Positions 1 through 64,000 of a DNA stretch of 64,000 nucleotides are shown piece by piece. A program made the translations under genes and the position numbers. The stretch is from Candidatus Poribacteria bacterium. GTDB lineage: Bacteria > Poribacteria > WGA-4E > WGA-3G. The notes beneath the pieces are model-generated. The model had not been told where the DNA came from. It made no database searches and saw only the letters and a program-made list of their open reading frames with translations. The stretch lies in the NCBI GenBank assembly GCA_022823085.1, contig JAJDXV010000033.1, positions 17,333-81,332 on the forward strand. Direction: 5' to 3'. Position 1 is the stretch's first letter. Every line of letters starts with the position of its first letter.

Positions 1-2
1 AC

Positions 3-1112
3 GTTAAGCTGCGACTCTACCCACAGGCAGCTGATGCCTTTAAGTCAATTCTATCGCAACAACCGACAAATGTAGACGCACTCTTCCAACTCGCAAACGT
101 CTATAAACTGCAAGATGAACTGGAATTAGCGATTGAAACCTTTAACAAGATTTTTCCGGCAGCTGCAGACTTAAAAAATGTTCCTGTAAAAACACGGATT
201 TACGGATTAACGCATCTCGCCCTGGCGGAAATCTATTGCAAACAGAGCAAATTAGACATCGCAGCGCAGCACGCCAAAGAAGCCGTGCAGAACGCTCCAA
301 CAGATGCCGATACACACTACCGACTCGGTTATATCTATACACATCAGGCAAAATTCGATGAGGCACTCGTCGCGTTCAAGCGTACCCTTTCACGCAAGCC
401 AGATTTCCCAGAAGTCTACGAATGGCTCGGTCTGATCGCACTCATGCGGAACGAACCGAAACAAGCCGTGACACACTATCAGACAGCCATCGAGAAAAAA
501 CCTTACGTCCAGAGTGCCTACTACAACCTCGCCAAGGCGTACCGACTGCTCGGCGATACACCCGCAGCGACGGAACAACTCAAACTGTTCCACAAAATGA
601 AAACCTACTACGACCGGACGTACGCCATCGAAGGTGCTTTGGCGGAAGATCCAACGAACGCCACCCTCCGGTTGAAATTGGCAGAGGTCCATCTGGAACA
701 CAAACATATTTCCGCAGCCATTGCGACCTACCAAGCACTTATCCGTCTGAACCCAGACTTAACAAGCGGATACGACAAGTTGGCGAGGCTTTACATGAAC
801 CTCAACGCACCGCAACACGCGATCCCACTTTTCGAGAAAGTCCTCGAATTGAAACCCGATACCGTAGAAGCACACGTCCGATTGGGATGGCTCTATACGC
901 AAACAGAGGCACTCGACAAGGCAGAAGCACATCTTCAAGCAGCCATAGCGAAGATGCCACACCTGAGCTTGGCATACCACGGATTAGCCGAGATTTACAC
1001 GCAACAAGGGCAACTCCAAAAAGCGATAGACACTTACCGACATATCACCAAAATTGAACCCGACGATAACGACGCTTGGAAAGCACTCAATAAACTCGAA
1101 CGTCTAAAGTAG
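3..1112 (+). CDS. TPR-repeat protein, 5' end outside window (frame open from base 3)
   Basis: Frame is open upstream of the listed ORF start (VKLRLYPQAADAFKSILSQQPTNVDALFQLANVYK...); repeated TPR signatures such as YYNLAKAYRLLGD and AYHGLAEIYTQQGQLQKAI. Confidence 0.9.
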   Translation, partial: VKLRLYPQAADAFKSILSQQPTNVDALFQLANVYKLQDELELAIETFNKIFPAAADLKNVPVKTRIYGLTHLALAEIYCKQSKLDIAAQHAKEAVQNAPTDADTHYRLGYIYTHQAKFDEALVAFKRTLSRKPDFPEVYEWLGLIALMRNEPKQAVTHYQTAIEKKPYVQSAYYNLAKAYRLLGDTPAATEQLKLFHKMKTYYDRTYAIEGALAEDPTNATLRLKLAEVHLEHKHISAAIATYQALIRLNPDLTSGYDKLARLYMNLNAPQHAIPLFEKVLELKPDTVEAHVRLGWLYTQTEALDKAEAHLQAAIAKMPHLSLAYHGLAEIYTQQGQLQKAIDTYRHITKIEPDDNDAWKALNKLERLK

Positions 1113-1143
1113 GAATCACAAACAACACGATGAGTCCATTCGT

Positions 1144-2844
1144 ATGCTAAAAAATGTACTGAACAGTAGACCTCTAAATCTCTATCGCCGTCTTGGATGC
1201 GCAGGCATAGCCGTATTTATAAGTCTCCTCTACTGCACAACCGTCCCAGCAGAACAGATTTTCATTGATGTCACGGAATCCGCAGGGTTAACCTTCGAGC
1301 ACACCGACGGTAGGAGCGGTTTAAGGCTTTTCAACGAATTCCTCGGATCCGGCGGCGGTTTTTTCGACTACGATGGCGACGGCGACCTCGACATCTATCT
1401 CGTTAACGGCGCACGCCAGACAGACAACGTTCAAGGTCGAAAACCGAATAACGTCCTCTACCGAAACAACGGAGATAACACTTTCACCGACATCACCGAG
1501 ACGGCTGGTGTCGGAAGTACCGCCTACGGTACCGGTGCCACCGTCGCAGATTACGACAACGACGGCGACTTAGACCTCTACGTCACTAACTACGGCAGAG
1601 ACCAACTCTATCGAAACAACGGCGACGGGACTTTTACAGACATAACGATGCACGCCAAAGTTGGCAACCCAAATTGGGGCACCAGCTGCGCCTTCGCTGA
1701 TGTCGATAACGATGGACACTTAGACCTCTACATTGCGAACTATGCTGAATGGACACCAGAAAAGGACACCCGCTGCGAAGAACGTGGCGTTCAGGTCTAT
1801 TGCGGACCACACGCCTACCCCGCCGTTCACGATACCTTTTACAAAAATAACGGAGACGGCACGTTTACCGATGTGTCAACCTTATACCGCCCTCCCGATC
1901 TGATACCGCAGCACGGGTTAGGTGTAACCTTTGGCGACTACGATACCGATGGGAATATTGATTTCTATGTCGCAAACGACCAAGACCCGAACTTCCTGTT
2001 TCAGAACGGTGGTAACGGTAATTTTTTAGAAGTTGCATTAATTTCTGGGGTTTGCTACAATGATATGGGAAAAGAAGAAGCCGGAATGGGAACCGATTTC
2101 GGTGATTACGACAACGACGGGAAGTTTGATCTTACCGTCAGTAATTACCAGACCGAAACCAATACCGTCTACCGGAACCACGATAGCACCTTCTTTATCG
2201 ACAACACCATTACATCAGGGATAGCAGAGGTAACGCACGGCTATTTGGGATGGGGCATCAAATTTTTCGATTACGACAATGACGGATACCAAGACATCTT
2301 CGTCGCAAACGGACATCTCATGGATAACATCAATGTCCTTGAGAAACACGTAACCTATCCGCAGAAGAACCTGCTATTCAGGAACTTAGGCGATGGAACA
2401 TTCGCCAATGTTGTGTCGGAAACCGACGGCTTAGCACTCAAAAAAGTCAGTCGTGGTGCCGCTATCGGCGATTACGACAACGACGGGGACCTCGATATCC
2501 TCGTCACGAACTGCAACCAACGTCCAGACCTGCTCCAAAACGCAGTCGGAAACCGAAACAATTGGATACAAATCCAGACTGTCGGACAAAAAAGCAACCG
2601 TTCCGGGATCGGAGCAAGAATCAAAGTTGTAACCGGAACACACGTTCAATATCGGGAAGTGCATAGTGGTGGGAGTTACCTCTCTTTCCACGATCTGCGC
2701 ACCCATTTTGGTGTCGGCAAAGCGGAACAGATTGACCGCCTTGAAATCCGTTGGACCAGCGGACACACCGACCGTTGGACACATCTCCCTGTCAACCAAA
2801 GATTTAGGGCAGTTGAAGGCGGAGAGATTGTTCCGATAGATTAG
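1144..2844 (+). CDS. Secreted FG-GAP/VCBS repeat protein with ASPIC/UnbV C-terminal domain (CRTAC1-like)
   Basis: Repeated DYDNDGDLDLYV motifs, signal peptide, C-terminal NRSGIGARIKVVTG...SGGSYLS...FGVGKAEQIDRLEIRWTSG. Confidence 0.9.
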   Translation: MLKNVLNSRPLNLYRRLGCAGIAVFISLLYCTTVPAEQIFIDVTESAGLTFEHTDGRSGLRLFNEFLGSGGGFFDYDGDGDLDIYLVNGARQTDNVQGRKPNNVLYRNNGDNTFTDITETAGVGSTAYGTGATVADYDNDGDLDLYVTNYGRDQLYRNNGDGTFTDITMHAKVGNPNWGTSCAFADVDNDGHLDLYIANYAEWTPEKDTRCEERGVQVYCGPHAYPAVHDTFYKNNGDGTFTDVSTLYRPPDLIPQHGLGVTFGDYDTDGNIDFYVANDQDPNFLFQNGGNGNFLEVALISGVCYNDMGKEEAGMGTDFGDYDNDGKFDLTVSNYQTETNTVYRNHDSTFFIDNTITSGIAEVTHGYLGWGIKFFDYDNDGYQDIFVANGHLMDNINVLEKHVTYPQKNLLFRNLGDGTFANVVSETDGLALKKVSRGAAIGDYDNDGDLDILVTNCNQRPDLLQNAVGNRNNWIQIQTVGQKSNRSGIGARIKVVTGTHVQYREVHSGGSYLSFHDLRTHFGVGKAEQIDRLEIRWTSGHTDRWTHLPVNQRFRAVEGGEIVPID

Positions 2845-2897
2845 CCTATAAAAATAATGCACAAGAAACCAACAGCACATCCTACACGGAGGAAAAA

Positions 2898-3674
2898 ATG
2901 AGGCACCTATTTATCATACTAACCCTTATCACGTTTGCAGCATCTTTCGCTTATGCAGCAAACGAACCGGAGGAATCGCTGATCCTCTACTTCTCTTTTG
3001 ATGAACTCGACGGTAAAAACGCCATCGACCACTCACAATACGAAAACCACGGTGAATTGGTCGGGGACACTAAACTTGCTGACGGTAAATTCGGTAAAGC
3101 TTTGGAATTCAACGGAACGACTGACTGGGTGTTGGTTCCACACCACGAAACGCTTACTGTCGATGAGAGCGTTACCGTCATGGCTTGGATCAATACCCCA
3201 CGCCATACAGGTCCTGGTGGTGCACAATGGCAAGGCATCCTTGCCAAAGGCAATGGACCTCGTTCCTATAGCTTCTACACCGAATCTGTGAGTCAGTGTT
3301 TACACCTTAGTGTCGGCGGTTCAGGCAGTGTTTGTAACAAAAATGTGCCGTTAGAGGAATGGGTGCATGTTGCCGCACAAGTTGATGACGGGACACATCG
3401 GTACTGGGTGAATGGCGAAAATGCCGGCGAATCCGGGGGCAAAAACCCACCGCCCGGCGCAGCCGATACTGCGGATGTCTTTGTCGGGAAAACACACGAA
3501 GGCAACCGTCAATTCGAGGGATTCATCGACGAAGTCCGCATCTGGAACCGCGCACTCACTGAAGAAGAGGTACAAGAACAGATGGAAAAAGGGCATTTTG
3601 AACTTTTTCCTGTTGACCCGCGTCAGAAACTCGCGACATCTTGGGGACAACTGAAGAAAACCTCACAACGCTAA
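2898..3674 (+). CDS. Secreted LamG-domain protein
   Basis: Signal peptide; LILYFSFDELDG...FNGTTDWVLVPHHETLTVDESVTVMAWIN...FIDEVRIWNRALTEEEV; RBS ggagg upstream. Confidence 0.88.
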   Translation: MRHLFIILTLITFAASFAYAANEPEESLILYFSFDELDGKNAIDHSQYENHGELVGDTKLADGKFGKALEFNGTTDWVLVPHHETLTVDESVTVMAWINTPRHTGPGGAQWQGILAKGNGPRSYSFYTESVSQCLHLSVGGSGSVCNKNVPLEEWVHVAAQVDDGTHRYWVNGENAGESGGKNPPPGAADTADVFVGKTHEGNRQFEGFIDEVRIWNRALTEEEVQEQMEKGHFELFPVDPRQKLATSWGQLKKTSQR

Positions 3675-3679
3675 AATCT

Positions 3680-3744
3680 ATGGTATGTGCGCTTTAGGGT
3701 TACCCGGATATTCAAATTCTATGGAACCCTAAACGCGCATACAT
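3680..3744. terminator. Imperfect long inverted repeat between the LamG paralogues
   Basis: tatgtgcgctttagggtt ... aaccctaaacgcgcata. Confidence 0.5.
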
Positions 3745-3769
3745 CTACCTATAAGTAAAGGAGAACATA

Positions 3770-4534
3770 ATGAAAACTTTTCTCTCTATATTGACGATTC
3801 TCATGATCGCGGCACCTTTCGCACACGCCGCAGATCCCGCCGATGATTCGCTTATCCTCTACTTCTCTTTTGATGAACTCGATGGCGATACAGTGCCGGA
3901 TCTCTCAAAATACGAGAACGACGGCACCATCGCTGGCGCGCCGGAATTAGCCGCAGGAAAATTCGGGAACGCACTCAAACTCAACGGTGAAAGCGACTGG
4001 GTCGAAGTCCCGCACGCCGACATCCTTACCGTTGATACAAACGTAACGGTCATGGCATGGATTAATGCCGAGAGATACACCGGCGGAACAGCCGGCGCGC
4101 AGTGGCAAGGTATCCTTTCAAAAGGGAATGGCCCGCGCTCCTACAGCTTCTACACTGAATCCACAAGTGAATGCTTGCACCTCAGTGCCGGTGGTAGCGG
4201 TAGCACTTGCACGGGGAAAATCGAACTTAACGAGTGGACGCACGTCGTCGCACAGGTCGAAGACGGTGTTCACAGGTATTGGTTAAACGGTGAGCACGCC
4301 GGCGAATCCGACGGCAAAAACCCGCTCCCCGGTGCCGCTGATACTGCTTCCGTCCTCATCGGAAAAACACACGAAGGCAACCGTGAATTTCTCGGACTCA
4401 TCGACGAAGTCCGTATCTGGAACCGAGCACTCAGTATGGACGAAGTCCGGGTAGAAATGGAGACCGCATCAACACCCGTCGAACCGCTCGGGAAGCTGTC
4501 CACAACCTGGGCAACGCTGAAGTCGGACAGATAA
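3770..4534 (+). CDS. Secreted LamG-domain protein (tandem paralogue of 2898..3674)
   Basis: Signal peptide and same LamG core as neighbour (LILYFSFDELDGDTV...FIDEVRIWNRALSMDEV-like). Confidence 0.88.
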   Translation: MKTFLSILTILMIAAPFAHAADPADDSLILYFSFDELDGDTVPDLSKYENDGTIAGAPELAAGKFGNALKLNGESDWVEVPHADILTVDTNVTVMAWINAERYTGGTAGAQWQGILSKGNGPRSYSFYTESTSECLHLSAGGSGSTCTGKIELNEWTHVVAQVEDGVHRYWLNGEHAGESDGKNPLPGAADTASVLIGKTHEGNREFLGLIDEVRIWNRALSMDEVRVEMETASTPVEPLGKLSTTWATLKSDR

Positions 4535-4552
4535 AAAACAACGCATTAATAT

Positions 4553-4579
4553 GTAGGCGCGCTGTCGAAGCGCGTCTAC
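4553..4579. terminator. Hairpin downstream of LamG gene
   Basis: GTAGGCGCGCT-GTCGA-AGCGCGTCTAC, 11-bp stem with one G-T pair. Confidence 0.55.
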
Positions 4580-4609
4580 ATCGCGAATGAAAGGAGCACT
4601 CACAACCTT

Positions 4610-5011
4610 ATGAACGGGAAATTTATTGCGTCAGCCGACGTAGAACGAGACGAACTCGATTGGGGAACCATCGGTTGGCTGAGCCGCCCAGAAAGCACCG
4701 GTGCAAAAGACATCGTCGCCATGGAGGTCTCACTCTCCCCAGGCTACGGACACGACTTCCATAAACACCCTGAACAAGAAGAGGTCATCTACGTGATAGA
4801 AGGCAGCGTCGAACAGTGGATCGAAGACAAAAAACAGACACTCAACGCCGGCGATTCTGTTTTTATTCCAGCAGATATGGTCCACGCCTCCTTTAACGTC
4901 TCTTCGGAATCCGCAAAGTTGTTCGTAACCTTGAGTCCGAGCAAAGGTGCAGAGGGATACCAACTCATCGACGTTTATGACGAAGCACCTTGGAATACGC
5001 TCCGTGCTTAG
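4610..5011 (+). CDS. Cupin-domain protein
   Basis: GHDFHKHPEQEEVIYVIEGSVEQWI...GDSVFIPADMVHASFN. Confidence 0.85.
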   Translation: MNGKFIASADVERDELDWGTIGWLSRPESTGAKDIVAMEVSLSPGYGHDFHKHPEQEEVIYVIEGSVEQWIEDKKQTLNAGDSVFIPADMVHASFNVSSESAKLFVTLSPSKGAEGYQLIDVYDEAPWNTLRA

Positions 5012-5137
5012 GCAAAACGCATTCGCTTCGCTATGAGAACGCAGCTTCTGGATCATACTATCGTTTGGACACGCTTCTGTAGAATAGGAAACTGTTGGTT
5101 TCCTGTTCAATCTTCTGTGAATTATCAGGACACCTTC

Positions 5138-6010
5138 ATGCCACAGACACAGCTAACTTCATCGGAAGACACCGTGAAACGAAGTGGAACGGTGACCAAA
5201 TTTAATAATTTAAAAACCCGGCAACGGATGCGTGAATTCTACGAAACATCGGAAAGCTATAAAAGCCTTCTCGATGCACACGACGAAACCTATCTCCGAC
5301 ACTACGTAGAACTGGTCGTCCGTTACGCGCCACCGCGTTCCAAGGTCCTCGATCTCGGATGCGGGAACGGTATCTCCGCGAAACTGCTCAATCAGGCAGA
5401 TTTTGATGTCGTCGGCACCGATATTTCGCCGCTCTTTCTCAAGGAGGCACGGAACTGGGAAAACCCGCGCCTCAAATACGAAGTCTGCGATGTACTCGAA
5501 CTCCCTTTTGACAGTAATACCTTCGATGTTATCTGCTCAAATGAATTGGTTGAACATCTACCAGACGTGGAGACGGCTTTAACGGAGATGGGACGCGTGG
5601 TACGCAAGGGTGGACGCATTGTCATCTCTGGACCGAACCTCTGTTCCCCTTTAATCCCACTGCTGGATTGGCTCCGCCTGATATCCGGCAAACCGGGCAG
5701 ACCGGTCTGGGGTGAAACGAAACGGCAAGCGTTCCAACAGTTCAAACGCAACTGTCAGCTCTATTTACAGAAACGGTTCTTCACAAAATCGCCGCAATTC
5801 ATCTATAGAGAACCCGATTTACAAGCAGACGCAATCGGCGGCGACGCTGATAGTGCATACTACGCAAGTCCGATAGACCTCGCGCAATTTTTCCGACAAA
5901 ACGGGTTCACGATCGTCAAAAAGGCTGTCGGGTTCGGCATAAAAGGCAGAATTATCGCTGGCACATTTCCGTATATGAGCCCTTACATCACCCTGGTTGT
6001 AGAAAAATGA
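5138..6010 (+). CDS. Class I SAM-dependent methyltransferase
   Basis: VLDLGCGNGISAKLL ... DVICSNELVEHLPDVETALTEMGRVVRKGG; start moved to the internal ATG (MPQTQLTSS). Confidence 0.85.
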   Translation: MPQTQLTSSEDTVKRSGTVTKFNNLKTRQRMREFYETSESYKSLLDAHDETYLRHYVELVVRYAPPRSKVLDLGCGNGISAKLLNQADFDVVGTDISPLFLKEARNWENPRLKYEVCDVLELPFDSNTFDVICSNELVEHLPDVETALTEMGRVVRKGGRIVISGPNLCSPLIPLLDWLRLISGKPGRPVWGETKRQAFQQFKRNCQLYLQKRFFTKSPQFIYREPDLQADAIGGDADSAYYASPIDLAQFFRQNGFTIVKKAVGFGIKGRIIAGTFPYMSPYITLVVEK

Positions 6011-6843
6011 ACATCCGTGCGAACGACTTTGTCTTAGAGATAGGGAGCGGTCACAATCCGAAAGCGCGTTCGGATGTCTTATGCGATAAATTCATAGAAG
6101 ATGATGAACAACGCGGCGGCGGAATCGTTACCGACCGTCCGATCGTCGAAGCCGACGGACAGTTCCTCCCGTTCGCAGACCAAGCGTTTGATTATGTCAT
6201 CTGCGCACACGTACTGGAGCATGTTGAAGACCCGAAACAACTCATCGCTGAACTCATGCGCGTGGCACGGCGCGGCTACATCGAAACGCCCTCTGAAATA
6301 GGCGAACGGATATACGGATGGCACTACCACCGATGGATCGTTAATCTAATCGACGGACGTTTAACACTCCAAAAAAACAACCAGCAACCGCAGTTCGGAC
6401 AACTGTTCCACACACTCGCGGCGAAAGACAAGCACTGGAAACGGTTCCATATTACGCACCACAATATCTTTCTCGTTCAATACGAATGGGAAAACAATAT
6501 AGATTACGAAATACGACCCGAAACGGAACCGATACTCGACTTAGAATGTCCGGCGACCTTACAGACACTTATTGCTCCCGACGGTAGCAATCAAGGCAAA
6601 AATCGGTGGCTACCACTTCTCAAAAATGCTGTGCCGCGAGGGATCGTCTCCCGCGCAAAATCGTTTTTGGCAAAAGGTAAAAGTCGCCAGAAAAAAACAT
6701 TACAAGAGATTCTCGTCTGCCCGCAATGTAAAGGTGCGATTACATGGGAAGAACAGCGTCTCCACTGCAAAGCCTGCGAACAACACTATCCAATTACTAA
6801 CGGAATTCCGAGACTTTTTAATTTTTCGCAAGGCGTAAGGTAA
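6007..6843 (+). CDS. SAM-dependent methyltransferase with Trm112-like C-terminal zinc ribbon
   Basis: VLEIGSGHNPKARSDVLCDKF, CAHVLEHVEDPKQLIAELMRV; C-terminal LVCPQCKGAITW...LHCKACEQHYPITNGIPRL; overlaps previous stop. Confidence 0.82.
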   Translation: MNIRANDFVLEIGSGHNPKARSDVLCDKFIEDDEQRGGGIVTDRPIVEADGQFLPFADQAFDYVICAHVLEHVEDPKQLIAELMRVARRGYIETPSEIGERIYGWHYHRWIVNLIDGRLTLQKNNQQPQFGQLFHTLAAKDKHWKRFHITHHNIFLVQYEWENNIDYEIRPETEPILDLECPATLQTLIAPDGSNQGKNRWLPLLKNAVPRGIVSRAKSFLAKGKSRQKKTLQEILVCPQCKGAITWEEQRLHCKACEQHYPITNGIPRLFNFSQGVR

Positions 6844-6991
6844 AGTAATTAGTTTGTTGACGTTTTTTCTCATATCCGCCTGCACCGTTGTTGCAGGCTA
6901 CCATTCTTAATTGGCGCAAAGCGTAAGATAAAGTAATTAGTTTGTTGACGTTTTTTCTCATATCCGCCTGCGCCGTTGTTGCAGGCTACCA
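6827..6991. repeat. Two direct copies (period 88 bp) of a repeat containing a GCCTGCA/TGCAGGC hairpin
   Basis: cgcaaRgcgtaagRtaaagtaattagtttgttgacgttttttctcatatccgcctgcRccgttgttgcaggctaccat, copies at 6827 and 6915. Confidence 0.9.
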
Positions 6992-7304
6992 TCTTTAGTT
7001 ACCGTAGCTCGTAACGAAGTGGAGAGCGGATTTAAGGAAGCACATCAATAGTCCAAACCCACTTGACTGACCGCAAGGAAAATTAAAAACTTAGTCTGAA
7101 ACGAAGTGGAAGACGGATTACGTAAAAGCAGTCCATCCATAAAACCCACTTGACTGACAGCATCTTTAGTTACCGTAGCTCGTAACGAAGTGGAGAGCGG
7201 ATTTAAGGAAGCACATCAATAATCCAAACCCACTTGACTAACCGCAAGGAAAATTAAAAAATCCGCAAGGAAAATTAAAAAATCCGCAAGGAAAATTTAA
7301 AAAT
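6990..7304 (+). repeat. Direct repeats: ctttagttaccgtagctcgtaacgaagtggagagcggatttaagg...ccgcaaggaaaattaaaaa (about 6990 and 7161), one diverged copy between, then three tandem tccgcaaggaaaattaaaaa boxes
   Basis: Direct reading. Confidence 0.9.
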
Positions 7305-8282
7305 ATGAATGTTGTACCGAAAGAATTTATTCGCGTGATGCCAGATACGATGCAAGACTTTATCAGCGAAGCGTTCCAGAAAGCAGGCACCACGGCGGAA
7401 GATGCCACACATATAGCAAACCTGTTAGTGCTCACAGATCTGCGCGGTGTATTCAGCCATGGCACCCGCCAAACGCCCGGATATATCGGGATGATGCTCG
7501 ATGGCAAAGTCAACCCACGTCCGAACGTCCGATGCATCGACGAATCCCCGACGACAGCCGTCTACGACGGCGACGGTGGGATGGGACATTTTGCCTCGTA
7601 TCACGCCGCAAAAGCAGCCGTTAAAAAAGCCAAAGAGATGGGACTCGGTGCCGCAACGAGTCGGAACCACTTCCATTTCGGGAGTGCAGGCAAATATTCG
7701 AGGCTCGCACTCGAAGTAGATTGTGCCGGGTTCGCCGTCTCCTGCCACCGTTTCCGACACAACCCGGACGGTGTGATTGCCACCGCAACCGGTGCCTCGC
7801 CGATGAGTTTTGCGATCCCAGCAGGCGACCAACCGCCCATAGTCGTCGATATGGCAACCGGCATCTATGGATCACAGCCATTTGAAGAAGCATTTGAACA
7901 GAATCCAGCTGCGTTCTTCAAGATGTTGGGATTGAGCCATGTCAGCCATGCACTCGGTGGATTTATGGCAGGTATCTGGCTCTTCGATAAACCGCCGGAT
8001 CCGCCAACAATCTGGGAAGGTGCCAATCAAGGTGCCTTCATCGCAGCGATCGACATCTCCCGATTCCGACCAATTGACGCATACAAAGCGGAGATCGATC
8101 AACATATCCACGACGCACGGCAGATGCAACCGGCACCGGGTTACGACCGATCGGACTTACCCGGTGGTTTAGAATGGGAGCGCGAACAGGAATGGGCTGA
8201 AATCGGTATACCGGTCGGCGAAGCACATCAGGAACAGTTGAAAACAGTTGCTGAACGCATCGGCATTCCGCTGCCATTCTAA
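7305..8282 (+). CDS. Ldh family oxidoreductase (malate/L-lactate dehydrogenase-like)
   Basis: DLRGVFSHGTRQTPGYIGMMLDGKVNPRPN; AAKAAVKKAKEMGLGAATSRNHFHFGSAGKYS; TGASPMSFAIPAGDQPPIVVDMAT. Confidence 0.85.
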   Translation: MNVVPKEFIRVMPDTMQDFISEAFQKAGTTAEDATHIANLLVLTDLRGVFSHGTRQTPGYIGMMLDGKVNPRPNVRCIDESPTTAVYDGDGGMGHFASYHAAKAAVKKAKEMGLGAATSRNHFHFGSAGKYSRLALEVDCAGFAVSCHRFRHNPDGVIATATGASPMSFAIPAGDQPPIVVDMATGIYGSQPFEEAFEQNPAAFFKMLGLSHVSHALGGFMAGIWLFDKPPDPPTIWEGANQGAFIAAIDISRFRPIDAYKAEIDQHIHDARQMQPAPGYDRSDLPGGLEWEREQEWAEIGIPVGEAHQEQLKTVAERIGIPLPF

Positions 8283-8297
8283 ATAAGAAGAAATCTT

Positions 8298-9299
8298 GTG
8301 GACAAAAATAAAACTTTAAAGGAATCAAAAAACAGAATGGAAACCAATACAAACAACATAGAAGACCGAAATATCGTGATTATCGGCGGTGGCACTGCAG
8401 GATTTGCCGCAGGAGTCTATACCTCTCGTGCGATGCTTGAACCCGTCCTGATTACAGGCGAAGCACTCGGCGGACAACTCTCTTTGACGCTCGACTTGGA
8501 GAACTATCCCGGCTTCTTCGGGAACGAGGCGGGTGTCTTTATACAAGGCATGCAGGAACAGGCAGAACGGTTCGGCACCGAAGTTAAATTTGACACCGTA
8601 ACAGCAGTCGATTTCTCGCAACATCCGTTTGCTGTCACGACTTACGAGAAAGAATACCGCGCGAAATCTGTGATTATCTGCACAGGTGCCTCACCACGCA
8701 CACTCGATATCCCCGGTGAAGAGGGATACGGCGGACGCGGTGTCTCCTACTGTGCAACATGCGACGGATTTTTCTTCCAAGACCAACGGCTCATCGTCGT
8801 TGGCGGTGGCGACGCAGCGCTTGAGGAGGGCATCTTCCTAACAAAATACGCCTCCGAAGTATACATCGTCCACCGACGCGACCAACTCCGAGCAAGCCAG
8901 ATCATGCAGGAACGCGCCTTCAAAAACGATAAAATCAAGTTTATATGGGACACCGTCGTCGAAGAAATCAACGGCGACGCAGATAAAGTGACCGGCGCAA
9001 CCCTGAAAAACGTCAAAACCGGTGAAACGCAACTTTTCCCGATTGACGGGGTATTTATCTTTATAGGACATATTCCGAACACCGAACTGTTTACAGATGT
9101 CATAAGTATGGACGAACAGGGGTATGTCATTGTCGACGAGATGCAGCGCACGAACATAAACGGTGTTTATGCCGCTGGCGACGTGCATGACCACGTATTC
9201 CGTCAAGCGATTACCGCTGCGGGTGCAGGGGCCGCAGCCGCCATCGCCGCCGAAAAGTTCGTCGCAGAACTGGAAAACCGCGCTTATCCGGGGAATTGA
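8298..9299 (+). CDS. trxB: Thioredoxin-disulfide reductase
   Basis: GGGTAGFAAGVYTSRA; CATC motif in VSYCATCDGFFFQDQRLIVVGGGDAALEE; GVYAAGDVHDHVFRQAITAAGAGAAAAIAAEKF. Start may be the internal ATG at 8338. Confidence 0.9.
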   Translation: MDKNKTLKESKNRMETNTNNIEDRNIVIIGGGTAGFAAGVYTSRAMLEPVLITGEALGGQLSLTLDLENYPGFFGNEAGVFIQGMQEQAERFGTEVKFDTVTAVDFSQHPFAVTTYEKEYRAKSVIICTGASPRTLDIPGEEGYGGRGVSYCATCDGFFFQDQRLIVVGGGDAALEEGIFLTKYASEVYIVHRRDQLRASQIMQERAFKNDKIKFIWDTVVEEINGDADKVTGATLKNVKTGETQLFPIDGVFIFIGHIPNTELFTDVISMDEQGYVIVDEMQRTNINGVYAAGDVHDHVFRQAITAAGAGAAAAIAAEKFVAELENRAYPGN

Positions 9300-9328
9300 T
9301 TCGCTGAATAGGTGACCTGCAAAGAAGG

Positions 9329-9358
9329 TTGATATTCATGGGCAAATTCGCGTAAAAT
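9329..9358 (+). promoter_or_regulatory. Putative sigma70 promoter (TTGATA-18-TAAAAT), -10 only 6 nt before ATG
   Basis: ttgata ttcatgggcaaattcgcg taaaat gttaat ATG. Confidence 0.6.
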
Positions 9359-9364
9359 GTTAAT

Positions 9365-10333
9365 ATGGTCTACATAAGAGAGCAGCCTGATCCAGATTTT
9401 GCGTCACTGCCGCACGGTAGATACGATATTGTGACCAAAGATGCCTTGCAGAAATTCCCTGAAGATATCCTACAAGCAGTCTTGGAACGCACTGATTTTA
9501 AATTTGTAGAATTTGTGGAAGGCGAATTCACAACTGTTGAAATCCGCCGAACAGATAGCCTCATAAAGGTCCAACTCGGTGATGAACCCGTTTTGGTGCA
9601 CATTGAGTTTCAAGTAGGCGATAGCACCGATGTCGAAATGGCACGTCGCAACGTGGGCTATCTCGGTAGATGCTATGAAAGATACGGCTTACCAATCCTC
9701 TCTCATGTTATCTACCTCCGTCCCAATGCTGGGGCGAATGATCCCGGCGGTTACAGGCAAAACATACCGAACCACCGGTTCATTGTTGAGTACAAGGTGA
9801 TTCGTCTCATTGAACTTGATGGACAATCTGTTTTTGAGACACAAAATGCTGGACTCATGCCATTCGCACCGTTGATGCAACCACCGGAAGGCATGGAACA
9901 ACTCCAATGGGCAATTCAATGTAATGAAAAGACAAAAAGACTCTCACTACCCACAGATATTCGGAGCAATCTGCTCGTATCACAATGGGTCATGAGTGGG
10001 TTAATTCATCCCCATCAAGCAATTAGCAGCTTTTTATCGGAGGCAGTCATGCAAGAATCTTCAGTCTATCAACATTTCTTGGAGACAGCGGGAAGAGAAC
10101 ACTACGAACGAGGGTTACAACAAGGAGCTGAGCTGGGTGCTCGCCAAACAGCAATCAAATCTCTCGTCAAGGTACTTGAGTTCAAGTTTGATGGACGCGC
10201 AGTTCAAGCACTTAGACCCGCATTAGAAAGCATTCAAAATTTGCAACGTCTTGAAGAATTGCATGACGAGGCTTTACGCGCAGAAACCTTCGAGGCGTTC
10301 GCTCACACTTTGGGCATGAACGACAACGAGTAA
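9365..10333 (+). CDS. Rpn-type recombination-promoting nuclease / putative transposase (PD-(D/E)XK-like)
   Basis: DSLIKVQLGDEPVLVHIEFQVGDSTDVEMARRNVGYLGRCYERYGLPILSHVIYL; paralogue of the gene at 56435..57342. Confidence 0.75.
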   Translation: MVYIREQPDPDFASLPHGRYDIVTKDALQKFPEDILQAVLERTDFKFVEFVEGEFTTVEIRRTDSLIKVQLGDEPVLVHIEFQVGDSTDVEMARRNVGYLGRCYERYGLPILSHVIYLRPNAGANDPGGYRQNIPNHRFIVEYKVIRLIELDGQSVFETQNAGLMPFAPLMQPPEGMEQLQWAIQCNEKTKRLSLPTDIRSNLLVSQWVMSGLIHPHQAISSFLSEAVMQESSVYQHFLETAGREHYERGLQQGAELGARQTAIKSLVKVLEFKFDGRAVQALRPALESIQNLQRLEELHDEALRAETFEAFAHTLGMNDNE

Positions 10334-10370
10334 TCGGTTCAGGAGACCGCTCATGGGCTCAAAACGCATC

Positions 10371-10406
10371 ACAGAACTGGAAAATCGCGCTTATCTCGGG
10401 AATTGA
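10371..10406 (+). repeat. 36-bp near-copy of the trxB 3' end (9264..9299), flanking the Rpn gene
   Basis: ACAGAACTGGAAAATCGCGCTTATCTCGGGAATTGA vs GCAGAACTGGAAAACCGCGCTTATCCGGGGAATTGA. Confidence 0.9.
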
Positions 10407-10444
10407 AGACGATTTTATGATTTAAGAATGTACAGGAGAAATTT

Positions 10445-12061
10445 GTGGCAAGAAAAAGACTCGCGCTCGGTTTAGATTCAAGCACGCAAAGTCTATCCGC
10501 TATCGTCATTGATATAGACACAGCGGAGAAATGCTTTGAGCATTCGCTCGACTATCGCGCCGATACAAGACTCAACCAATTCGATATCGGGGAGGATTAT
10601 ATCCTACCGCCGAGAGAAGAAGGCGAAGCCGAACAGCCGCCGTTGATGTATCTCGCATCACTCGATGCTATGTTCACCGATATGCGCGAGGCTGGTGTCG
10701 CATTGGAAAACATCATCGCCATCAACACATCCGGACAACAGCACGGACACGTCTATCTGAACCAGAACGCCGCGAATGGACTCTCCAATCTCCAAAAGTC
10801 AGAGAGTCATGCGTCTGAATTGAAAACGCTTTTGGCAGATGTTTTCTCATATCCGAATGCACCGATATGGATGACTGCCAACACCGCCGCACAGACAAAC
10901 CACGTCCGAGAAGCCGTCGGTGGCAAAGCAGAGATGATTAACCTTTCCGGTTCCGATGCGCCACTCCGATTTACAGGCACAGTCGTCCGGCGCGTCGCGG
11001 AACAGCACCCCGAACACTACGCTGCAACAGCAAAGATTCAATTGATTAGCAGTTTCATTCCAGCAGTACTAACAGGGAACGCAAACGTACCCATCGACTA
11101 CGGAAACGGATGCGGCATGTCGCTGATGAACTACCGGTCAAAAACATGGGATTCGGCGTTGTTAGCAGCGACAGCGGACGGATTAACCGGCGGCACAGAA
11201 ACACTCCAATCAAAATTACCGGCACTCACGAGACCAGATGCCATCGTCGGAAACCTCGCCACATACTACGTAGAAAAATACGGCTTTAAGGAACGCTGCG
11301 CTATCACAGCAGGTTCCGGTGACAACCCGCAGGCGAAAGTACCCATCGCAGGGGATCTCTTAAGCCTCGGCACCAGTTTCGTTAATATGGTATCAACCGA
11401 TGGAGACACGCTCGACCCTGAAGGCTTCGCCAACGCTATGTATGATGGCATCAACCGTCCTTTCATGTTCGGATGCCGTACAAACGGTGCTATGGTCTGG
11501 GATGCGGTGAGAAACCATTACGATTTAGCAAAAGCGGAATACGCGCCTGCAGAGGCAGCATTAAAGCAAGTCGCACCGGGGCAGTTTATGACGTTTTGGC
11601 AACCGAAAACGGAATCCTTTCCGGTCTCCGGTGCGTTTGACTTGATTCGTTCCGTTGGGCAACCGATATTAGCAGAAGATTACGCCGGCATCATTGAGAC
11701 AAGCCTCGCCGCTGTGTACATCTATTCCGCAGTCTTCACAAAGCAGACCCAAGCACCACTGTTTGTAACGGGTGGTGCCACCGACAGTCCCGAAATCATG
11801 CGACGCGTTGCTGGCATCTGGAACAGACCGACACTACCGGTGGAAAAGGGCGGTGCAGCACTCGGTGCCGCTGTCGCAGGCGTTAAGGCACTCCACGACG
11901 CAGCAAACGAACATTTCGACATCGAAGCATTCAGTGCCGCCGTTCTGAAACGCGGCGAACCGATTCAGCCACATCCTGAAGATGTCAAGGCATATCACGG
12001 CGAAGGCAAATACCTTGAAAGGTTCCGTGAAAAATACGAACAAATCACAACAAACTTTTAG
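10445..12061 (+). CDS. FGGY-family carbohydrate kinase (xylulokinase-like)
   Basis: LALGLDSSTQSLSAIVID; INTSGQQHGHVYLN; AGSGDNPQAKV; FVTGGATDSPEIMRRVAGIWNRP; GTG start. Confidence 0.88.
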   Translation: MARKRLALGLDSSTQSLSAIVIDIDTAEKCFEHSLDYRADTRLNQFDIGEDYILPPREEGEAEQPPLMYLASLDAMFTDMREAGVALENIIAINTSGQQHGHVYLNQNAANGLSNLQKSESHASELKTLLADVFSYPNAPIWMTANTAAQTNHVREAVGGKAEMINLSGSDAPLRFTGTVVRRVAEQHPEHYAATAKIQLISSFIPAVLTGNANVPIDYGNGCGMSLMNYRSKTWDSALLAATADGLTGGTETLQSKLPALTRPDAIVGNLATYYVEKYGFKERCAITAGSGDNPQAKVPIAGDLLSLGTSFVNMVSTDGDTLDPEGFANAMYDGINRPFMFGCRTNGAMVWDAVRNHYDLAKAEYAPAEAALKQVAPGQFMTFWQPKTESFPVSGAFDLIRSVGQPILAEDYAGIIETSLAAVYIYSAVFTKQTQAPLFVTGGATDSPEIMRRVAGIWNRPTLPVEKGGAALGAAVAGVKALHDAANEHFDIEAFSAAVLKRGEPIQPHPEDVKAYHGEGKYLERFREKYEQITTNF

Positions 12062-12131
12062 TTATTCACAAAGTGCTAAAGGCGATTTTAATGGGAAATG
12101 CGTAAGTTCTAACTTATCTCACGTAACCATA

Positions 12132-12152
12132 GCCCGTAATGTAATGGAGGGC
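12132..12152 (+). repeat. 13-nt-loop hairpin (GCCC/GGGC stem)
   Basis: GCCC gtaatgtaatgga GGGC. Confidence 0.7.
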
Positions 12153-12182
12153 GGATTTAAGGGATACACGTCAAAGATTCAA

Positions 12183-12692
12183 ATGAACGTCATTCCTCCG
12201 CAAGGTAAAATTAAATTAACACACTTCGATGAAAAAGGCAATACACGGATGGTAGACGTCGGTGGCAAAGAAGAGACGTTGCGCATCGCCATCGCACGCG
12301 GGCATATTACTGCCCAACCAGAAACACTCCGATTAATCGCTGAGCAAAAGATGAAGAAAGGCGATGTCTTAGAGGTCGCACGCCTTGCAGGTATCATGGC
12401 AGCGAAACGGACCGGTGAACTCATCCCGCTCTGCCACCCGCTCGCTTTGACTTCAATTCGCGTCGAACTCGGCATCGCAACCGATACATCACGCATCGAA
12501 ATTGAATCAGAAATCCAAACGATCGGTCGCACCGGTGTAGAGATGGAAGCACTCACAGCCGTATCCGTCGCTGCCTTAACTGTTTACGATATGTGCAAAG
12601 CAGTGGACAAGGAGATGGTCATCGGTGATGTTAGACTTATAAAAAAAACTGGCGGAAAAAGTGATGATTTCATATCCAATTCCGACACATAG
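12183..12692 (+). CDS. moaC: Cyclic pyranopterin monophosphate synthase MoaC
   Basis: LTHFDEKGNTRMVDVGGKEETLRIAIARGHI...GDVLEVARLAGIMAAKRTGELIPLCHPLALT...GVEMEALTAVSVAALTVYDMCKAVDKEM; start moved from 11982 to internal ATG. Confidence 0.95.
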   Translation: MNVIPPQGKIKLTHFDEKGNTRMVDVGGKEETLRIAIARGHITAQPETLRLIAEQKMKKGDVLEVARLAGIMAAKRTGELIPLCHPLALTSIRVELGIATDTSRIEIESEIQTIGRTGVEMEALTAVSVAALTVYDMCKAVDKEMVIGDVRLIKKTGGKSDDFISNSDT

Positions 12693-12723
12693 GGACCCTA
12701 AAAACATCAAGGGAGAAAAGAAA

Positions 12724-15660
12724 ATGCGCCAAACATTCATTGCAATTTTCACTGTTATTCTGGTTTCTACAACAGCGTTCGCAGCAGACCACGTTCTCAT
12801 CATTGGTGGTGCTGCCGGTGAGAAATCCTTTTACGACGCATTCTGGAATGCCACCTCCCGATTCCACCAACTCCTCACCGATGAATACGGCTATACATCC
12901 GACCAAATTACTTTCCTCTTTGAAGATATGGACGCACCTGGTGCTGAAGGACTTACCGATACCGAATCGAGACGTGAACAGGTTTTCGCAGCGTTCGACC
13001 AACTCGCAGAGACCCTCCAACCCTCAGATCGGTTCCTGCTCTTCATGATCGGACACGCATCCCGCACCAACAAAGGTGAACTGAAATATAATCTGCTCGG
13101 ACGGGATATTAGTGAAGCGGAATACATAACACGTCTCAACAGCATCCCCGCCGAACGTCAGATTTTAATCTTCGGTTTCCCCTATAGCGGCAAACTTGTG
13201 CGACAACTCAGTAAACCGGGACGTATCATCCTCACATCCAGTTCGCGAAATGAAGGCTACTCACTACAAGCAGGATTTGGCGATGCCTTTGTCGATGCCT
13301 TCTCCGATGCAACGAACGATACCGACAGAAACGGCGACATCTCGCTCTTAGAAGCGTTCTTATCGCTACAAGCACACACAAAAGACTTCTACGAACAAAA
13401 CGGCAACGTCCAAACTGAGCATCCGCATCTCGACGATAACGGCGACGGGAACGCTACCCGAAACTTGACAGTTGTAGAGAACGAAACAGACGATGGAACG
13501 CTCGCCGAAAAGACATTCTTAGGGACACGACGTGCGCGCTTAGAAAACGCAACCGTTCCAACCGTCAGTAACGAAACGATCGAAACAGAGGCACGCGGAC
13601 GTGGACCGGATATCGTCTCTCAGAACCCCGAAAATCGTGGATCCTCACTTCCTTACAACTACATTAGCGAAGCAGACGAGCAAGCCATCCAAGAAATTAT
13701 GGAGAAACTGCCCTCCGAAAAAGACTATCCTGATGAAGGTGCAGTCGTCCTTTGGGAGAGCGTCGATGTCAATATCGATGAGAAAAGCCGTTATATCTAT
13801 TCCACACGGCGGATCGCAAAAATCTTTAACGAAGACGGTAAAAACCTCGCAGAGGTGAGCATCCCTTATATGCGTGGCAGAGACGATGTCACGATCCATC
13901 ATGCACGAACCTTAACACCGAACGGTGAACTCGTTGAACTCGACAAGAACGAAATTATCGCCAACGTGCCGCCACCGAGCGCCGTGGATGCCGGACTATA
14001 CGTTGACGCACGACTGATGTACTTCACACTTCCCAAAGTTAGCGACGGCTGTATCATAGACTACGCTTATTCCACGAACAACGTCGGGCACGTCATGCAA
14101 GGCGAATTCTGGCGGCAAGTCTATTTTCAAGGCGCGCATCCGGTGCGCTATTACCGCCTCACAGTCCATATTCCAAAGAAAAAGCAGCTCTATTATCAGG
14201 TCTCAGGGGCACCCGCTGCCGCCACAGATGTTCAGTCGGACAGTTCCTTTCTCGATATTGAACCGACGATGACAGAGAACAACTACACCCGCACCTACAC
14301 CTTTGAAGCACGAGATGTACCACCCCTGAATGAAGAATATCTGATGCCCGCACCGCAAGACCTCGCTTATAACATCAGCATCTCCTCCCTCGATTCTTGG
14401 GATGAACTGGCAACGTGGTATGCAACACTGATTCGGGAACAAGACAAGATTACACCCGAAATCGCCAAAAAGACAGAGCAGATTCTCACCGGTGCCTGGA
14501 CACGAAAAGAAAAAATAAAAAGGCTTTACGAATACGTCGCAACGAACATCCGGTACTACGGTTATGAACTTGGAATTTGGGCGATTAAGCCCTATCCAGC
14601 TGACTTTGTTCTGACGCAAGGTGCCGGAGATTGTAAGGACAAAACAACGCTCCTTTCCACAATGCTCGCAGCTGAAGGCATTAATTCCTATCCTGTTCTC
14701 ATCTCCGCTGGCGACACCCGCGGCATCAATGCACATCTCTTTGATGGCGGTTCCGAAGTCGAAGCCGTACCTTCGCTCTCCTATTTCAATCACATGATCC
14801 TCGCTGTCGAAGGCGACAAAGATGGCGAACTCATCTGGCTCGACCCGACAGCGGAGACATGTGCATTCGGTGATTTCCCCGCCAGCGACCAAGACAGATG
14901 GACCCTGATTATCAATCCGCGTTTCTTGGAAACCGAAAGCGATCCAAAGTCTAAAGAGGATATTGGCGATCTACAGAATAGCCTCTACCGCTTTCAGAAG
15001 AGCCCCGCTCTCGACGCAACATCAAATCTTAAACAGGTTCACACCGACGTAAAGGTGAAGAGGGATATGAGCGTCTCTGTCCGCCAAGAATTGACCCTCA
15101 CAGGCAGCTACAATATGAAACTGCGAAGCCAACTCTCGCATCTCCAAACCGCTGAAGAAAAATCTGAGTTCCTTCACAAACTTTTGGAACTCGACGATCG
15201 CGCTAAAGTCGAAAATTTCAAAGTCTCCGAACTTTCCGAACTCAAAGGTGAATTGAATATTGAACTCACCTGGACCTGTAAAGAATATCTCTACGCTATC
15301 GGTAAACAGTTCGTACTTGAGCTCCCGCTTGTTAAGCATCCTTACGCAGAATTACTGAGTGAGGAACGCCGAATGTATCCTGCTGCGATCGGTAAGGCAC
15401 TCACCCTTGAGGACAAAATCACCGTCAGTACCGAGGCGCCCTTTAAGATCGATATTGTCCCAGAAGAACAGGCACTCAAAACCGAAGTTGCGGAAATCCA
15501 ACTCCGCTACACCAAATCCAAGCGCAAAGCCGAAATGCATCAGACCATCCGTTTCCTAACACCGAGGGTTACACCGGAGAACATCCTGCATCTCAAAGAT
15601 GTCGTCAGAACCGCCTCAAACCGAGGAACAAAACGGTTCATATTAATACAAGAGTTTTAA
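12724..15660 (+). CDS. Secreted protein: degenerate caspase/C13-like N-terminal region + DUF3857 + transglutaminase-like domain
   Basis: Signal peptide; DHVLIIGGAAGE...FLLFMIGHASR...ILIFGFPYSGKLV; DUF3857-like VNIDEKSRYIYSTRRIAKIFNEDG; transglutaminase core AGDCKDKTTLLSTML. Confidence 0.75.
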   Translation: MRQTFIAIFTVILVSTTAFAADHVLIIGGAAGEKSFYDAFWNATSRFHQLLTDEYGYTSDQITFLFEDMDAPGAEGLTDTESRREQVFAAFDQLAETLQPSDRFLLFMIGHASRTNKGELKYNLLGRDISEAEYITRLNSIPAERQILIFGFPYSGKLVRQLSKPGRIILTSSSRNEGYSLQAGFGDAFVDAFSDATNDTDRNGDISLLEAFLSLQAHTKDFYEQNGNVQTEHPHLDDNGDGNATRNLTVVENETDDGTLAEKTFLGTRRARLENATVPTVSNETIETEARGRGPDIVSQNPENRGSSLPYNYISEADEQAIQEIMEKLPSEKDYPDEGAVVLWESVDVNIDEKSRYIYSTRRIAKIFNEDGKNLAEVSIPYMRGRDDVTIHHARTLTPNGELVELDKNEIIANVPPPSAVDAGLYVDARLMYFTLPKVSDGCIIDYAYSTNNVGHVMQGEFWRQVYFQGAHPVRYYRLTVHIPKKKQLYYQVSGAPAAATDVQSDSSFLDIEPTMTENNYTRTYTFEARDVPPLNEEYLMPAPQDLAYNISISSLDSWDELATWYATLIREQDKITPEIAKKTEQILTGAWTRKEKIKRLYEYVATNIRYYGYELGIWAIKPYPADFVLTQGAGDCKDKTTLLSTMLAAEGINSYPVLISAGDTRGINAHLFDGGSEVEAVPSLSYFNHMILAVEGDKDGELIWLDPTAETCAFGDFPASDQDRWTLIINPRFLETESDPKSKEDIGDLQNSLYRFQKSPALDATSNLKQVHTDVKVKRDMSVSVRQELTLTGSYNMKLRSQLSHLQTAEEKSEFLHKLLELDDRAKVENFKVSELSELKGELNIELTWTCKEYLYAIGKQFVLELPLVKHPYAELLSEERRMYPAAIGKALTLEDKITVSTEAPFKIDIVPEEQALKTEVAEIQLRYTKSKRKAEMHQTIRFLTPRVTPENILHLKDVVRTASNRGTKRFILIQEF

Positions 15661-15791
15661 TAGCAGTCAGCCATCGGCTATTAGCCATCGGTTATTAACC
15701 ACTCATAGTCCGTATGTCTCTGGAAGGCAATCTGTTTATTTTAAAAATTTACGGCACAGATTCACAAACCCAGTTGAAACTAACCGAAAAC

Positions 15792-15816
15792 CTGCCCGAA
15801 ACGAAGTGGCGGGCAG
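15792..15816 (+). repeat. 13-nt-loop hairpin (CTGCCC/GGGCAG) immediately upstream of moxR RBS
   Basis: CTGCCC gaaacgaagtggc GGGCAG ctcaggagg. Confidence 0.7.
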
Positions 15817-15839
15817 CTCAGGAGGCAATAATTTAAAAA

Positions 15840-16847
15840 ATGCCAGCAACCGAAGAAGTTAAAGCAATAGAAGAACTCATGGAGAGCCAAGAACTCATCT
15901 TGGCACAACTCAAGAAAGTCATCGTTGGGCAAGAGGAAGTTGTCAATCAGATGTTGATGGCACTTTTTGCTGGTGGACACTGCCTACTCGAAGGTGTCCC
16001 AGGACTCGCCAAAACCCTTATGATTAGGACCCTGGCACAGATCCTGAACCTTAAGTTCAAACGCATCCAGTTCACCCCGGATCTGATGCCTGCCGACATC
16101 ACCGGCACGGATGTCCTTGAGGAAGACCGGGCAACCGGACACCGCACCATTCGGTTTATCCAGGGACCGATCTTCGCGAACATTCTCCTCGCAGATGAGA
16201 TTAACCGGACACCACCGAAAACGCAAGCCGCACTCTTGGAGGCGATGCAGGAATACCACGTCACCGCTGGCGGCAACGAATTCCAATTGGAGCAACCCTT
16301 CTTCGTCCTCGCCACACAGAACCCGATCGAGCAAGAGGGGACATATCCGCTACCAGAGGCACAGTTGGACCGGTTCATGTTCAAAATTGTCATCGACTAT
16401 CCGACAGAGGCGGAGGAGACAGACATCGTTTCGGCAACGACTGGGGCAGAGATCCCTGAACTTGATACCGCACTCTCCGGGCACGCTATCGTAGCCCTCC
16501 ATAATATTGTCAGGCGTGTACCTGCCGCCGACAACGTCGTACAATACGCCGTAAAAATCGCGCGCGCAACACGTCCGAAAGAAGAAGACGCACCCGATTT
16601 CATTCAACAGTGGGTACGCTGGGGTGCCGGACCCCGTGCCGGGCAATACCTCATCTTAGGCGCGAAAGCCAGAGCCATCCTACGCGGACGCTTCAACGCC
16701 TCCTGTGAAGACGTGAAATCCGTTGCCCCCGCAGTGCTACGCCACCGTATCCTAACCAACTTCCACGCCGAAGCCGAAGGCATTGGCTCAGACACCGTCG
16801 TCCAACGTCTCCTCGACACGGTCCAAGAACCGGCTTCAAAACTGTAG
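15840..16847 (+). CDS. MoxR-family AAA+ ATPase
   Basis: [85 protein letters not shown]. Confidence 0.95.
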
Positions 16848-16874
16848 CACGCACCCTTTGACTCACGTTTTGCA

Positions 16875-16895
16875 GGCGGGATTTGAAATCCCGCC
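16875..16895. repeat. Hairpin GGCGGGAT-TTGAA-ATCCCGCC
   Basis: Perfect inverted repeat. Confidence 0.75.
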
Positions 16896-16997
16896 ATGCC
16901 TTGTGCTGGTCAACTGGTCCACAAATCGCACCGAACTCAGGGAAATCTACACACAAAATTGACCTCTACGGAACTGTACTTGACCCCAGACCCGGTA

Positions 16998-17018
16998 GGT
17001 TCGGTTTGCAACCGAACC
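16998..17018. repeat. Hairpin GGTTCGGTT-TGC-AACCGAACC; inverted copy near 58265..58290
   Basis: Perfect 9-bp stem; second copy ggttcggtt-aga-aaccgaacc. Confidence 0.8.
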
Positions 17019-17060
17019 GGATTCTATACAGAAACTCTAAATCCTTCAAAACCCTCTTCA

Positions 17061-17135
17061 GTCGCGTAGCGACGGAATGTTTATAGCAGCTTAAAGAAAA
17101 AAAGGAATCAAGCCCCGTAGGGGCGGCATGTTTAT
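17061..17135. repeat. Two hairpins with GTA loop and GG(A/C)ATGTTTATA tail (GTCGC-GTA-GCGAC and GCCCC-GTA-GGGGC)
   Basis: Different stems, shared loop and tail. Confidence 0.75.
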
Positions 17136-17147
17136 AACTATGAACAA

Positions 17148-17855
17148 ATGGACACCATACAGACAGTTTCTATTATTATCCCAGTCCTCAACGAAGAAAA
17201 CGCCATCGCCAAAGTCATCAACGATATTCCCAAAACCGACGGAGAGACAACACGCCAAGAAATCATCGTCGTTGACAACGGCTGCACGGACAACACCGCC
17301 GCCATCGCAAAACGCAACGGCGCACGCGTCGTCACCGAACAGCGGCGCGGGTACGGATACGCCTGTCTCGCGGGTATCGCCGCACTCACAACGCACCCCC
17401 CGGACATCGTCGTCTTTCTCGATGGCGACTACAGCGACTACCCAACCGACATGCCACGACTCCTACACCCCATACTCGAAAACAGAGCCGCACTCGTCAT
17501 CGGCGCAAGAACACAAGGCGACGCAAAAGCGGCACTACTCCCGCAAGCACGCTTCGGCAACTGGCTCGCCTGTTTTTTGATACAACATTTCTTCGGGATC
17601 CGCTATACAGACTTAGGTCCCTTCCGCGCCATCCGATATTCGGAGCTGCTCGCCTTGAACATGCAAGACAAGACCTTCGGCTGGACAGTCGAGATGCAGC
17701 TGAAAGCCGCGAAACGTGGCATCCCAGTGTGTGAAGTCCCTGTCCGGTATCGCAAGCGCATCGGCACCTCCAAAATCACCGGCACATTCGCCGGCACCCT
17801 CAAAGCAGGCTACAAAATCCTCACAACCCTCTTTTACCACCGTTTTTTGGCATAA
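17148..17855 (+). CDS. Glycosyltransferase family 2 (dolichyl-phosphate mannosyltransferase-like)
   Basis: VSIIIPVLNEENAIAKVINDIP; IIVVDNGCTDNTAAIAKRNGARVV; VVFLDGDYSDYP; YRKRIGTSKITGT. Confidence 0.92.
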   Translation: MDTIQTVSIIIPVLNEENAIAKVINDIPKTDGETTRQEIIVVDNGCTDNTAAIAKRNGARVVTEQRRGYGYACLAGIAALTTHPPDIVVFLDGDYSDYPTDMPRLLHPILENRAALVIGARTQGDAKAALLPQARFGNWLACFLIQHFFGIRYTDLGPFRAIRYSELLALNMQDKTFGWTVEMQLKAAKRGIPVCEVPVRYRKRIGTSKITGTFAGTLKAGYKILTTLFYHRFLA

Positions 17856-17925
17856 ACCTCTTACTTCTCAACCGCGCATGGGTGTTTAAATATGCTAACA
17901 GCGTTACTCTATCGGAGCGATCTAA

Positions 17926-18090
17926 GCACTCCCCTGGAGTGCATTTATCGCTGACATCTGACCCTATAGACATATCACGCCTCTGGCGTGAGGAGAACCT
18001 AATCTCTCCAAAAACCTCTTTGCTCCAGCGGAGCAACATGTCTATAGAAGAGATAGCGCCCCTCTTGCACTCCAGCGGAGTGCTATGTCC
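17926..18090. repeat. Four hairpin elements with short loops and ATGTCTATA-like tails
   Basis: GCACTCC-CCT-GGAGTGC; inverted CACGCC-TCT-GGCGTG preceded by ctatagacat; TGCTCC-AGC-GGAGCA acATGTCTATAG; GCACTCC-AGC-GGAGTGC tATGTCC. Confidence 0.75.
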
Positions 18091-18285
18091 ACAAACCTGT
18101 CCGTTTTAAAAAAAAATCAATATGCTGCCAAAAACTTTACACACCCACCGCGCATTTTCCAATTGAAACCCACCCCAATTAATGCTATACTTAGTCTAAC
18201 ATTCTCAGGACTTGCTCAGTATACCTACGCTTGTAGGATAAGAACCGCTAATCGTCTTTAAAATAAAGATAGAGGTTTACAAACG

Positions 18286-18543
18286 ATGAAACGAAAAAAA
18301 ATAAAAGCGACATACAGAAACGGCGTGATTGAGCCGTTAGATAGGATTGACCTACCCGAAGGACAGGAGCTTGAGATCGAATTCAGCGTGCTCCAAAAAA
18401 CGCCTCGTGAACTTACTCGCGAAGCAAAAACAGAATTGATCCAAAAAATGAGTGGTTCTATGAAAGGAACATGGGGAAGCACGGTCAAAGAAATTGATGC
18501 TTATATCAAATCAGAAAGGCAATCATGGGATCGAGAATTTTAG
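18286..18543 (+). CDS. AF2212/DUF104-like antitoxin
   Basis: KIKATYRNGVIEPLDRIDLPEGQELEIEF. Confidence 0.75.
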   Translation: MKRKKIKATYRNGVIEPLDRIDLPEGQELEIEFSVLQKTPRELTREAKTELIQKMSGSMKGTWGSTVKEIDAYIKSERQSWDREF

Positions 18544-18611
18544 ATTTCTCTATAGTAAACTTTCACATAACATTGATATTGTTGGACACCTCCTTTAGTT
18601 TTATGCTATAA
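18525..18611 (+). pseudogene. Possible PIN-toxin N-terminal remnant overlapping the antitoxin gene
   Basis: MGSRILDFSIVNFHITLILLDTSFSFML*; position expected for a partner toxin. Confidence 0.3.
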
Positions 18612-18744
18612 TAAACTATAAATAAATTTAGCATTTTTTCAACATTGTATTGTGATATGGAAGCGCGAACGGAAGATCCTATCAAATTAGGAATATAATG
18701 TCTGTACTTTTAGTGCAAGAAATCTCGCAAAAGTTCAGGAGGAA

Positions 18745-20919
18745 TTGGTAACTATGAAAACTGGCACATTGTATAAAATTAGACCCGCGGGACGACATAT
18801 TCTCACCATCGGCCGTGATCTTATTCAAGACAACTATGCGGCTGTTTTTGAGTTGGTAAAAAATGCTTATGATGCTGATTCTCCTGATGTGCACATAGAA
18901 TTCAAAGTATCTCCTGATGACAGTGGATATTCCATTGTCATCTCTGATCATGGGCATGGGATGTCCAGGGACGATGTCATTAACAAATGGATGGTGCCAT
19001 CAACTGATAACAAACGTAAAAGGCGAAAGAGTCCTTCTGGAAGGGTACTGCAAGGCAGTAAAGGTGTAGGACGCTATGCAGCATCTATCCTTGGAGCAGA
19101 TATCCTTCTTGAAACGGTTAATCTCAAGGGTGAAAAAACAACCACTTATCTTGAATGGAGCAGCTTTGAGACTGCCTCGTACTTGGATGATGTGGAAATA
19201 CCATTGGAAACAACCATGGTCTCTGAAACTCCAGGCACACGGTTGACTATCAATGGCGGGAGTGAAATGCTCGCTGAATGGGACCAGAAACAGTTTGACA
19301 AGCTCCGGTTTGAGTTGAAGAAACTTACCTCACCCATAATCAATGCGCTCAGCAAGAAAGATAGAGGTGAGGCATTCCATATCAGTCTGACAGTTAACGG
19401 ATTCCCCGGTGTGAACGACATAAACGAAATTATCGAACCTTATCCGCTTCTCGACCTCTTTGATTACAAGATCGCAGGTAAAATTAGCAAGAATGGTAAA
19501 GGTATTCTAACATATTCATCACAGAAAGCTCGAAATATTCCAGAAGAGAAGATTTCCTTCAATTTTGAGAAACCCACAGGCTGCGGCGAACTTGATATTG
19601 ATATCCGCGTTTATGACCGGGAGGCAGATGCCATTGATGCCCTCATTAAGCGGGGTTTTACGGATGAATCCGGCAAATATGTCCAAAAACTTGAGGCGAG
19701 ACAGATTCTGAATGCCAGCAACGGTATTGGCGTTTATCGAAATGGATTCAGAATCCGACCGCTCGGCGATCCTGACTTCGATTGGTTGAAACTCAACGCC
19801 CGAAGAGTGCAGAACCCTACACGCTGTATCGGCAGCAACCAAGCAATTGGCTATGTCCAGATTCAATCCGAGGATCAATCTCACTTAATTGAAAAAAGTG
19901 CTAGGGATGGATTGAAAGAAAATACAGCTTTTAATCGACTAAAAGAAATAACAACGCAGGTTATAACAGAGCTTGAATGGAGACGTTTCAGTTACAGAAA
20001 GCGCGCGGGTTTGAGCCGTCCCGCTTTCAAGATGGAAAATAATCTACAGAATCTTTTTTCCTACGATGACCTAAAAGAAAATATAGAACTGGTATTGACC
20101 AAAGCCGCTGTTGATAGAATAACAACTGACGAAATCATTAAACGCATCAATGAAGATGCCGAAGAAAAAAATAAACTTGCTGATGAAATCCGCCAAACTG
20201 TTGCTATTTACCAGAGCCAAATTACCTTGGGAAAAATCATTAATGTCTTACTTCATGAAGCCAGACGACCGCTCAGTTACTTTCGAAACCGAATACCTTA
20301 TCTCAAGCGTAGGTACGACTCATTTCAGAAAAATGGAGACTTGATAGACCTTGAAAAAGCTATCGAAATTGTTGACGGAATTGCTGAAAATTCTCAATTC
20401 TTTGTAAACCTCTTTAAAAGGCTTGATCCGTTGGCAGCGGGAAAAAGATCCGCGAAAAAACCTTTGGCATTAAAAAAAATAATAGAGAATGTGTTTTCTG
20501 TCTTTGAAAACGAAATGAAATCTCACAATATCTCTGCTGAAATCGAATGCCCCGACGAATTCAGATTTCCCGCTTGGCATCAGGACATCTATGCAATTTT
20601 CACGAATCTCATCGACAACAGCCTTTATTGGATCAGTCAGAAAAAGTCTGAAACACGCGAAATTACGATTGAATTCCTGATCCATGAGGGATCCCTGATT
20701 CATATTGACTATCACGATACCGGACCAGGAATTGAAACCCGTCTTATTGAGAGCGAAGTGATCTTTGAACCCCATTTTTCCACCAAACCAGACGGAACGG
20801 GACTCGGGCTGGCGATAGCAGCGGAAGCCGCAGACCGAAGCGGGCTTGAACTAAAAGCTTTTGAATCTAAAAACGGTGCTTATTTCAGGCTGCAGCCCAA
20901 AGTAGAAGGGGAAAAATGA
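18745..20919 (+). CDS. ATP-binding protein with N-terminal HSP90/MORC-like GHKL domain and C-terminal histidine-kinase ATPase
   Basis: N-terminal ELVKNAYDAD...ISDHGHGMS...GSKGVGRYA; C-terminal VLLHEARRPLSYF, NLIDNSLYWI, DTGPGIE, GTGLGLAIA. Likely start at 18754. Confidence 0.85.
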   Translation: MVTMKTGTLYKIRPAGRHILTIGRDLIQDNYAAVFELVKNAYDADSPDVHIEFKVSPDDSGYSIVISDHGHGMSRDDVINKWMVPSTDNKRKRRKSPSGRVLQGSKGVGRYAASILGADILLETVNLKGEKTTTYLEWSSFETASYLDDVEIPLETTMVSETPGTRLTINGGSEMLAEWDQKQFDKLRFELKKLTSPIINALSKKDRGEAFHISLTVNGFPGVNDINEIIEPYPLLDLFDYKIAGKISKNGKGILTYSSQKARNIPEEKISFNFEKPTGCGELDIDIRVYDREADAIDALIKRGFTDESGKYVQKLEARQILNASNGIGVYRNGFRIRPLGDPDFDWLKLNARRVQNPTRCIGSNQAIGYVQIQSEDQSHLIEKSARDGLKENTAFNRLKEITTQVITELEWRRFSYRKRAGLSRPAFKMENNLQNLFSYDDLKENIELVLTKAAVDRITTDEIIKRINEDAEEKNKLADEIRQTVAIYQSQITLGKIINVLLHEARRPLSYFRNRIPYLKRRYDSFQKNGDLIDLEKAIEIVDGIAENSQFFVNLFKRLDPLAAGKRSAKKPLALKKIIENVFSVFENEMKSHNISAEIECPDEFRFPAWHQDIYAIFTNLIDNSLYWISQKKSETREITIEFLIHEGSLIHIDYHDTGPGIETRLIESEVIFEPHFSTKPDGTGLGLAIAAEAADRSGLELKAFESKNGAYFRLQPKVEGEK

Positions 20920-21971
20920 AAAAATTAAGGTTACTTATAGTTGAAGATGTTGAAGAGGAACTCGAAAGTTTTAGGGATGACCTTGAAGACTACACGCGCG
21001 AAAAAGAACGCGATATCGATTTGGTCGAATGCAAAACGCTGCAGGAAGCATTAGACAAACTGGATAATTCCTTTGATGGTGCCATTATTGACCTAAAACT
21101 CGCGAACCATCGAACTAATGAAGGACATCAGGTTGTTGAAAAGATTAGAAAGTCGTTTTTTCGGATTCCAATCGCCATATTTACTGGAAATCCAGGGGAT
21201 TGGAATCACAATTTGAATGAACAAACTATGCTTATTGATGTCTTCACAAAAGGGGAAACTGGACACTATGAACTCTTAGACCGGTTTTGGGAAATTTATA
21301 ACACAGGGCTCACTCGTATCATGGGAGGCAGAGGCCGAATCGAGCAGTGCCTCAACGAAGCTTTCCTCAAAAACCTCCTACCCCAAATAAAAAAGTGGAT
21401 ATCCTACGGAGAAATAGACCCAGAACGCACTGAAAAGGCTCTCCTCCGATACGCTCTAAATCATTTGTTTCAACTCCTTGAAGATGACGAGGAACGCTGT
21501 TTTCCTGAAGAATTCTATTTATATCCTCCGACATTGGACCGGATTACCACCGGAAGCATTGTAAAAATGGATGAGCAATCATTTGTGGTTCTGACGCCAG
21601 CTTGTGATCTTGTTCCCAGAGGGCAAAATGGCGAACCCAATACAAATCACATTCTCTTGACCGAGATCGAAAGCGTAGACCAGGTGTTAGGAGGCAGTAA
21701 GAGTAAAAGCAAAATTACAGAGCTTTGTAGAAACAGACTTCAATATTATCATTGGCTACCGAAAACAGATTTTTTTGAGGGCGGGATTCTCAACTTCAGA
21801 AAACTGACAACTCTTGACAAAGACGATTTTGATGAAAAATTTGGAAAACCGACAATTCAAATATCTCCCTCTTTCGTAAAGGATATCGTATCACGCTTTT
21901 CTTCTTACTATGCCCGACAAGGGCAACCCGATATTGACAGCGAAGATTTTGTCATTCGCTACACTACTTGA
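20916..21971 (+). CDS. Response-regulator receiver protein with uncharacterised C-terminal domain
   Basis: LRLLIVEDVEEELESF...DGAIIDLKLA...IAIFTGNPG...VFTKGE; C-terminal VVLTPACDLVPR; ATGA overlap with upstream kinase. Confidence 0.8.
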   Translation: MKKLRLLIVEDVEEELESFRDDLEDYTREKERDIDLVECKTLQEALDKLDNSFDGAIIDLKLANHRTNEGHQVVEKIRKSFFRIPIAIFTGNPGDWNHNLNEQTMLIDVFTKGETGHYELLDRFWEIYNTGLTRIMGGRGRIEQCLNEAFLKNLLPQIKKWISYGEIDPERTEKALLRYALNHLFQLLEDDEERCFPEEFYLYPPTLDRITTGSIVKMDEQSFVVLTPACDLVPRGQNGEPNTNHILLTEIESVDQVLGGSKSKSKITELCRNRLQYYHWLPKTDFFEGGILNFRKLTTLDKDDFDEKFGKPTIQISPSFVKDIVSRFSSYYARQGQPDIDSEDFVIRYTT

Positions 21972-22138
21972 TGCCATTAGTGGAAAAGGACGCGTATAGA
22001 CAGCGTTATACGCTTGATTTCACGCTGAATTGGCGGGATAAACAAGCGACAATTCGGAGTGCTTGGATTATTGAAACTAACACTGACATCCCAAAATTGA
22101 CAACCGCGTTTCCGTTGATAAATCAGGATAAACCATGA
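21971..22138 (+). CDS. 55-aa DUF6883-like ORF (minimal/N-terminally truncated), absent from ORF track
   Basis: MPLVEKDAYRQRYTLDFTLNWRDKQATIRSAWIIETNTDIPKLTTAFPLINQDKP*; starts on upstream stop (TGATG), ends overlapping next ATG. Confidence 0.55.
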   Translation: MPLVEKDAYRQRYTLDFTLNWRDKQATIRSAWIIETNTDIPKLTTAFPLINQDKP

Positions 22139-22617
22139 AAGACAAATTTTCCGACAACACCTCAAATATAGATAGTTTGCCTGAATCTACAGACAAAGGC
22201 GAAATCAAACTTCTGGATGTCGTCGCGCTCACACAGGATGTCCCTGAGCACAATCTCAAGCGCGGAGACATCGGCGCGGTTGTTGAAATACTTTCAAACG
22301 GCGAAGCGTATGAAGTTGAATTCAGCAATGCTTACGGACAAACGTCCAAGTGCCTTAGTTTCCTTGCCTCTCAACTTAGAGTCCTTCCTCACGAACAAAT
22401 AAAAGCGGATTTCAAACTTGAAAAAGATAAACAAGTAAAAGGAACGACAGAAAAGGGAAAAAATGCCGCCGCACAACGCCTCATCAAAGCGATGGAAAAA
22501 CCGCCACATCTCACCGATGAAGACATTGAGGCACTGAACCACTCAATAAAAGAAGGGAAAATACCGATAAAGTTCGATTCGCCTTTTGAACCGGATGAAC
22601 CTGAAAATAATGAATAA
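22135..22617 (+). CDS. DUF4926-domain protein with antitoxin-like C-terminal tail
   Basis: IKLLDVVALTQDVPEHNLKRGDIGAVVEILSNGEAYEVEFSNAYGQT; tail LTDEDIEALNHSIKEGKIPIKFDSPFEPDE. Confidence 0.75.
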   Translation: MKDKFSDNTSNIDSLPESTDKGEIKLLDVVALTQDVPEHNLKRGDIGAVVEILSNGEAYEVEFSNAYGQTSKCLSFLASQLRVLPHEQIKADFKLEKDKQVKGTTEKGKNAAAQRLIKAMEKPPHLTDEDIEALNHSIKEGKIPIKFDSPFEPDEPENNE

Positions 22618-23026
22618 GTATCTCTTGGAAACAACAACGTGGAGTCTGTTGATGAAAGATAATTCCGAAGTTAAAGCGCGTTTGAATTCTCTAACCGAAT
22701 CGGACTATACTTTCACCTGTTCCATAGTTAAGGGCGAAATTCTGTTTGGAATTGCTCGGCTTCCTGCAGGAAAAAGAAAACAAGATCTTCAACAAAAAGC
22801 AAACGAATTATTTGAGGTAGTTCCTTGTGAGCCAATCTCAGAGAATGTCAGTGAGGCATACGCAAAAATAAAAGTTGCGGCGGAACAGCAAGGAACATCT
22901 TTAGGTGAATGCGACCTTTGGATCGCTGCAACAGCACTTGTTTTTGATGCGATTCTGGTCACCTCTGACTCCGATTATCAGCGAATAGTCGGGTTGGGAC
23001 TACGTTTAGAAGATTGGACGAGTTAA
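22610..23026 (+). CDS. PIN-domain (VapC-like) toxin
   Basis: MNKYLLETTTWSLLMKDN...SIVKGEILFGIARLP...GECDLWIAATALVFDAILVTSDSDYQRIVGL; overlaps the DUF4926 gene by 8 nt. Confidence 0.8.
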   Translation: MNKYLLETTTWSLLMKDNSEVKARLNSLTESDYTFTCSIVKGEILFGIARLPAGKRKQDLQQKANELFEVVPCEPISENVSEAYAKIKVAAEQQGTSLGECDLWIAATALVFDAILVTSDSDYQRIVGLGLRLEDWTS

Positions 23027-23098
23027 TAACAAGGATGGTTGTCCCCCCGACTGTAAAGACACAAGCGATAAATCAGATAAACCGAAAGGAATGGACGC

Positions 23099-24712
23099 AT
23101 GCCTACACTCGAATTCAAAGGAAAACACCATATTTATGCACATCATCTTTCTGTCCCGTACCGCCAACTACAACAGGACGAAAACCGATCTTGCAACCCG
23201 TCGGGCAAAGAAGATAACCTCATCATCCACGGCGATAACCTACACGCCCTCAAGGCGTTGCTGCCCCGCTATGCAAACCGAGTCAAGTGTATCTACATTG
23301 ACCCACCCTATAACACCGGAAACGAAGGCTGGATCTATAATGACAACGTCAACAACCCACCCATGCAGGAATGGTTTAAGGAGCACAGTCCGGTTGACAA
23401 CGAAGACTTAGAGAAGCACGACAAATGGCTCTGCATGATGTGGCCGCGGTTACATCTGCTAAAAGAACTCCTCGCTGAAAATGGTGTTATTTTTATATCC
23501 ATTGATGATAATGAACAACACCATCTGCGAATGTTGATGGATGATATTTTTGGAAAAGAGAATTTTATTGAATCTTTAATCTGGCGTTCAAGGTTAGGGC
23601 GGGGAGCAACAGCAAGAAATACCGCCACGTTACACGAGTATATCATCGCTTATGCCAAGGATATAGCGTCAGTAGAATTCAGAGAAGATAAGCGAGTTAG
23701 GGAAATGGAGTCAAGGGAAAGATTACGACAATGGGGACAAGGCGATAGACGAGAAGATAGACCAACAATGTACTATCCTATTTATTCTGACGAATTCGGC
23801 GAAATCTACCCCATAAAACCCGATGGAACTGATGGACGTTGGAGAGTTGCACAACCTACGATGGAGAACCTTATTGAGAAAGGTTTAGTTGTCTTTGAGG
23901 AACAACCAGACAGTCGTATTGAGGCATATAGAATTATACCTGCTGGTACAGAAACCTATACGGCGTATCCTTCGCTACTTGATTCTGAGATTGTCAAAAC
24001 AACTGCTCATGGTAGCATTGAGTTGAAGAATATTTTGGGACCCAACAAGTTTTCCTATCCTAAACCATCATCGCTGGTAAAAGAAATTGCATCTCTGTGC
24101 ACCCAAAAAGGTGATATTGTTTTAGACTCTTTCGCTGGCAGTGGCACAACCGCCCACGCTGTTCTTGCCTTAAACAAAGAGGATAGCGGCAACCGAAAGT
24201 TTATCCTCATTGAATGCGAAGATTATGCCGATACCATCACCGCTGAACGGGTGCGACGCGTCATAAACGGCGTTGAAAATGCTAAAGATGAAACACTCCG
24301 AAAGGGGCTCGGTGGTTCCTTTGCTTACTGCACTTTAGGGGAACCGCTTGAGATAGAGACAATGCTCACTGGGGAAGCGTTACCAGCATACCCAACACTG
24401 GCTGCTCATCTGTTGTTTGCTGCCACCGGTACGTCTGTTGGAGAGAATACTTTGGCGCAGAAAAACGATGATGGATTTTTTTATAGCGATGACAAAAATG
24501 ACTACTACCTACACTATAAACCTGATATCGCGTTCTTACGTAGTGAGGATGCGATCCTAAATAAAGCACAGGCAGTGCGTATCCACGAAGCGGGCCGCAA
24601 GGATGGCAAAAAAGCGATTGTTTACGCCGCAGGCAATTACATCGGACAACGTGAACTGACTAATTTGGGAATCGTATTTTGTCAACTCCCCTATGCCCTG
24701 CACGAAAGATAA
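23099..24712 (+). CDS. Type III restriction-modification DNA methyltransferase (Mod)
   Basis: Motif IV IDPPYNTGNEGWIYNDNVN before motif I DSFAGSGTTAHAVLALN (beta-class order). Confidence 0.92.
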   Translation: MPTLEFKGKHHIYAHHLSVPYRQLQQDENRSCNPSGKEDNLIIHGDNLHALKALLPRYANRVKCIYIDPPYNTGNEGWIYNDNVNNPPMQEWFKEHSPVDNEDLEKHDKWLCMMWPRLHLLKELLAENGVIFISIDDNEQHHLRMLMDDIFGKENFIESLIWRSRLGRGATARNTATLHEYIIAYAKDIASVEFREDKRVREMESRERLRQWGQGDRREDRPTMYYPIYSDEFGEIYPIKPDGTDGRWRVAQPTMENLIEKGLVVFEEQPDSRIEAYRIIPAGTETYTAYPSLLDSEIVKTTAHGSIELKNILGPNKFSYPKPSSLVKEIASLCTQKGDIVLDSFAGSGTTAHAVLALNKEDSGNRKFILIECEDYADTITAERVRRVINGVENAKDETLRKGLGGSFAYCTLGEPLEIETMLTGEALPAYPTLAAHLLFAATGTSVGENTLAQKNDDGFFYSDDKNDYYLHYKPDIAFLRSEDAILNKAQAVRIHEAGRKDGKKAIVYAAGNYIGQRELTNLGIVFCQLPYALHER

Positions 24713-24792
24713 GGTAGTAGGCACTCTTCAATGGGTTCTCCGTAACAAAAGCATTTAACACCAAACGCAGAACGAAAATCAACACATCTATA

Positions 24793-24993
24793 ATGAAAGT
24801 TAGAGAAGTCATCAAATTACTTAAAGATGATGGATGGTTCGCTCACAAAACAAAAGGGAGCCACAGACATTTTAAACATCCGACTAAACCTGGAAAAGTG
24901 ACAGTTCCAGGACAAATGGGTAAAGATATTCATCCCCGAACATTGAACTATATTTTGAAACAAGCCTCTTTAGAAAAAGGAGATTTAAACTAA
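24793..24993 (+). CDS. hicA: HicA-like toxin
   Basis: MKVREVIKLLKDDGWFAHKTKGSHRHFKHPTKPGKVTVPGQMGKDIHPRTLNYILKQA. Confidence 0.9.
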   Translation: MKVREVIKLLKDDGWFAHKTKGSHRHFKHPTKPGKVTVPGQMGKDIHPRTLNYILKQASLEKGDLN

Positions 24994-25316
24994 TGCGTTA
25001 TCTTGTATTTTTTGAACAAGGTGATACGAATTACAGTGCTTACGTTCCAGATCTTCCTGTATGTATAGCAGTAGGGGATACACTTGAAGAAACACGCAAG
25101 GAAATCTCTGAAGCCATAAAATTTCATATTGAGTGTCTACAAGAAGATGGCGAAATTGTTCCAAAGCCCATTTCAAAATTACCTGATCAAACACCTTCAG
25201 GTGTTTCAGCGGAATTTGTTAACATCAAAGCAGATGCGCTCAAACCGAAGAAACAGTCTATTTTACCTTTTCTTGCGCCTATCATGTCACGCTTTAAACG
25301 GAAGATAAGACCATGA
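24993..25316 (+). CDS. hicB: HicB-like antitoxin
   Basis: YSAYVPDLPVCIAVGDTLEETRKEISEAIKFHIECLQEDGE; follows hicA. Confidence 0.9.
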   Translation: MRYLVFFEQGDTNYSAYVPDLPVCIAVGDTLEETRKEISEAIKFHIECLQEDGEIVPKPISKLPDQTPSGVSAEFVNIKADALKPKKQSILPFLAPIMSRFKRKIRP

Positions 25317-27874
25317 TGCAATTGAAAGAATATCAACGCAACACCCTTGATGCCTTTAGTCGTTGGCTTGAGACACTAAAAAAAGAAAGAGATAAGTCCA
25401 ATAAAGGGATTGAGGCATTGGAACAAGCTGGGATCGATATACCGGATGATTTGCGTAATTATCCGAAAAAGGCATGGGATCAATTGAAAGAGAATAGTGG
25501 TGTTGCGCCAAGTGCTGGCGATTATGTCTCACGCACAGACGAGGTAGACCGCCCTATCCCACATATCTGTTTCAAAGTGCCGACAGGTGGTGGTAAAACA
25601 TTGCTTGCTACTGCAGCTTTGGAGCGTCTGAATCGGCAGCGCGGATTGACTTTGTGGATTGTGCCGACCAAAGCGATTTACGCTCAAACAAAAGCTGCTT
25701 TGTGGGATAGACAACACCCGTATCGTTTAATGTTGGAACGCGCCAGTGCTGGGAAAGTCAAGGTGCTTGAAAAGGAAACTCCGTTTAACAGGGATGATAT
25801 TGCCAATTACCTGTGCGTGATGCTACTGATGTTACCCGCCGCAAATCGGAGAACTGCGGAAAGCAGGGAGTTCCTCCGGATGTTTAAAGATTCGGGACGT
25901 TATCCGAGTTTTTTTCCTGATAGCGACGACATTCTTGGCAATGCGCGTATGCAAGAAGAATATCCTGATCTGGAATGTAAAACAGGAGGCGGATTTGTCA
26001 AACAGAGCCTGTTTAACGTATTCAAAAAGCTGCGTCCTGTTGTCGTACTTGACGAGGCACATAAAGCCTATGGCGCGAGCAACCGCGAAGCAAACGAAGA
26101 ATTCGCTAAATCTATCAACCGACTTAATCCGCAAATGGTGATTGAACTCTCTGCCACCCCAAACCGCGGAATTAGTAATCTACTGGTTGACGTGAGCGGA
26201 ACTGACCTGAAAAAAGAAGAGATGATTAAATTGCCTATACAGGTAAAAGCTTTCAAAGGTGTCCAGTGGCAATACACCTTAGCACAGTCAGTTGATGAAC
26301 TCAATCGACTCGCGACTGCGGCACAAGCACTTGAAAGCGGGACAGAACGATATATCCGCCCGATTGCTGTTGTCAGAGTCGAACGTACAGGGAAGGATAA
26401 ACGGGATGGCGAGCGAATTCATGCGGAAGATGTCCGCGAGCATCTTGAGCGATTAAATGTGCCTCGGGAGACAATCCGCGTTAAATCCTCTGATAATGAC
26501 GAACTGGGCGGAGAAGACTTACTCTCCAAAGAATCGCAAGTCCGTTGGATCATCACGAAATCCGCCCTCATGGAAGGTTGGGACTGTCCGTTCGCCTATC
26601 TGTTAGTGATGCTTGACAATACACAAGCACAAAAGGCGATAACGCAACTCGTGGGACGTGTTATGCGGCAACCGCATGCACAACGCACAAAACAAGAACT
26701 CTTAGATCAGTGCTATGTTTATTGTAATAATACGGATGTCGGGGCTGCAGTTGAAAAAGTCAAGATCGGATTAGAAAAGGAAGGACTCACCGGATTAGGG
26801 GATGAGGTCATAAGCACAGTAGATACACAAACTAATTTGCGTACAATAGTCGTTCAACGACGCGAACGTTTCCGAGGGAAGACAATCCATCTGCCAACAG
26901 TGCTACATCAGAATGGAGATGAATATGTTCAACTCAATTATCAAGAACATATTCTACCGCATATAGACTGGGCATCAATCCAACCGCCCGACCCAAATGC
27001 ATCTGCACCTGACAGTGCAATAGGGCAAACTGCAACGGTGGATGTAGAGGAAACACTTCCTGTTTACCATGAGAAGCAAAAACTGGACATCGACAAAACG
27101 GTGAACGTCTCCGATTTTGCGCGTCGTCTCTCAGATATCCTACCGAATCCGTGGCACGCCGCTCGCATTGCAGCACAGATGCACGAGAACCTAAAACAAA
27201 ACGGTGAAACCGAAGAAGATATTTATGACAGACGTTCTTACCTTGTGCATATCCTGCGGGAACACATAAAGCAGGACGTGGAGAAACGAGCAGAGAAGGT
27301 TTTTCAGAGAAAATTGGAGGCAGGCATCATCCGATTTGATTTGGAAACAGGAGAACCTAATTACAAAATCCGAGACACGTATGAAATCACGGTTCCTCAA
27401 AATGCGACACCACTTGCACAGTATGGTAATGCTGTCCAACTCACGTTGTTTGAAAAAGTATTTGAGCAACAATTTGATAACGACTTTGAAAAGAAATTCG
27501 CATTTTACCTTGATGAGCAACAAGCCCTCCAATGGTGGCATCGGATCGCTGCGCGGCAAAGTGGAGAGTATTATGTACAGGGGTGGAAGCAAGAACGGAT
27601 TTACCCAGATTTCGTTGCAATGGCTAACGAAATCAGTGGTGTAACACGCGTATTACTCTTTGATACAAAGGGCGAACATCTGGAAGGCAACCTTGATACA
27701 AAATACAAGCGAAAGGTGTTGAAAACCCTTGAAGGGTCCTTTAATGCCGCCGGTACTATGGTGGTGCACGACGGCACGCAACGGAAGGGCATATTTCGAT
27801 TGGTTTTCAACGAACAAGAGTTTCAAGAAATATCTGCACAGTTGAATGACGGCGGATATTCTACGGAAAGTTAG
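25313..27874 (+). CDS. Type III restriction enzyme Res subunit (DEAD/DEAH helicase-nuclease)
   Basis: PTGGGKTLLATAALERL; VVLDEAHKAYG; ELSATPNRG; ITQLVGRVMRQPHA; start overlaps hicB stop. Confidence 0.92.
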   Translation: MMQLKEYQRNTLDAFSRWLETLKKERDKSNKGIEALEQAGIDIPDDLRNYPKKAWDQLKENSGVAPSAGDYVSRTDEVDRPIPHICFKVPTGGGKTLLATAALERLNRQRGLTLWIVPTKAIYAQTKAALWDRQHPYRLMLERASAGKVKVLEKETPFNRDDIANYLCVMLLMLPAANRRTAESREFLRMFKDSGRYPSFFPDSDDILGNARMQEEYPDLECKTGGGFVKQSLFNVFKKLRPVVVLDEAHKAYGASNREANEEFAKSINRLNPQMVIELSATPNRGISNLLVDVSGTDLKKEEMIKLPIQVKAFKGVQWQYTLAQSVDELNRLATAAQALESGTERYIRPIAVVRVERTGKDKRDGERIHAEDVREHLERLNVPRETIRVKSSDNDELGGEDLLSKESQVRWIITKSALMEGWDCPFAYLLVMLDNTQAQKAITQLVGRVMRQPHAQRTKQELLDQCYVYCNNTDVGAAVEKVKIGLEKEGLTGLGDEVISTVDTQTNLRTIVVQRRERFRGKTIHLPTVLHQNGDEYVQLNYQEHILPHIDWASIQPPDPNASAPDSAIGQTATVDVEETLPVYHEKQKLDIDKTVNVSDFARRLSDILPNPWHAARIAAQMHENLKQNGETEEDIYDRRSYLVHILREHIKQDVEKRAEKVFQRKLEAGIIRFDLETGEPNYKIRDTYEITVPQNATPLAQYGNAVQLTLFEKVFEQQFDNDFEKKFAFYLDEQQALQWWHRIAARQSGEYYVQGWKQERIYPDFVAMANEISGVTRVLLFDTKGEHLEGNLDTKYKRKVLKTLEGSFNAAGTMVVHDGTQRKGIFRLVFNEQEFQEISAQLNDGGYSTES

Positions 27875-27900
27875 TAGAGCAATAGTCCGTTATTTAATTT

Positions 27901-27929
27901 TTGCCTTTTCCTACCAAATATGCTACTAT
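27901..27929 (+). promoter_or_regulatory. Putative promoter TTGCCT-17-TACTAT
   Basis: ttgcct tttcctaccaaatatgc tactat upstream of the AAA ATPase. Confidence 0.45.
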
Positions 27930-27976
27930 TTTAACAATCAACATGGGGAGCATAGATTTTAAGTGGGAGTCGAGTC

Positions 27977-29275
27977 ATGAATAGTTACTACATCGAATCC
28001 TTCAAAATAGAAAAACTGTGGAGCTATCGAGACATTGATCTAACTTTTAACGACGATGTAAATATACTGATAGGTCCGAACGGTTCTGGCAAAACCACTA
28101 TTTTGCACCTTCTTCATGCTATCTTATCAGGTGATCTACGAAGTGTCGTAAACTTTAATTTTCAACAAGCAAAAATCGGATTGAAAAGTTTCAAAAGTAA
28201 TTCTGTCCGCACTATTAAGGTTAATATTGGAGACGAATCCTTGAAACTCAAGGTAGGACAGAGAGAATATAGTGCCCCTATAGATATTTTTTCCGACCGA
28301 AGACCGATCCGATTCCCTCTCCGCTATCTTTATGAAAGAGATAACGTTATCAGGAACATGCTATCAGAGGAAATTGATGGCGAATCAACTCCAATAGTTC
28401 CTCTGGTTTGGCTCCCTGTAAGTCGTTGTTTACCTGTAACAGAAGATGAGGAAGAAAGGTATAAGAGAAAAAAGCCTTTAGAATCAGTAGACTTACGCCT
28501 TGAGGATTTATTAGAAGGTCTTTCTCGCTATCATTCCACCTTAAACGCCCAACTTTCTGAGCGTTTTAGGGAATTTGAGCGTCAGGTTCTATCAGTAATT
28601 CTTTTTAGTAAAAAACACGACCAACTTAAGTCAATACGTAACTCAGTGTTTCACTCGCCGCCAACAGAAGCAGAGAAGGATCAATTATTAAATGCTTTTG
28701 AAGCTGCCGGGTTCTTAGACGAATCGATGCAAAGCAGAATTGACGATCATTTCGCTGCATTCGATGCTGCAAAAAAGGTGTTTCCCCTGATTTATGCAGG
28801 AAAAGACATTCCCTTGGAATTTGAAGATACCTTCGTAATTCCACTTATAGGTCGAACAAAAGCTATGGTTAAATATGCAGGAGAACTTGAAGAGGATAAA
28901 GAACGAATTTTTGCCTCTTTACAACTTTACGAAAAAACAGTTAATTCATTTTTCTATGACAAGTCCATTAAAGTTGATAGGAACGGTATTTTAAACATTA
29001 AGTCGTCCTCGCCATCAGAATTAAACTGGCGCCTCCTCTCTTCCGGAGAAAAACAGGTTTTGATTTTGCTTACGCAAGCCCTCCTTAAATTTGATGAACC
29101 AGTCGTTTATATTGCGGATGAACCAGAATTGTCATTGCATGTCACTTGGCAGGAAAAACTTTTGGAATTTTTAGTAACACTTGGCGCACAGAAACAGATA
29201 ATCGTTGCAACGCACTCTCCTGATATTGTTGGAGAATTCCATGATAAAGTGATAGATTTGCGGAGGGAAACTTGA
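27977..29275 (+). CDS. AAA_15/OLD-type ABC ATPase, AriA-like (PARIS-like)
   Basis: NILIGPNGSGKTTILHLLHAIL; LLSSGEKQVLILLTQALL; VYIADEPELSLHVTWQEKLLEFL; IIVATHSPDIVGEF; overlaps downstream DUF4435-like ORF. Confidence 0.8.
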   Translation: MNSYYIESFKIEKLWSYRDIDLTFNDDVNILIGPNGSGKTTILHLLHAILSGDLRSVVNFNFQQAKIGLKSFKSNSVRTIKVNIGDESLKLKVGQREYSAPIDIFSDRRPIRFPLRYLYERDNVIRNMLSEEIDGESTPIVPLVWLPVSRCLPVTEDEEERYKRKKPLESVDLRLEDLLEGLSRYHSTLNAQLSERFREFERQVLSVILFSKKHDQLKSIRNSVFHSPPTEAEKDQLLNAFEAAGFLDESMQSRIDDHFAAFDAAKKVFPLIYAGKDIPLEFEDTFVIPLIGRTKAMVKYAGELEEDKERIFASLQLYEKTVNSFFYDKSIKVDRNGILNIKSSSPSELNWRLLSSGEKQVLILLTQALLKFDEPVVYIADEPELSLHVTWQEKLLEFLVTLGAQKQIIVATHSPDIVGEFHDKVIDLRRET

Positions 29276-29481
29276 TTTTGTTTTCTCGAACCCACTCGGG
29301 GGATGCAGCAAAATATCTTTTTTATTCAGAAATTCTCGTTTATGTTGAAGGTTATACTGACATCCCTTTCTATAATGAAGTTCTCCAAGGTTATAATTGT
29401 CGGATAATATCAAAAAAAGGAAAACCAGAGCGAGAACCTTTCAACAGAAGTATGGCATTCAGTGAAAACCCGCGACCATAA
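29272..29481 (+). pseudogene. Truncated DUF4435 (AriB/TOPRIM-like) effector remnant
   Basis: TTG start overlapping ATPase stop; LVYVEGYTDIPFYNEVLQGYNCRIISKKGKPE then loss of family-like sequence and stop at about 70 aa. Confidence 0.65.
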
Positions 29482-29716
29482 CAGTCTGAAAAGACGATTG
29501 CATAAAGCAGTCCGAGAAGCAGAAAAAATTCGTCAAGCACAATCAAGCACCAGTTCGTAGTCGTGCTATTCTGCGGCGTACTCGCTCAAATGCGAAGTGC
29601 ATTATCGCACGTCAAGACAATCACTTGTAATTCCATAAACCTATTACTTCTATCAACACAGCGCAAGCCTCAAATATAAATTTGCCTTTACAAATTATAT
29701 ATGTTATTATATATAA

Positions 29717-30245
29717 TGTATACTGAAATTAATAAAAACCACCCTATAATCATGATAATCTCGTAAACCCCGATTCAAAGAATAAAATGTTACACTTTTC
29801 GCCTTTTTTTTCAAATACGAACCCATAACACAATCGCCTCTGAACCCTTACAATGACTAAGTTTATCGCAATAACCTATCCATACCCAATGTTACACTGG
29901 TGTAACATTTTAAGGACAGACGCAGTGCCGGAAATTAAAGTCCCTGATAAGCGGACACCTGCGATCGCAACCCGAACCGGAACCGCCCGAACCTGAATCG
30001 ATAGTCCCGAACCCGTCGCAGAAAAAGTATGACGCAGATTTTTGCGCACAAAAAGAAATTTTGCGTACAAAAAAAATTAAAGTGCCTCTATGACAAAAAT
30101 CACAACAGCAGTTTTTGCGTACAAAAAAAATTAAAGTGCCTTGAAGATACAAAATGTATACTAAAATTAATAAAAATCACCCTATAATCGTGGTAATCCG
30201 ATAACCTCGTAAATCCCGATTCAGAAAAAAAAATGTTACCACTTT
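29717..30245. repeat. Diverged duplicate of a ~90-bp AT-rich segment (about 29717 and 30151) plus a ttttgcgtacaaaaaaaattaaagtgcc pair
   Basis: atgtatactgaaattaataaaaaccaccctataatcatg... vs atgtatactaaaattaataaaaatcaccctataatcgtg... Confidence 0.8.
29888..29909. promoter_or_regulatory. Operator-like palindrome AATGTTACAC-TG-GTGTAACATT
   Basis: 10-bp perfect arms; extra half-site AATGTTACAC at 29786..29795. Confidence 0.55.
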
Positions 30246-30348
30246 CCATGATAATATTTTTTTTGTAGCAGAAATCGCACAAAAAACACCAGAAAACCCA
30301 TACTATGACTGGGTTTCCAACCATAAAGAAAAAGATACCAAAAAACCA

Positions 30349-30374
30349 AAAAAGATACCATTTGGTATCTTTTT
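30349..30374. terminator. Bidirectional terminator-like hairpin AAAAAGATACC-ATTT-GGTATCTTTTT
   Basis: 11-bp stem flanked by A and T runs. Confidence 0.55.
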
Positions 30375-30458
30375 GAGACGAAAACACAATCGAACCTCAC
30401 ACAGAAACCGCTTTACATCGCGTGAACCGACAATTAAAAACGAATTCCGCTATTTTCC

Positions 30459-30487
30459 TTGATTTATCAGCAATATACTGCTATAAT
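30459..30487 (+). promoter_or_regulatory. Putative promoter TTGATT-17-TATAAT
   Basis: ttgatt tatcagcaatatactgc tataat, 85 nt upstream of the Crp/Fnr-type gene. Confidence 0.6.
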
Positions 30488-30572
30488 TAAGGGCAGAGCA
30501 GACCGAAATATTTGCAGCCGACACTCATAACAAACACACGGTCAACCAGAAAACCGACGGGATCATCACGCC

Positions 30573-31541
30573 ATGGCGACACAACGGAAAATTCCAGAAA
30601 GATTCTGGTGCGTGAAACAGATACATATCTTCCGAGACCTCTCCGAGGACGACGCAGACGCACTCAAACAGATAACGACCTTCAAAACACTGAAGCACGG
30701 AGACCCCGTTTCCGACGAAGGCGTTTATCTGCTGAAGGAAGGACGTATCAAAATCTACGAAACGCCAACTGAAGGTGAACCCGTTACTTTAGAGGTTATG
30801 GAACCCGGCGAAATCTTTGGCGCGATTGCGTGGGACGACAACGAAACAGACCGGAACATCACCGCTGACACACTTACAGAAGCCGTTATCGGTATTGTCA
30901 GCGCAAAAAATTTCCAATACTTTCTGAAGCGGAAAATCCATTTAGCGATGCCGTTCAAACGACCGCTACACGAGCGGGTACTGTCCGCTATAGATGCCTT
31001 AATCCGTCGGTTAGACAGCACATCCAAATGGACACCCATTGAGACATCAGGCACTCTGCTCGCGACGCAGCTGCACCGTCTCCGAAATGTGTTGTTCAAA
31101 TGGATAACCGGACGGCGAAAACAGCAAGGCAAAACGACGAACCCATTTACAAACGTTGCGTTTCGGAGTCCCGAATCGCGGCTCGCGCTCCTATTACGGA
31201 ACTATGCCGACGCGCCGAGCCTAAACCGCACGCTGACCGAGCGCGGTTCGCAGTGCACACTACACAAACTCTCAGCGAAAAAATTAGCACGCTTAACCGG
31301 CTGCTCCATCGAGAAAACGGAAACACTCCTAAACCAGTTCAAACAACACGGAATCCTTGAAAAACGGTACCGACGCATCCAGATATTAGACCCTTGGCAC
31401 CTAAAAAAGACTGCCAACGCAAGAATGGCATCGCTACCCCCAAAAATTACTAACATAGAAACCGATAAAAACGAAGAGAACAGCGAAAATTATGAGCAAA
31501 ACGAACCCTTACTTGCAGTTCGACCAACAGATGGTCGGTGA
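30573..31541 (+). CDS. Crp/Fnr-family cyclic-nucleotide-binding regulator
   Basis: IFRDLSEDDADALKQITTFKTLKHGDPVSDEGVYLLKEGRIKIYETPTEGEPVTLEVMEPGEIFGAI; C-terminal HTH LARLTGCSIEKTETLLNQFKQHGILEK. Confidence 0.85.
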   Translation: MATQRKIPERFWCVKQIHIFRDLSEDDADALKQITTFKTLKHGDPVSDEGVYLLKEGRIKIYETPTEGEPVTLEVMEPGEIFGAIAWDDNETDRNITADTLTEAVIGIVSAKNFQYFLKRKIHLAMPFKRPLHERVLSAIDALIRRLDSTSKWTPIETSGTLLATQLHRLRNVLFKWITGRRKQQGKTTNPFTNVAFRSPESRLALLLRNYADAPSLNRTLTERGSQCTLHKLSAKKLARLTGCSIEKTETLLNQFKQHGILEKRYRRIQILDPWHLKKTANARMASLPPKITNIETDKNEENSENYEQNEPLLAVRPTDGR

Positions 31542-32871
31542 TATCTATACTTCACAAGAGGTGATGGACAATCTGACTGTCTTATGCGATGAATACGGCG
31601 CACGATTCGCCGGAACACCAGAGGAATACGCAGCCGCAAACTTTATCGCAGACTGCTTCAAACGATACGGACTCCAGAACGTCAGACTCGAAGACTACCC
31701 CTATGCAGGGTGGACGCGCGGCACGGCGACGCTTGAGGTACTCGAACCCATCCGCCGAAAACTGCACTGCATCTCGCTCCCGTACTGTCCCGCTGACGAC
31801 ATCACAACCGAACTGGTCTCTGCTGGACACGGAAGCCCCGCGGAATATGAGGCACTCGGCGACACCGCCATCGCGAGGCTGGTTATGGCACAGAGTACCT
31901 CACCACCAGACCTCGGCAGATGGGTCCATCGCAAGGAGAAATTTGAACGCGCGGTACTCGCTGGCGCATGCGGATTTATCTTCGTTAGCGAACACCCAGG
32001 GGTCGGCCCCGAAACAGGGAGCCTCCAAAACAATCAAGAAGCACCCATCCCAGGGATATCCGTCTGCAAAGAAGACGGCGAATTCCTAAAACGACTCCTC
32101 GCGCGGGACGCTGGAACAGTCACATTGAAACTCAAAACGACCGACATCAACGAACCGCGCACGTCATGGAACGTCGTCGCAGACCTACCCGGTCATGAAA
32201 ACGGTGCGGAGATGGTCATTGTCGGCTGCCACTACGACGGACACGATATCTCGCAAGGCGCGCACGATCCGGCATCAGGTATGGTCTCCGTGATAGAAGC
32301 CGCACGCGTCCTGTCCGCTTACGCAGGGAACTCGCTCAAACGTACCGTCCGGTTCATCGCCTTCGGAACAGAGGAAATCGGACTCACAGGCGCGTTCCGA
32401 TATGTTGACGCGCACGATTCCGAATTGGATAATGTCCGGTTCATGCTCAATATGGACGCAGCAGGCGGCGCAAGTCGTAAAGGCATTGTCCTACACCAAT
32501 GGGACGCATTAGGACCGTTCTTTAACACTGCACGCGAACAGATGAACGCCGAAATGCCGGTCGGACAGAAAGTACATTCTTACTCCGACCATTTTCCGTT
32601 TTTCTTAAAGGGTGTCCCGTCAAGCCATATCGGCGACCCGGAGGCACTGCCTTCCGGTAGAGGTTTCGGGCATACAGCTTATGACACACTCGAAAAAGTA
32701 AAATTAGAGAATTTACGTGCCGCCAGCGCAGTCGGTGCAAGGATAGCACTCCGATGCGCCAATGCCGACGACTTCCCCGCCAAACGGCGATCCCTGGAAG
32801 CTGTCCAAGAAATCGTTGATACCGATCCAGGGTTAGAAGGCTATCGTATCTCGCTAAAGTTAACAGGCTAA
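31492..32871 (+). CDS. M28-family metallopeptidase with PA-like insert
   Basis: VIVGCHYDGHDISQGAHDPASGMVSVIEAARVL; FIAFGTEEIGLTGAFRYV; SYSDHFPFFLKGVPSSHI. Confidence 0.9.
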   Translation: MSKTNPYLQFDQQMVGDIYTSQEVMDNLTVLCDEYGARFAGTPEEYAAANFIADCFKRYGLQNVRLEDYPYAGWTRGTATLEVLEPIRRKLHCISLPYCPADDITTELVSAGHGSPAEYEALGDTAIARLVMAQSTSPPDLGRWVHRKEKFERAVLAGACGFIFVSEHPGVGPETGSLQNNQEAPIPGISVCKEDGEFLKRLLARDAGTVTLKLKTTDINEPRTSWNVVADLPGHENGAEMVIVGCHYDGHDISQGAHDPASGMVSVIEAARVLSAYAGNSLKRTVRFIAFGTEEIGLTGAFRYVDAHDSELDNVRFMLNMDAAGGASRKGIVLHQWDALGPFFNTAREQMNAEMPVGQKVHSYSDHFPFFLKGVPSSHIGDPEALPSGRGFGHTAYDTLEKVKLENLRAASAVGARIALRCANADDFPAKRRSLEAVQEIVDTDPGLEGYRISLKLTG

Positions 32872-32907
32872 GTTTCGGAAAGAAAAAGTTTTGGTCAAAA
32901 GTAGATT

Positions 32908-34338
32908 ATGATACGCTTAGGTCGCAATTATAACAGTCCAACCTCGCTGCGACTGTGGCTGCTCTTTATATTCGTGGGCACGTTCTGCAACACCGCGTAC
33001 ACAGCAGAACCCAGTCATGCAGCGACACAAGAGACCGTAACCGCATCGCGGCGCACCGCCATCGTTACAGCCGTCGCGAAAGCGAGTCCCGCGGTCGTTA
33101 ACATCAGTGCTGTCCGCACCGTTGAACAGCTAACGCTCTCTGACGAATGGTTCCGGCGGTACTGGGGCGAAATCCCCTACCCGCGAAGGCGTTCGCTGCG
33201 TGAAGTCGGTTCCGGGGTCATCTTTGATAAAAAAGGATATATCCTAACGAACCAGCACGTCATCGAAAACGCAGATAGCATCACCGTTACGGCACCCGAT
33301 GGACAGAAGTTTACAGCACAGGTCGCAGGATACGATTATCTCTCAGACCTCGCCGTTTTAAAGGTAGACACAGACACAACACTACCGGAGATTCAGTGGG
33401 GCGACTCTGAATCTCTCTTAATAGGGGAGTGGGTGGTCGCCATCGGCAACCCATTCGGTTTATCGATAGGCGACGCGCAACCTTCCGTAACAATCGGCAT
33501 CGTCAGCGCAACACAACGCTCGCGAACCGTTGAAAATTTTCACCACGAAAATCTGATTCAGACAGATGCCTCCATTAATCCAGGGAACAGCGGCGGCGCG
33601 TTGGTCAACATCCATGGTGAACTCATCGGTATAAACACCAGCATCCATTCAACCAGCGGCGGTTCACAAGGTGTCGGCTTCGCTATTCCCGCGAATAAGG
33701 CGAAGAAAGTCGTCGAACAAATCATCGAATACGGCAGCGTCGTCCCGCCGGACCTCACACTCGAAGTCCAAAACATAACCGAAGAATTGGCAGAAAAACT
33801 GTCAACACCGATGAATACTGGGGTCTTGGTATCAGAAATAGAGAAACGGAGTCCGCTTAGCAATGCCGGCATCCGACGCGGCGATGTCATTAGCAGCATT
33901 TCAGGGCATCGCATAAGGCGTAAAGAAGATTTTTACGCACTCACACGTCTGCTACCGATCAATCAATCCATAAAATGTGAATTCAGTCGTCGCGGTAAAG
34001 ATAAACAAACCGAATTCAAAATAAAAACTCGGCAATGGCGTTATACACCCCAGGGATGGGGTATCACATTGGCACAACTCGACAAGGATATGGCACGTAA
34101 ATACCAGATACCCGGTGTCATCATCACACACGTCGATAGAAACAGCAGATTGAAGGACAGGCTTAAACGCGGAGACCTCATCTATCGAATAAACGATACC
34201 GGTATCTATTCACTCGAAATTTTTAAACTCGTTGATGAAAACATCCGTTCTCAATACAGGGCACGCCTCCATTTTGAACGAGACGGTGTCCGTGATACCA
34301 TTGAGCTCTTTTTTAATAGAAACAATCGCCGGAGATAA
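32908..34338 (+). CDS. S1C trypsin-like serine protease with PDZ domain(s) (HtrA/DegP-like)
   Basis: GSGVIFDKKGYILTNQHVIENAD; DLAVLKVD; LIQTDASINPGNSGGALVNIHGELIGINT; PDZ GVLVSEIEKRSPLSNAGIRRGDVISSISG. Confidence 0.93.
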   Translation: MIRLGRNYNSPTSLRLWLLFIFVGTFCNTAYTAEPSHAATQETVTASRRTAIVTAVAKASPAVVNISAVRTVEQLTLSDEWFRRYWGEIPYPRRRSLREVGSGVIFDKKGYILTNQHVIENADSITVTAPDGQKFTAQVAGYDYLSDLAVLKVDTDTTLPEIQWGDSESLLIGEWVVAIGNPFGLSIGDAQPSVTIGIVSATQRSRTVENFHHENLIQTDASINPGNSGGALVNIHGELIGINTSIHSTSGGSQGVGFAIPANKAKKVVEQIIEYGSVVPPDLTLEVQNITEELAEKLSTPMNTGVLVSEIEKRSPLSNAGIRRGDVISSISGHRIRRKEDFYALTRLLPINQSIKCEFSRRGKDKQTEFKIKTRQWRYTPQGWGITLAQLDKDMARKYQIPGVIITHVDRNSRLKDRLKRGDLIYRINDTGIYSLEIFKLVDENIRSQYRARLHFERDGVRDTIELFFNRNNRRR

Positions 34339-34345
34339 GTGTTCT

Positions 34346-34568
34346 TATAGTCGTCAGTTTTCAGTTAACAGGTTTCAGTTAACAGGTTTCATGTAACAAT
34401 TCACCGGTTAGGGGTGTACTCCAAGTTAGAATCAATGTTACAGAATAAATCATCAGGGGGAATAATTATCAGTCATCGGTTATTCGTTATCGGTTAAAGA
34501 GGTACTTTTTTTTCACAAAAACCTCTTTTAACTGACAACTGACAACTGGTAACTGATAACTAAAAAAT
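34346..34568. repeat. Heptamer-based repeat element (gttaacaggtttca x2; ctgacaa/ctggtaa/ctgataa) ending at a start codon
   Basis: Period 7/14 visible; inverted core ttaaagagg...cctcttttaa. Confidence 0.8.
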
Positions 34569-35285
34569 ATGAAACTCCAACTACCGACACTCATCGCCGT
34601 CTGCCTTTCTATTCTGATCATTGGCATTATCTACTTTTTTGCCAAAGACGAATCCCAATTGGGTGTCGCTGTCAATTTGGAAAGTGAAGAGTTCAAACAG
34701 ATGCGCACACACGCCAAAGATGCGTTTAACGCCAAAAAATACCAACAAGCAATCGAACTTTACAACCAAGCCATAATCATGCGTCCCGAAAACGCCGAAG
34801 TCTTTAACGACCTCGGAGCCGTCTATTATCAACAAGGTCTTGAATACGCCGGCCCGAACTGGCCCTCATGGGAAAAAGAATTGAGCAGCGAATCACGAGA
34901 CAACGCAATAGCGGAACTCAAAAACGCTATTGACAAAACCGACTCCGGCTCCATTGTACTCAAAACACGACATGAAGCAGTCGCTGATGCCATCGAAGCA
35001 GAAGCCAAACAACTCGGCGGCGAGGTATACAGACAACGTTGGGAAAACGAAATTACGCTTAACATTCTCATCGGAGAAACAAAAGTATATCTGTTACGCG
35101 CACGCGACCATTACATGCGCGCATTAGACCTGAAATCGACACATAGCGTCGCATATCGCAATCTCGGTTCGTTTTATATGAAAGTCGGCAAAACCGATAG
35201 AGCGATCGACTTCTACCAAGAAGCGTATAAACTGGACCCACGCGATACCGAATTACAAGAATATCTGAACCAATTCAGAAAATAA
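34569..35285 (+). CDS. TPR-repeat protein with N-terminal membrane anchor
   Basis: N-terminal TM; KKYQQAIELYNQAIIMRPENAEVFNDLGAVYYQQG; RNLGSFYMKVGKTDRAIDFYQEAYKLDP. Confidence 0.88.
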   Translation: MKLQLPTLIAVCLSILIIGIIYFFAKDESQLGVAVNLESEEFKQMRTHAKDAFNAKKYQQAIELYNQAIIMRPENAEVFNDLGAVYYQQGLEYAGPNWPSWEKELSSESRDNAIAELKNAIDKTDSGSIVLKTRHEAVADAIEAEAKQLGGEVYRQRWENEITLNILIGETKVYLLRARDHYMRALDLKSTHSVAYRNLGSFYMKVGKTDRAIDFYQEAYKLDPRDTELQEYLNQFRK

Positions 35286-35327
35286 TACACAAGTTCTCTG
35301 TCCACAACGTAGGCGAGGAAACGGCGT

Positions 35328-38300
35328 ATGCAGCACAAACTCTGCGCAAATTGTGGGTTTTTAAATCCATCATTCAAATTTTGCGGTGAATGCGGCACAC
35401 CGCTCAACGCGCCTTCGCGCCCACGTGAATTACCGACACCCGATACAACCGCCATCGAACAGGCACTACCACACGGTGCGGAACGCCGACAACTCACAGT
35501 CCTTTTCTGCGATATTGTCGACTCCACAGCATTCACCGAAAAACTCGATCCCGAAGAACTCCGAAACCTATTAGAGATATATCGGACCTGTATCATGGAG
35601 GTGGTCTTAGCACAAAACGGACACATCGCACGCTACTTCGGGGACGGTATACTCGTCTATTTCGGTTACCCCGCCGCACATGAAGATACAGCACACCGTG
35701 CCGTGAGGGCTGCACTCGGTATCGTCGCCGCTATTAAAACACTAAACCCGTACCTCCATACAACCTTCGGTGTAGAGATCAGCGTCCGTATTAGCATTGA
35801 TACAGGACGTGTCGTCGTCTGGCACATCTCCGCGCAGGAATCACCGGAAGCCATCGACATCGTCGGTAAAACACCGAACCTCGCCGCAAGGATGCAAAAA
35901 CTCGCATCACCGAATACCATCGTGATTGGGGATACAACACACCAATTGGTTGACGGCTTTTTTGAATGCGATGCGCTCGGGGCATCCGCACTACGTGGTA
36001 TTTCGCAACCCGTCAACATCTATCAGGTGTCCGGTGAATTCCCCGCCCAAAGCCGACTCGATATCGCCAGTGAGAGTGGACTCACACCGCTGATCGGACG
36101 TAAACATGAGGTCGAACACCTTAAACAGAGTTGGACACAGGCACTCGCAGCGAATGGACAAGCACTCCTTATTGAAGGCGAAGCCGGTATCGGAAAATCG
36201 AGATGTGTACAAGTCATTCAGGAACACGTTGCAAACCATCCGGAGGCTGTCACTTTAGAAGGTAGATGCTCGCAATACTACCAGAACAGTCCGCTGTACC
36301 CTATCCTCTCGCTGTTCCAAGAACATGTTGTACAGTTCACCAATACCGACACCGCAGAAGCGAGGCTCGAAAAACTCGAAAATTTGCTCCAAGACTATAG
36401 CGTTCCAACTGTCGAACAGAACGAAAACGCGCAAGCACATATACCAGAAACGCTGCCACTCCTCGCCGAATTATTGGAGATACCTTTTGAAATACAGCGC
36501 CAAACGGAAACCGGTATCGGTATCCATCCATACAGTAGACCGATTGAGCAGGACACATACCCTTCCGGCTGGCGGCGCAGACAGCGACGACAACAGACAC
36601 TCGAAGTCCTCGTCGAAGTACTCCTGAAGATGTCGGAACAGAAACCGATCCTCTTCATCGTAGAGGACCTTCACTGGATCGATCCATCAAGTATCGAATT
36701 CCTCACACTTTTAATCGCACGGATCCAAAATGCCCGAATCTTCGTGGTCCTGTCCTGCCGCTCAGACACACACCATTTTCGGAACAGCGCGCAATCCAAT
36801 GAGGAACAGAACACACAGACAGGTACAGATGAGCGACTCGCAAACAATACCGTCGACAAAGAAACGCTGAAGAAACTGCTGCAACCGGCATGGGCAAATA
36901 CACTACCGCTGGAACCACTCACGCCGCCACAGGTAGAGACAATGATCCAACACGTTGCAGGCGATACGCGATTACCATCAGACTTATTGACAAAAATCGT
37001 CGAAATGACGGAAGGGGTCCCGCTGTTCGTCGAGGAACTCACACAGATGATGCTCGAAGGCGATACCTTGGCACTGTCTTCGGAGGCAACAGACGCAAGC
37101 GGCACAACAGCACAAACAGTAACTGTCCCTGTAACACTGCAAGACCTCCTGACAACACGATTAGATGAACTCGGTCCCGTCAAGGAGATCGTACAACTCG
37201 GCGCAACGCTCGGCAGAGAATGGACAGCCGAACTCCTCCACAAGATCGCCTCCGGTGTCGAACTCGGAAACGATACTTTTACCGATTTCGTAACCCTGAA
37301 GGCTGAACTCGATACATTAGTAAACGCCTATATCCTCAATCGAGACAAGATCTCGGATAGCCAATTCCGCTATACCTTTAGACATCCGCTGCTCCGCGAG
37401 ACGGCTTATCAAGCACTCCTAAAAAGCACGCGACAGCAGTACCATCAACAGATCGCAGAGGTCCTCCAACGCGAAGACGGTTTCCAACCCGAACTCGTCG
37501 CATATCACTATACCGAATCCGGACTCTCCGAAAAAGCGATCGACTATTGGCACCGAGCTGCACACCGCTCCTTAGAACGCTCCGCCAACGTCGAGGGTGT
37601 CCGACATATCATGCAAGGGTTGGCAGCACTCGAAACACGCTCAAAAAGCGTCAACACAACGGAAGAACAGGAAGCCGTCCAACGGCGTGAACTCGAACTG
37701 CAAACGACGCTCGGCACAGCACTCATCGCAACCAAAGGGTACGCCTCCCCAGAGGTCGAAGTCGCCTATACACGCGCACGCGAACTACTTGAAACACTCG
37801 AAAAAACGGAGGAGACAACTTCAAAAAATGAACCCGATACCTCGCTCGATGAGATAAAAGACCTCCGCTTCCCGATACTGTTCGGATTGTGGCTCTCACA
37901 TGTCGTTCGCGGCAGACTCCTCTCCGCACGCGAACTCGGTGAAGCCTGTGTCGCTATCGCAAAACAAGCGGAAAACCAAGCCTTTGAAATTGAAGCGCAT
38001 CGCGCACTCGGCGCAACACTCTACTATTTGAGCGAATTCAAAAGTGCATTAGCGCACATGGAGAAAGGCATTGAATACTATCAACCCCAGCACCACCACT
38101 CAGTGCCAGCGTTCCTCCACTATGTCGCTGAACCCGGTATGACACTCCTCGCCTACTCCGCACCCGTACTGTGGTGCCTCGGCTACCCAGCACAAGCCGA
38201 AGAACGGCTTAACAAAGCAATGGCGATCGGAAAAGATTCAAACCATCCATTTAGTGAGGCAGTATCGCTCCATTTCAAAACTGTCTTCTATCAATACCGA

Positions 38301-38942
38301 GGTGAAGTGGTGGAAGTAGATACCGCAGCACGGCAGATGCTACAGATATGTCGGGAACACGCGTTTTCCGGGTGGGAAGCCGCCGCACTCGTCATGAAAG
38401 GATGGACCATAGCAGAGCAGGACCGCCCTGAAGAAGGCATCGCTATGATCCGGAAAGGCATCGCCGCATGGGAAGAGACACGCGCTGAAGTACTCCTGCC
38501 GCTCTTCCTCGCACTCCTCGCACAAGCATATCAACGCGCCGGACAATACAGCTTGGCACTACAAACGCTTGATACCGCATTAGTTGTCATTACACGCACC
38601 GGCGAACGCACCTATGCCGCTGAACTAACGCGACGGAAGGGTGAACTCTACCTGATCCTCGCTGAGAAAGTTGAGGCTTACAGCAATGAGAATACGGCAG
38701 CAACGCTCGCGGAAGCCGAATCCTATTTTCTCGATGCCTTGGCTATCGCACAACGCCAAAACGCAAAATCGTGGGAACTCCGAGTCGCACTCAGTCTCAG
38801 CGAACTATGGCACACGCAAAACCGAGATACAGACGCATACAACTTACTAAAACCGATATACACATGGTTCTCAGAAGGTTCGGATACAAAAGACCTTATC
38901 CGCGCCAAAAACTTTCTAAAGGAATTAGAAACTCTCGCATAA
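35328..38942 (+). CDS. Class III adenylate/guanylate cyclase + AAA ATPase + TPR protein with N-terminal zinc ribbon
   Basis: CANCGFLNPSFKFCGECG; ERRQLTVLFCDIVDSTAFTEKLD...ARYFGDGILVYFGYP; Walker A GEAGIGKSR; C-terminal TPRs. Confidence 0.92.
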   Translation: MQHKLCANCGFLNPSFKFCGECGTPLNAPSRPRELPTPDTTAIEQALPHGAERRQLTVLFCDIVDSTAFTEKLDPEELRNLLEIYRTCIMEVVLAQNGHIARYFGDGILVYFGYPAAHEDTAHRAVRAALGIVAAIKTLNPYLHTTFGVEISVRISIDTGRVVVWHISAQESPEAIDIVGKTPNLAARMQKLASPNTIVIGDTTHQLVDGFFECDALGASALRGISQPVNIYQVSGEFPAQSRLDIASESGLTPLIGRKHEVEHLKQSWTQALAANGQALLIEGEAGIGKSRCVQVIQEHVANHPEAVTLEGRCSQYYQNSPLYPILSLFQEHVVQFTNTDTAEARLEKLENLLQDYSVPTVEQNENAQAHIPETLPLLAELLEIPFEIQRQTETGIGIHPYSRPIEQDTYPSGWRRRQRRQQTLEVLVEVLLKMSEQKPILFIVEDLHWIDPSSIEFLTLLIARIQNARIFVVLSCRSDTHHFRNSAQSNEEQNTQTGTDERLANNTVDKETLKKLLQPAWANTLPLEPLTPPQVETMIQHVAGDTRLPSDLLTKIVEMTEGVPLFVEELTQMMLEGDTLALSSEATDASGTTAQTVTVPVTLQDLLTTRLDELGPVKEIVQLGATLGREWTAELLHKIASGVELGNDTFTDFVTLKAELDTLVNAYILNRDKISDSQFRYTFRHPLLRETAYQALLKSTRQQYHQQIAEVLQREDGFQPELVAYHYTESGLSEKAIDYWHRAAHRSLERSANVEGVRHIMQGLAALETRSKSVNTTEEQEAVQRRELELQTTLGTALIATKGYASPEVEVAYTRARELLETLEKTEETTSKNEPDTSLDEIKDLRFPILFGLWLSHVVRGRLLSARELGEACVAIAKQAENQAFEIEAHRALGATLYYLSEFKSALAHMEKGIEYYQPQHHHSVPAFLHYVAEPGMTLLAYSAPVLWCLGYPAQAEERLNKAMAIGKDSNHPFSEAVSLHFKTVFYQYRGEVVEVDTAARQMLQICREHAFSGWEAAALVMKGWTIAEQDRPEEGIAMIRKGIAAWEETRAEVLLPLFLALLAQAYQRAGQYSLALQTLDTALVVITRTGERTYAAELTRRKGELYLILAEKVEAYSNENTAATLAEAESYFLDALAIAQRQNAKSWELRVALSLSELWHTQNRDTDAYNLLKPIYTWFSEGSDTKDLIRAKNFLKELETLA

Positions 38943-38943
38943 A

Positions 38944-39080
38944 GGAGTAGCCAGTAAGCAGTTATAAGTTATAAGTTATAAGTTATAAGTTAAGAGGTGT
39001 TAGAATTATCGCATCCCTCTTTTAACTTATAACCAATAACTAAAAGGCGTACTCGCCGTACCAATAACTGCGTACTCGCT
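38944..39080. repeat. Heptamer hairpin element copy A (gttataa)n, direct repeat with 39955..40081
   Basis: ccagtaagcagttataag...ttaagaggtgttagaattatcgcatccctcttttaac...ggcgtactcgccgtaccaataactgcgtactcgct. Confidence 0.95.
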
Positions 39081-39950
39081 ATGAAAAATATGAGACTCGG
39101 CATCGTTGGACTCTGCGGTGATTTCCGCACACTGACATCAGAGCAGATCGCAAACATCAAGGCTCTGGAATTTACAGGTTTAAGTTTCCATTTTCCCAGT
39201 GCAGAGATACCGTCTGTACCGCCAGACGCGTGCACGCGTTGTGTAGAAATGTTGGAAGCCGCGGAACTCGATCTCGTGCAATTCGGCATCACATACAACG
39301 AATGCCTCTTTCACCCGAATGCCGCTGTCCGAGAAGCCGCGATCGCAAGCGTCCAACGCGGCATGGCAACCGCAGCCGCGCTCAACGCGCAACACTACCT
39401 GTTCCGACCGGGTAGCCTTAACCCTGACGGTGCTTGGACTTCGCATCGGGACAACTATCTCCCTGAATCGATGGAACGCTTGATTGAGACCCTGAAACCG
39501 ATCGCAGCACACGCCGAAAAACACGAACTCACACTCGTTATGGAGACACACGCCGTCTCCATCATGGATTCACCGGAAACCTGTCTCGAAATCGTTGAGA
39601 AGACCGGTTCCGAACGATTACGCATCGTTATGGATTTCGTCAACCATTTCCAAACACTCCGACAGGTCTACGATAGTGAAAATCGGCTTAACCACATCTT
39701 TGACGTGATGGGTCCTGTCGCACCTATGGCGCATATCAAAGACATCAGCGTTCAGAACGGACTCGTACTCCATCTCAATGAAGAGGTGCCCGGTGAAGGG
39801 GAGTTGGATATCGGTGTGGCACTCAAACGTTTCGATGCCCTCTATCCCGATGGCTATGGATTGATAGAACATCTACCCACGGAGAAGATCCCGCTCGCAA
39901 ACACCAACGTCCGACGTATCGCCGCCGAAAATGGCGTTAACATCTATTAG
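39081..39950 (+). CDS. Sugar phosphate isomerase/epimerase (xylose isomerase-like TIM barrel)
   Basis: RLGIVGLCGDFRTL...LTLVMETHAVSIMDSPETCLEIVEKTGSERLRIVMDFVN...HIKDISVQNGL...PGEGELDIGVALKRF. Confidence 0.8.
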   Translation: MKNMRLGIVGLCGDFRTLTSEQIANIKALEFTGLSFHFPSAEIPSVPPDACTRCVEMLEAAELDLVQFGITYNECLFHPNAAVREAAIASVQRGMATAAALNAQHYLFRPGSLNPDGAWTSHRDNYLPESMERLIETLKPIAAHAEKHELTLVMETHAVSIMDSPETCLEIVEKTGSERLRIVMDFVNHFQTLRQVYDSENRLNHIFDVMGPVAPMAHIKDISVQNGLVLHLNEEVPGEGELDIGVALKRFDALYPDGYGLIEHLPTEKIPLANTNVRRIAAENGVNIY

Positions 39951-39954
39951 TGGA

Positions 39955-40081
39955 GGAGTAACCAGTAAGCAGTTATAAGTTATAAGTTAAGAGGTGTTAG
40001 AATTATCGCATCCCTCTTTTAACTAACTTATAACCAATAACTAAAAGGCGTACTCGCCGTACCAATAACTGCGTACTCGCT
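39955..40081. repeat. Heptamer hairpin element copy B
   Basis: Near-identical to 38944..39080 with fewer gttataa units and an extra taac. Confidence 0.95.
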
Positions 40082-42640
40082 ATGAAAAACATGTTCAAAA
40101 ACACACGCATCACACAACGCTTTTGGGCGTATACATTGCTCGCCATTTTTCTTTTTGTTACGCTTTTACCCGCAGTATTCGCGCAAGAAGAAACGGCCAC
40201 CGATGCTTTAGCAGAAAGTGCAAGTAGCCTCTGGGATCGGGTAAAAATCTATGTTGCGGCTGCCGCAATTAGCTTTCTGTTTGCTGGTATCTTCTACATT
40301 ATAGGACTCTTTCGGAAAGATAGACTCCTAAAGACGCTCCTCAATAAATATGTCGTTTTTCAGATGAAGGGCGAAGACAAACGGTATCGCGGCACGATGC
40401 GCCTTGAGATCACAGGGATGGAAATTATCTCCGAAGAATCGAGGCAACGGGGACACGCACCGAGTTATATCTTCACAAACAAAGAGCGTGAAGACCAAAT
40501 TGTCGCATATATCCGCTATCACGATACGATGAACGAGCGTGAACTACGCGAACGCGCCTGGGAACTCGAGCGCGTCTACCACCCACCCCTCCTCTACAAA
40601 ATACGGCGGAAAATACGAAACATGTTCGTCGCGCTCGGAGAAGCCTCAAAAAATGCGATCAGCATGGTGTTTCAAGGGGTCCGCAACAGTTTAGGAACGC
40701 GCTTCAACCGGTATAACCAAGCATACCAACAAGCACTCAACAGAAATAACGCAGATGTTACCGGACTCAGCGAACTCGATGAATCCACCGACTATCTCGA
40801 AGAAGAAGAGGTCTATGAACGTCTCATAGAACGTCTCGTCGGCACACGCATCAAAGTGCGTACAGCGACAGGCGAATATACCGCGATCCTCAAAGACTAT
40901 AATAATAAACATATCGCTTTAATGGACGTGAAAGACAAAGACAACAACGGGTACAGAGATGATTGGAAATATGAAATTGAGTATAAACACAACTTAAATG
41001 CGCTAAATCGACGCGACGACCGCGGCTTGCGCTGTCGCGCCGAAGCCGGCGACGCAAACGGAGACTTTCTCGTCTTTGAAAACAATACACCTTATCAGAT
41101 CCGACTCGGGAAAATCGTGTTTTGGGATGGCGCGCCCGAATGGGGTCGGGATTTTGAGTTCAAAAAATATACGATCAACGCCTTCAGTGTCCAGAAACTC
41201 CGGGTTCGCCCCGTCGCCAGACATAAGGTCGGCCCATTCGACCGCGTTGCGAAACCTGAACGACTCAGGATAGGAAATTATAAAAAGTTTAGGATCAACT
41301 TTCGCTCTTTTCGCGATGCCGACATAATCTTCCCGCGTACAGGCGGACGCTGCACCATTATCGAAAGCGCGGAAAAATATCAACCCGAACTCTTCAGTCT
41401 AAGCGGCTTGACAGACACGATTTTAGACATGAGCGATAAAGAAGACATCGCCATCGCAGATAAGGAAGGCAAACCTATCCACGGCATAAACATCGTCCAC
41501 GGATATGTGACCAACGTCAACGAAGAACGCATCGATCTGAAAACGATTGACACCAGTTATAGCCGAAGATGGGATATTGAAAACGCCTTCCGCAGTTTCG
41601 ACAATAGATTCCGTCGCGGATTCCCGCTCCACAAACGGCTAATGCCGACAAATCGCGCCAAAATTACCGCACACGCCGCCATCGTTGAACAGATACACGA
41701 CAACGCCGTTCGGCACGAGGCGTTAGCACCGCTCGTCTATCCGCAGAGCCGAACGCTAAATCGGACAGAACAACGCAAACGCCGCCGAAAACTCATCCGA
41801 AACCGAATTGCCGGAAGCATAAACGCTGTCGTTAACAGCAAGTTCTTCAAACCCGATACCGGAATCGCCAGAATCCCAGGTGTCACCCGCTCAGAAGTAC
41901 AAATGGCGATGCCCCTCAAACTCATGGCACTCACCGGGAACACTTCCACAGTCGAGTATCCTGTCCTCGAACGTTTCGAGTACATTCAAGAACATCATAT
42001 ACTCTATAGCGAAGTCCAAAACTTACGAACCGACCGGCTCCCGAAAACCGATATTTTGTGGATCGGCAACGGTGAAATCTACAAATCCGGCTATCGACTG
42101 AACATCGATGCGGAACATCGGATCAAAAACTTCGTCAGCCAAGGCGGCGTCGTCATCGTCTCCGGGCAAGATGTCAAGGCAAGTGCCAAGCAGCGCCGTG
42201 GAACCGGATGGATACCCGAACCGCTCACCGGCATCGAGTGTGACGAAACTTATGAACTCTTTCCGACATCACAAGGAAAACGCTCACGGATCTTCCAACG
42301 ACCGAATCCAATAAACGGAAATCACCACGCCGATCCAAACGCGATGGACCAACCCCTAATCCGGCTCGACGATATGTGGCTCGACCCACTCAGAAAATGG
42401 ACACCGCTCGCGAAAACCAATACGGCAGCAGCGGGGCTAAAGGACGGGTTTGAGGACGCCTCCGCACTGCTTCTCCTGCCATTTCAGAAGGGGTTATACA
42501 TCGTTACCAGCTTGAAAAATGAGACAGAAACGGATGTGAAAATCAACGATAAAATCATGGAAAATCTGCTCCACTTCTCTGTCAGATGGATCGACAAACA
42601 ACGTTCACCGCGCAAACCACACAACGGAGCCGTAAACTAA
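40082..42640 (+). CDS. Large membrane-associated protein, possibly DUF4159/GATase-like C-terminal region
   Basis: Signal/TM segments AYTLLAIFLFVTLLPAVFA and VAAAAISFLFAGIFYIIGLF; C-terminal NIDAEHRIKNFVSQGGVVIVSGQDV. Confidence 0.6.
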   Translation: MKNMFKNTRITQRFWAYTLLAIFLFVTLLPAVFAQEETATDALAESASSLWDRVKIYVAAAAISFLFAGIFYIIGLFRKDRLLKTLLNKYVVFQMKGEDKRYRGTMRLEITGMEIISEESRQRGHAPSYIFTNKEREDQIVAYIRYHDTMNERELRERAWELERVYHPPLLYKIRRKIRNMFVALGEASKNAISMVFQGVRNSLGTRFNRYNQAYQQALNRNNADVTGLSELDESTDYLEEEEVYERLIERLVGTRIKVRTATGEYTAILKDYNNKHIALMDVKDKDNNGYRDDWKYEIEYKHNLNALNRRDDRGLRCRAEAGDANGDFLVFENNTPYQIRLGKIVFWDGAPEWGRDFEFKKYTINAFSVQKLRVRPVARHKVGPFDRVAKPERLRIGNYKKFRINFRSFRDADIIFPRTGGRCTIIESAEKYQPELFSLSGLTDTILDMSDKEDIAIADKEGKPIHGINIVHGYVTNVNEERIDLKTIDTSYSRRWDIENAFRSFDNRFRRGFPLHKRLMPTNRAKITAHAAIVEQIHDNAVRHEALAPLVYPQSRTLNRTEQRKRRRKLIRNRIAGSINAVVNSKFFKPDTGIARIPGVTRSEVQMAMPLKLMALTGNTSTVEYPVLERFEYIQEHHILYSEVQNLRTDRLPKTDILWIGNGEIYKSGYRLNIDAEHRIKNFVSQGGVVIVSGQDVKASAKQRRGTGWIPEPLTGIECDETYELFPTSQGKRSRIFQRPNPINGNHHADPNAMDQPLIRLDDMWLDPLRKWTPLAKTNTAAAGLKDGFEDASALLLLPFQKGLYIVTSLKNETETDVKINDKIMENLLHFSVRWIDKQRSPRKPHNGAVN

Positions 42641-43783
42641 CTATCCACCGAACAGTGCTTCATCAAACTTATCAACTTCGTTCTTAATAACCAAAGCGAT
42701 CTCAAGCACGGCTATCACAACTTCCCGATCTGCCGCGAGATCCACCAACTTCTGTTCATCCTTCTGTGTTGTAACAATCAGGTCGGCTTGTGCTGTCTGA
42801 AACGCGGTCTCTATCGCTGCCATGTCTACCTCAGTATAAACGTGATGATCCGGAAACGCCAGCAGCTCTACACGTTCTGGTGAATATTGCCTAAGCGTCG
42901 CAACAAACGCATCTGGGTTCCCGATCCCGCAGACAGCGAGAATCCGTTTTCCCGCAATCGCTTTCTTCGCAGTGTGGAGAAACGCCGTCTCCTCAAAACT
43001 CGGCTTCGGCACTAAAGGATAGAGACGTACAGGTTGGTGGACACTCTCCAAAATCAGCGCGTTCGGTGCGAGCTGTTGAAATGCTGCTTTAGCATCTTGC
43101 AACATATCAGCCGCGTCTGTATGTGTCAATAGGATAACATCCGCGCGTCGGAGCGCTGTAAAAGGTTCGCGCAGGGTCCCCGCGGGTAATAATTTCGCTC
43201 CACGCCTCGCTGCCACGCTTCCAACCGAGCCGCCTCCGACAGGAACGGTGAGGATATCGACATCACGCGCGAGCCGCCGGTGTTGGAACCCGTCATCAAG
43301 AAGCAGAACATCCACACCAAAACGTTCAAGTGCAACCTGTCCTGCCTGATAGCGGTGCCGCCCTACAATAATCGGTATACCGCTGAGATGCTTCGCCAAC
43401 ATATACGCTTCATCGCCGCTCTCTTTTAAGGTGGCACACACCCGCTCACCATCTGAGACAATTGTTACCTGTTCACGAGACGCACGTTTATACCCACGCA
43501 GTAGAATCGCGGCACGGACATTCTCCCGCTGAAGACGTTTCGCAATAGCAATAACGGCAGGTGTTTTCCCGGTTCCGCCAACGGTAATATTACCGACACT
43601 GATCACCCGACACGGCAACCTGCGCGCTTTAAACACACCGACCGCATAAAGTCGGTTCCGCCCTGAAACAATCAAACGATAAAGCCAACTGAGGGGTAGG
43701 AATAAAAAACGGATAGGACTGGAAAGAAGTCGCTGTTGCAGTGAGGCAAGATCAAGCGAGGATGTAAGTTTCATATTTTTCAA
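42641..43783 (-). CDS. lpxK: Tetraacyldisaccharide 4'-kinase
   Basis: CRVISVGNITVGGTGKTPAVIAIAKRL; ILLRGYKR; DEAYMLAKHL; DVLLLDDGFQHRRLARDVDI. Confidence 0.94.
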   Translation of the reverse strand: MKNMKLTSSLDLASLQQRLLSSPIRFLFLPLSWLYRLIVSGRNRLYAVGVFKARRLPCRVISVGNITVGGTGKTPAVIAIAKRLQRENVRAAILLRGYKRASREQVTIVSDGERVCATLKESGDEAYMLAKHLSGIPIIVGRHRYQAGQVALERFGVDVLLLDDGFQHRRLARDVDILTVPVGGGSVGSVAARRGAKLLPAGTLREPFTALRRADVILLTHTDAADMLQDAKAAFQQLAPNALILESVHQPVRLYPLVPKPSFEETAFLHTAKKAIAGKRILAVCGIGNPDAFVATLRQYSPERVELLAFPDHHVYTEVDMAAIETAFQTAQADLIVTTQKDEQKLVDLAADREVVIAVLEIALVIKNEVDKFDEALFGG

Positions 43784-43873
43784 GTTGCCAGTTACCAGTT
43801 TCCAGTAACCAGTTGCCAGTAACCAGTGAAGAAGTCTCTTTTACTGTTAACTGTTAACTGTTAACTGTTAACT
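43782..43873. repeat. Heptamer repeats (ccagtta/ccagttt/ccagtaa... and ctgttaa x4) between lpxK and lpxB
   Basis: Period-7 arrays; lpxB stop lies inside the ctgttaa array. Confidence 0.9.
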
Positions 43874-45035
43874 TCAAAACTAATTCAGCAGTACGTTCAG
43901 CGGCACCGGCTGTACCGAGTTGTGCATAAACTGCTTGAAGTGCCTCTCGTTGTGTTTCCCGTTTTTGTGGATGCCCCAGAAAATCGAGTGCCAACGCCGT
44001 CAAAGCATCCGGTGTCAACGCCGTCTGTAACAATTCCGGGACAATATCACGTCCAGCAATAAGGTTCGGGAGTCCACTCCGATTCAGCGAAGTCAACATC
44101 TTGATGATATGCCAATTGACGGATGCCGTGCGAAAGAGGATAAGCATCGGTGTACCGATACATGTTGCTTCAAGCGTCGCTGTGCCGGAAGTAACCAGCA
44201 ACAGGGTTGACGCGCGCATCGCTGTATACGTCTGATTTTCGACAATCTGAATCGGTGGGTGCTGTGGGGACTGGGTTCCCCGGTTTCCGCTACCGTGTTC
44301 CGCAATGCTTTCACGTGAAATTCCGGGTGCTAACGGGAGCACCCACTGCGCGTTCGGATAGACCTTCGCAATGTTCGCAGCGGCTTTTAGCATAATCGGT
44401 AAAATATGCCGAATCTCGGAACGACGGCTCCCCGGCATCAAACCGATAACAGGTGCGTCTCGATCCTCCGTTTCACACAAATTGAGACGTTCTCGTGCCT
44501 CAAACACTGTTAAAGGCGTCTGCGCGAAATCGACAAGCGGATGCCCAACGAATTCCGCGTTTGCACCCGCATCTCGGTAAAACGCCGCTTCAAATGGGAA
44601 AATGGCAGCGACAACGTCTGCTGATTTCGCCAGTTTCTTGGCTCGACCCGCACGCCACGCCCACGCTTTCGGCGGAATGTAATAGACAACCGACACCCCG
44701 CACCGACGCGCAAACTTGGCTAACGGCATATTAAACTCAGCAAAATCTACAAGGAGAAGCACATCCGGACGCACCTCACGGATACGGCGTTTCAGATATG
44801 CCTGTTTCCGAAGGAACATCGGTAGGACAGTCATCACATCCGCAAAACCCATAACGGCGGAATCTCGGATGTGAAAGTCAAGGTTCACAGATGCCGCTGC
44901 CATCTCGTCACCGCCCATGCCGAAAAGCACTATATCCGGACAAAGTGCCTTGAGTTGCCGCGCAACATGCGAAGCGTGCAAGTCGCCAGAAGGTTCCCCA
45001 GCAACAATCATAACAGTTGGCACAAGCGTCTCCAA
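43854..45035 (-). CDS. lpxB: Lipid-A-disaccharide synthase
   Basis: VMIVAGEPSGDLHASHVARQLKAL; LLLVDFAEFNMPLAKFARR; YYIPPKAWAWRAGRAKKLAK; EFVGHPLVD; TSGTATLEATCIGTPMLI. Confidence 0.94.
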   Translation of the reverse strand: METLVPTVMIVAGEPSGDLHASHVARQLKALCPDIVLFGMGGDEMAAASVNLDFHIRDSAVMGFADVMTVLPMFLRKQAYLKRRIREVRPDVLLLVDFAEFNMPLAKFARRCGVSVVYYIPPKAWAWRAGRAKKLAKSADVVAAIFPFEAAFYRDAGANAEFVGHPLVDFAQTPLTVFEARERLNLCETEDRDAPVIGLMPGSRRSEIRHILPIMLKAAANIAKVYPNAQWVLPLAPGISRESIAEHGSGNRGTQSPQHPPIQIVENQTYTAMRASTLLLVTSGTATLEATCIGTPMLILFRTASVNWHIIKMLTSLNRSGLPNLIAGRDIVPELLQTALTPDALTALALDFLGHPQKRETQREALQAVYAQLGTAGAAERTAELVLKLTVNS

Positions 45036-45079
45036 ATAGTTATTACGCCTCGTAGTGAACGCAGGGCGGTTTTCAGAAT

Positions 45080-45200
45080 TTTCAGGTTTCAGTTGTCAGT
45101 TTGCCTCACAGTGAGAGTTAACCGTTGTGGCAGTTGCTTTTGTTGTCCCTGCCACAGCATACCTCTTAACTTATAACTTATAACTTATAACTTATAACTA
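45080..45200. repeat. Heptamer hairpin element ((aacttat)n arm)
   Basis: cctcttaacttataacttataacttataacttataact; internal TGTGGCAG/CTGCCACA inverted repeat. Confidence 0.8.
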
Positions 45201-46244
45201 TTAAGGCATCATCCCCGGTACTTTCAGGCCATCGGTTTCATTCAAACCGAACATCAGATTGAGGTTCTGCACAACAGCACCGGCAGCACCTTTACCGAGG
45301 TTATCAATCGCTGCCATCGCGACGACACGGCGGGTACGTGTATCCACTTCAACCCCAATATCGCAATAGTTACTGCCGAGTACGGACTTGGTCTGCGGAT
45401 ATGCACTCGAGGGCAGCACACGAACAAACGGCTCATCTCCATAAAATTTCTCATACAACGCAAGCACATTCTCTGTAGACAGTTCCGCCGTGAGACGCAT
45501 GTAGACGGTACTGAGAATGCCTCGTGTCATCGGAACGAGATGCGGCGTAAACGTCACCCGAACCGGCTCCGATGCGACAGCACTTAACTCCTGCTCAATC
45601 TCTGGTGTATGCCGATGCACACCGATATTATAGGCGACGACATTAGACTCACGGTTTGGATAGTGCGTATTTTCGCTCGGTTTCGGACCGGCACCGGAAA
45701 TTCCTGATTTCGAGTCAACAATGATAGAATCCAACGCCACCGCACCTTGCACAACTAACGGCAGCGCCGCAAGTACAGCACTCGTCGGATAACACCCCGG
45801 ATTCGCAACCAATTGGGCAGTCCGAATCTGTTCGCGATACCGTTCCGGCAACCCATAGACCGCCAGTGGCATGAGTTCCGCGCTTGTATGCTCAGCATGG
45901 TACCACGCTTCGTAGGTGTCGGCATCCCCGAGCCGATAGTCCGCACTGAAATCCACAACACGTAAACCTTGTGCCAGAATTTGCGGCACAAACGACATCG
46001 CCACCTTGTGCGGAACCGCAAGCACAACAACATCTACCCGCGCCTTGAGAGCTCTAATATCTAACGGTTCAAATGTGGTGGACAGAAACCCGCGAAGGTT
46101 CGGCAGGACACTTTCAACACATTGTCCGGAGTATGTTTCAGAAGTACAGAGTGCCACCTGCAACTTACCAGAGTGGTTCGCGAGAAAGCGTAACAATTCG
46201 CTACCGCTATACCCTGACGCACCAACAATTCCAACTTTTATCAT
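45201..46244 (-). CDS. argC: N-acetyl-gamma-glutamyl-phosphate reductase
   Basis: KVGIVGASGYSGSELLRFLANHS; VANPGCYPTSAVLAALPL; DSKSGISGAGPKPSENTHYPN; HLVPMTRGILSTVY. Confidence 0.96.
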   Translation of the reverse strand: MIKVGIVGASGYSGSELLRFLANHSGKLQVALCTSETYSGQCVESVLPNLRGFLSTTFEPLDIRALKARVDVVVLAVPHKVAMSFVPQILAQGLRVVDFSADYRLGDADTYEAWYHAEHTSAELMPLAVYGLPERYREQIRTAQLVANPGCYPTSAVLAALPLVVQGAVALDSIIVDSKSGISGAGPKPSENTHYPNRESNVVAYNIGVHRHTPEIEQELSAVASEPVRVTFTPHLVPMTRGILSTVYMRLTAELSTENVLALYEKFYGDEPFVRVLPSSAYPQTKSVLGSNYCDIGVEVDTRTRRVVAMAAIDNLGKGAAGAVVQNLNLMFGLNETDGLKVPGMMP

Positions 46245-46352
46245 TTTTGTTTCACCGCATGTTTTTATTGGGAAGTCATATATTATTTAGGAATTTTACT
46301 ACATTTTGGCGATAAAGTCAAATTAGCATCTTATAAAAGCATCACCTGTAGC

Positions 46353-46373
46353 ATAGACTGTTAGTCTGTGCAA
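46353..46373. repeat. Single hairpin of the GTT-triloop family (GCATAGACT-GTT-AGTCTGTGC)
   Basis: Same frame as 47-kb array units, two stem pairs exchanged. Confidence 0.7.
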
Positions 46374-46531
46374 TGTATTAACTGTTGACCACTGAGTACT
46401 GATCGCGCGCCGCCGACAGCCATGCCAAAGAAATACATTGACAGCACATTTACACACAAGGTAAAATATACAAACTTTCAACTTACATCTCACACCCTAT
46501 AACCTTGTCAGAAAATCACAAAGGAGAAACT

Positions 46532-47284
46532 ATGAAATTTGCACGCTATGAATTAAATGGCACAATCGGTTACGGCACCGTCTCAGGCGAAAGTCTGAAC
46601 GTTTTATCGGGATGTCCATTCGGAGAATACAGCGAAACAGGCGATACTGTCGCTCTATCGGATGTCCAACTCCTCGCACCGACAACACCCACAAAGGTTT
46701 TAGCCGTCGGTTTAAACTATCGGAGTCATTTAGACGGTGCCCCGGAGCCGACAAACCCCGAAATCTTCATCAAAACGCCTTCCTGTATCAACAACCCCGG
46801 CGGCAATATCGAATTACCCGATGGCGATGATGATGTACACGCCGAAGGCGAACTCGTCGTCATTATGAAAAAACAGACCCGAAAGGCGACACCAGAAGAA
46901 GCCGCCGCCAATATATTAGGCGTGACCTGCGGCAACGATGTCAGCGCACGTACATGGCAGAACGATGATATGCAGTGGTGGCGCGCCAAAGCATCGGATA
47001 CCTTCGGACCCATCGGTCCCGTCATCGCGACGGATGTTGACTACACCGACGCGCAATTGGAGACCCGTATCAACGGCGAAGTCGTCCAGAAACAGACAAC
47101 AGCAGACCTTATTTTCCCAGTAACAACCATCGTCAGTTTCATCTCACAAGCAATAACGCTCGAACCCGGTGACGCAATCTTTACCGGCACCCCCGGCACA
47201 ACGACTGCGTTGAAAACCGGTGATGTCGTTGAAATCGAGATTGAAGGCATCGGCATCTTGAAGAATAGCGTCGTAGCATCGTAA
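46532..47284 (+). CDS. Fumarylacetoacetate hydrolase family protein
   Basis: KVLAVGLNYRSHL; PEIFIKTPSCINNPGGNIELPDGDDDVHAEGELVVIM; GVTCGNDVSARTWQ; GDAIFTGTPGTT; start moved to ATG after aaggag. Confidence 0.92.
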   Translation: MKFARYELNGTIGYGTVSGESLNVLSGCPFGEYSETGDTVALSDVQLLAPTTPTKVLAVGLNYRSHLDGAPEPTNPEIFIKTPSCINNPGGNIELPDGDDDVHAEGELVVIMKKQTRKATPEEAAANILGVTCGNDVSARTWQNDDMQWWRAKASDTFGPIGPVIATDVDYTDAQLETRINGEVVQKQTTADLIFPVTTIVSFISQAITLEPGDAIFTGTPGTTTALKTGDVVEIEIEGIGILKNSVVAS

Positions 47285-47309
47285 GTTATGATACAACTTT
47301 TCAACCGCG

Positions 47310-47560
47310 CCGCTTTCGTAGCATAACCTGTTAGGTTGTGCCCCTTTGTCTTTCGTAGCATAACCTGTTAGGTTGTACCTTTCATAACCTGTTAGGTTGT
47401 ACCTTTTTGTCTTTCGTAGCATAACCTGTTAGGTTGTGCCTCTTTGTCTTTCGTAGCATAACCTGTTAGGTTGTGCCTCTTTGTCTTTCGTAGCATAACC
47501 TGTTAGGTTGTGCCTCTTTGTCTTTCGTAGCATAACCTGTTAGGTTGTGCCTCTTTGTAT
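47310..47560 (+). repeat. Tandem array of ~37-bp units ctttcgtagcataacctgttaggttgtgcctctttgt
   Basis: Direct reading; about six units, one internally truncated; each holds a 9-bp stem/GTT-loop hairpin. Confidence 0.95.
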
Positions 47561-47573
47561 AAGGAGAAAAGAA

Positions 47574-48359
47574 ATGCGTTCCACATCTCTATGCTGTTTT
47601 CAGCATAGACAGCACCGCAGTGTACGCCAACTACCTTACTGCGCCATAATTGTTGTGCTTATGTTATATATCGGTATAACAACACAGGCATCGGCAGCCT
47701 TGTTGTTTCACGATGATTTTGAAAAGGATGAAGTCGGTAAGGAACCGAGCAAATGGGAAGTCGGATTCGACGGGGCAACAGTCGCTAAAGTCGTCGCCGA
47801 CCCGAAAAAAGGGAGCAACAAAGTTCTACTAACTTCTGACAAGGGATCAAATCAGTCCCGGCACGATGTCGGCGGCTCCATCTATGTCGTCGGAGACCTC
47901 GCTTGGGACGATTACGTCGCCGAATGGGATATGATGTTCCCAGATGACTTCTACATGGGAATCGTCTTCCGTTTTCAAGACGGTGAAAAATTCTATCTCA
48001 GCGACCGACGGCAAGGTGGACGAGATTACCACTTCTACAAACGGCAAGGCGGTTGGGCACTCGTCCAAGCCGGATTGGTGGAAAACGATCCTGAAGTCTG
48101 GTACCGCGCACAACTCGTTCTCGAAGGCGACAATTTTACCTTCAAACTCAAAGAACGGAAAGATAACACGCCATTTGACAAAATTGATCCGGCAACCGAA
48201 GGCGAAGATGGCAATTTCAAAACCGGCAAGTTCGGCAACTACGGACTCGTCTATATTGATAACATCTTCATCGGCGATTCCGTCGAAGACCTCGTTCTCC
48301 CCGTCGAACCACAAGATAAACTCAGCATGACCTGGGGCGAGATTAAGGATGCTTATTAG
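47574..48359 (+). CDS. Secreted ConA-like/DUF1080-type protein
   Basis: LLFHDDFEKDEVGKEPSKWEV...YMGIVFRFQDGEKFYLSDRRQG; RBS aaggag; C-terminal VEPQDKLSMTWGEIKDAY. Confidence 0.7.
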   Translation: MRSTSLCCFQHRQHRSVRQLPYCAIIVVLMLYIGITTQASAALLFHDDFEKDEVGKEPSKWEVGFDGATVAKVVADPKKGSNKVLLTSDKGSNQSRHDVGGSIYVVGDLAWDDYVAEWDMMFPDDFYMGIVFRFQDGEKFYLSDRRQGGRDYHFYKRQGGWALVQAGLVENDPEVWYRAQLVLEGDNFTFKLKERKDNTPFDKIDPATEGEDGNFKTGKFGNYGLVYIDNIFIGDSVEDLVLPVEPQDKLSMTWGEIKDAY

Positions 48360-48529
48360 AAGAAAGCATGGAAGGTTGGAAGGTTGGAAGGAAGTCTCTC
48401 GCACAAGACCGTTCTTCCCTTCTTCCACTCTTCCGTATTTTCGTTTTCCCGTTACGCGTAAGCACAACCAACGGGCGTGCTGGATATAGGGAGTGGAAGG
48501 TTATCATCATAACTCACCTTACCGAACCG

Positions 48530-48640
48530 AGATCGAAAATATCAAGATCGAAAATATCGACAATAATGCCATTTGACAAAGGCACGATATTTTCGGTCTT
48601 AATAATGTTATTTGACAAAGGCACGATATTTTCGGTCTCA
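48530..48640. repeat. Direct and inverted repeats of (a)gatcgaaaatatcg / cgatattttcggtct
   Basis: agatcgaaaatatcg (two) and (a/c)ttatttgacaaaggcacgatattttcggtct-type units (two); 15-bp stem with one G-T pair possible. Confidence 0.85.
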
Positions 48641-48674
48641 GGGAAATTAAAAATACGCAAGGAAAATTTAAAAT

Positions 48675-49952
48675 ATGTCAACCTATATTGCCCAGGGTGG
48701 CAAAGACACCATTATCGCCACCAAAAAAAAACGCGCCCTGCTACACGAGGCACTCCTCAAGCTCGGCGGTATCCCGAAAAAGATTCTGGTTGTTCCGCCG
48801 GACATAACACGCCTCCACTCAAACGCAGGCGAACTCACCCGAATCCTCTACGAACTCTGGGACGCTGCAAACGGTACAACTTTCGACATCCTCCCGGCTA
48901 TCGGCACGCATGCACCGATGACCGAACCCCAGATTGCCGAAATGTACGGCGATCTGCCGAAAGCAACGTACCACGTCCACAACTGGCGTACCGGGCTCCA
49001 CCACTTCGGTGAAGTACCATCCGAATTTGTCCAAGAGGTCTCCGCTGGTAAACTCGACTATAGCATCCCTATCGCCGTAAATCGTCGCCTTGTGGAAGGC
49101 GAATATGAACTTATCATCTCTGTCGGACAGGTAATCCCGCACGAAGTCATCGGTATCGCAAACGGATTTAAGAACATTCTCATCGGTACAGGCGGGGTCG
49201 AGACAATCAACAAATCGCACTTCCTCGGTGCCGTAGACGGTATGGAACGGTTGATGGGCCGCACCGATACCTCCGTCAGGAGAGTCCTAAACTACGCGCA
49301 CACACACTATTTGAAACAACTCGGCATTCTATATGTCATGAGCGTCATGGATGCCGATGCCACTGGTGAACGCGTGATGCGCGGACTCTACGTCGGCGAC
49401 GACGCACAGACCTTCGAGACCGCCGCCGAATTGAGCAGAGCCGTTAACATGACCTTCTTAGACGAACCGCTATCGAAGGTGGTCGTCTACTTAGATCCGA
49501 GAGAATTCAAAAGCACATGGCTCGGTAACAAGGCGGTCTATCGCACACGCATGGCAATGGCAGACGACGGTGAGTTAATTATTATCGCACCCGGACTCCG
49601 CGAATTCGGTGAGGACGCTGAAATTGACCGACTTATCCGAAAGTACGGCTACCGTGGCACCCCCACGACACTCAATGCCGTCTCCGAAAACGAAGAGTTG
49701 CAAGAGAACCTCTCCGCCGCGGCGCACTTGATCCACGGCAGTACCGAAGGACGCTTCAAGGTCACTTATGCCACGGAACACCTCACCCAAACCGAAATTG
49801 AATCGGTTGGTTACCAATGGGCACCCCTCAATGAAGTAATTGCCGAATACAACCCCGAAACGCTTGTTGACGGCTTCAACGACGATGGGTTTTTCTATAT
49901 TAGCGAGCCCGGACAAGGGTTATGGGCACTCCGCTCGCGGTTCAGCGAGTAG
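48675..49952 (+). CDS. LarA/DUF2088-like (lactate racemase catalytic subunit-like) protein
   Basis: ILVVPPDITRLHSNAGELTRILYELW; ILPAIGTHAPMTEPQIAEMYG; LIISVGQVIPHEVIGIANGFKNILIGTGG. Confidence 0.85.
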   Translation: MSTYIAQGGKDTIIATKKKRALLHEALLKLGGIPKKILVVPPDITRLHSNAGELTRILYELWDAANGTTFDILPAIGTHAPMTEPQIAEMYGDLPKATYHVHNWRTGLHHFGEVPSEFVQEVSAGKLDYSIPIAVNRRLVEGEYELIISVGQVIPHEVIGIANGFKNILIGTGGVETINKSHFLGAVDGMERLMGRTDTSVRRVLNYAHTHYLKQLGILYVMSVMDADATGERVMRGLYVGDDAQTFETAAELSRAVNMTFLDEPLSKVVVYLDPREFKSTWLGNKAVYRTRMAMADDGELIIIAPGLREFGEDAEIDRLIRKYGYRGTPTTLNAVSENEELQENLSAAAHLIHGSTEGRFKVTYATEHLTQTEIESVGYQWAPLNEVIAEYNPETLVDGFNDDGFFYISEPGQGLWALRSRFSE

Positions 49953-49973
49953 ATTTGCTAAAGCCCGTATTTT

Positions 49974-50666
49974 ATGGTACAATATACAATAGAAAAACCA
50001 AAAGTTTACATTGAAACCACAGTGGTCAGCTACCTGGTAGCACGCCCCAGTAACGATGTAACAGTATTTGATCGGCAACGATCAACTCAACAATTGTGGG
50101 AAGAATATTCCGATGCTTTTGAGTTTGTCACTTCGGAGACAGTTCTCAGTGAAGCTGAACGTGGCGACCCAAGAGAAGCCCAACGTCGGACTGCCCTGTT
50201 AGACGGCCTAACGGAATTGCGCTTGTCGCCGGAGGCGACTGCTCTTGCACATAAATTAGTAGATGCTGGTGCCGTGCCAATGCAATCTTTATCGGACGCG
50301 CAGCATATTGCCATTGCTGTGGTCCATAAGGTTGAGTACCTCGTTTCTTGGAATTACAAGCATATTATTAATGAAACTAAGCGGCAGCATATCAAGGACG
50401 TTTGTCTCGCCGCTGGATATCAACCAACAACCCTCTGTACACCTGAGGCGTTAATGGAGGAGATGCAGATGAAAGAGCATCTTGAACCGCAGACGGATCC
50501 TATCTTGGAAGAATGTTATCGAATAAAAGCAGAATTTTCTGCCCAATTTAATTCTTTAGAGGAACTCTATGATTACGTGAAGGCAAGAGAGAAAGTGGGT
50601 GAAGCCCAAGGCAGGATATATATAGATCCGCCTCCACCTCCTACAAAAGGGAGCACGCAGGAGTGA
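49974..50666 (+). CDS. PIN-domain toxin fused to antitoxin-like C-terminal segment (copy 1)
   Basis: KPKVYIETTVVSYLVARPS...LSDAQHIAIAVVHKVEYLVSWNYKHI...CTPEALMEE + MKEHLEPQTDPILEECYRIKAEFSAQFNSLEELYDYV. Confidence 0.8.
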   Translation: MVQYTIEKPKVYIETTVVSYLVARPSNDVTVFDRQRSTQQLWEEYSDAFEFVTSETVLSEAERGDPREAQRRTALLDGLTELRLSPEATALAHKLVDAGAVPMQSLSDAQHIAIAVVHKVEYLVSWNYKHIINETKRQHIKDVCLAAGYQPTTLCTPEALMEEMQMKEHLEPQTDPILEECYRIKAEFSAQFNSLEELYDYVKAREKVGEAQGRIYIDPPPPPTKGSTQE

Positions 50667-50694
50667 CACAGCTCACGCTATGTCGAGGTAAAAT

Positions 50695-51468
50695 ATGCTT
50701 ACAAATCAGCAATTAGCACAATTTGAAGAAACAGGCTATCTACTTCTGTCCGGATTAATTCCACAAGAGACTGTCACAAAAGCGAGGGACGCGATGTGGC
50801 ACATGATGGGAATGCATGCTGATAATCCGAGTTCATGGACAGATTGCAAACATCCGCCTGCCTCTGAGTTTTACACGCAGAGGGCGGGAGCTCTGACCGA
50901 ACTTTTCGGTGTTACGCATCCAGATGTTTTGGCATGTTGCACGCCTGATTATCTCGCTATCCTTAAGCAACTCGCCACGCAATACCCAGGGATCCCGCAT
51001 TGCGAAAGGCAGCGTCCTGATGGCATCTGGGCACTCAATAAATTCCCCGTTTCAGCCGAGTGGAAAAGACCGTCGCCCCATTTAGATGGCGACTTCCGAG
51101 ATATACGATTAGATCCCGGAACATTTCGAGTGACCAGTTTAACCTATCTCACCGATGCGAACGCGCACAGCGGAACAACAATAATATGGCCCGAAGGCCC
51201 ACAACGCATCCGTGAATTCCGCAAAAACAATCCAGGGTTCTCTAACCATATCCGTGATATGAAGGCACAGCTTCCAAAGATGGATTTAGGTGAACCCATA
51301 GAAGTCGCCACCAAACAGGGAGACGTACTATTTTTTCACCACTTGCTACCGCATAACGGCACAATGAATGTCAGTTCTGCCCCGCGTTTCGCAATCCGAT
51401 ATATGTGTTTATGTCTCGCATGCCGCAAATGGGAGAAAAAAGAGGAATGGAATGTCTGGATGCCTTAA
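50695..51468 (+). CDS. Phytanoyl-CoA dioxygenase (PhyH) family protein
   Basis: QLAQFEETGYLLLSGLIPQETVTKARD; SPHLDGDFRD; GDVLFFHHLLPHNGTMNVS. Confidence 0.85.
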   Translation: MLTNQQLAQFEETGYLLLSGLIPQETVTKARDAMWHMMGMHADNPSSWTDCKHPPASEFYTQRAGALTELFGVTHPDVLACCTPDYLAILKQLATQYPGIPHCERQRPDGIWALNKFPVSAEWKRPSPHLDGDFRDIRLDPGTFRVTSLTYLTDANAHSGTTIIWPEGPQRIREFRKNNPGFSNHIRDMKAQLPKMDLGEPIEVATKQGDVLFFHHLLPHNGTMNVSSAPRFAIRYMCLCLACRKWEKKEEWNVWMP

Positions 51469-51658
51469 GCGATTTTTGAACGTTACAACGAAAATCGAAG
51501 TTTTGTAACGCGATGCACGTCGCATCTGGGGTTTTTGCTGGGGCGTTTCTTCAAGTACGCCGCAAAACTTTCCAGTTTGCGTACGCAGAGGCAACACAAC
51601 CTAAAAGATGAGACTACAAAGGCGGAAACTCAGGTTATTATAAAAAAGAGGAACGATC

Positions 51659-52426
51659 ATGCGTATACTTTCTTCTATTTTATCACTCCTGCTTGTTGTC
51701 GGTATCTACACAGCACAAGCAATCAATGAAGACACATTACTGCTCTATTTACCCTTTGATGATGGGGCAGGAAAAACCCCCAAAGATGCTTCTGGCAATG
51801 GAAATAAAGCCAGCATTAACGGTGATTTGAAATGGGTCAAAGGCAAATTCAACGGTGCCCTCGAATTTGACGGAGGTGCGGAGAATTTTGTCGAAGTGGC
51901 ACACAGTGCCGACCTCGAAGGTATGAAACAGTTAACCGTTGAAGCCTGGGTTCAACCTTTCGGGACAGATGCGCTCGCAAGGGGGATCGTCTCCAAACGC
52001 GCAGCATGGCAGGCTGGAGATGTTTATAACCTCTTCTCCTGGAATGAGAGCAAGTTTTGGGCAAGGGTCAACGCTAAGGACGGTCAACAAATCTCTTCGG
52101 AATCCATCTTAGAAAATAAAAAATGGATGCATCTCGCTTATATCTATGACGGGAAAACAAAGAAACAACTGCTCTACGTCAACGGTGAACTCGAAAACGA
52201 AGTAGATCACCCTGAAACCGAAGTTAGCGAAGGTGGAGAACCGATCTGGATCGGCACTCTCAATCAAGGATACGCGCAAACATGGAACGGTCTCATTGAT
52301 GAGGTCAGAATCTGGAGCAGTGCCCTCACCGAAGACGATATCAAATTGTCAATGGCTGGAGAACTCCTACCCGTCCAACCTTATGGAAAAGCAACAACAA
52401 CATGGGGACGCATTAAGGCAAAATAA
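51659..52426 (+). CDS. Secreted LamG-domain protein
   Basis: Signal peptide; LLLYLPFDDGAGKTPKDASGNGNKASINGD; GLIDEVRIWSSALTEDDI. Confidence 0.9.
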   Translation: MRILSSILSLLLVVGIYTAQAINEDTLLLYLPFDDGAGKTPKDASGNGNKASINGDLKWVKGKFNGALEFDGGAENFVEVAHSADLEGMKQLTVEAWVQPFGTDALARGIVSKRAAWQAGDVYNLFSWNESKFWARVNAKDGQQISSESILENKKWMHLAYIYDGKTKKQLLYVNGELENEVDHPETEVSEGGEPIWIGTLNQGYAQTWNGLIDEVRIWSSALTEDDIKLSMAGELLPVQPYGKATTTWGRIKAK

Positions 52427-52482
52427 GCAGATCAATTTTTCAGAACCGATTCACGTTTAAAGAAATTAGAAGGAGATCAATC

Positions 52483-53283
52483 ATGACCAAGAGATTCATG
52501 GAAACCTCGTTTCACCTATTACTTGTCGCTTTAGCAATCACACTCATAGTACCACTTGGAGAGGGCCACGCCGCCGAAGAGGACATGGTGCTTTATCTCT
52601 CATTTGATGAAGACGGCGATCCGACCGATGCCTCGGACAATCCGACAGAGGTCACAGTGCACGGAACATTAAACAAGGCTGACGATCAGTTCGGCGGACA
52701 GGCAATGGAATTTGACGGCGACAGTGCAAACTTCATCGAAGTCGCCCATGCCAGCAAACTCGCCGGTATGGAAGCATTGACGATTGCAGCGTGGGCAATG
52801 ACAACAAACGCTGATGCGCAAGCAAGAGGCATCATTTCGAAACGCGTCGGGTTCAACGATGCCGATGTCTATCAGGTCTTCTCATGGAACGATGTAAAGA
52901 TGTACGCCCGCGTTAATGCCCAGAACAGTGGAAATACCCAAATGGTTTCCGAGACAGTACTCGAAAGTGATGTGTGGTATCATTTCGCGATCGTCTTCGA
53001 CGGGGAAGCATCGGAAGCAGCGCGAGGAAAGATGTACGTCAACGGCACGCTCGAAGGAACGTTTTCTCACCCGAATCAAGCAGTAGGTGACAGTGATGCC
53101 CCGGTGTGGATAGGCACCCTGAATACGGGGTACGCCCAGACTTGGATCGGTCTCATTGATGAACTGAGAGTCTTTGCGCGTGCCCTCAGCGAAGACGATA
53201 TCCTTAAGTTGACGGCTGGACCGACACCCGTCAAACCGCGCGGAAAATTAGCAACAACCTGGGCGAGACTCAAGCATCCGTAA
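52483..53283 (+). CDS. Secreted LamG-domain protein (tandem paralogue)
   Basis: MVLYLSFDEDGDPTDASDNPTEVTVHG; GLIDELRVFARALSEDDI; signal peptide. Confidence 0.9.
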   Translation: MTKRFMETSFHLLLVALAITLIVPLGEGHAAEEDMVLYLSFDEDGDPTDASDNPTEVTVHGTLNKADDQFGGQAMEFDGDSANFIEVAHASKLAGMEALTIAAWAMTTNADAQARGIISKRVGFNDADVYQVFSWNDVKMYARVNAQNSGNTQMVSETVLESDVWYHFAIVFDGEASEAARGKMYVNGTLEGTFSHPNQAVGDSDAPVWIGTLNTGYAQTWIGLIDELRVFARALSEDDILKLTAGPTPVKPRGKLATTWARLKHP

Positions 53284-53294
53284 ACGAGGACAGC

Positions 53295-53513
53295 ATGCAA
53301 CCCTTCAAGATTATTATTGAAAAACATACCGATGGCTATGTCGCCTATCCGCTTGGGTTGAAAGGTGTTGTCATAGGACAAGGCGATACCTACGAGGAAA
53401 GTGTTGAGGACGTAACCTCTGCAATTCGGTTTTATATTCAGACTTTCGGAAAAGAAGAACTCGAAGTTGAGGAACCCGCCTTAGACGTTTTCGTAACCGA
53501 AGTGAATGTCTGA
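53295..53513 (+). CDS. HicB-like antitoxin (orphan, copy 1)
   Basis: FKIIIEKHTDGYVAYPLGLKGVVIGQGDTYEESVEDVTSAIRFYIQTF; no hicA adjacent. Confidence 0.75.
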   Translation: MQPFKIIIEKHTDGYVAYPLGLKGVVIGQGDTYEESVEDVTSAIRFYIQTFGKEELEVEEPALDVFVTEVNV

Positions 53514-53556
53514 TGCCTCGTTTTCCTATAGATGCCCCTAAAAATAGAGTGATTTG

Positions 53557-53640
53557 ACACCCACTAACCCTGAGCAGGATTTGTGGGTGTTGCGCTCGCG
53601 GTTCGGTAGGAAGGGTTTGCAACCCCGAAGTGAATCCCCA
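53557..53640 (+). pseudogene. Possible remnant of a second LarA-like C-terminus
   Basis: NPEQDLWVLRSRFGRKG... resembles SEPGQGLWALRSRFSE* of 48675..49952. Confidence 0.45.
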
Positions 53641-53659
53641 TAGAAAGAAGGAAAACGGC

Positions 53660-54373
53660 ATGCAACTCTTCAAAATCATCGTCAACTGGACACCCAAAAT
53701 ATGGTTACCGTTGGCAATTGTGCTGTTGGATCGCGCAATTACCATTGTGGCGAGGCAACATCTTTTAGCATATTTGGATTTAGATTTACTTCAAACCTCC
53801 CCTTACTTTCAGAGTATCGGTGGATTTTTCGCTATCGCTGGGGCATTGATCGATTGGATCCTGATAAGCACTCTCCTCTTTTTTGGGTGTCGGTTACTTT
53901 ACAATCGCGAGGGTGTTTTCCAAAATTTCTTTAAGATCATAGGTATGTGCTATCTCGTCTTGTTGGTGGCCACAATAAGTTACTTCATTGTCATTTCAAT
54001 CAGCTTGCGTCCTGATTCCACAACGCTTGAATTAACCACTTTACCCCGGGATCTCACAACGCTCGAATATAACAGGACAAGTTCACAAGAGCGATCAGAA
54101 GCAATTACTGAAACGTTGGCTTCACTCAAGCTGCCAGCCCAACTGATTCACATTGTCGGTCACGTCTGTTTCGTGCTTATCCTCGTAGCAGTTGTTCAAG
54201 CGTTTTTTGAAATTAAGTGGATTCAGGCTTTTTGTATCACATGTATCTCTTATGCTATCTATTGGGTTTTGAACGAAGCCTTGTGGTATATTTTTTCGTC
54301 CGTTCTTCTCTTTTTTTACCAACAATTCTTTGGTCTCCCAAGTTGGCAGCCAGGTGATCCGATTTTACCGTAA
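53660..54373 (+). CDS. Multi-pass membrane protein of unknown function
   Basis: Several hydrophobic segments; start taken at MQLFKIIVNW after agaaggaaaa. Confidence 0.6.
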   Translation: MQLFKIIVNWTPKIWLPLAIVLLDRAITIVARQHLLAYLDLDLLQTSPYFQSIGGFFAIAGALIDWILISTLLFFGCRLLYNREGVFQNFFKIIGMCYLVLLVATISYFIVISISLRPDSTTLELTTLPRDLTTLEYNRTSSQERSEAITETLASLKLPAQLIHIVGHVCFVLILVAVVQAFFEIKWIQAFCITCISYAIYWVLNEALWYIFSSVLLFFYQQFFGLPSWQPGDPILP

Positions 54374-54437
54374 CCTAATCCCACTCTCAATGAAGGGTTT
54401 GCGGATTTGGGAATAGATTTGCTAAAACCCCCGTTTT

Positions 54438-55124
54438 ATGTTAAACTATACAACAGAAAAACCGAAAGTTTACATTGAAACTACTGTAGTCAGTTACTTA
54501 GTAGCGCGTGCCAGCAACAATATAACAGTATCTGATCGACAACGATTAACTCGGCGGCTGTGGGAGGAATATTCTGATGCTTTTGAGTTTGTCACTTCAG
54601 ACCTAGTTTTAGAAGAAGCTGAACGTGGCGATCCAAGAGAAGCCGAGCGTCGGATTACATTGTTAGATGACCTAAGGACATCGCCCCTGTCCCCGGAGGC
54701 AGCTGCTCTTGCACATAAGTTGATAGAAGCTGGGGCCGTGCCGCCACAATCTCTATCGGATGCACAACATATTGCTATTGCCGTAGTCCACGGCATCGAG
54801 TATCTCGTTTCTTGGAACTATAAGCACATTGTTAATGAAACCAAGCGGCAGCATATCAATGACGTTTGCGTCGCCACTGGATATCAACCAACAACCCTCT
54901 GTACACCGGAAACGTTAATGGAGGAAATACAGATGAAAGAACAACTGGAACCACAGACAGATCCTATCCTTGAAGAATGCTATCGAATAAAAGCAGAATT
55001 TTCCGCTCAATTCAATTCTATAGAGGAGCTCTACAACTATTTGAAGGCAGTAGAGAAAAAACGCAGAGCTCAAGGTAAGATATATATAGATCCCCCACCA
55101 TCTCCAGCGGAGCAGAGCGAGTAG
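54438..55124 (+). CDS. PIN-domain toxin fused to antitoxin-like C-terminal segment (copy 2)
   Basis: Close paralogue of 49974..50666. Confidence 0.8.
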   Translation: MLNYTTEKPKVYIETTVVSYLVARASNNITVSDRQRLTRRLWEEYSDAFEFVTSDLVLEEAERGDPREAERRITLLDDLRTSPLSPEAAALAHKLIEAGAVPPQSLSDAQHIAIAVVHGIEYLVSWNYKHIVNETKRQHINDVCVATGYQPTTLCTPETLMEEIQMKEQLEPQTDPILEECYRIKAEFSAQFNSIEELYNYLKAVEKKRRAQGKIYIDPPPSPAEQSE

Positions 55125-55258
55125 TCCGCTATGTCACCGGGGTGATGTGTTCTGCGGTATCGGCGAACTCGCTTGCGGTTTCTTGCAAGTGCACATTTTC
55201 TTCATCGCAACGCGGTGTCCAGTCAGTAGCTGAATTCCCACAAACAGAAGGGAAAAAA

Positions 55259-55474
55259 ATGCAACCGTTCAAGATTATCGTTGAAAAACATACCGATGGC
55301 TATGTTGCCTATCCACTTGGATTGAAAGGTGTTGTCATAGGACAAGGCGATACCTACAAGGAAAGTGTTGAGGACGTAACCCCTGCAATTCGGTTTTATA
55401 TTCAGACTTTGGAAACGGAATTAGTCGTTTTGGACCTGTGGAATTTTAAAAAATGGCTCAAATGTTTTCCATGA
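55259..55474 (+). CDS. HicB-like antitoxin (copy 2, diverged or truncated C-terminus)
   Basis: MQPFKIIVEKHTDGYVAYPLGLKGVVIGQGDTYKESVEDVTPAIRFYIQT, then tail unlike copy 1. Confidence 0.6.
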   Translation: MQPFKIIVEKHTDGYVAYPLGLKGVVIGQGDTYKESVEDVTPAIRFYIQTLETELVVLDLWNFKKWLKCFP

Positions 55475-55578
55475 AAAATCCACCAAGTCGATCTGCAGAA
55501 CACAAGGTATTTGAGGCACTTAAAAGTGCTGACCACACTCGGAATTGGAAAGTATTTTATTCATTGATTTGGACTTAA
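55453..55578 (+). pseudogene. Possible truncated N-terminus of a NERD-domain nuclease/helicase
   Basis: MAQMFSMKNPPSRSAEHKVFEALKSADHTRNWKVFYSLIWT*. Confidence 0.4.
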
Positions 55579-55620
55579 ACCTCATTATCACACACTTCAC
55601 AAAAATCGTCAAATTCATTT

Positions 55621-56331
55621 TTATTGTCCCTGCCTATTAAGCAGTTCCGGCAGTTCAGACAGGCTCTGAATCGTCTCATGCCACCTATCGACCTGTGTCC
55701 CGTCCCGGTCAATCAGTATTGGACGAATGCCTACACCTTGCGCCCCAACAATATCCGCTTCGTAAGTATCCCCGACATGCACGGTTTCCTCTGCCGAAAC
55801 ACCGACCTGTTTCAGCGTCCATTCAAAAATATGCGGATCCGGCTTCGCAGACCGGACACGTTCATCATGTGAAGCGGTAATCGTGTCAAAATAGTCGGCA
55901 ATTCCCAACCGTTCGGTGAGTGGGTCCAAGGGTGTATCCCAATTGGAAACAATCGCTAACTTGAAACCGGCATCCCGTAAATACGCAAGCGTCGGGACAG
56001 TGTCGTCGTAGAGCGTAGCAGCATTGGCAGCAAAAAGGGAGTGCTCCGATTGAAGCAACTCCCATGTCATTTGGTCTAAGTAGTCCTGCACACCGAGCGC
56101 CGCCAGAAAACCTCGGTAACTATCGATGATCTGCTGCATCGTCTCCAGAAGATCGTGGGTCATCGGGTCTGATCCCGACGCATCGGCATAGAGGTTTCCG
56201 CGTGCCGTGTCATAGCGTGCCCACTCAATTTCACAAGCATACCGATCTGTGATTTTTTGAACTCTCGGTCTAAGTGATTCTCCCCAAACGCCTAACGTCT
56301 GGTAAAAATCAAAGAAAACGGCTTTTACCAT
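55621..56331 (-). CDS. HAD-superfamily hydrolase
   Basis: MVKAVFFDFYQTLGVWG; LAIVSNWDTPLDPLTERLGI; SAKPDPHIFEWTLKQVG; HVGDTYEADIVGAQGVG; start moved to internal ATG. Confidence 0.9.
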   Translation of the reverse strand: MVKAVFFDFYQTLGVWGESLRPRVQKITDRYACEIEWARYDTARGNLYADASGSDPMTHDLLETMQQIIDSYRGFLAALGVQDYLDQMTWELLQSEHSLFAANAATLYDDTVPTLAYLRDAGFKLAIVSNWDTPLDPLTERLGIADYFDTITASHDERVRSAKPDPHIFEWTLKQVGVSAEETVHVGDTYEADIVGAQGVGIRPILIDRDGTQVDRWHETIQSLSELPELLNRQGQ

Positions 56332-56434
56332 AATTTTAGGATCAAGTTCCCCTATGTATTCAGCCTTCGTTACCACCATGAAAGCGGCTTGAACACGCCC
56401 AAACACAGCGTCCGGGGTGCTTGTACCATCTTCC

Positions 56435-57342
56435 TTATTCAAAGAGCACTGCCGTAAAATTTTCAAGACTTTTCACGTTAATAGCAGTGAGAAGGAGCTG
56501 CTCAAGACGTTGCAAGTCGTCTATATTTTTAAGTGCTGGTGTTAGTGCGCGCACAGCCTCTGCGTGGAATTTCGCGTTGAGTACTGTCATAAGACTCTTG
56601 AGAGTGGCATTCTTGGCCCCTTGTGCAACACCTTGCTCAATACCTTGTGTGATACCTTGCTCAATAAACTTTTCGCGTTGGTGTTGGAAAACAGCAGATT
56701 CTTGCATAAGTTCCTCCGGTATGCTTTCAAATAAGCCCTGGTCATGAATGAGGCTCCCAAAAAGGGAGAGCCCATAAAGCAGTGTCCCTTTCATCGGTGG
56801 CTCAACGGGTGTCGCTATTGTTGCATCGATACACTGCTGCACCCATTGATCAAGCGGCATCTCATCAGGCGGTTTCATGAGTGGCGTGAACGGCAACAGA
56901 CCTGGTGTTTGCGCCTCTAAAATCGTTTGCCCATCTATCTCAATCAACCGTATCACCTTATAGTTGAGTCGATAATCGTAGCCATTCCAACTATACGCAT
57001 AGTACCCTGGATCGTTTTTGCCAGCGTCTGGATGAAAGTAGATAACATTCGAATAGACAGGCATCTGATGTTCACCGACGAGATAGCCGTGATAGTGTGC
57101 GTTCCGGGCCCACATCGGTTTTTCCGTGCTGTCGCGGAGCTGTAATTCAATATGTAGAACAGCCTCGTGGGTGTCCAACCGGACGTGCTTTGTAATATCT
57201 GTACGAAAGGCACGGACCAGTTGTTGTTCGGTGTCAAGGTCTGAAAGCACCTCGACCTCCGGGACATTCAGGACAAACCGCGCGATTTCGTCGATTTGTT
57301 CATTCAGGATGTCTTTCCAGTCGTATCGTATTCTTGTGCCAT
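56435..57342 (-). pseudogene. Rpn-type nuclease gene with a probable single-base frameshift near the 5' end
   Basis: MAQEYDTTGK...(frame change)...DILNEQIDEIARFVLNVPEVEVLSDLDTEQQLVRAFRTDITKHVRL...; paralogue of 9365..10333. Confidence 0.65.
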
Positions 57343-57348
57343 ATAGGT

Positions 57349-57378
57349 ATTATACAATCGGTTGCTGCGAATTGTCAA
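57349..57378 (-). promoter_or_regulatory. Consensus sigma70 promoter TTGACA-18-TATAAT, -10 only 6 nt before ATG
   Basis: Reverse complement reads TTGACA attcgcagcaaccgattg TATAAT acctat ATG. Confidence 0.75.
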
Positions 57379-57437
57379 GGAAGAAAATTAGCAGACATCA
57401 AAACGCTTCTCCAAGAGGGGCATGATGTTTTCCATAT

Positions 57438-58124
57438 TTAGCGATAGCGCGTCGGATCGGGGATACCTGCCGCTTTAAAGCCCCTTTTCCGAAGCAGGCA
57501 ACTATCACAACCACCACATGCGCTGCCTTCCGCGTCAGGATCGTAACAACTTAAAGTGAGACTATAATCGACACCGAGTGCTGTGCCGATTCGGATGATT
57601 TCCGCCTTCGTTTTATCAATAAGTGGCGCGCGGATCTTCAGTTCTGTTTTCCCTTCAACACCAACTTGCGTCGCAAGGTTCGCCATCTTTTGATAGGCAC
57701 TTATATATTCGGGACGACAATCTGGATAGCCGCTATAATCCATAGCGTTGACACCGATAAAAATGGTATCCGCACCGAGCACTTCAGCCCAAGCGAGCGC
57801 GTAGGAGAGAAAAATCGTGTTCCGAGCAGGGACGTAAGTTATCGGTATGCTATCCCCCATCTCTCCATCCGCCCTATCCTTCGGCACTGCAATATCGGCT
57901 GTCAAGGCGGAACCACCGAAGATACGCAGATCGATGTCAACGATCACGTGTTGTTTCACACCGAATGCTTTTGCTGCCTTTTCTGCAAACTGCAGCTCCA
58001 CCGTGTGCCGTTGACCGTACCGAAAACTCATGCAATATGTATCATAACCCGCATCGCGCGCGATAGCGAGGATTGTCGTTGAATCTAAGCCGCCACTCAG
58101 CAAGACGACCGCCTTTTTAAGCAC
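57438..58124 (-). CDS. queC: 7-cyano-7-deazaguanine synthase
   Basis: [75 protein letters not shown]. Confidence 0.96.
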
Positions 58125-58200
58125 TGATTTCCTTTCTATTTTATCTTACCTTGCGGGGAAACAATGTGTGTTTAGCCCATTGGATGCGTTCCTTAAGCCC

Positions 58201-58221
58201 GCCCTCCACTACGTTACGGGC
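58201..58221 (-). repeat. 13-nt-loop hairpin (GCCC/GGGC) upstream of queC
   Basis: Reverse complement GCCC gtaacgtagtgga GGGC. Confidence 0.7.
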
Positions 58222-58359
58222 TAATGTCTCTGATTATAGTAAAGTTTAGAATTAATAGAACACTCGGGCCCGGTTCGGTTAGAAACCGAACCTACCGGGG
58301 CGAGGCAAGTGTCTCTTTATTTTTAGGTTTCACTATAAATCAAATACTTAATCGAAAAC

Positions 58360-58384
58360 CTGCTCGTAATGTAATGGAGAGCAG
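58360..58384 (+). repeat. 13-nt-loop hairpin (CTGCTC/GAGCAG)
   Basis: CTGCTC gtaatgtaatgga GAGCAG. Confidence 0.7.
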
Positions 58385-58399
58385 TTCAGCGGACCATAA

Positions 58400-58933
58400 T
58401 TAAGAAGATTCAAACTCTAATTTCGCGAAACGGAGAAAAATACCGCCACCGGGTCTACCGAATGGACCATTCACAGCCAAACACGCGATGACATGTTTCG
58501 CACCCGGCTCCGCGCTTTCGCTCACAACGACGCGCTGCGGCGCATTGAAACCAGAGGCAGCACCACGTCCCGATTCTCCAAAAGCCAGATCAATCTCACC
58601 GTCAACCCAGACCTCACCGTAGTCATCAATACACGTATGAAACCACACTTGCGAACCGGCGACGGAAACCCCATCAACCGCTTCAGGAATTGTAACGGTG
58701 ATCCGATACCAACCGAAACACAATCCAGTTGAGATAACCGCTTGGATGTTCTCACAAATATCCCAATCCGAATCGTCATAATCAGCAAGACGCGCTGGCG
58801 TTTCCGGCAACTGATCGACCAAGCCACCGTTCGGTTCACCCGGAACAAGCCCGTCGGCATAACGCCACTCGGAATCAGTGAGTTCACGATGTTCAGCATT
58901 TTCTAAATCAAGTTCTGCAATAATCATTAGCAT
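58400..58933 (-). CDS. Hypothetical protein, galactose-binding-like fold suspected
   Basis: Long ORF; CFGWYRITVTIPEAVDG...VWFHTCIDDYGEVWVDGE resembles sugar-binding-like segments. Confidence 0.5.
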   Translation of the reverse strand: MLMIIAELDLENAEHRELTDSEWRYADGLVPGEPNGGLVDQLPETPARLADYDDSDWDICENIQAVISTGLCFGWYRITVTIPEAVDGVSVAGSQVWFHTCIDDYGEVWVDGEIDLAFGESGRGAASGFNAPQRVVVSESAEPGAKHVIACLAVNGPFGRPGGGIFLRFAKLEFESS

Positions 58934-59048
58934 TCCCTTCTTAGTAAGATTTTAATTCGGTAGTGCATCAGCAGCCTCTTATAGTAGGAGCGAGCTGTGC
59001 TCGCGATCCCTAAAAATTACCGCCATAAACGATTACCGAAATATTTAT

Positions 59049-60233
59049 TTAGTTTGCGCGCCCAATATTCGTCTGCCAAAGTCTATAGGCAATACCCGTC
59101 GAAAAGCTCAGGGAAATTCCTGCGACAATAAACGGAACATGAACAGAGATGTTAACCAGAAAACCGCTTGCAACGTAACCGAGCAGAAACCCGGTACTCC
59201 ACGCCAAATGTGTCAGACCGACACCGTGTCCCTTCTCATCAGGTTCAGTAAATTCGTTGATAAATCGTGGGATTGTCGTCGAAAGTGCCCATGCCGCGCC
59301 CGCACCGAGAATTCCGAAGACCTGCAGTGCGATGAAAGAATTGTGAAAGAACGCCACACCAAAAGCGAGAAGTGTAACGATTGCGTTCGCCACAAGCGCA
59401 GGCGCACGGTGCCCAACCACATCACAGATCCGTCCAACAGCCAATTGGCACCCGAAAGCGAACAAAAGACTGACTGCCCCGTAATAACCCGTCGCCTTCA
59501 CGCCAGCGATACGCGCAATCAAGACCGGCATTAGCAGGTTCACGGAACCCCAATAATAGGTCGGAAAAACGCGTAAACCGACCAGCATCTGCATTTCTCG
59601 CCGCCGAATCAGACTCAGATACGCTGCAACGTTAAGCGTTGACTTCCATATCCCCTCACGCCTCCGTTGCGTATTTGAAGCGTGTGCCAACCGCGGTAGA
59701 AAGAGGCACGCCCCTACAAACAGCACACCCGCCAGAACCGCTGCCCCGATCCCAAAAGCACTATAACTGGTACGATCAATAACCTCACCTGCAATAGCAC
59801 TCCCGATCGCGTTCCCGACAGTACTGCTGATGAAGTACAGCCCTGTCGCTAACCCCAACCGCTCAGGAGACACCGAACTAATCAGATAGGTCTGTCCGCC
59901 TGCGGTTTTGAAACCCGAAGCAATCCCTTCATAACAGAGGATCCCCCACAAGAACAACGGTATCTGCGTTGTAAAAAGGGTGCCGACCACGACTGCCCCG
60001 GTCATCCCGATCAGCACGGTCAGTTTCCGTCCGAACCGGTCGCAGAGTGTTCCACCTATCAGTGCTGAGATACCCCCCAGCCCGATAGGCAATGCGCGCA
60101 ATAGTGCCGCGAACAGCGCGCTCTCCTCTAAAACCGTCTCCGCGTAGACCGGAAACAGCATCTGTACCGGTCCCGTCACCAAACCGACAACAAACACAAT
60201 GGCACAAAGAAGTATAAACCCGCGACTCCACAT
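59049..60233 (-). CDS. Major facilitator superfamily transporter
   Basis: About 12 hydrophobic segments; GGTLCDRFGRKLTVLIGM. Confidence 0.88.
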   Translation of the reverse strand: MWSRGFILLCAIVFVVGLVTGPVQMLFPVYAETVLEESALFAALLRALPIGLGGISALIGGTLCDRFGRKLTVLIGMTGAVVVGTLFTTQIPLFLWGILCYEGIASGFKTAGGQTYLISSVSPERLGLATGLYFISSTVGNAIGSAIAGEVIDRTSYSAFGIGAAVLAGVLFVGACLFLPRLAHASNTQRRREGIWKSTLNVAAYLSLIRRREMQMLVGLRVFPTYYWGSVNLLMPVLIARIAGVKATGYYGAVSLLFAFGCQLAVGRICDVVGHRAPALVANAIVTLLAFGVAFFHNSFIALQVFGILGAGAAWALSTTIPRFINEFTEPDEKGHGVGLTHLAWSTGFLLGYVASGFLVNISVHVPFIVAGISLSFSTGIAYRLWQTNIGRAN

Positions 60234-60239
60234 GCTATG

Positions 60240-61874
60240 TTAAAAGTAGCGCATCAGACTGTCTGTAATGTTTGGCGCGGCGGTCCCGAGTCCACACGCA
60301 CTCGTTGCCTTCATCACTGCCCCGATCTCTGAGATTAGTGCCTCCGAATCCGATCCCAACGGTGCAGACAAAAGTTCTGTCAACCGCTGCGTCCCGATAC
60401 GGCACGGAAAACATTTCCCGCAAGACTCCTCAGCAAAGAATTCCATGGCGTTGCGTGCCACGCCAAACATATCCCGTGTGCTATCGAACACCATGATCCC
60501 CGCTGCGCCGAGCATCGCACCCACTTTTTGGAAACTCGGTTCATCAATCGTAATATCCAGATCGTCGCCTGCAATAAATCCGCCAGAAAGTCCAGCTGTC
60601 GTAATCGCTTGGATTTCGCGTCCGTCCGGCGCACCACCTGCCCATTCGTAGAGAAGCGTTTTCAACGGAAGTCCGAACGGTACTTCGTAATTCCCAGGTC
60701 TCTGGATGTCGCCAGAGAGGCTAATAATCTTTGTGCCTGCCAAATCCTCATCATAACTCAGACCCTTATACCACGCGGCACCGTGTCGTAGAATTTGTGT
60801 CGCCGCAGCGAGCGTCTCTACATTGTTCACGGCAGTCGGTAGGTTCTCAAATCCATGCGTCACAGGATAGGGTGGACGGTTCCTCGGAAACGGATGTTTC
60901 CCCTCAAGGCTATTCAACAGCGACCCTTCTTCGCCACAGACATAAGCACCTGCCCCGCGTCGAATATAGATGTGGAAATTAAAGTCTTCACCGAGGATTG
61001 AATCGCCAAGCAACCCCGCTGCCTCCGCTTCTGACAAGGCACGTTCAAGTGTCTTTAAAGTCTCCGGATACTCGTATCGGAGATAGATGAAACCGCGCGT
61101 CGCACCTGTCGCGTAAGCGGCAAGCACCATCCCTTCAATCACAGCGTGCGGCGCATAATCGAGAATGACACGATCTTTAAAGCAGCCCGGTTCGCCTTCA
61201 TCAGCATTGCAGACGATTGTTTTCGGTTCACCCGGTGCATTCAAGACCGATTCCCACTTCATACCTGTCGGAAACCCTGCACCACCTCTACCCGCAAGTT
61301 GGCTCTCCTTAAGCGTCTCAATCACACCTGTTGGTGTAAGCGTTGTTACCGCACGCGTCAACGCTTCATAGCCACCGGTGCGTCGGTAGCCTGTTAGTGT
61401 ATTTTGTTCGGGTTCGCGAATTTCGGCGAAGATACACTCTTCACCATCGCCCGGATAGGGTGGGGGTAAAGGGGAGGATTGTACAGAAAGAGTGTCTGCT
61501 TGCTTCCCAACGAATACCTCATGTCCTTTCAGGACAGGCACACAATCGTCACACCTTCCAGCACACGGCATCTCGGTCGCCCCTTCGTCTTTGAGTGCCT
61601 CAAGAATTTCCAAACCGCCTTGCAACCGACAGACAGGTCCGGTGCAGACCCGCGGCGCATCTTGTCCCGGTGCCTCACGTGCAAAATGGTGATAAAATGT
61701 TAGCGTGCCAAAAAGTTCAGCAAGCGGAATCCGAAGCCCGATGGCGATATCGCGAAGAGCTGCTTCCGAGATAAACCCGTCTCGGTCATGAAAGGCGTGT
61801 AGTAATGATAGTAACGGCGCGGGTTCATCGCGCCACTGTGCAATCACTTCTCGATTCGTCGGGGCTGCTGCCAT
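60240..61874 (-). CDS. Fused NuoE/NuoF-type NADH-binding oxidoreductase subunit
   Basis: N-terminal VCTGPVCRLQGG...PCAGRCDDCVPV; GRGGAGFPTGMKWESV; NADEGEPGCFKDR; AGAYVCGEEGSLLNSLEG; ESCGKCFPCRIGT. Confidence 0.92.
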   Translation of the reverse strand: MAAAPTNREVIAQWRDEPAPLLSLLHAFHDRDGFISEAALRDIAIGLRIPLAELFGTLTFYHHFAREAPGQDAPRVCTGPVCRLQGGLEILEALKDEGATEMPCAGRCDDCVPVLKGHEVFVGKQADTLSVQSSPLPPPYPGDGEECIFAEIREPEQNTLTGYRRTGGYEALTRAVTTLTPTGVIETLKESQLAGRGGAGFPTGMKWESVLNAPGEPKTIVCNADEGEPGCFKDRVILDYAPHAVIEGMVLAAYATGATRGFIYLRYEYPETLKTLERALSEAEAAGLLGDSILGEDFNFHIYIRRGAGAYVCGEEGSLLNSLEGKHPFPRNRPPYPVTHGFENLPTAVNNVETLAAATQILRHGAAWYKGLSYDEDLAGTKIISLSGDIQRPGNYEVPFGLPLKTLLYEWAGGAPDGREIQAITTAGLSGGFIAGDDLDITIDEPSFQKVGAMLGAAGIMVFDSTRDMFGVARNAMEFFAEESCGKCFPCRIGTQRLTELLSAPLGSDSEALISEIGAVMKATSACGLGTAAPNITDSLMRYF

Positions 61875-62052
61875 CTATTTCTCCAATACTAACACGAAAT
61901 GTAATTTCAATTTCTTTGTGTATCTTATCAATTTTCCAACTTCGCGTCAATGTTTTTTAACTGAACTTACGCAATTTTTTCTGAATCCCTATATATTATA
62001 CACAGTCGGTGAGATTGCAGATTTCGCCAGCGAAGAGGCTGCGTAACTGCTG

Positions 62053-63450
62053 TTACACCTCAACACGCACAAACGCGAGATACGCTCCAAAAAAAAGAAC
62101 AACGAAAAATAGTGTCAACAATAATAAATCTATCGCTGCTGCATTGAAATCTTTACTCAGACTGATCGAATCCTCAAAGATCGGGATGGATTCTGGACGC
62201 ACAGGTTTTTTAGACATGGCTCTCCGAACACCTATGAGATGGAGGCTTTCTGGGTCCCCGCTATCGGTGTCAACGATAAATTTGCGGTATTCGCTGGCGT
62301 AGCGCTGCGCATTCTCTAAAAATTGTAGATGCCGCTCAAAACCGGTTCCAGCAAAGGATTCAAGAAGATGTTGAAGGACTGCAGTCGGTGAGATGCGAGT
62401 TATAGAACGGGCATGTTGAACCTGTACGATCTGCTCGTCCAACCGCTTTTCGATCAAGCGTTCCTGTTCTACTGCTTCATGTGTGACATACTTGCTTCCT
62501 GCCTCTAAAGCTTCTGAGTTAGGTCCGCCGAGTCCGCGCCGGTATTCCGTAAGGTGTTTGTCATTAATCTGTTTCTGGCGTATCCGTAATTCATCTTTCG
62601 ACATCGGTGAGGAGAAACCGCTGGCAATTAGCGCGAGAACGCTCGGCATAAAAACCACAAGTGTAACCCAAGTCAGTAGAAGCATGACCAGACTTACTGC
62701 GCTGCGCTGCACACGTGCAGACACAAGCAACCCCAACGCCAGAAACAGACTTATGTACAAGAGACCAACAAAGAAGATGATACCTAAGCGTCCCCATGCA
62801 TCAGGGCCGAGAGAGATTGTACTTGATGTGGATAACACCAAAAGATTTATCAACACAGTTAGTGCGAAAGGGATACTAATGCTCATCAACGCCCCTAAAA
62901 ACTTGCCGACCAGTACGGTGTGGCGCGGCACTGAATTGGCTAATATCAATCGAAGGGTGCCGCGTTCACGTTCACCAGCAACGGAATCGAACGTAAACAG
63001 GAGTGCTATCAGACTCAACACATAACCGATCACAAATGCCCAATCTATTTTCGTAACGTCTGGGCGAATATTTGTCAGATTTAGGGTTGCAGCTGGATAC
63101 CGCATCTGCCAGAAACTCCTTAGATCGCCGTTTCCCCAAAAGTAGTGATTTGACTCAACAGCACCTGACAGAAAGGGGTCGCCGCCTTCTGCACAGAAAT
63201 GGAGAGTGGACGGTTTTTTGTAAAGCTTTCCGGGGCCCTGCCGTGCAAGTTCATATAAACTATCCGCCCGCGCCTCTAAAACATTACGGGCATCCCTGAC
63301 AGCAGCAAGATACTTCTGTACGCTAACGGGTTGTTCTCGGAGATGCACAACTGCGTTTGTTAGCATTAATCCCAACAATAACACGGTTGTCAGGGCAAAC
63401 CGGAGGCTATTTAAGTTATCGTAAAGTTCTCGTTTTGCGATATGCCACAT
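62053..63450 (-). CDS. ABC-2 type permease (DUF3526-like)
   Basis: Several TM segments; DSVAGERERGTLRLILANSVPRHTVLVGKFLGAL. Confidence 0.85.
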   Translation of the reverse strand: MWHIAKRELYDNLNSLRFALTTVLLLGLMLTNAVVHLREQPVSVQKYLAAVRDARNVLEARADSLYELARQGPGKLYKKPSTLHFCAEGGDPFLSGAVESNHYFWGNGDLRSFWQMRYPAATLNLTNIRPDVTKIDWAFVIGYVLSLIALLFTFDSVAGERERGTLRLILANSVPRHTVLVGKFLGALMSISIPFALTVLINLLVLSTSSTISLGPDAWGRLGIIFFVGLLYISLFLALGLLVSARVQRSAVSLVMLLLTWVTLVVFMPSVLALIASGFSSPMSKDELRIRQKQINDKHLTEYRRGLGGPNSEALEAGSKYVTHEAVEQERLIEKRLDEQIVQVQHARSITRISPTAVLQHLLESFAGTGFERHLQFLENAQRYASEYRKFIVDTDSGDPESLHLIGVRRAMSKKPVRPESIPIFEDSISLSKDFNAAAIDLLLLTLFFVVLFFGAYLAFVRVEV

Positions 63451-63452
63451 GA

Positions 63453-63600
63453 GTTATTAGTTATCAGTACGGATTACTGCGTAATCCTTTCAGTTGTCAG
63501 TTATCAGTTTTCAGAAAATTGGTTATAGGTTATAAGTGGTAGGTTAAAAGAAAAAGCCGTTCAGAGTCCGTGAACCCTCTTAACTTATAACTGTTAACTA
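63453..63600. repeat. Heptamer hairpin element
   Basis: agttatcagt..., ggttataggttataagtgg...ccctcttaacttataactgttaac. Confidence 0.7.
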
Positions 63601-63602
63601 CT

Positions 63603-63860
63603 TCACACTTCACTCCTGAGAAAAAACAGAAATATTATTACAAACAAGATTAAGTTGATCGTCAGCAGTAGGAACAAATCTGGAAATGCTCGCTTGGCAT
63701 TTACACCTATATCATCTCTTTGAAAGGAAAACTGAGGCAGCGTGTCCCAGTCCACTTTACTTTTGTCCGCTGCGAACCACTGTCGAGAGCCGAATGCCTT
63801 CGTATCATATAAATAAGCGACGACTGCCTGTCGGTATTGTCGAACTGCATTAAAAAAATC
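63603..63860 (-). pseudogene. 3' fragment of a second ABC-2 permease, disrupted upstream
   Basis: Frame reads DFFNAVRQYRQAVVAYLYDTKAFGSRQWFAADKSKVDWDTLPQFSFQRDDIGVNAKRAFPDLFLLLTINLILFVIIFLFFLRSEV*; in-frame TAG immediately 5' at 63861..63863. Confidence 0.6.
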
Positions 63861-64000
63861 CTATAGTTTGGACAGTTTGCTAAGTTTAGGAGTTATGAAA
63901 AGTTGGCAGTGTTCTCCCGTTAGAGCTCCCGAACAGATGTTAGGATTGGCTTCTAAACCTGTTTTTGGGTCTCTATTGTGTTAGAAACGACTGCTTTTTG

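Follow-up and report, generated by a model that had tools for sequence, protein, structure and literature searches.

The window, meaning the whole 64,000-nt stretch of Candidatus Poribacteria DNA analysed here, belongs to a 5.2 Mb assembly of 181 contigs (genome G000) and contains eight copies of a short hairpin, each scoring E 5e-13 to 1.5e-10 against a covariance model for which 28 copies from the same genome were used. The copies fall into two leader types, A and B, and are given below together with the genes they serve (arms and loop separated by slashes).

5170..5194, plus strand: type A hairpin, CACCGT / GAAACGAAGTGGA / ACGGTG, the eighth copy, inside the first-ATG ORF 5033-6010
7001..7304, plus strand: triple type B leader array with units of ~85 nt, reaching the ATG at 7305
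7007..7027, plus strand: type B hairpin 1 of the tandem array, GCTC / GTAACGAAGTGGA / GAGC
7094..7114, plus strand: type B hairpin 2 of the tandem array, GTCT / GAAACGAAGTGGA / AGAC
7178..7198, plus strand: type B hairpin 3 of the array, GCTC / GTAACGAAGTGGA / GAGC, 98% identical to copy 1 over 100 nt
7305..8282, plus strand: Ldh_2 malate/L-lactate dehydrogenase gene, served by the triple array
12132..12152, plus strand: type B hairpin, GCCC / GTAATGTAATGGA / GGGC, with CCGCAAGG at 12198-12205
12210..12692, plus strand: moaC (PF01967), probable start directly after the leader
15792..15816, plus strand: type A hairpin, CTGCCC / GAAACGAAGTGGC / GGGCAG, then CAGGAGG, with ATG 15840 lying 29 nt past the loop
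15840..16847, plus strand: MoxR AAA ATPase gene, downstream of the 15792 leader
57438..58124, minus strand: queC (PF06508), with the 58201..58221 leader upstream of it
58201..58221, minus strand: type B hairpin, GCCC / GTAACGTAGTGGA / GGGC, its leader pointing into queC
58360..58384, plus strand: type A hairpin, CTGCTC / GTAATGTAATGGA / GAGCAG, 161 nt from its divergent partner at 58221

The original prediction, made from the letters of the window, had listed seven copies of a hairpin with co-varying stems. All seven are present at the positions given above, with perfectly paired arms and exactly 13 nt between them, while an eighth, at 5170-5194 on the plus strand, had been overlooked; the covariance model that it proposed as a check recovers exactly these eight. 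The hairpin family that it described comprises two distinct leader types. The genes it placed behind the copies (Ldh-like, moaC, moxR and queC) are the ones served, and the copy at 58360, which it placed near a gene 3' end, forms a divergent pair with the minus-strand copy at 58221.

Three of these sites have further features of their own. The methyltransferase domain encoded by ORF 5033-6010 begins well downstream in that frame, so the real start may follow the 5170 hairpin. In the triple array at 7001-7304, two units end in CCGCAAGGAAAATTAAAAA, which then recurs twice more. The start region of moaC (12198-12215) appears to contain no ATG, GTG or TTG; an in-frame ATT lies at 12210, from which the protein reads IKLTHFDEKG.

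The two leader types are built differently around a common tip. Type A consists of [AC]C[AG]GAAAC, a 6-bp stem and nnCAGGAGGCCATAATTAAAAA, and carries an SD; type B consists of CG-NA, a 4-bp stem, GGAT-TACGG, a spacer and AACCGCAAGGAAAATTAAAAA. The type B stem is followed by CCGCAAGG, and the leader length to that block is nearly constant (54-58 nt) even where the spacer sequence varies; some type-B leaders have a loop variant, GTCGC-AACGAAGGC-GCGAC, at their head. The length and conservation of the 13-nt loop are as originally described, but the loop is itself structured rather than a plain unpaired tip. It can be written as G-N-A / A-Y / triloop / R-T / G-G-A, that is, a 3x3 purine-rich internal loop (GNA/GGA) below a 2-bp helix that covaries (A-T, then C-G or T-A) and is capped by a triloop, mostly GWA (GAA or GTA). 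A few relatives have non-GWA triloops and keep the 2-bp helix (GAAACATCGTGGA, GAAACAACGTGGA).

Covariation in this structure is strong, as first proposed from seven copies, and it extends to many more. Across the 28 copies used for the model, 84% of cells are paired compared with 65% in shuffles, the covariation score is 0.56 compared with 0.22 for shuffled copies (0 of 500 shuffles reach the observed value), and all slid stem registers perform worse than the proposed one. Mutual information across 80 type-B and 47 type-A copies is highest almost exclusively at stem pairs and at the inner loop pair 5-9, which switches between C-G and T-A, and RNAalifold recovers the same two helices. Single whole leaders do not fold significantly better than their shuffles (free-energy z of -1.05 and -0.13), and the minimum-energy fold of a type-B example differs from the proposed hairpin. 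A further helix in type B, joining distant segments by pairing TACGG with ACCGAA or TTTAAG with TTTAA, is only suggested, as its covariation lies mainly between two sequence groups; its columns 50-52 and 83-85 (pair 51-84, z 11.9) would close the spacer just upstream of AACCGCAAGG. A pseudoknot between the loop AAGTGG and a downstream CCACTT, hinted at by some copies, is absent among the covarying pairs.

Genome-wide, the family is large. The loop pattern GNAAYGWARTGGM has 168 matches in the window's genome compared with 7 for a backwards-read control, and the pattern AACGAAGTGGA has 93 compared with 4; the covariance model finds at least 151 copies, and 172 copies were read in our survey. The position of these copies relative to genes is precise. 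An ATG-initiated ORF of at least 80 aa lies within 160 nt downstream of 111 of the 172 copies, compared with 26 in the opposite direction, and the distance from loop end to ATG peaks at 28-31 nt in type A (21 copies) and at 66-71 nt in type B (42 copies). The type-A spacing recurs in independent named genomes, with an ATG at 27-32 nt in 49 of 73 cases (25 of them at exactly 29 nt), whereas a random control has an ATG at 26-33 nt for 10 of 365 positions (~3%). In about a third of the copies the start codon is missing at the expected place. Position and strand are both non-random, contrary to the random placement that the original prediction had named as its refutation. TANNNT boxes show an excess at 21-25 nt ahead of type-B loops (25 compared with about 11 per bin), and this TATAAT-like -10 enrichment suggests that some type-B transcripts may begin just ahead of the hairpin.

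The abundance of the family is confined to one genus of sponge-symbiont Poribacteria. When the 25-nt type-A pattern was searched against 85,488 species genomes, 77 stretches matched, all of them from Candidatus Poribacteria. Pattern R1 matched in 39 of 39 searched genomes of the window's genus, mostly with 31 to at least 75 matches each. In other genera of the phylum the number is 0-2, and some of these few matches look real (a divergent type-A leader pair in G066 and a type-B leader in G036). Two members of the genus have fewer: 13-19 matches in G044 and a single one in G021, whose genome is one contig. Both are nested within the genus in a gene tree, so the near-absence in G021 seems to reflect loss or non-expansion rather than an ancestral state, and it could point to a trans factor. 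The sole G021 copy (L174) precedes a gene of the enolase superfamily, whereas at least 36 copies are present in G040, the sister of G021.

Comparison of orthologous genes shows that leaders persist with compensatory stem changes and are also gained and lost. The MoxR leader is kept in 12 of 29 species, with stems CTGCCC/GGGCAG, CTGCGC/GCGCAG (G008, G042) or CTGCTC/GAGCAG (G010), the 3' arm matching in each. In 7 of the 12, longer hairpins replace the tip and leave the outer stem intact (G022, G012, G017, G042, G003, G015 and G020, at loci L206, L207, L210, L217, L197, L200 and L201), and the inserted tips are mutually unrelated (ATGCC...GGCAT, GCAAGCC...GGCTTGC, AAATTCC...GGAATTT). The MoxR hairpin is disrupted in G002 and is lost in G019, where the MoxR protein is 99% identical and the SD block is kept. 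Several unrelated copies (L073, L134, L140, L143, L161, L125 and also L178, the G002 MoxR leader) have a ~24-nt cassette, GGGTTTTTGCTTGGGTGTTTCTT, in place of the hairpin's 3' side, which allows pairing of GAAAC with GTTTC. The tip of the hairpin looks like a hotspot of insertion or template switching. For Ldh, the leader or a variant of it is found in 19 of 29 species with several different stems, and some other orthologues retain only the CCGCAAGG end. At some genes, then, the leader is of long standing and its structure has been preserved, but its frequent loss at orthologues and the single copy in G021 show that it can be dispensed with.

These observations establish a genus-specific, structurally conserved family of leader hairpins with mobile behaviour. 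By its covarying structure, its constant position relative to start codon and SD, and its retention in orthologues, the family is a candidate cis-regulatory leader RNA. We consider it somewhat more probable than its alternatives combined that this is a Poribacteria-specific 5'-leader element which supplies the translation start of unrelated genes and has also been dispersed as a small interspersed repeat. The location of the hairpin on the sense strand, together with the SD and the fixed spacing, argues for action in mRNA, and we infer such RNA-level action from these sequence features. In this model the hairpin would form in the mRNA, in type B perhaps near its 5' end, and would be read by a trans factor, most simply an RNA-binding protein that recognises the purine loop. 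Binding of this factor would determine either how readily ribosomes reach the adjacent SD or how stable the mRNA is. The element would spread via some transposase or by recombination between leaders, with copies at start codons being kept and those elsewhere decaying.

The dispersal itself can be seen in several arrangements, and these also speak for a different reading, in which the family is a purely selfish repeat of the REP or MITE kind, recognised as single-stranded DNA or by a transposase, and its location at start codons merely reflects a preference for the A/T-rich TTAAAAA-ATG junction. Copies of one subtype, C (CATCGC GGAACGTAGTGGA GCGATG CACAAAAACTTAATAGTTAAAAA), recur almost unchanged at many sites and also as tandem units of 46 nt, units of both 46 and 49 nt being seen in the family. 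Several subtype-C copies lie within a composite of 147-161 bp containing two outward-facing leaders, in the order TTTTTAA(A)TTTTCCTTGCGGTT..., a minus-strand type-B or variant leader, a plus-strand subtype C and CTTAATAGTTAAAAA. This composite occurs in at least 5 unrelated places, and its type-B end often adjoins an ATG. Its ends (TTTTTAA...TTAAAAA) are short, and most copies of the family are single leaders without a second end. Neighbouring copies are divergent in 16 cases and convergent in 2, as a selfish repeat would have it and as is seen for the 58221/58360 pair, but divergent pairs are also expected between divergent genes.

The pattern of stem changes is also relevant to this reading. 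RNA helices usually tolerate G.U pairs well, yet among ~1,548 stem cells we found 21 G.U pairs and 21 A.C mismatches. Since G.U is no commoner than A.C, the arms appear to change together, unlike those of most RNA helices. Such joint change may come from concerted exchange of arms or whole modules, from dispersal of master copies, from arm-templated correction or from reading at the DNA level, and need not require selection on RNA, which keeps the selfish-DNA reading alive. In single-stranded DNA, too, stable hairpins with a GWA triloop and sheared-type purine pairs are known. Against a purely selfish origin stand the orientation of the loop, which reads in the same sense as the gene behind it, the presence of the SD within the element, start-codon spacing accurate to about 2 nt, and compensatory stems with long persistence at MoxR and Ldh. 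Nor do the compared sites reveal a means of movement. At one gene start G000 and G019 share a type-B leader that G002, G041, G003 and G044 lack, and at other element-free sites the whole intergenic stretch is replaced rather than showing a clean insertion. No target-site duplication was identified at compared sites with and without the leader, and no mobilising enzyme or related IS transposase was identified for leaders or composites. Overall, we regard the purely selfish repeat as rather improbable, though deserving of serious consideration.

A stronger version of the leader-element reading, which we put forward only tentatively, is that of a mobile translation-initiation module. Here, a MITE-like unit with outward-facing leaders, each comprising the hairpin, the SD and an A-rich run to the start codon, would by its insertion recruit a gene to a genus-wide post-transcriptional regulon read by an RNA-binding factor, and G021 would be a natural loss.

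The original prediction had offered a structured RNA or a hairpin-recognised mobile element. Both halves draw support, from the covarying structure and the tie to start codons on the one hand and from dispersal, including composite repeats, on the other, but the specific form of REP elements mobilised by RAYT (TnpA_REP) does not. Like REP, BIME and REPIN sequences, the family consists of high-copy short palindromes found as singles, tandems and inverted pairs; Y1 transposases occur in the genus, and a loose CGTAG consensus is present in the type-B 5' flank. However, placement, Y1 gene type and Y1 flanks all argue against such an origin, which we judge very unlikely. REPs are found predominantly near gene 3' ends (PMC3733652), whereas the leader hairpins lie at start codons and have a conserved 13-nt tip on a variable stem. 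The tag is not strict, with G at -7 in 75 of 130 and T at -6 in 79 of 130 type-B copies and the final G within the stem, and type A has no GTAG at all. No RAYT was found in the genome: the only Y1 gene found in G000 encodes an IS200/IS605 TnpA and lies next to a TnpB-like gene, and it scores 25.9 on the RAYT model, for which the cut-off is 80. No canonical hairpin flanks any of the genus Y1 genes examined, and Y1 count does not track copy number (5 Y1 genes and 1 hairpin in G021, 1 Y1 gene and ~170 hairpins in G000). The IS605-type element itself, with its TnpA and TnpB-like genes (L039, G000:C85), has no leader hairpin nearby.

A metabolite riboswitch or ribosomal-protein autoregulatory site would likewise place a conserved structured motif in the 5' leader next to the SD. 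This we find highly improbable, as the hairpins can exceed 100 copies in a genome and the 68 downstream proteins examined, which match 103 Pfam families, share no common pathway. A search of Rfam 15, a comparison suggested with the original prediction, gave no family match at gathering or relaxed thresholds, the latter including relaxed E-values. Compared with the cis-regulatory leader motifs of Rfam, the family is alike in combining a covarying stem and a conserved loop in a 5' leader, and differs in having far more copies and more diverse targets and in dispersing as a repeat. A CsrA/RsmA-type regulon, in which the repeated GGA (in the loop, after the stem and at the SD, with up to four in type B) would bind CsrA, was rejected as exceedingly unlikely because CsrA (PF02599) is absent from the searched genomes of the genus and from its taxonomic family, and within the phylum was found only in 5 distant genomes. 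The hairpin was suspected to be an RNA motif already published for Poribacteria, but a full-text literature search found no 'Poribacteria-1', and none of the Rfam models matched.

Promoters, terminators and RNase sites are among the known cargo of bacterial mobile repeats, and the systems nearest in behaviour to the present family are MITEs that supply expression signals, such as Correia, and BOX elements. Correia/NEMIS elements, the MITEs of Neisseria, are short dispersed repeats which lie upstream of genes and may provide them with promoters and RNase III sites (PMC10969869). The leader family shares the small size and the position upstream of genes, but its ends carry a conserved hairpin and SD at a fixed start-codon spacing, with compensatory stem evolution; the words 'ribosome' and 'start codon' appear nowhere in the text of that review of MITEs (PMC10969869). 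BOX elements of Streptococcus pneumoniae are presented, in part of the cited account, as modular, tandemly variable, transcribed and structured repeats that join 5' UTRs (PMC3049150). By that partial description they are set apart by other modules and another size, and it mentions neither start-codon anchoring nor an internal SD (PMC3049150). In the literature searched, the coverage of which is incomplete, we found no account of a repeat family whose members bring their own SD leader anchored at the start codon. If the favoured leader-element reading is true, a repeat carrying a complete structured ribosome-binding leader before some hundred unrelated genes would offer a direct dispersal route to a post-transcriptional regulon. 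The genus provides a natural test, with dozens of species having tens to more than 100 copies, one having nearly none, and orthologues occurring with and without the leader.

The window also contains several other repeats. An 88-nt tandem duplication (91%) occupies 6816-6991, between a methyltransferase gene and the triple leader array. Another repeat, GGCGTACTCGCCGTAC...TAACTGCGTACTCGCTAT, is found at 39023-39092 and 40024-40093 in the window and at L081 and L145, lying directly before start codons or leader hairpins. A 37-bp tandem array of CATAACCTGTTAGGTTGTGCCTCTTTGTCTTTCGTAG at 47285-47567 abuts the start of an ORF on its upstream side. At 48562-48673, AATAATGxxATTTGACAAAGGCACGATATTTTCGGTCT occurs twice and is followed by a hairpin-less CGCAAGGAAAATTTAAAATATG start; sequence resembling this repeat is also present at L122, L128 and L146.
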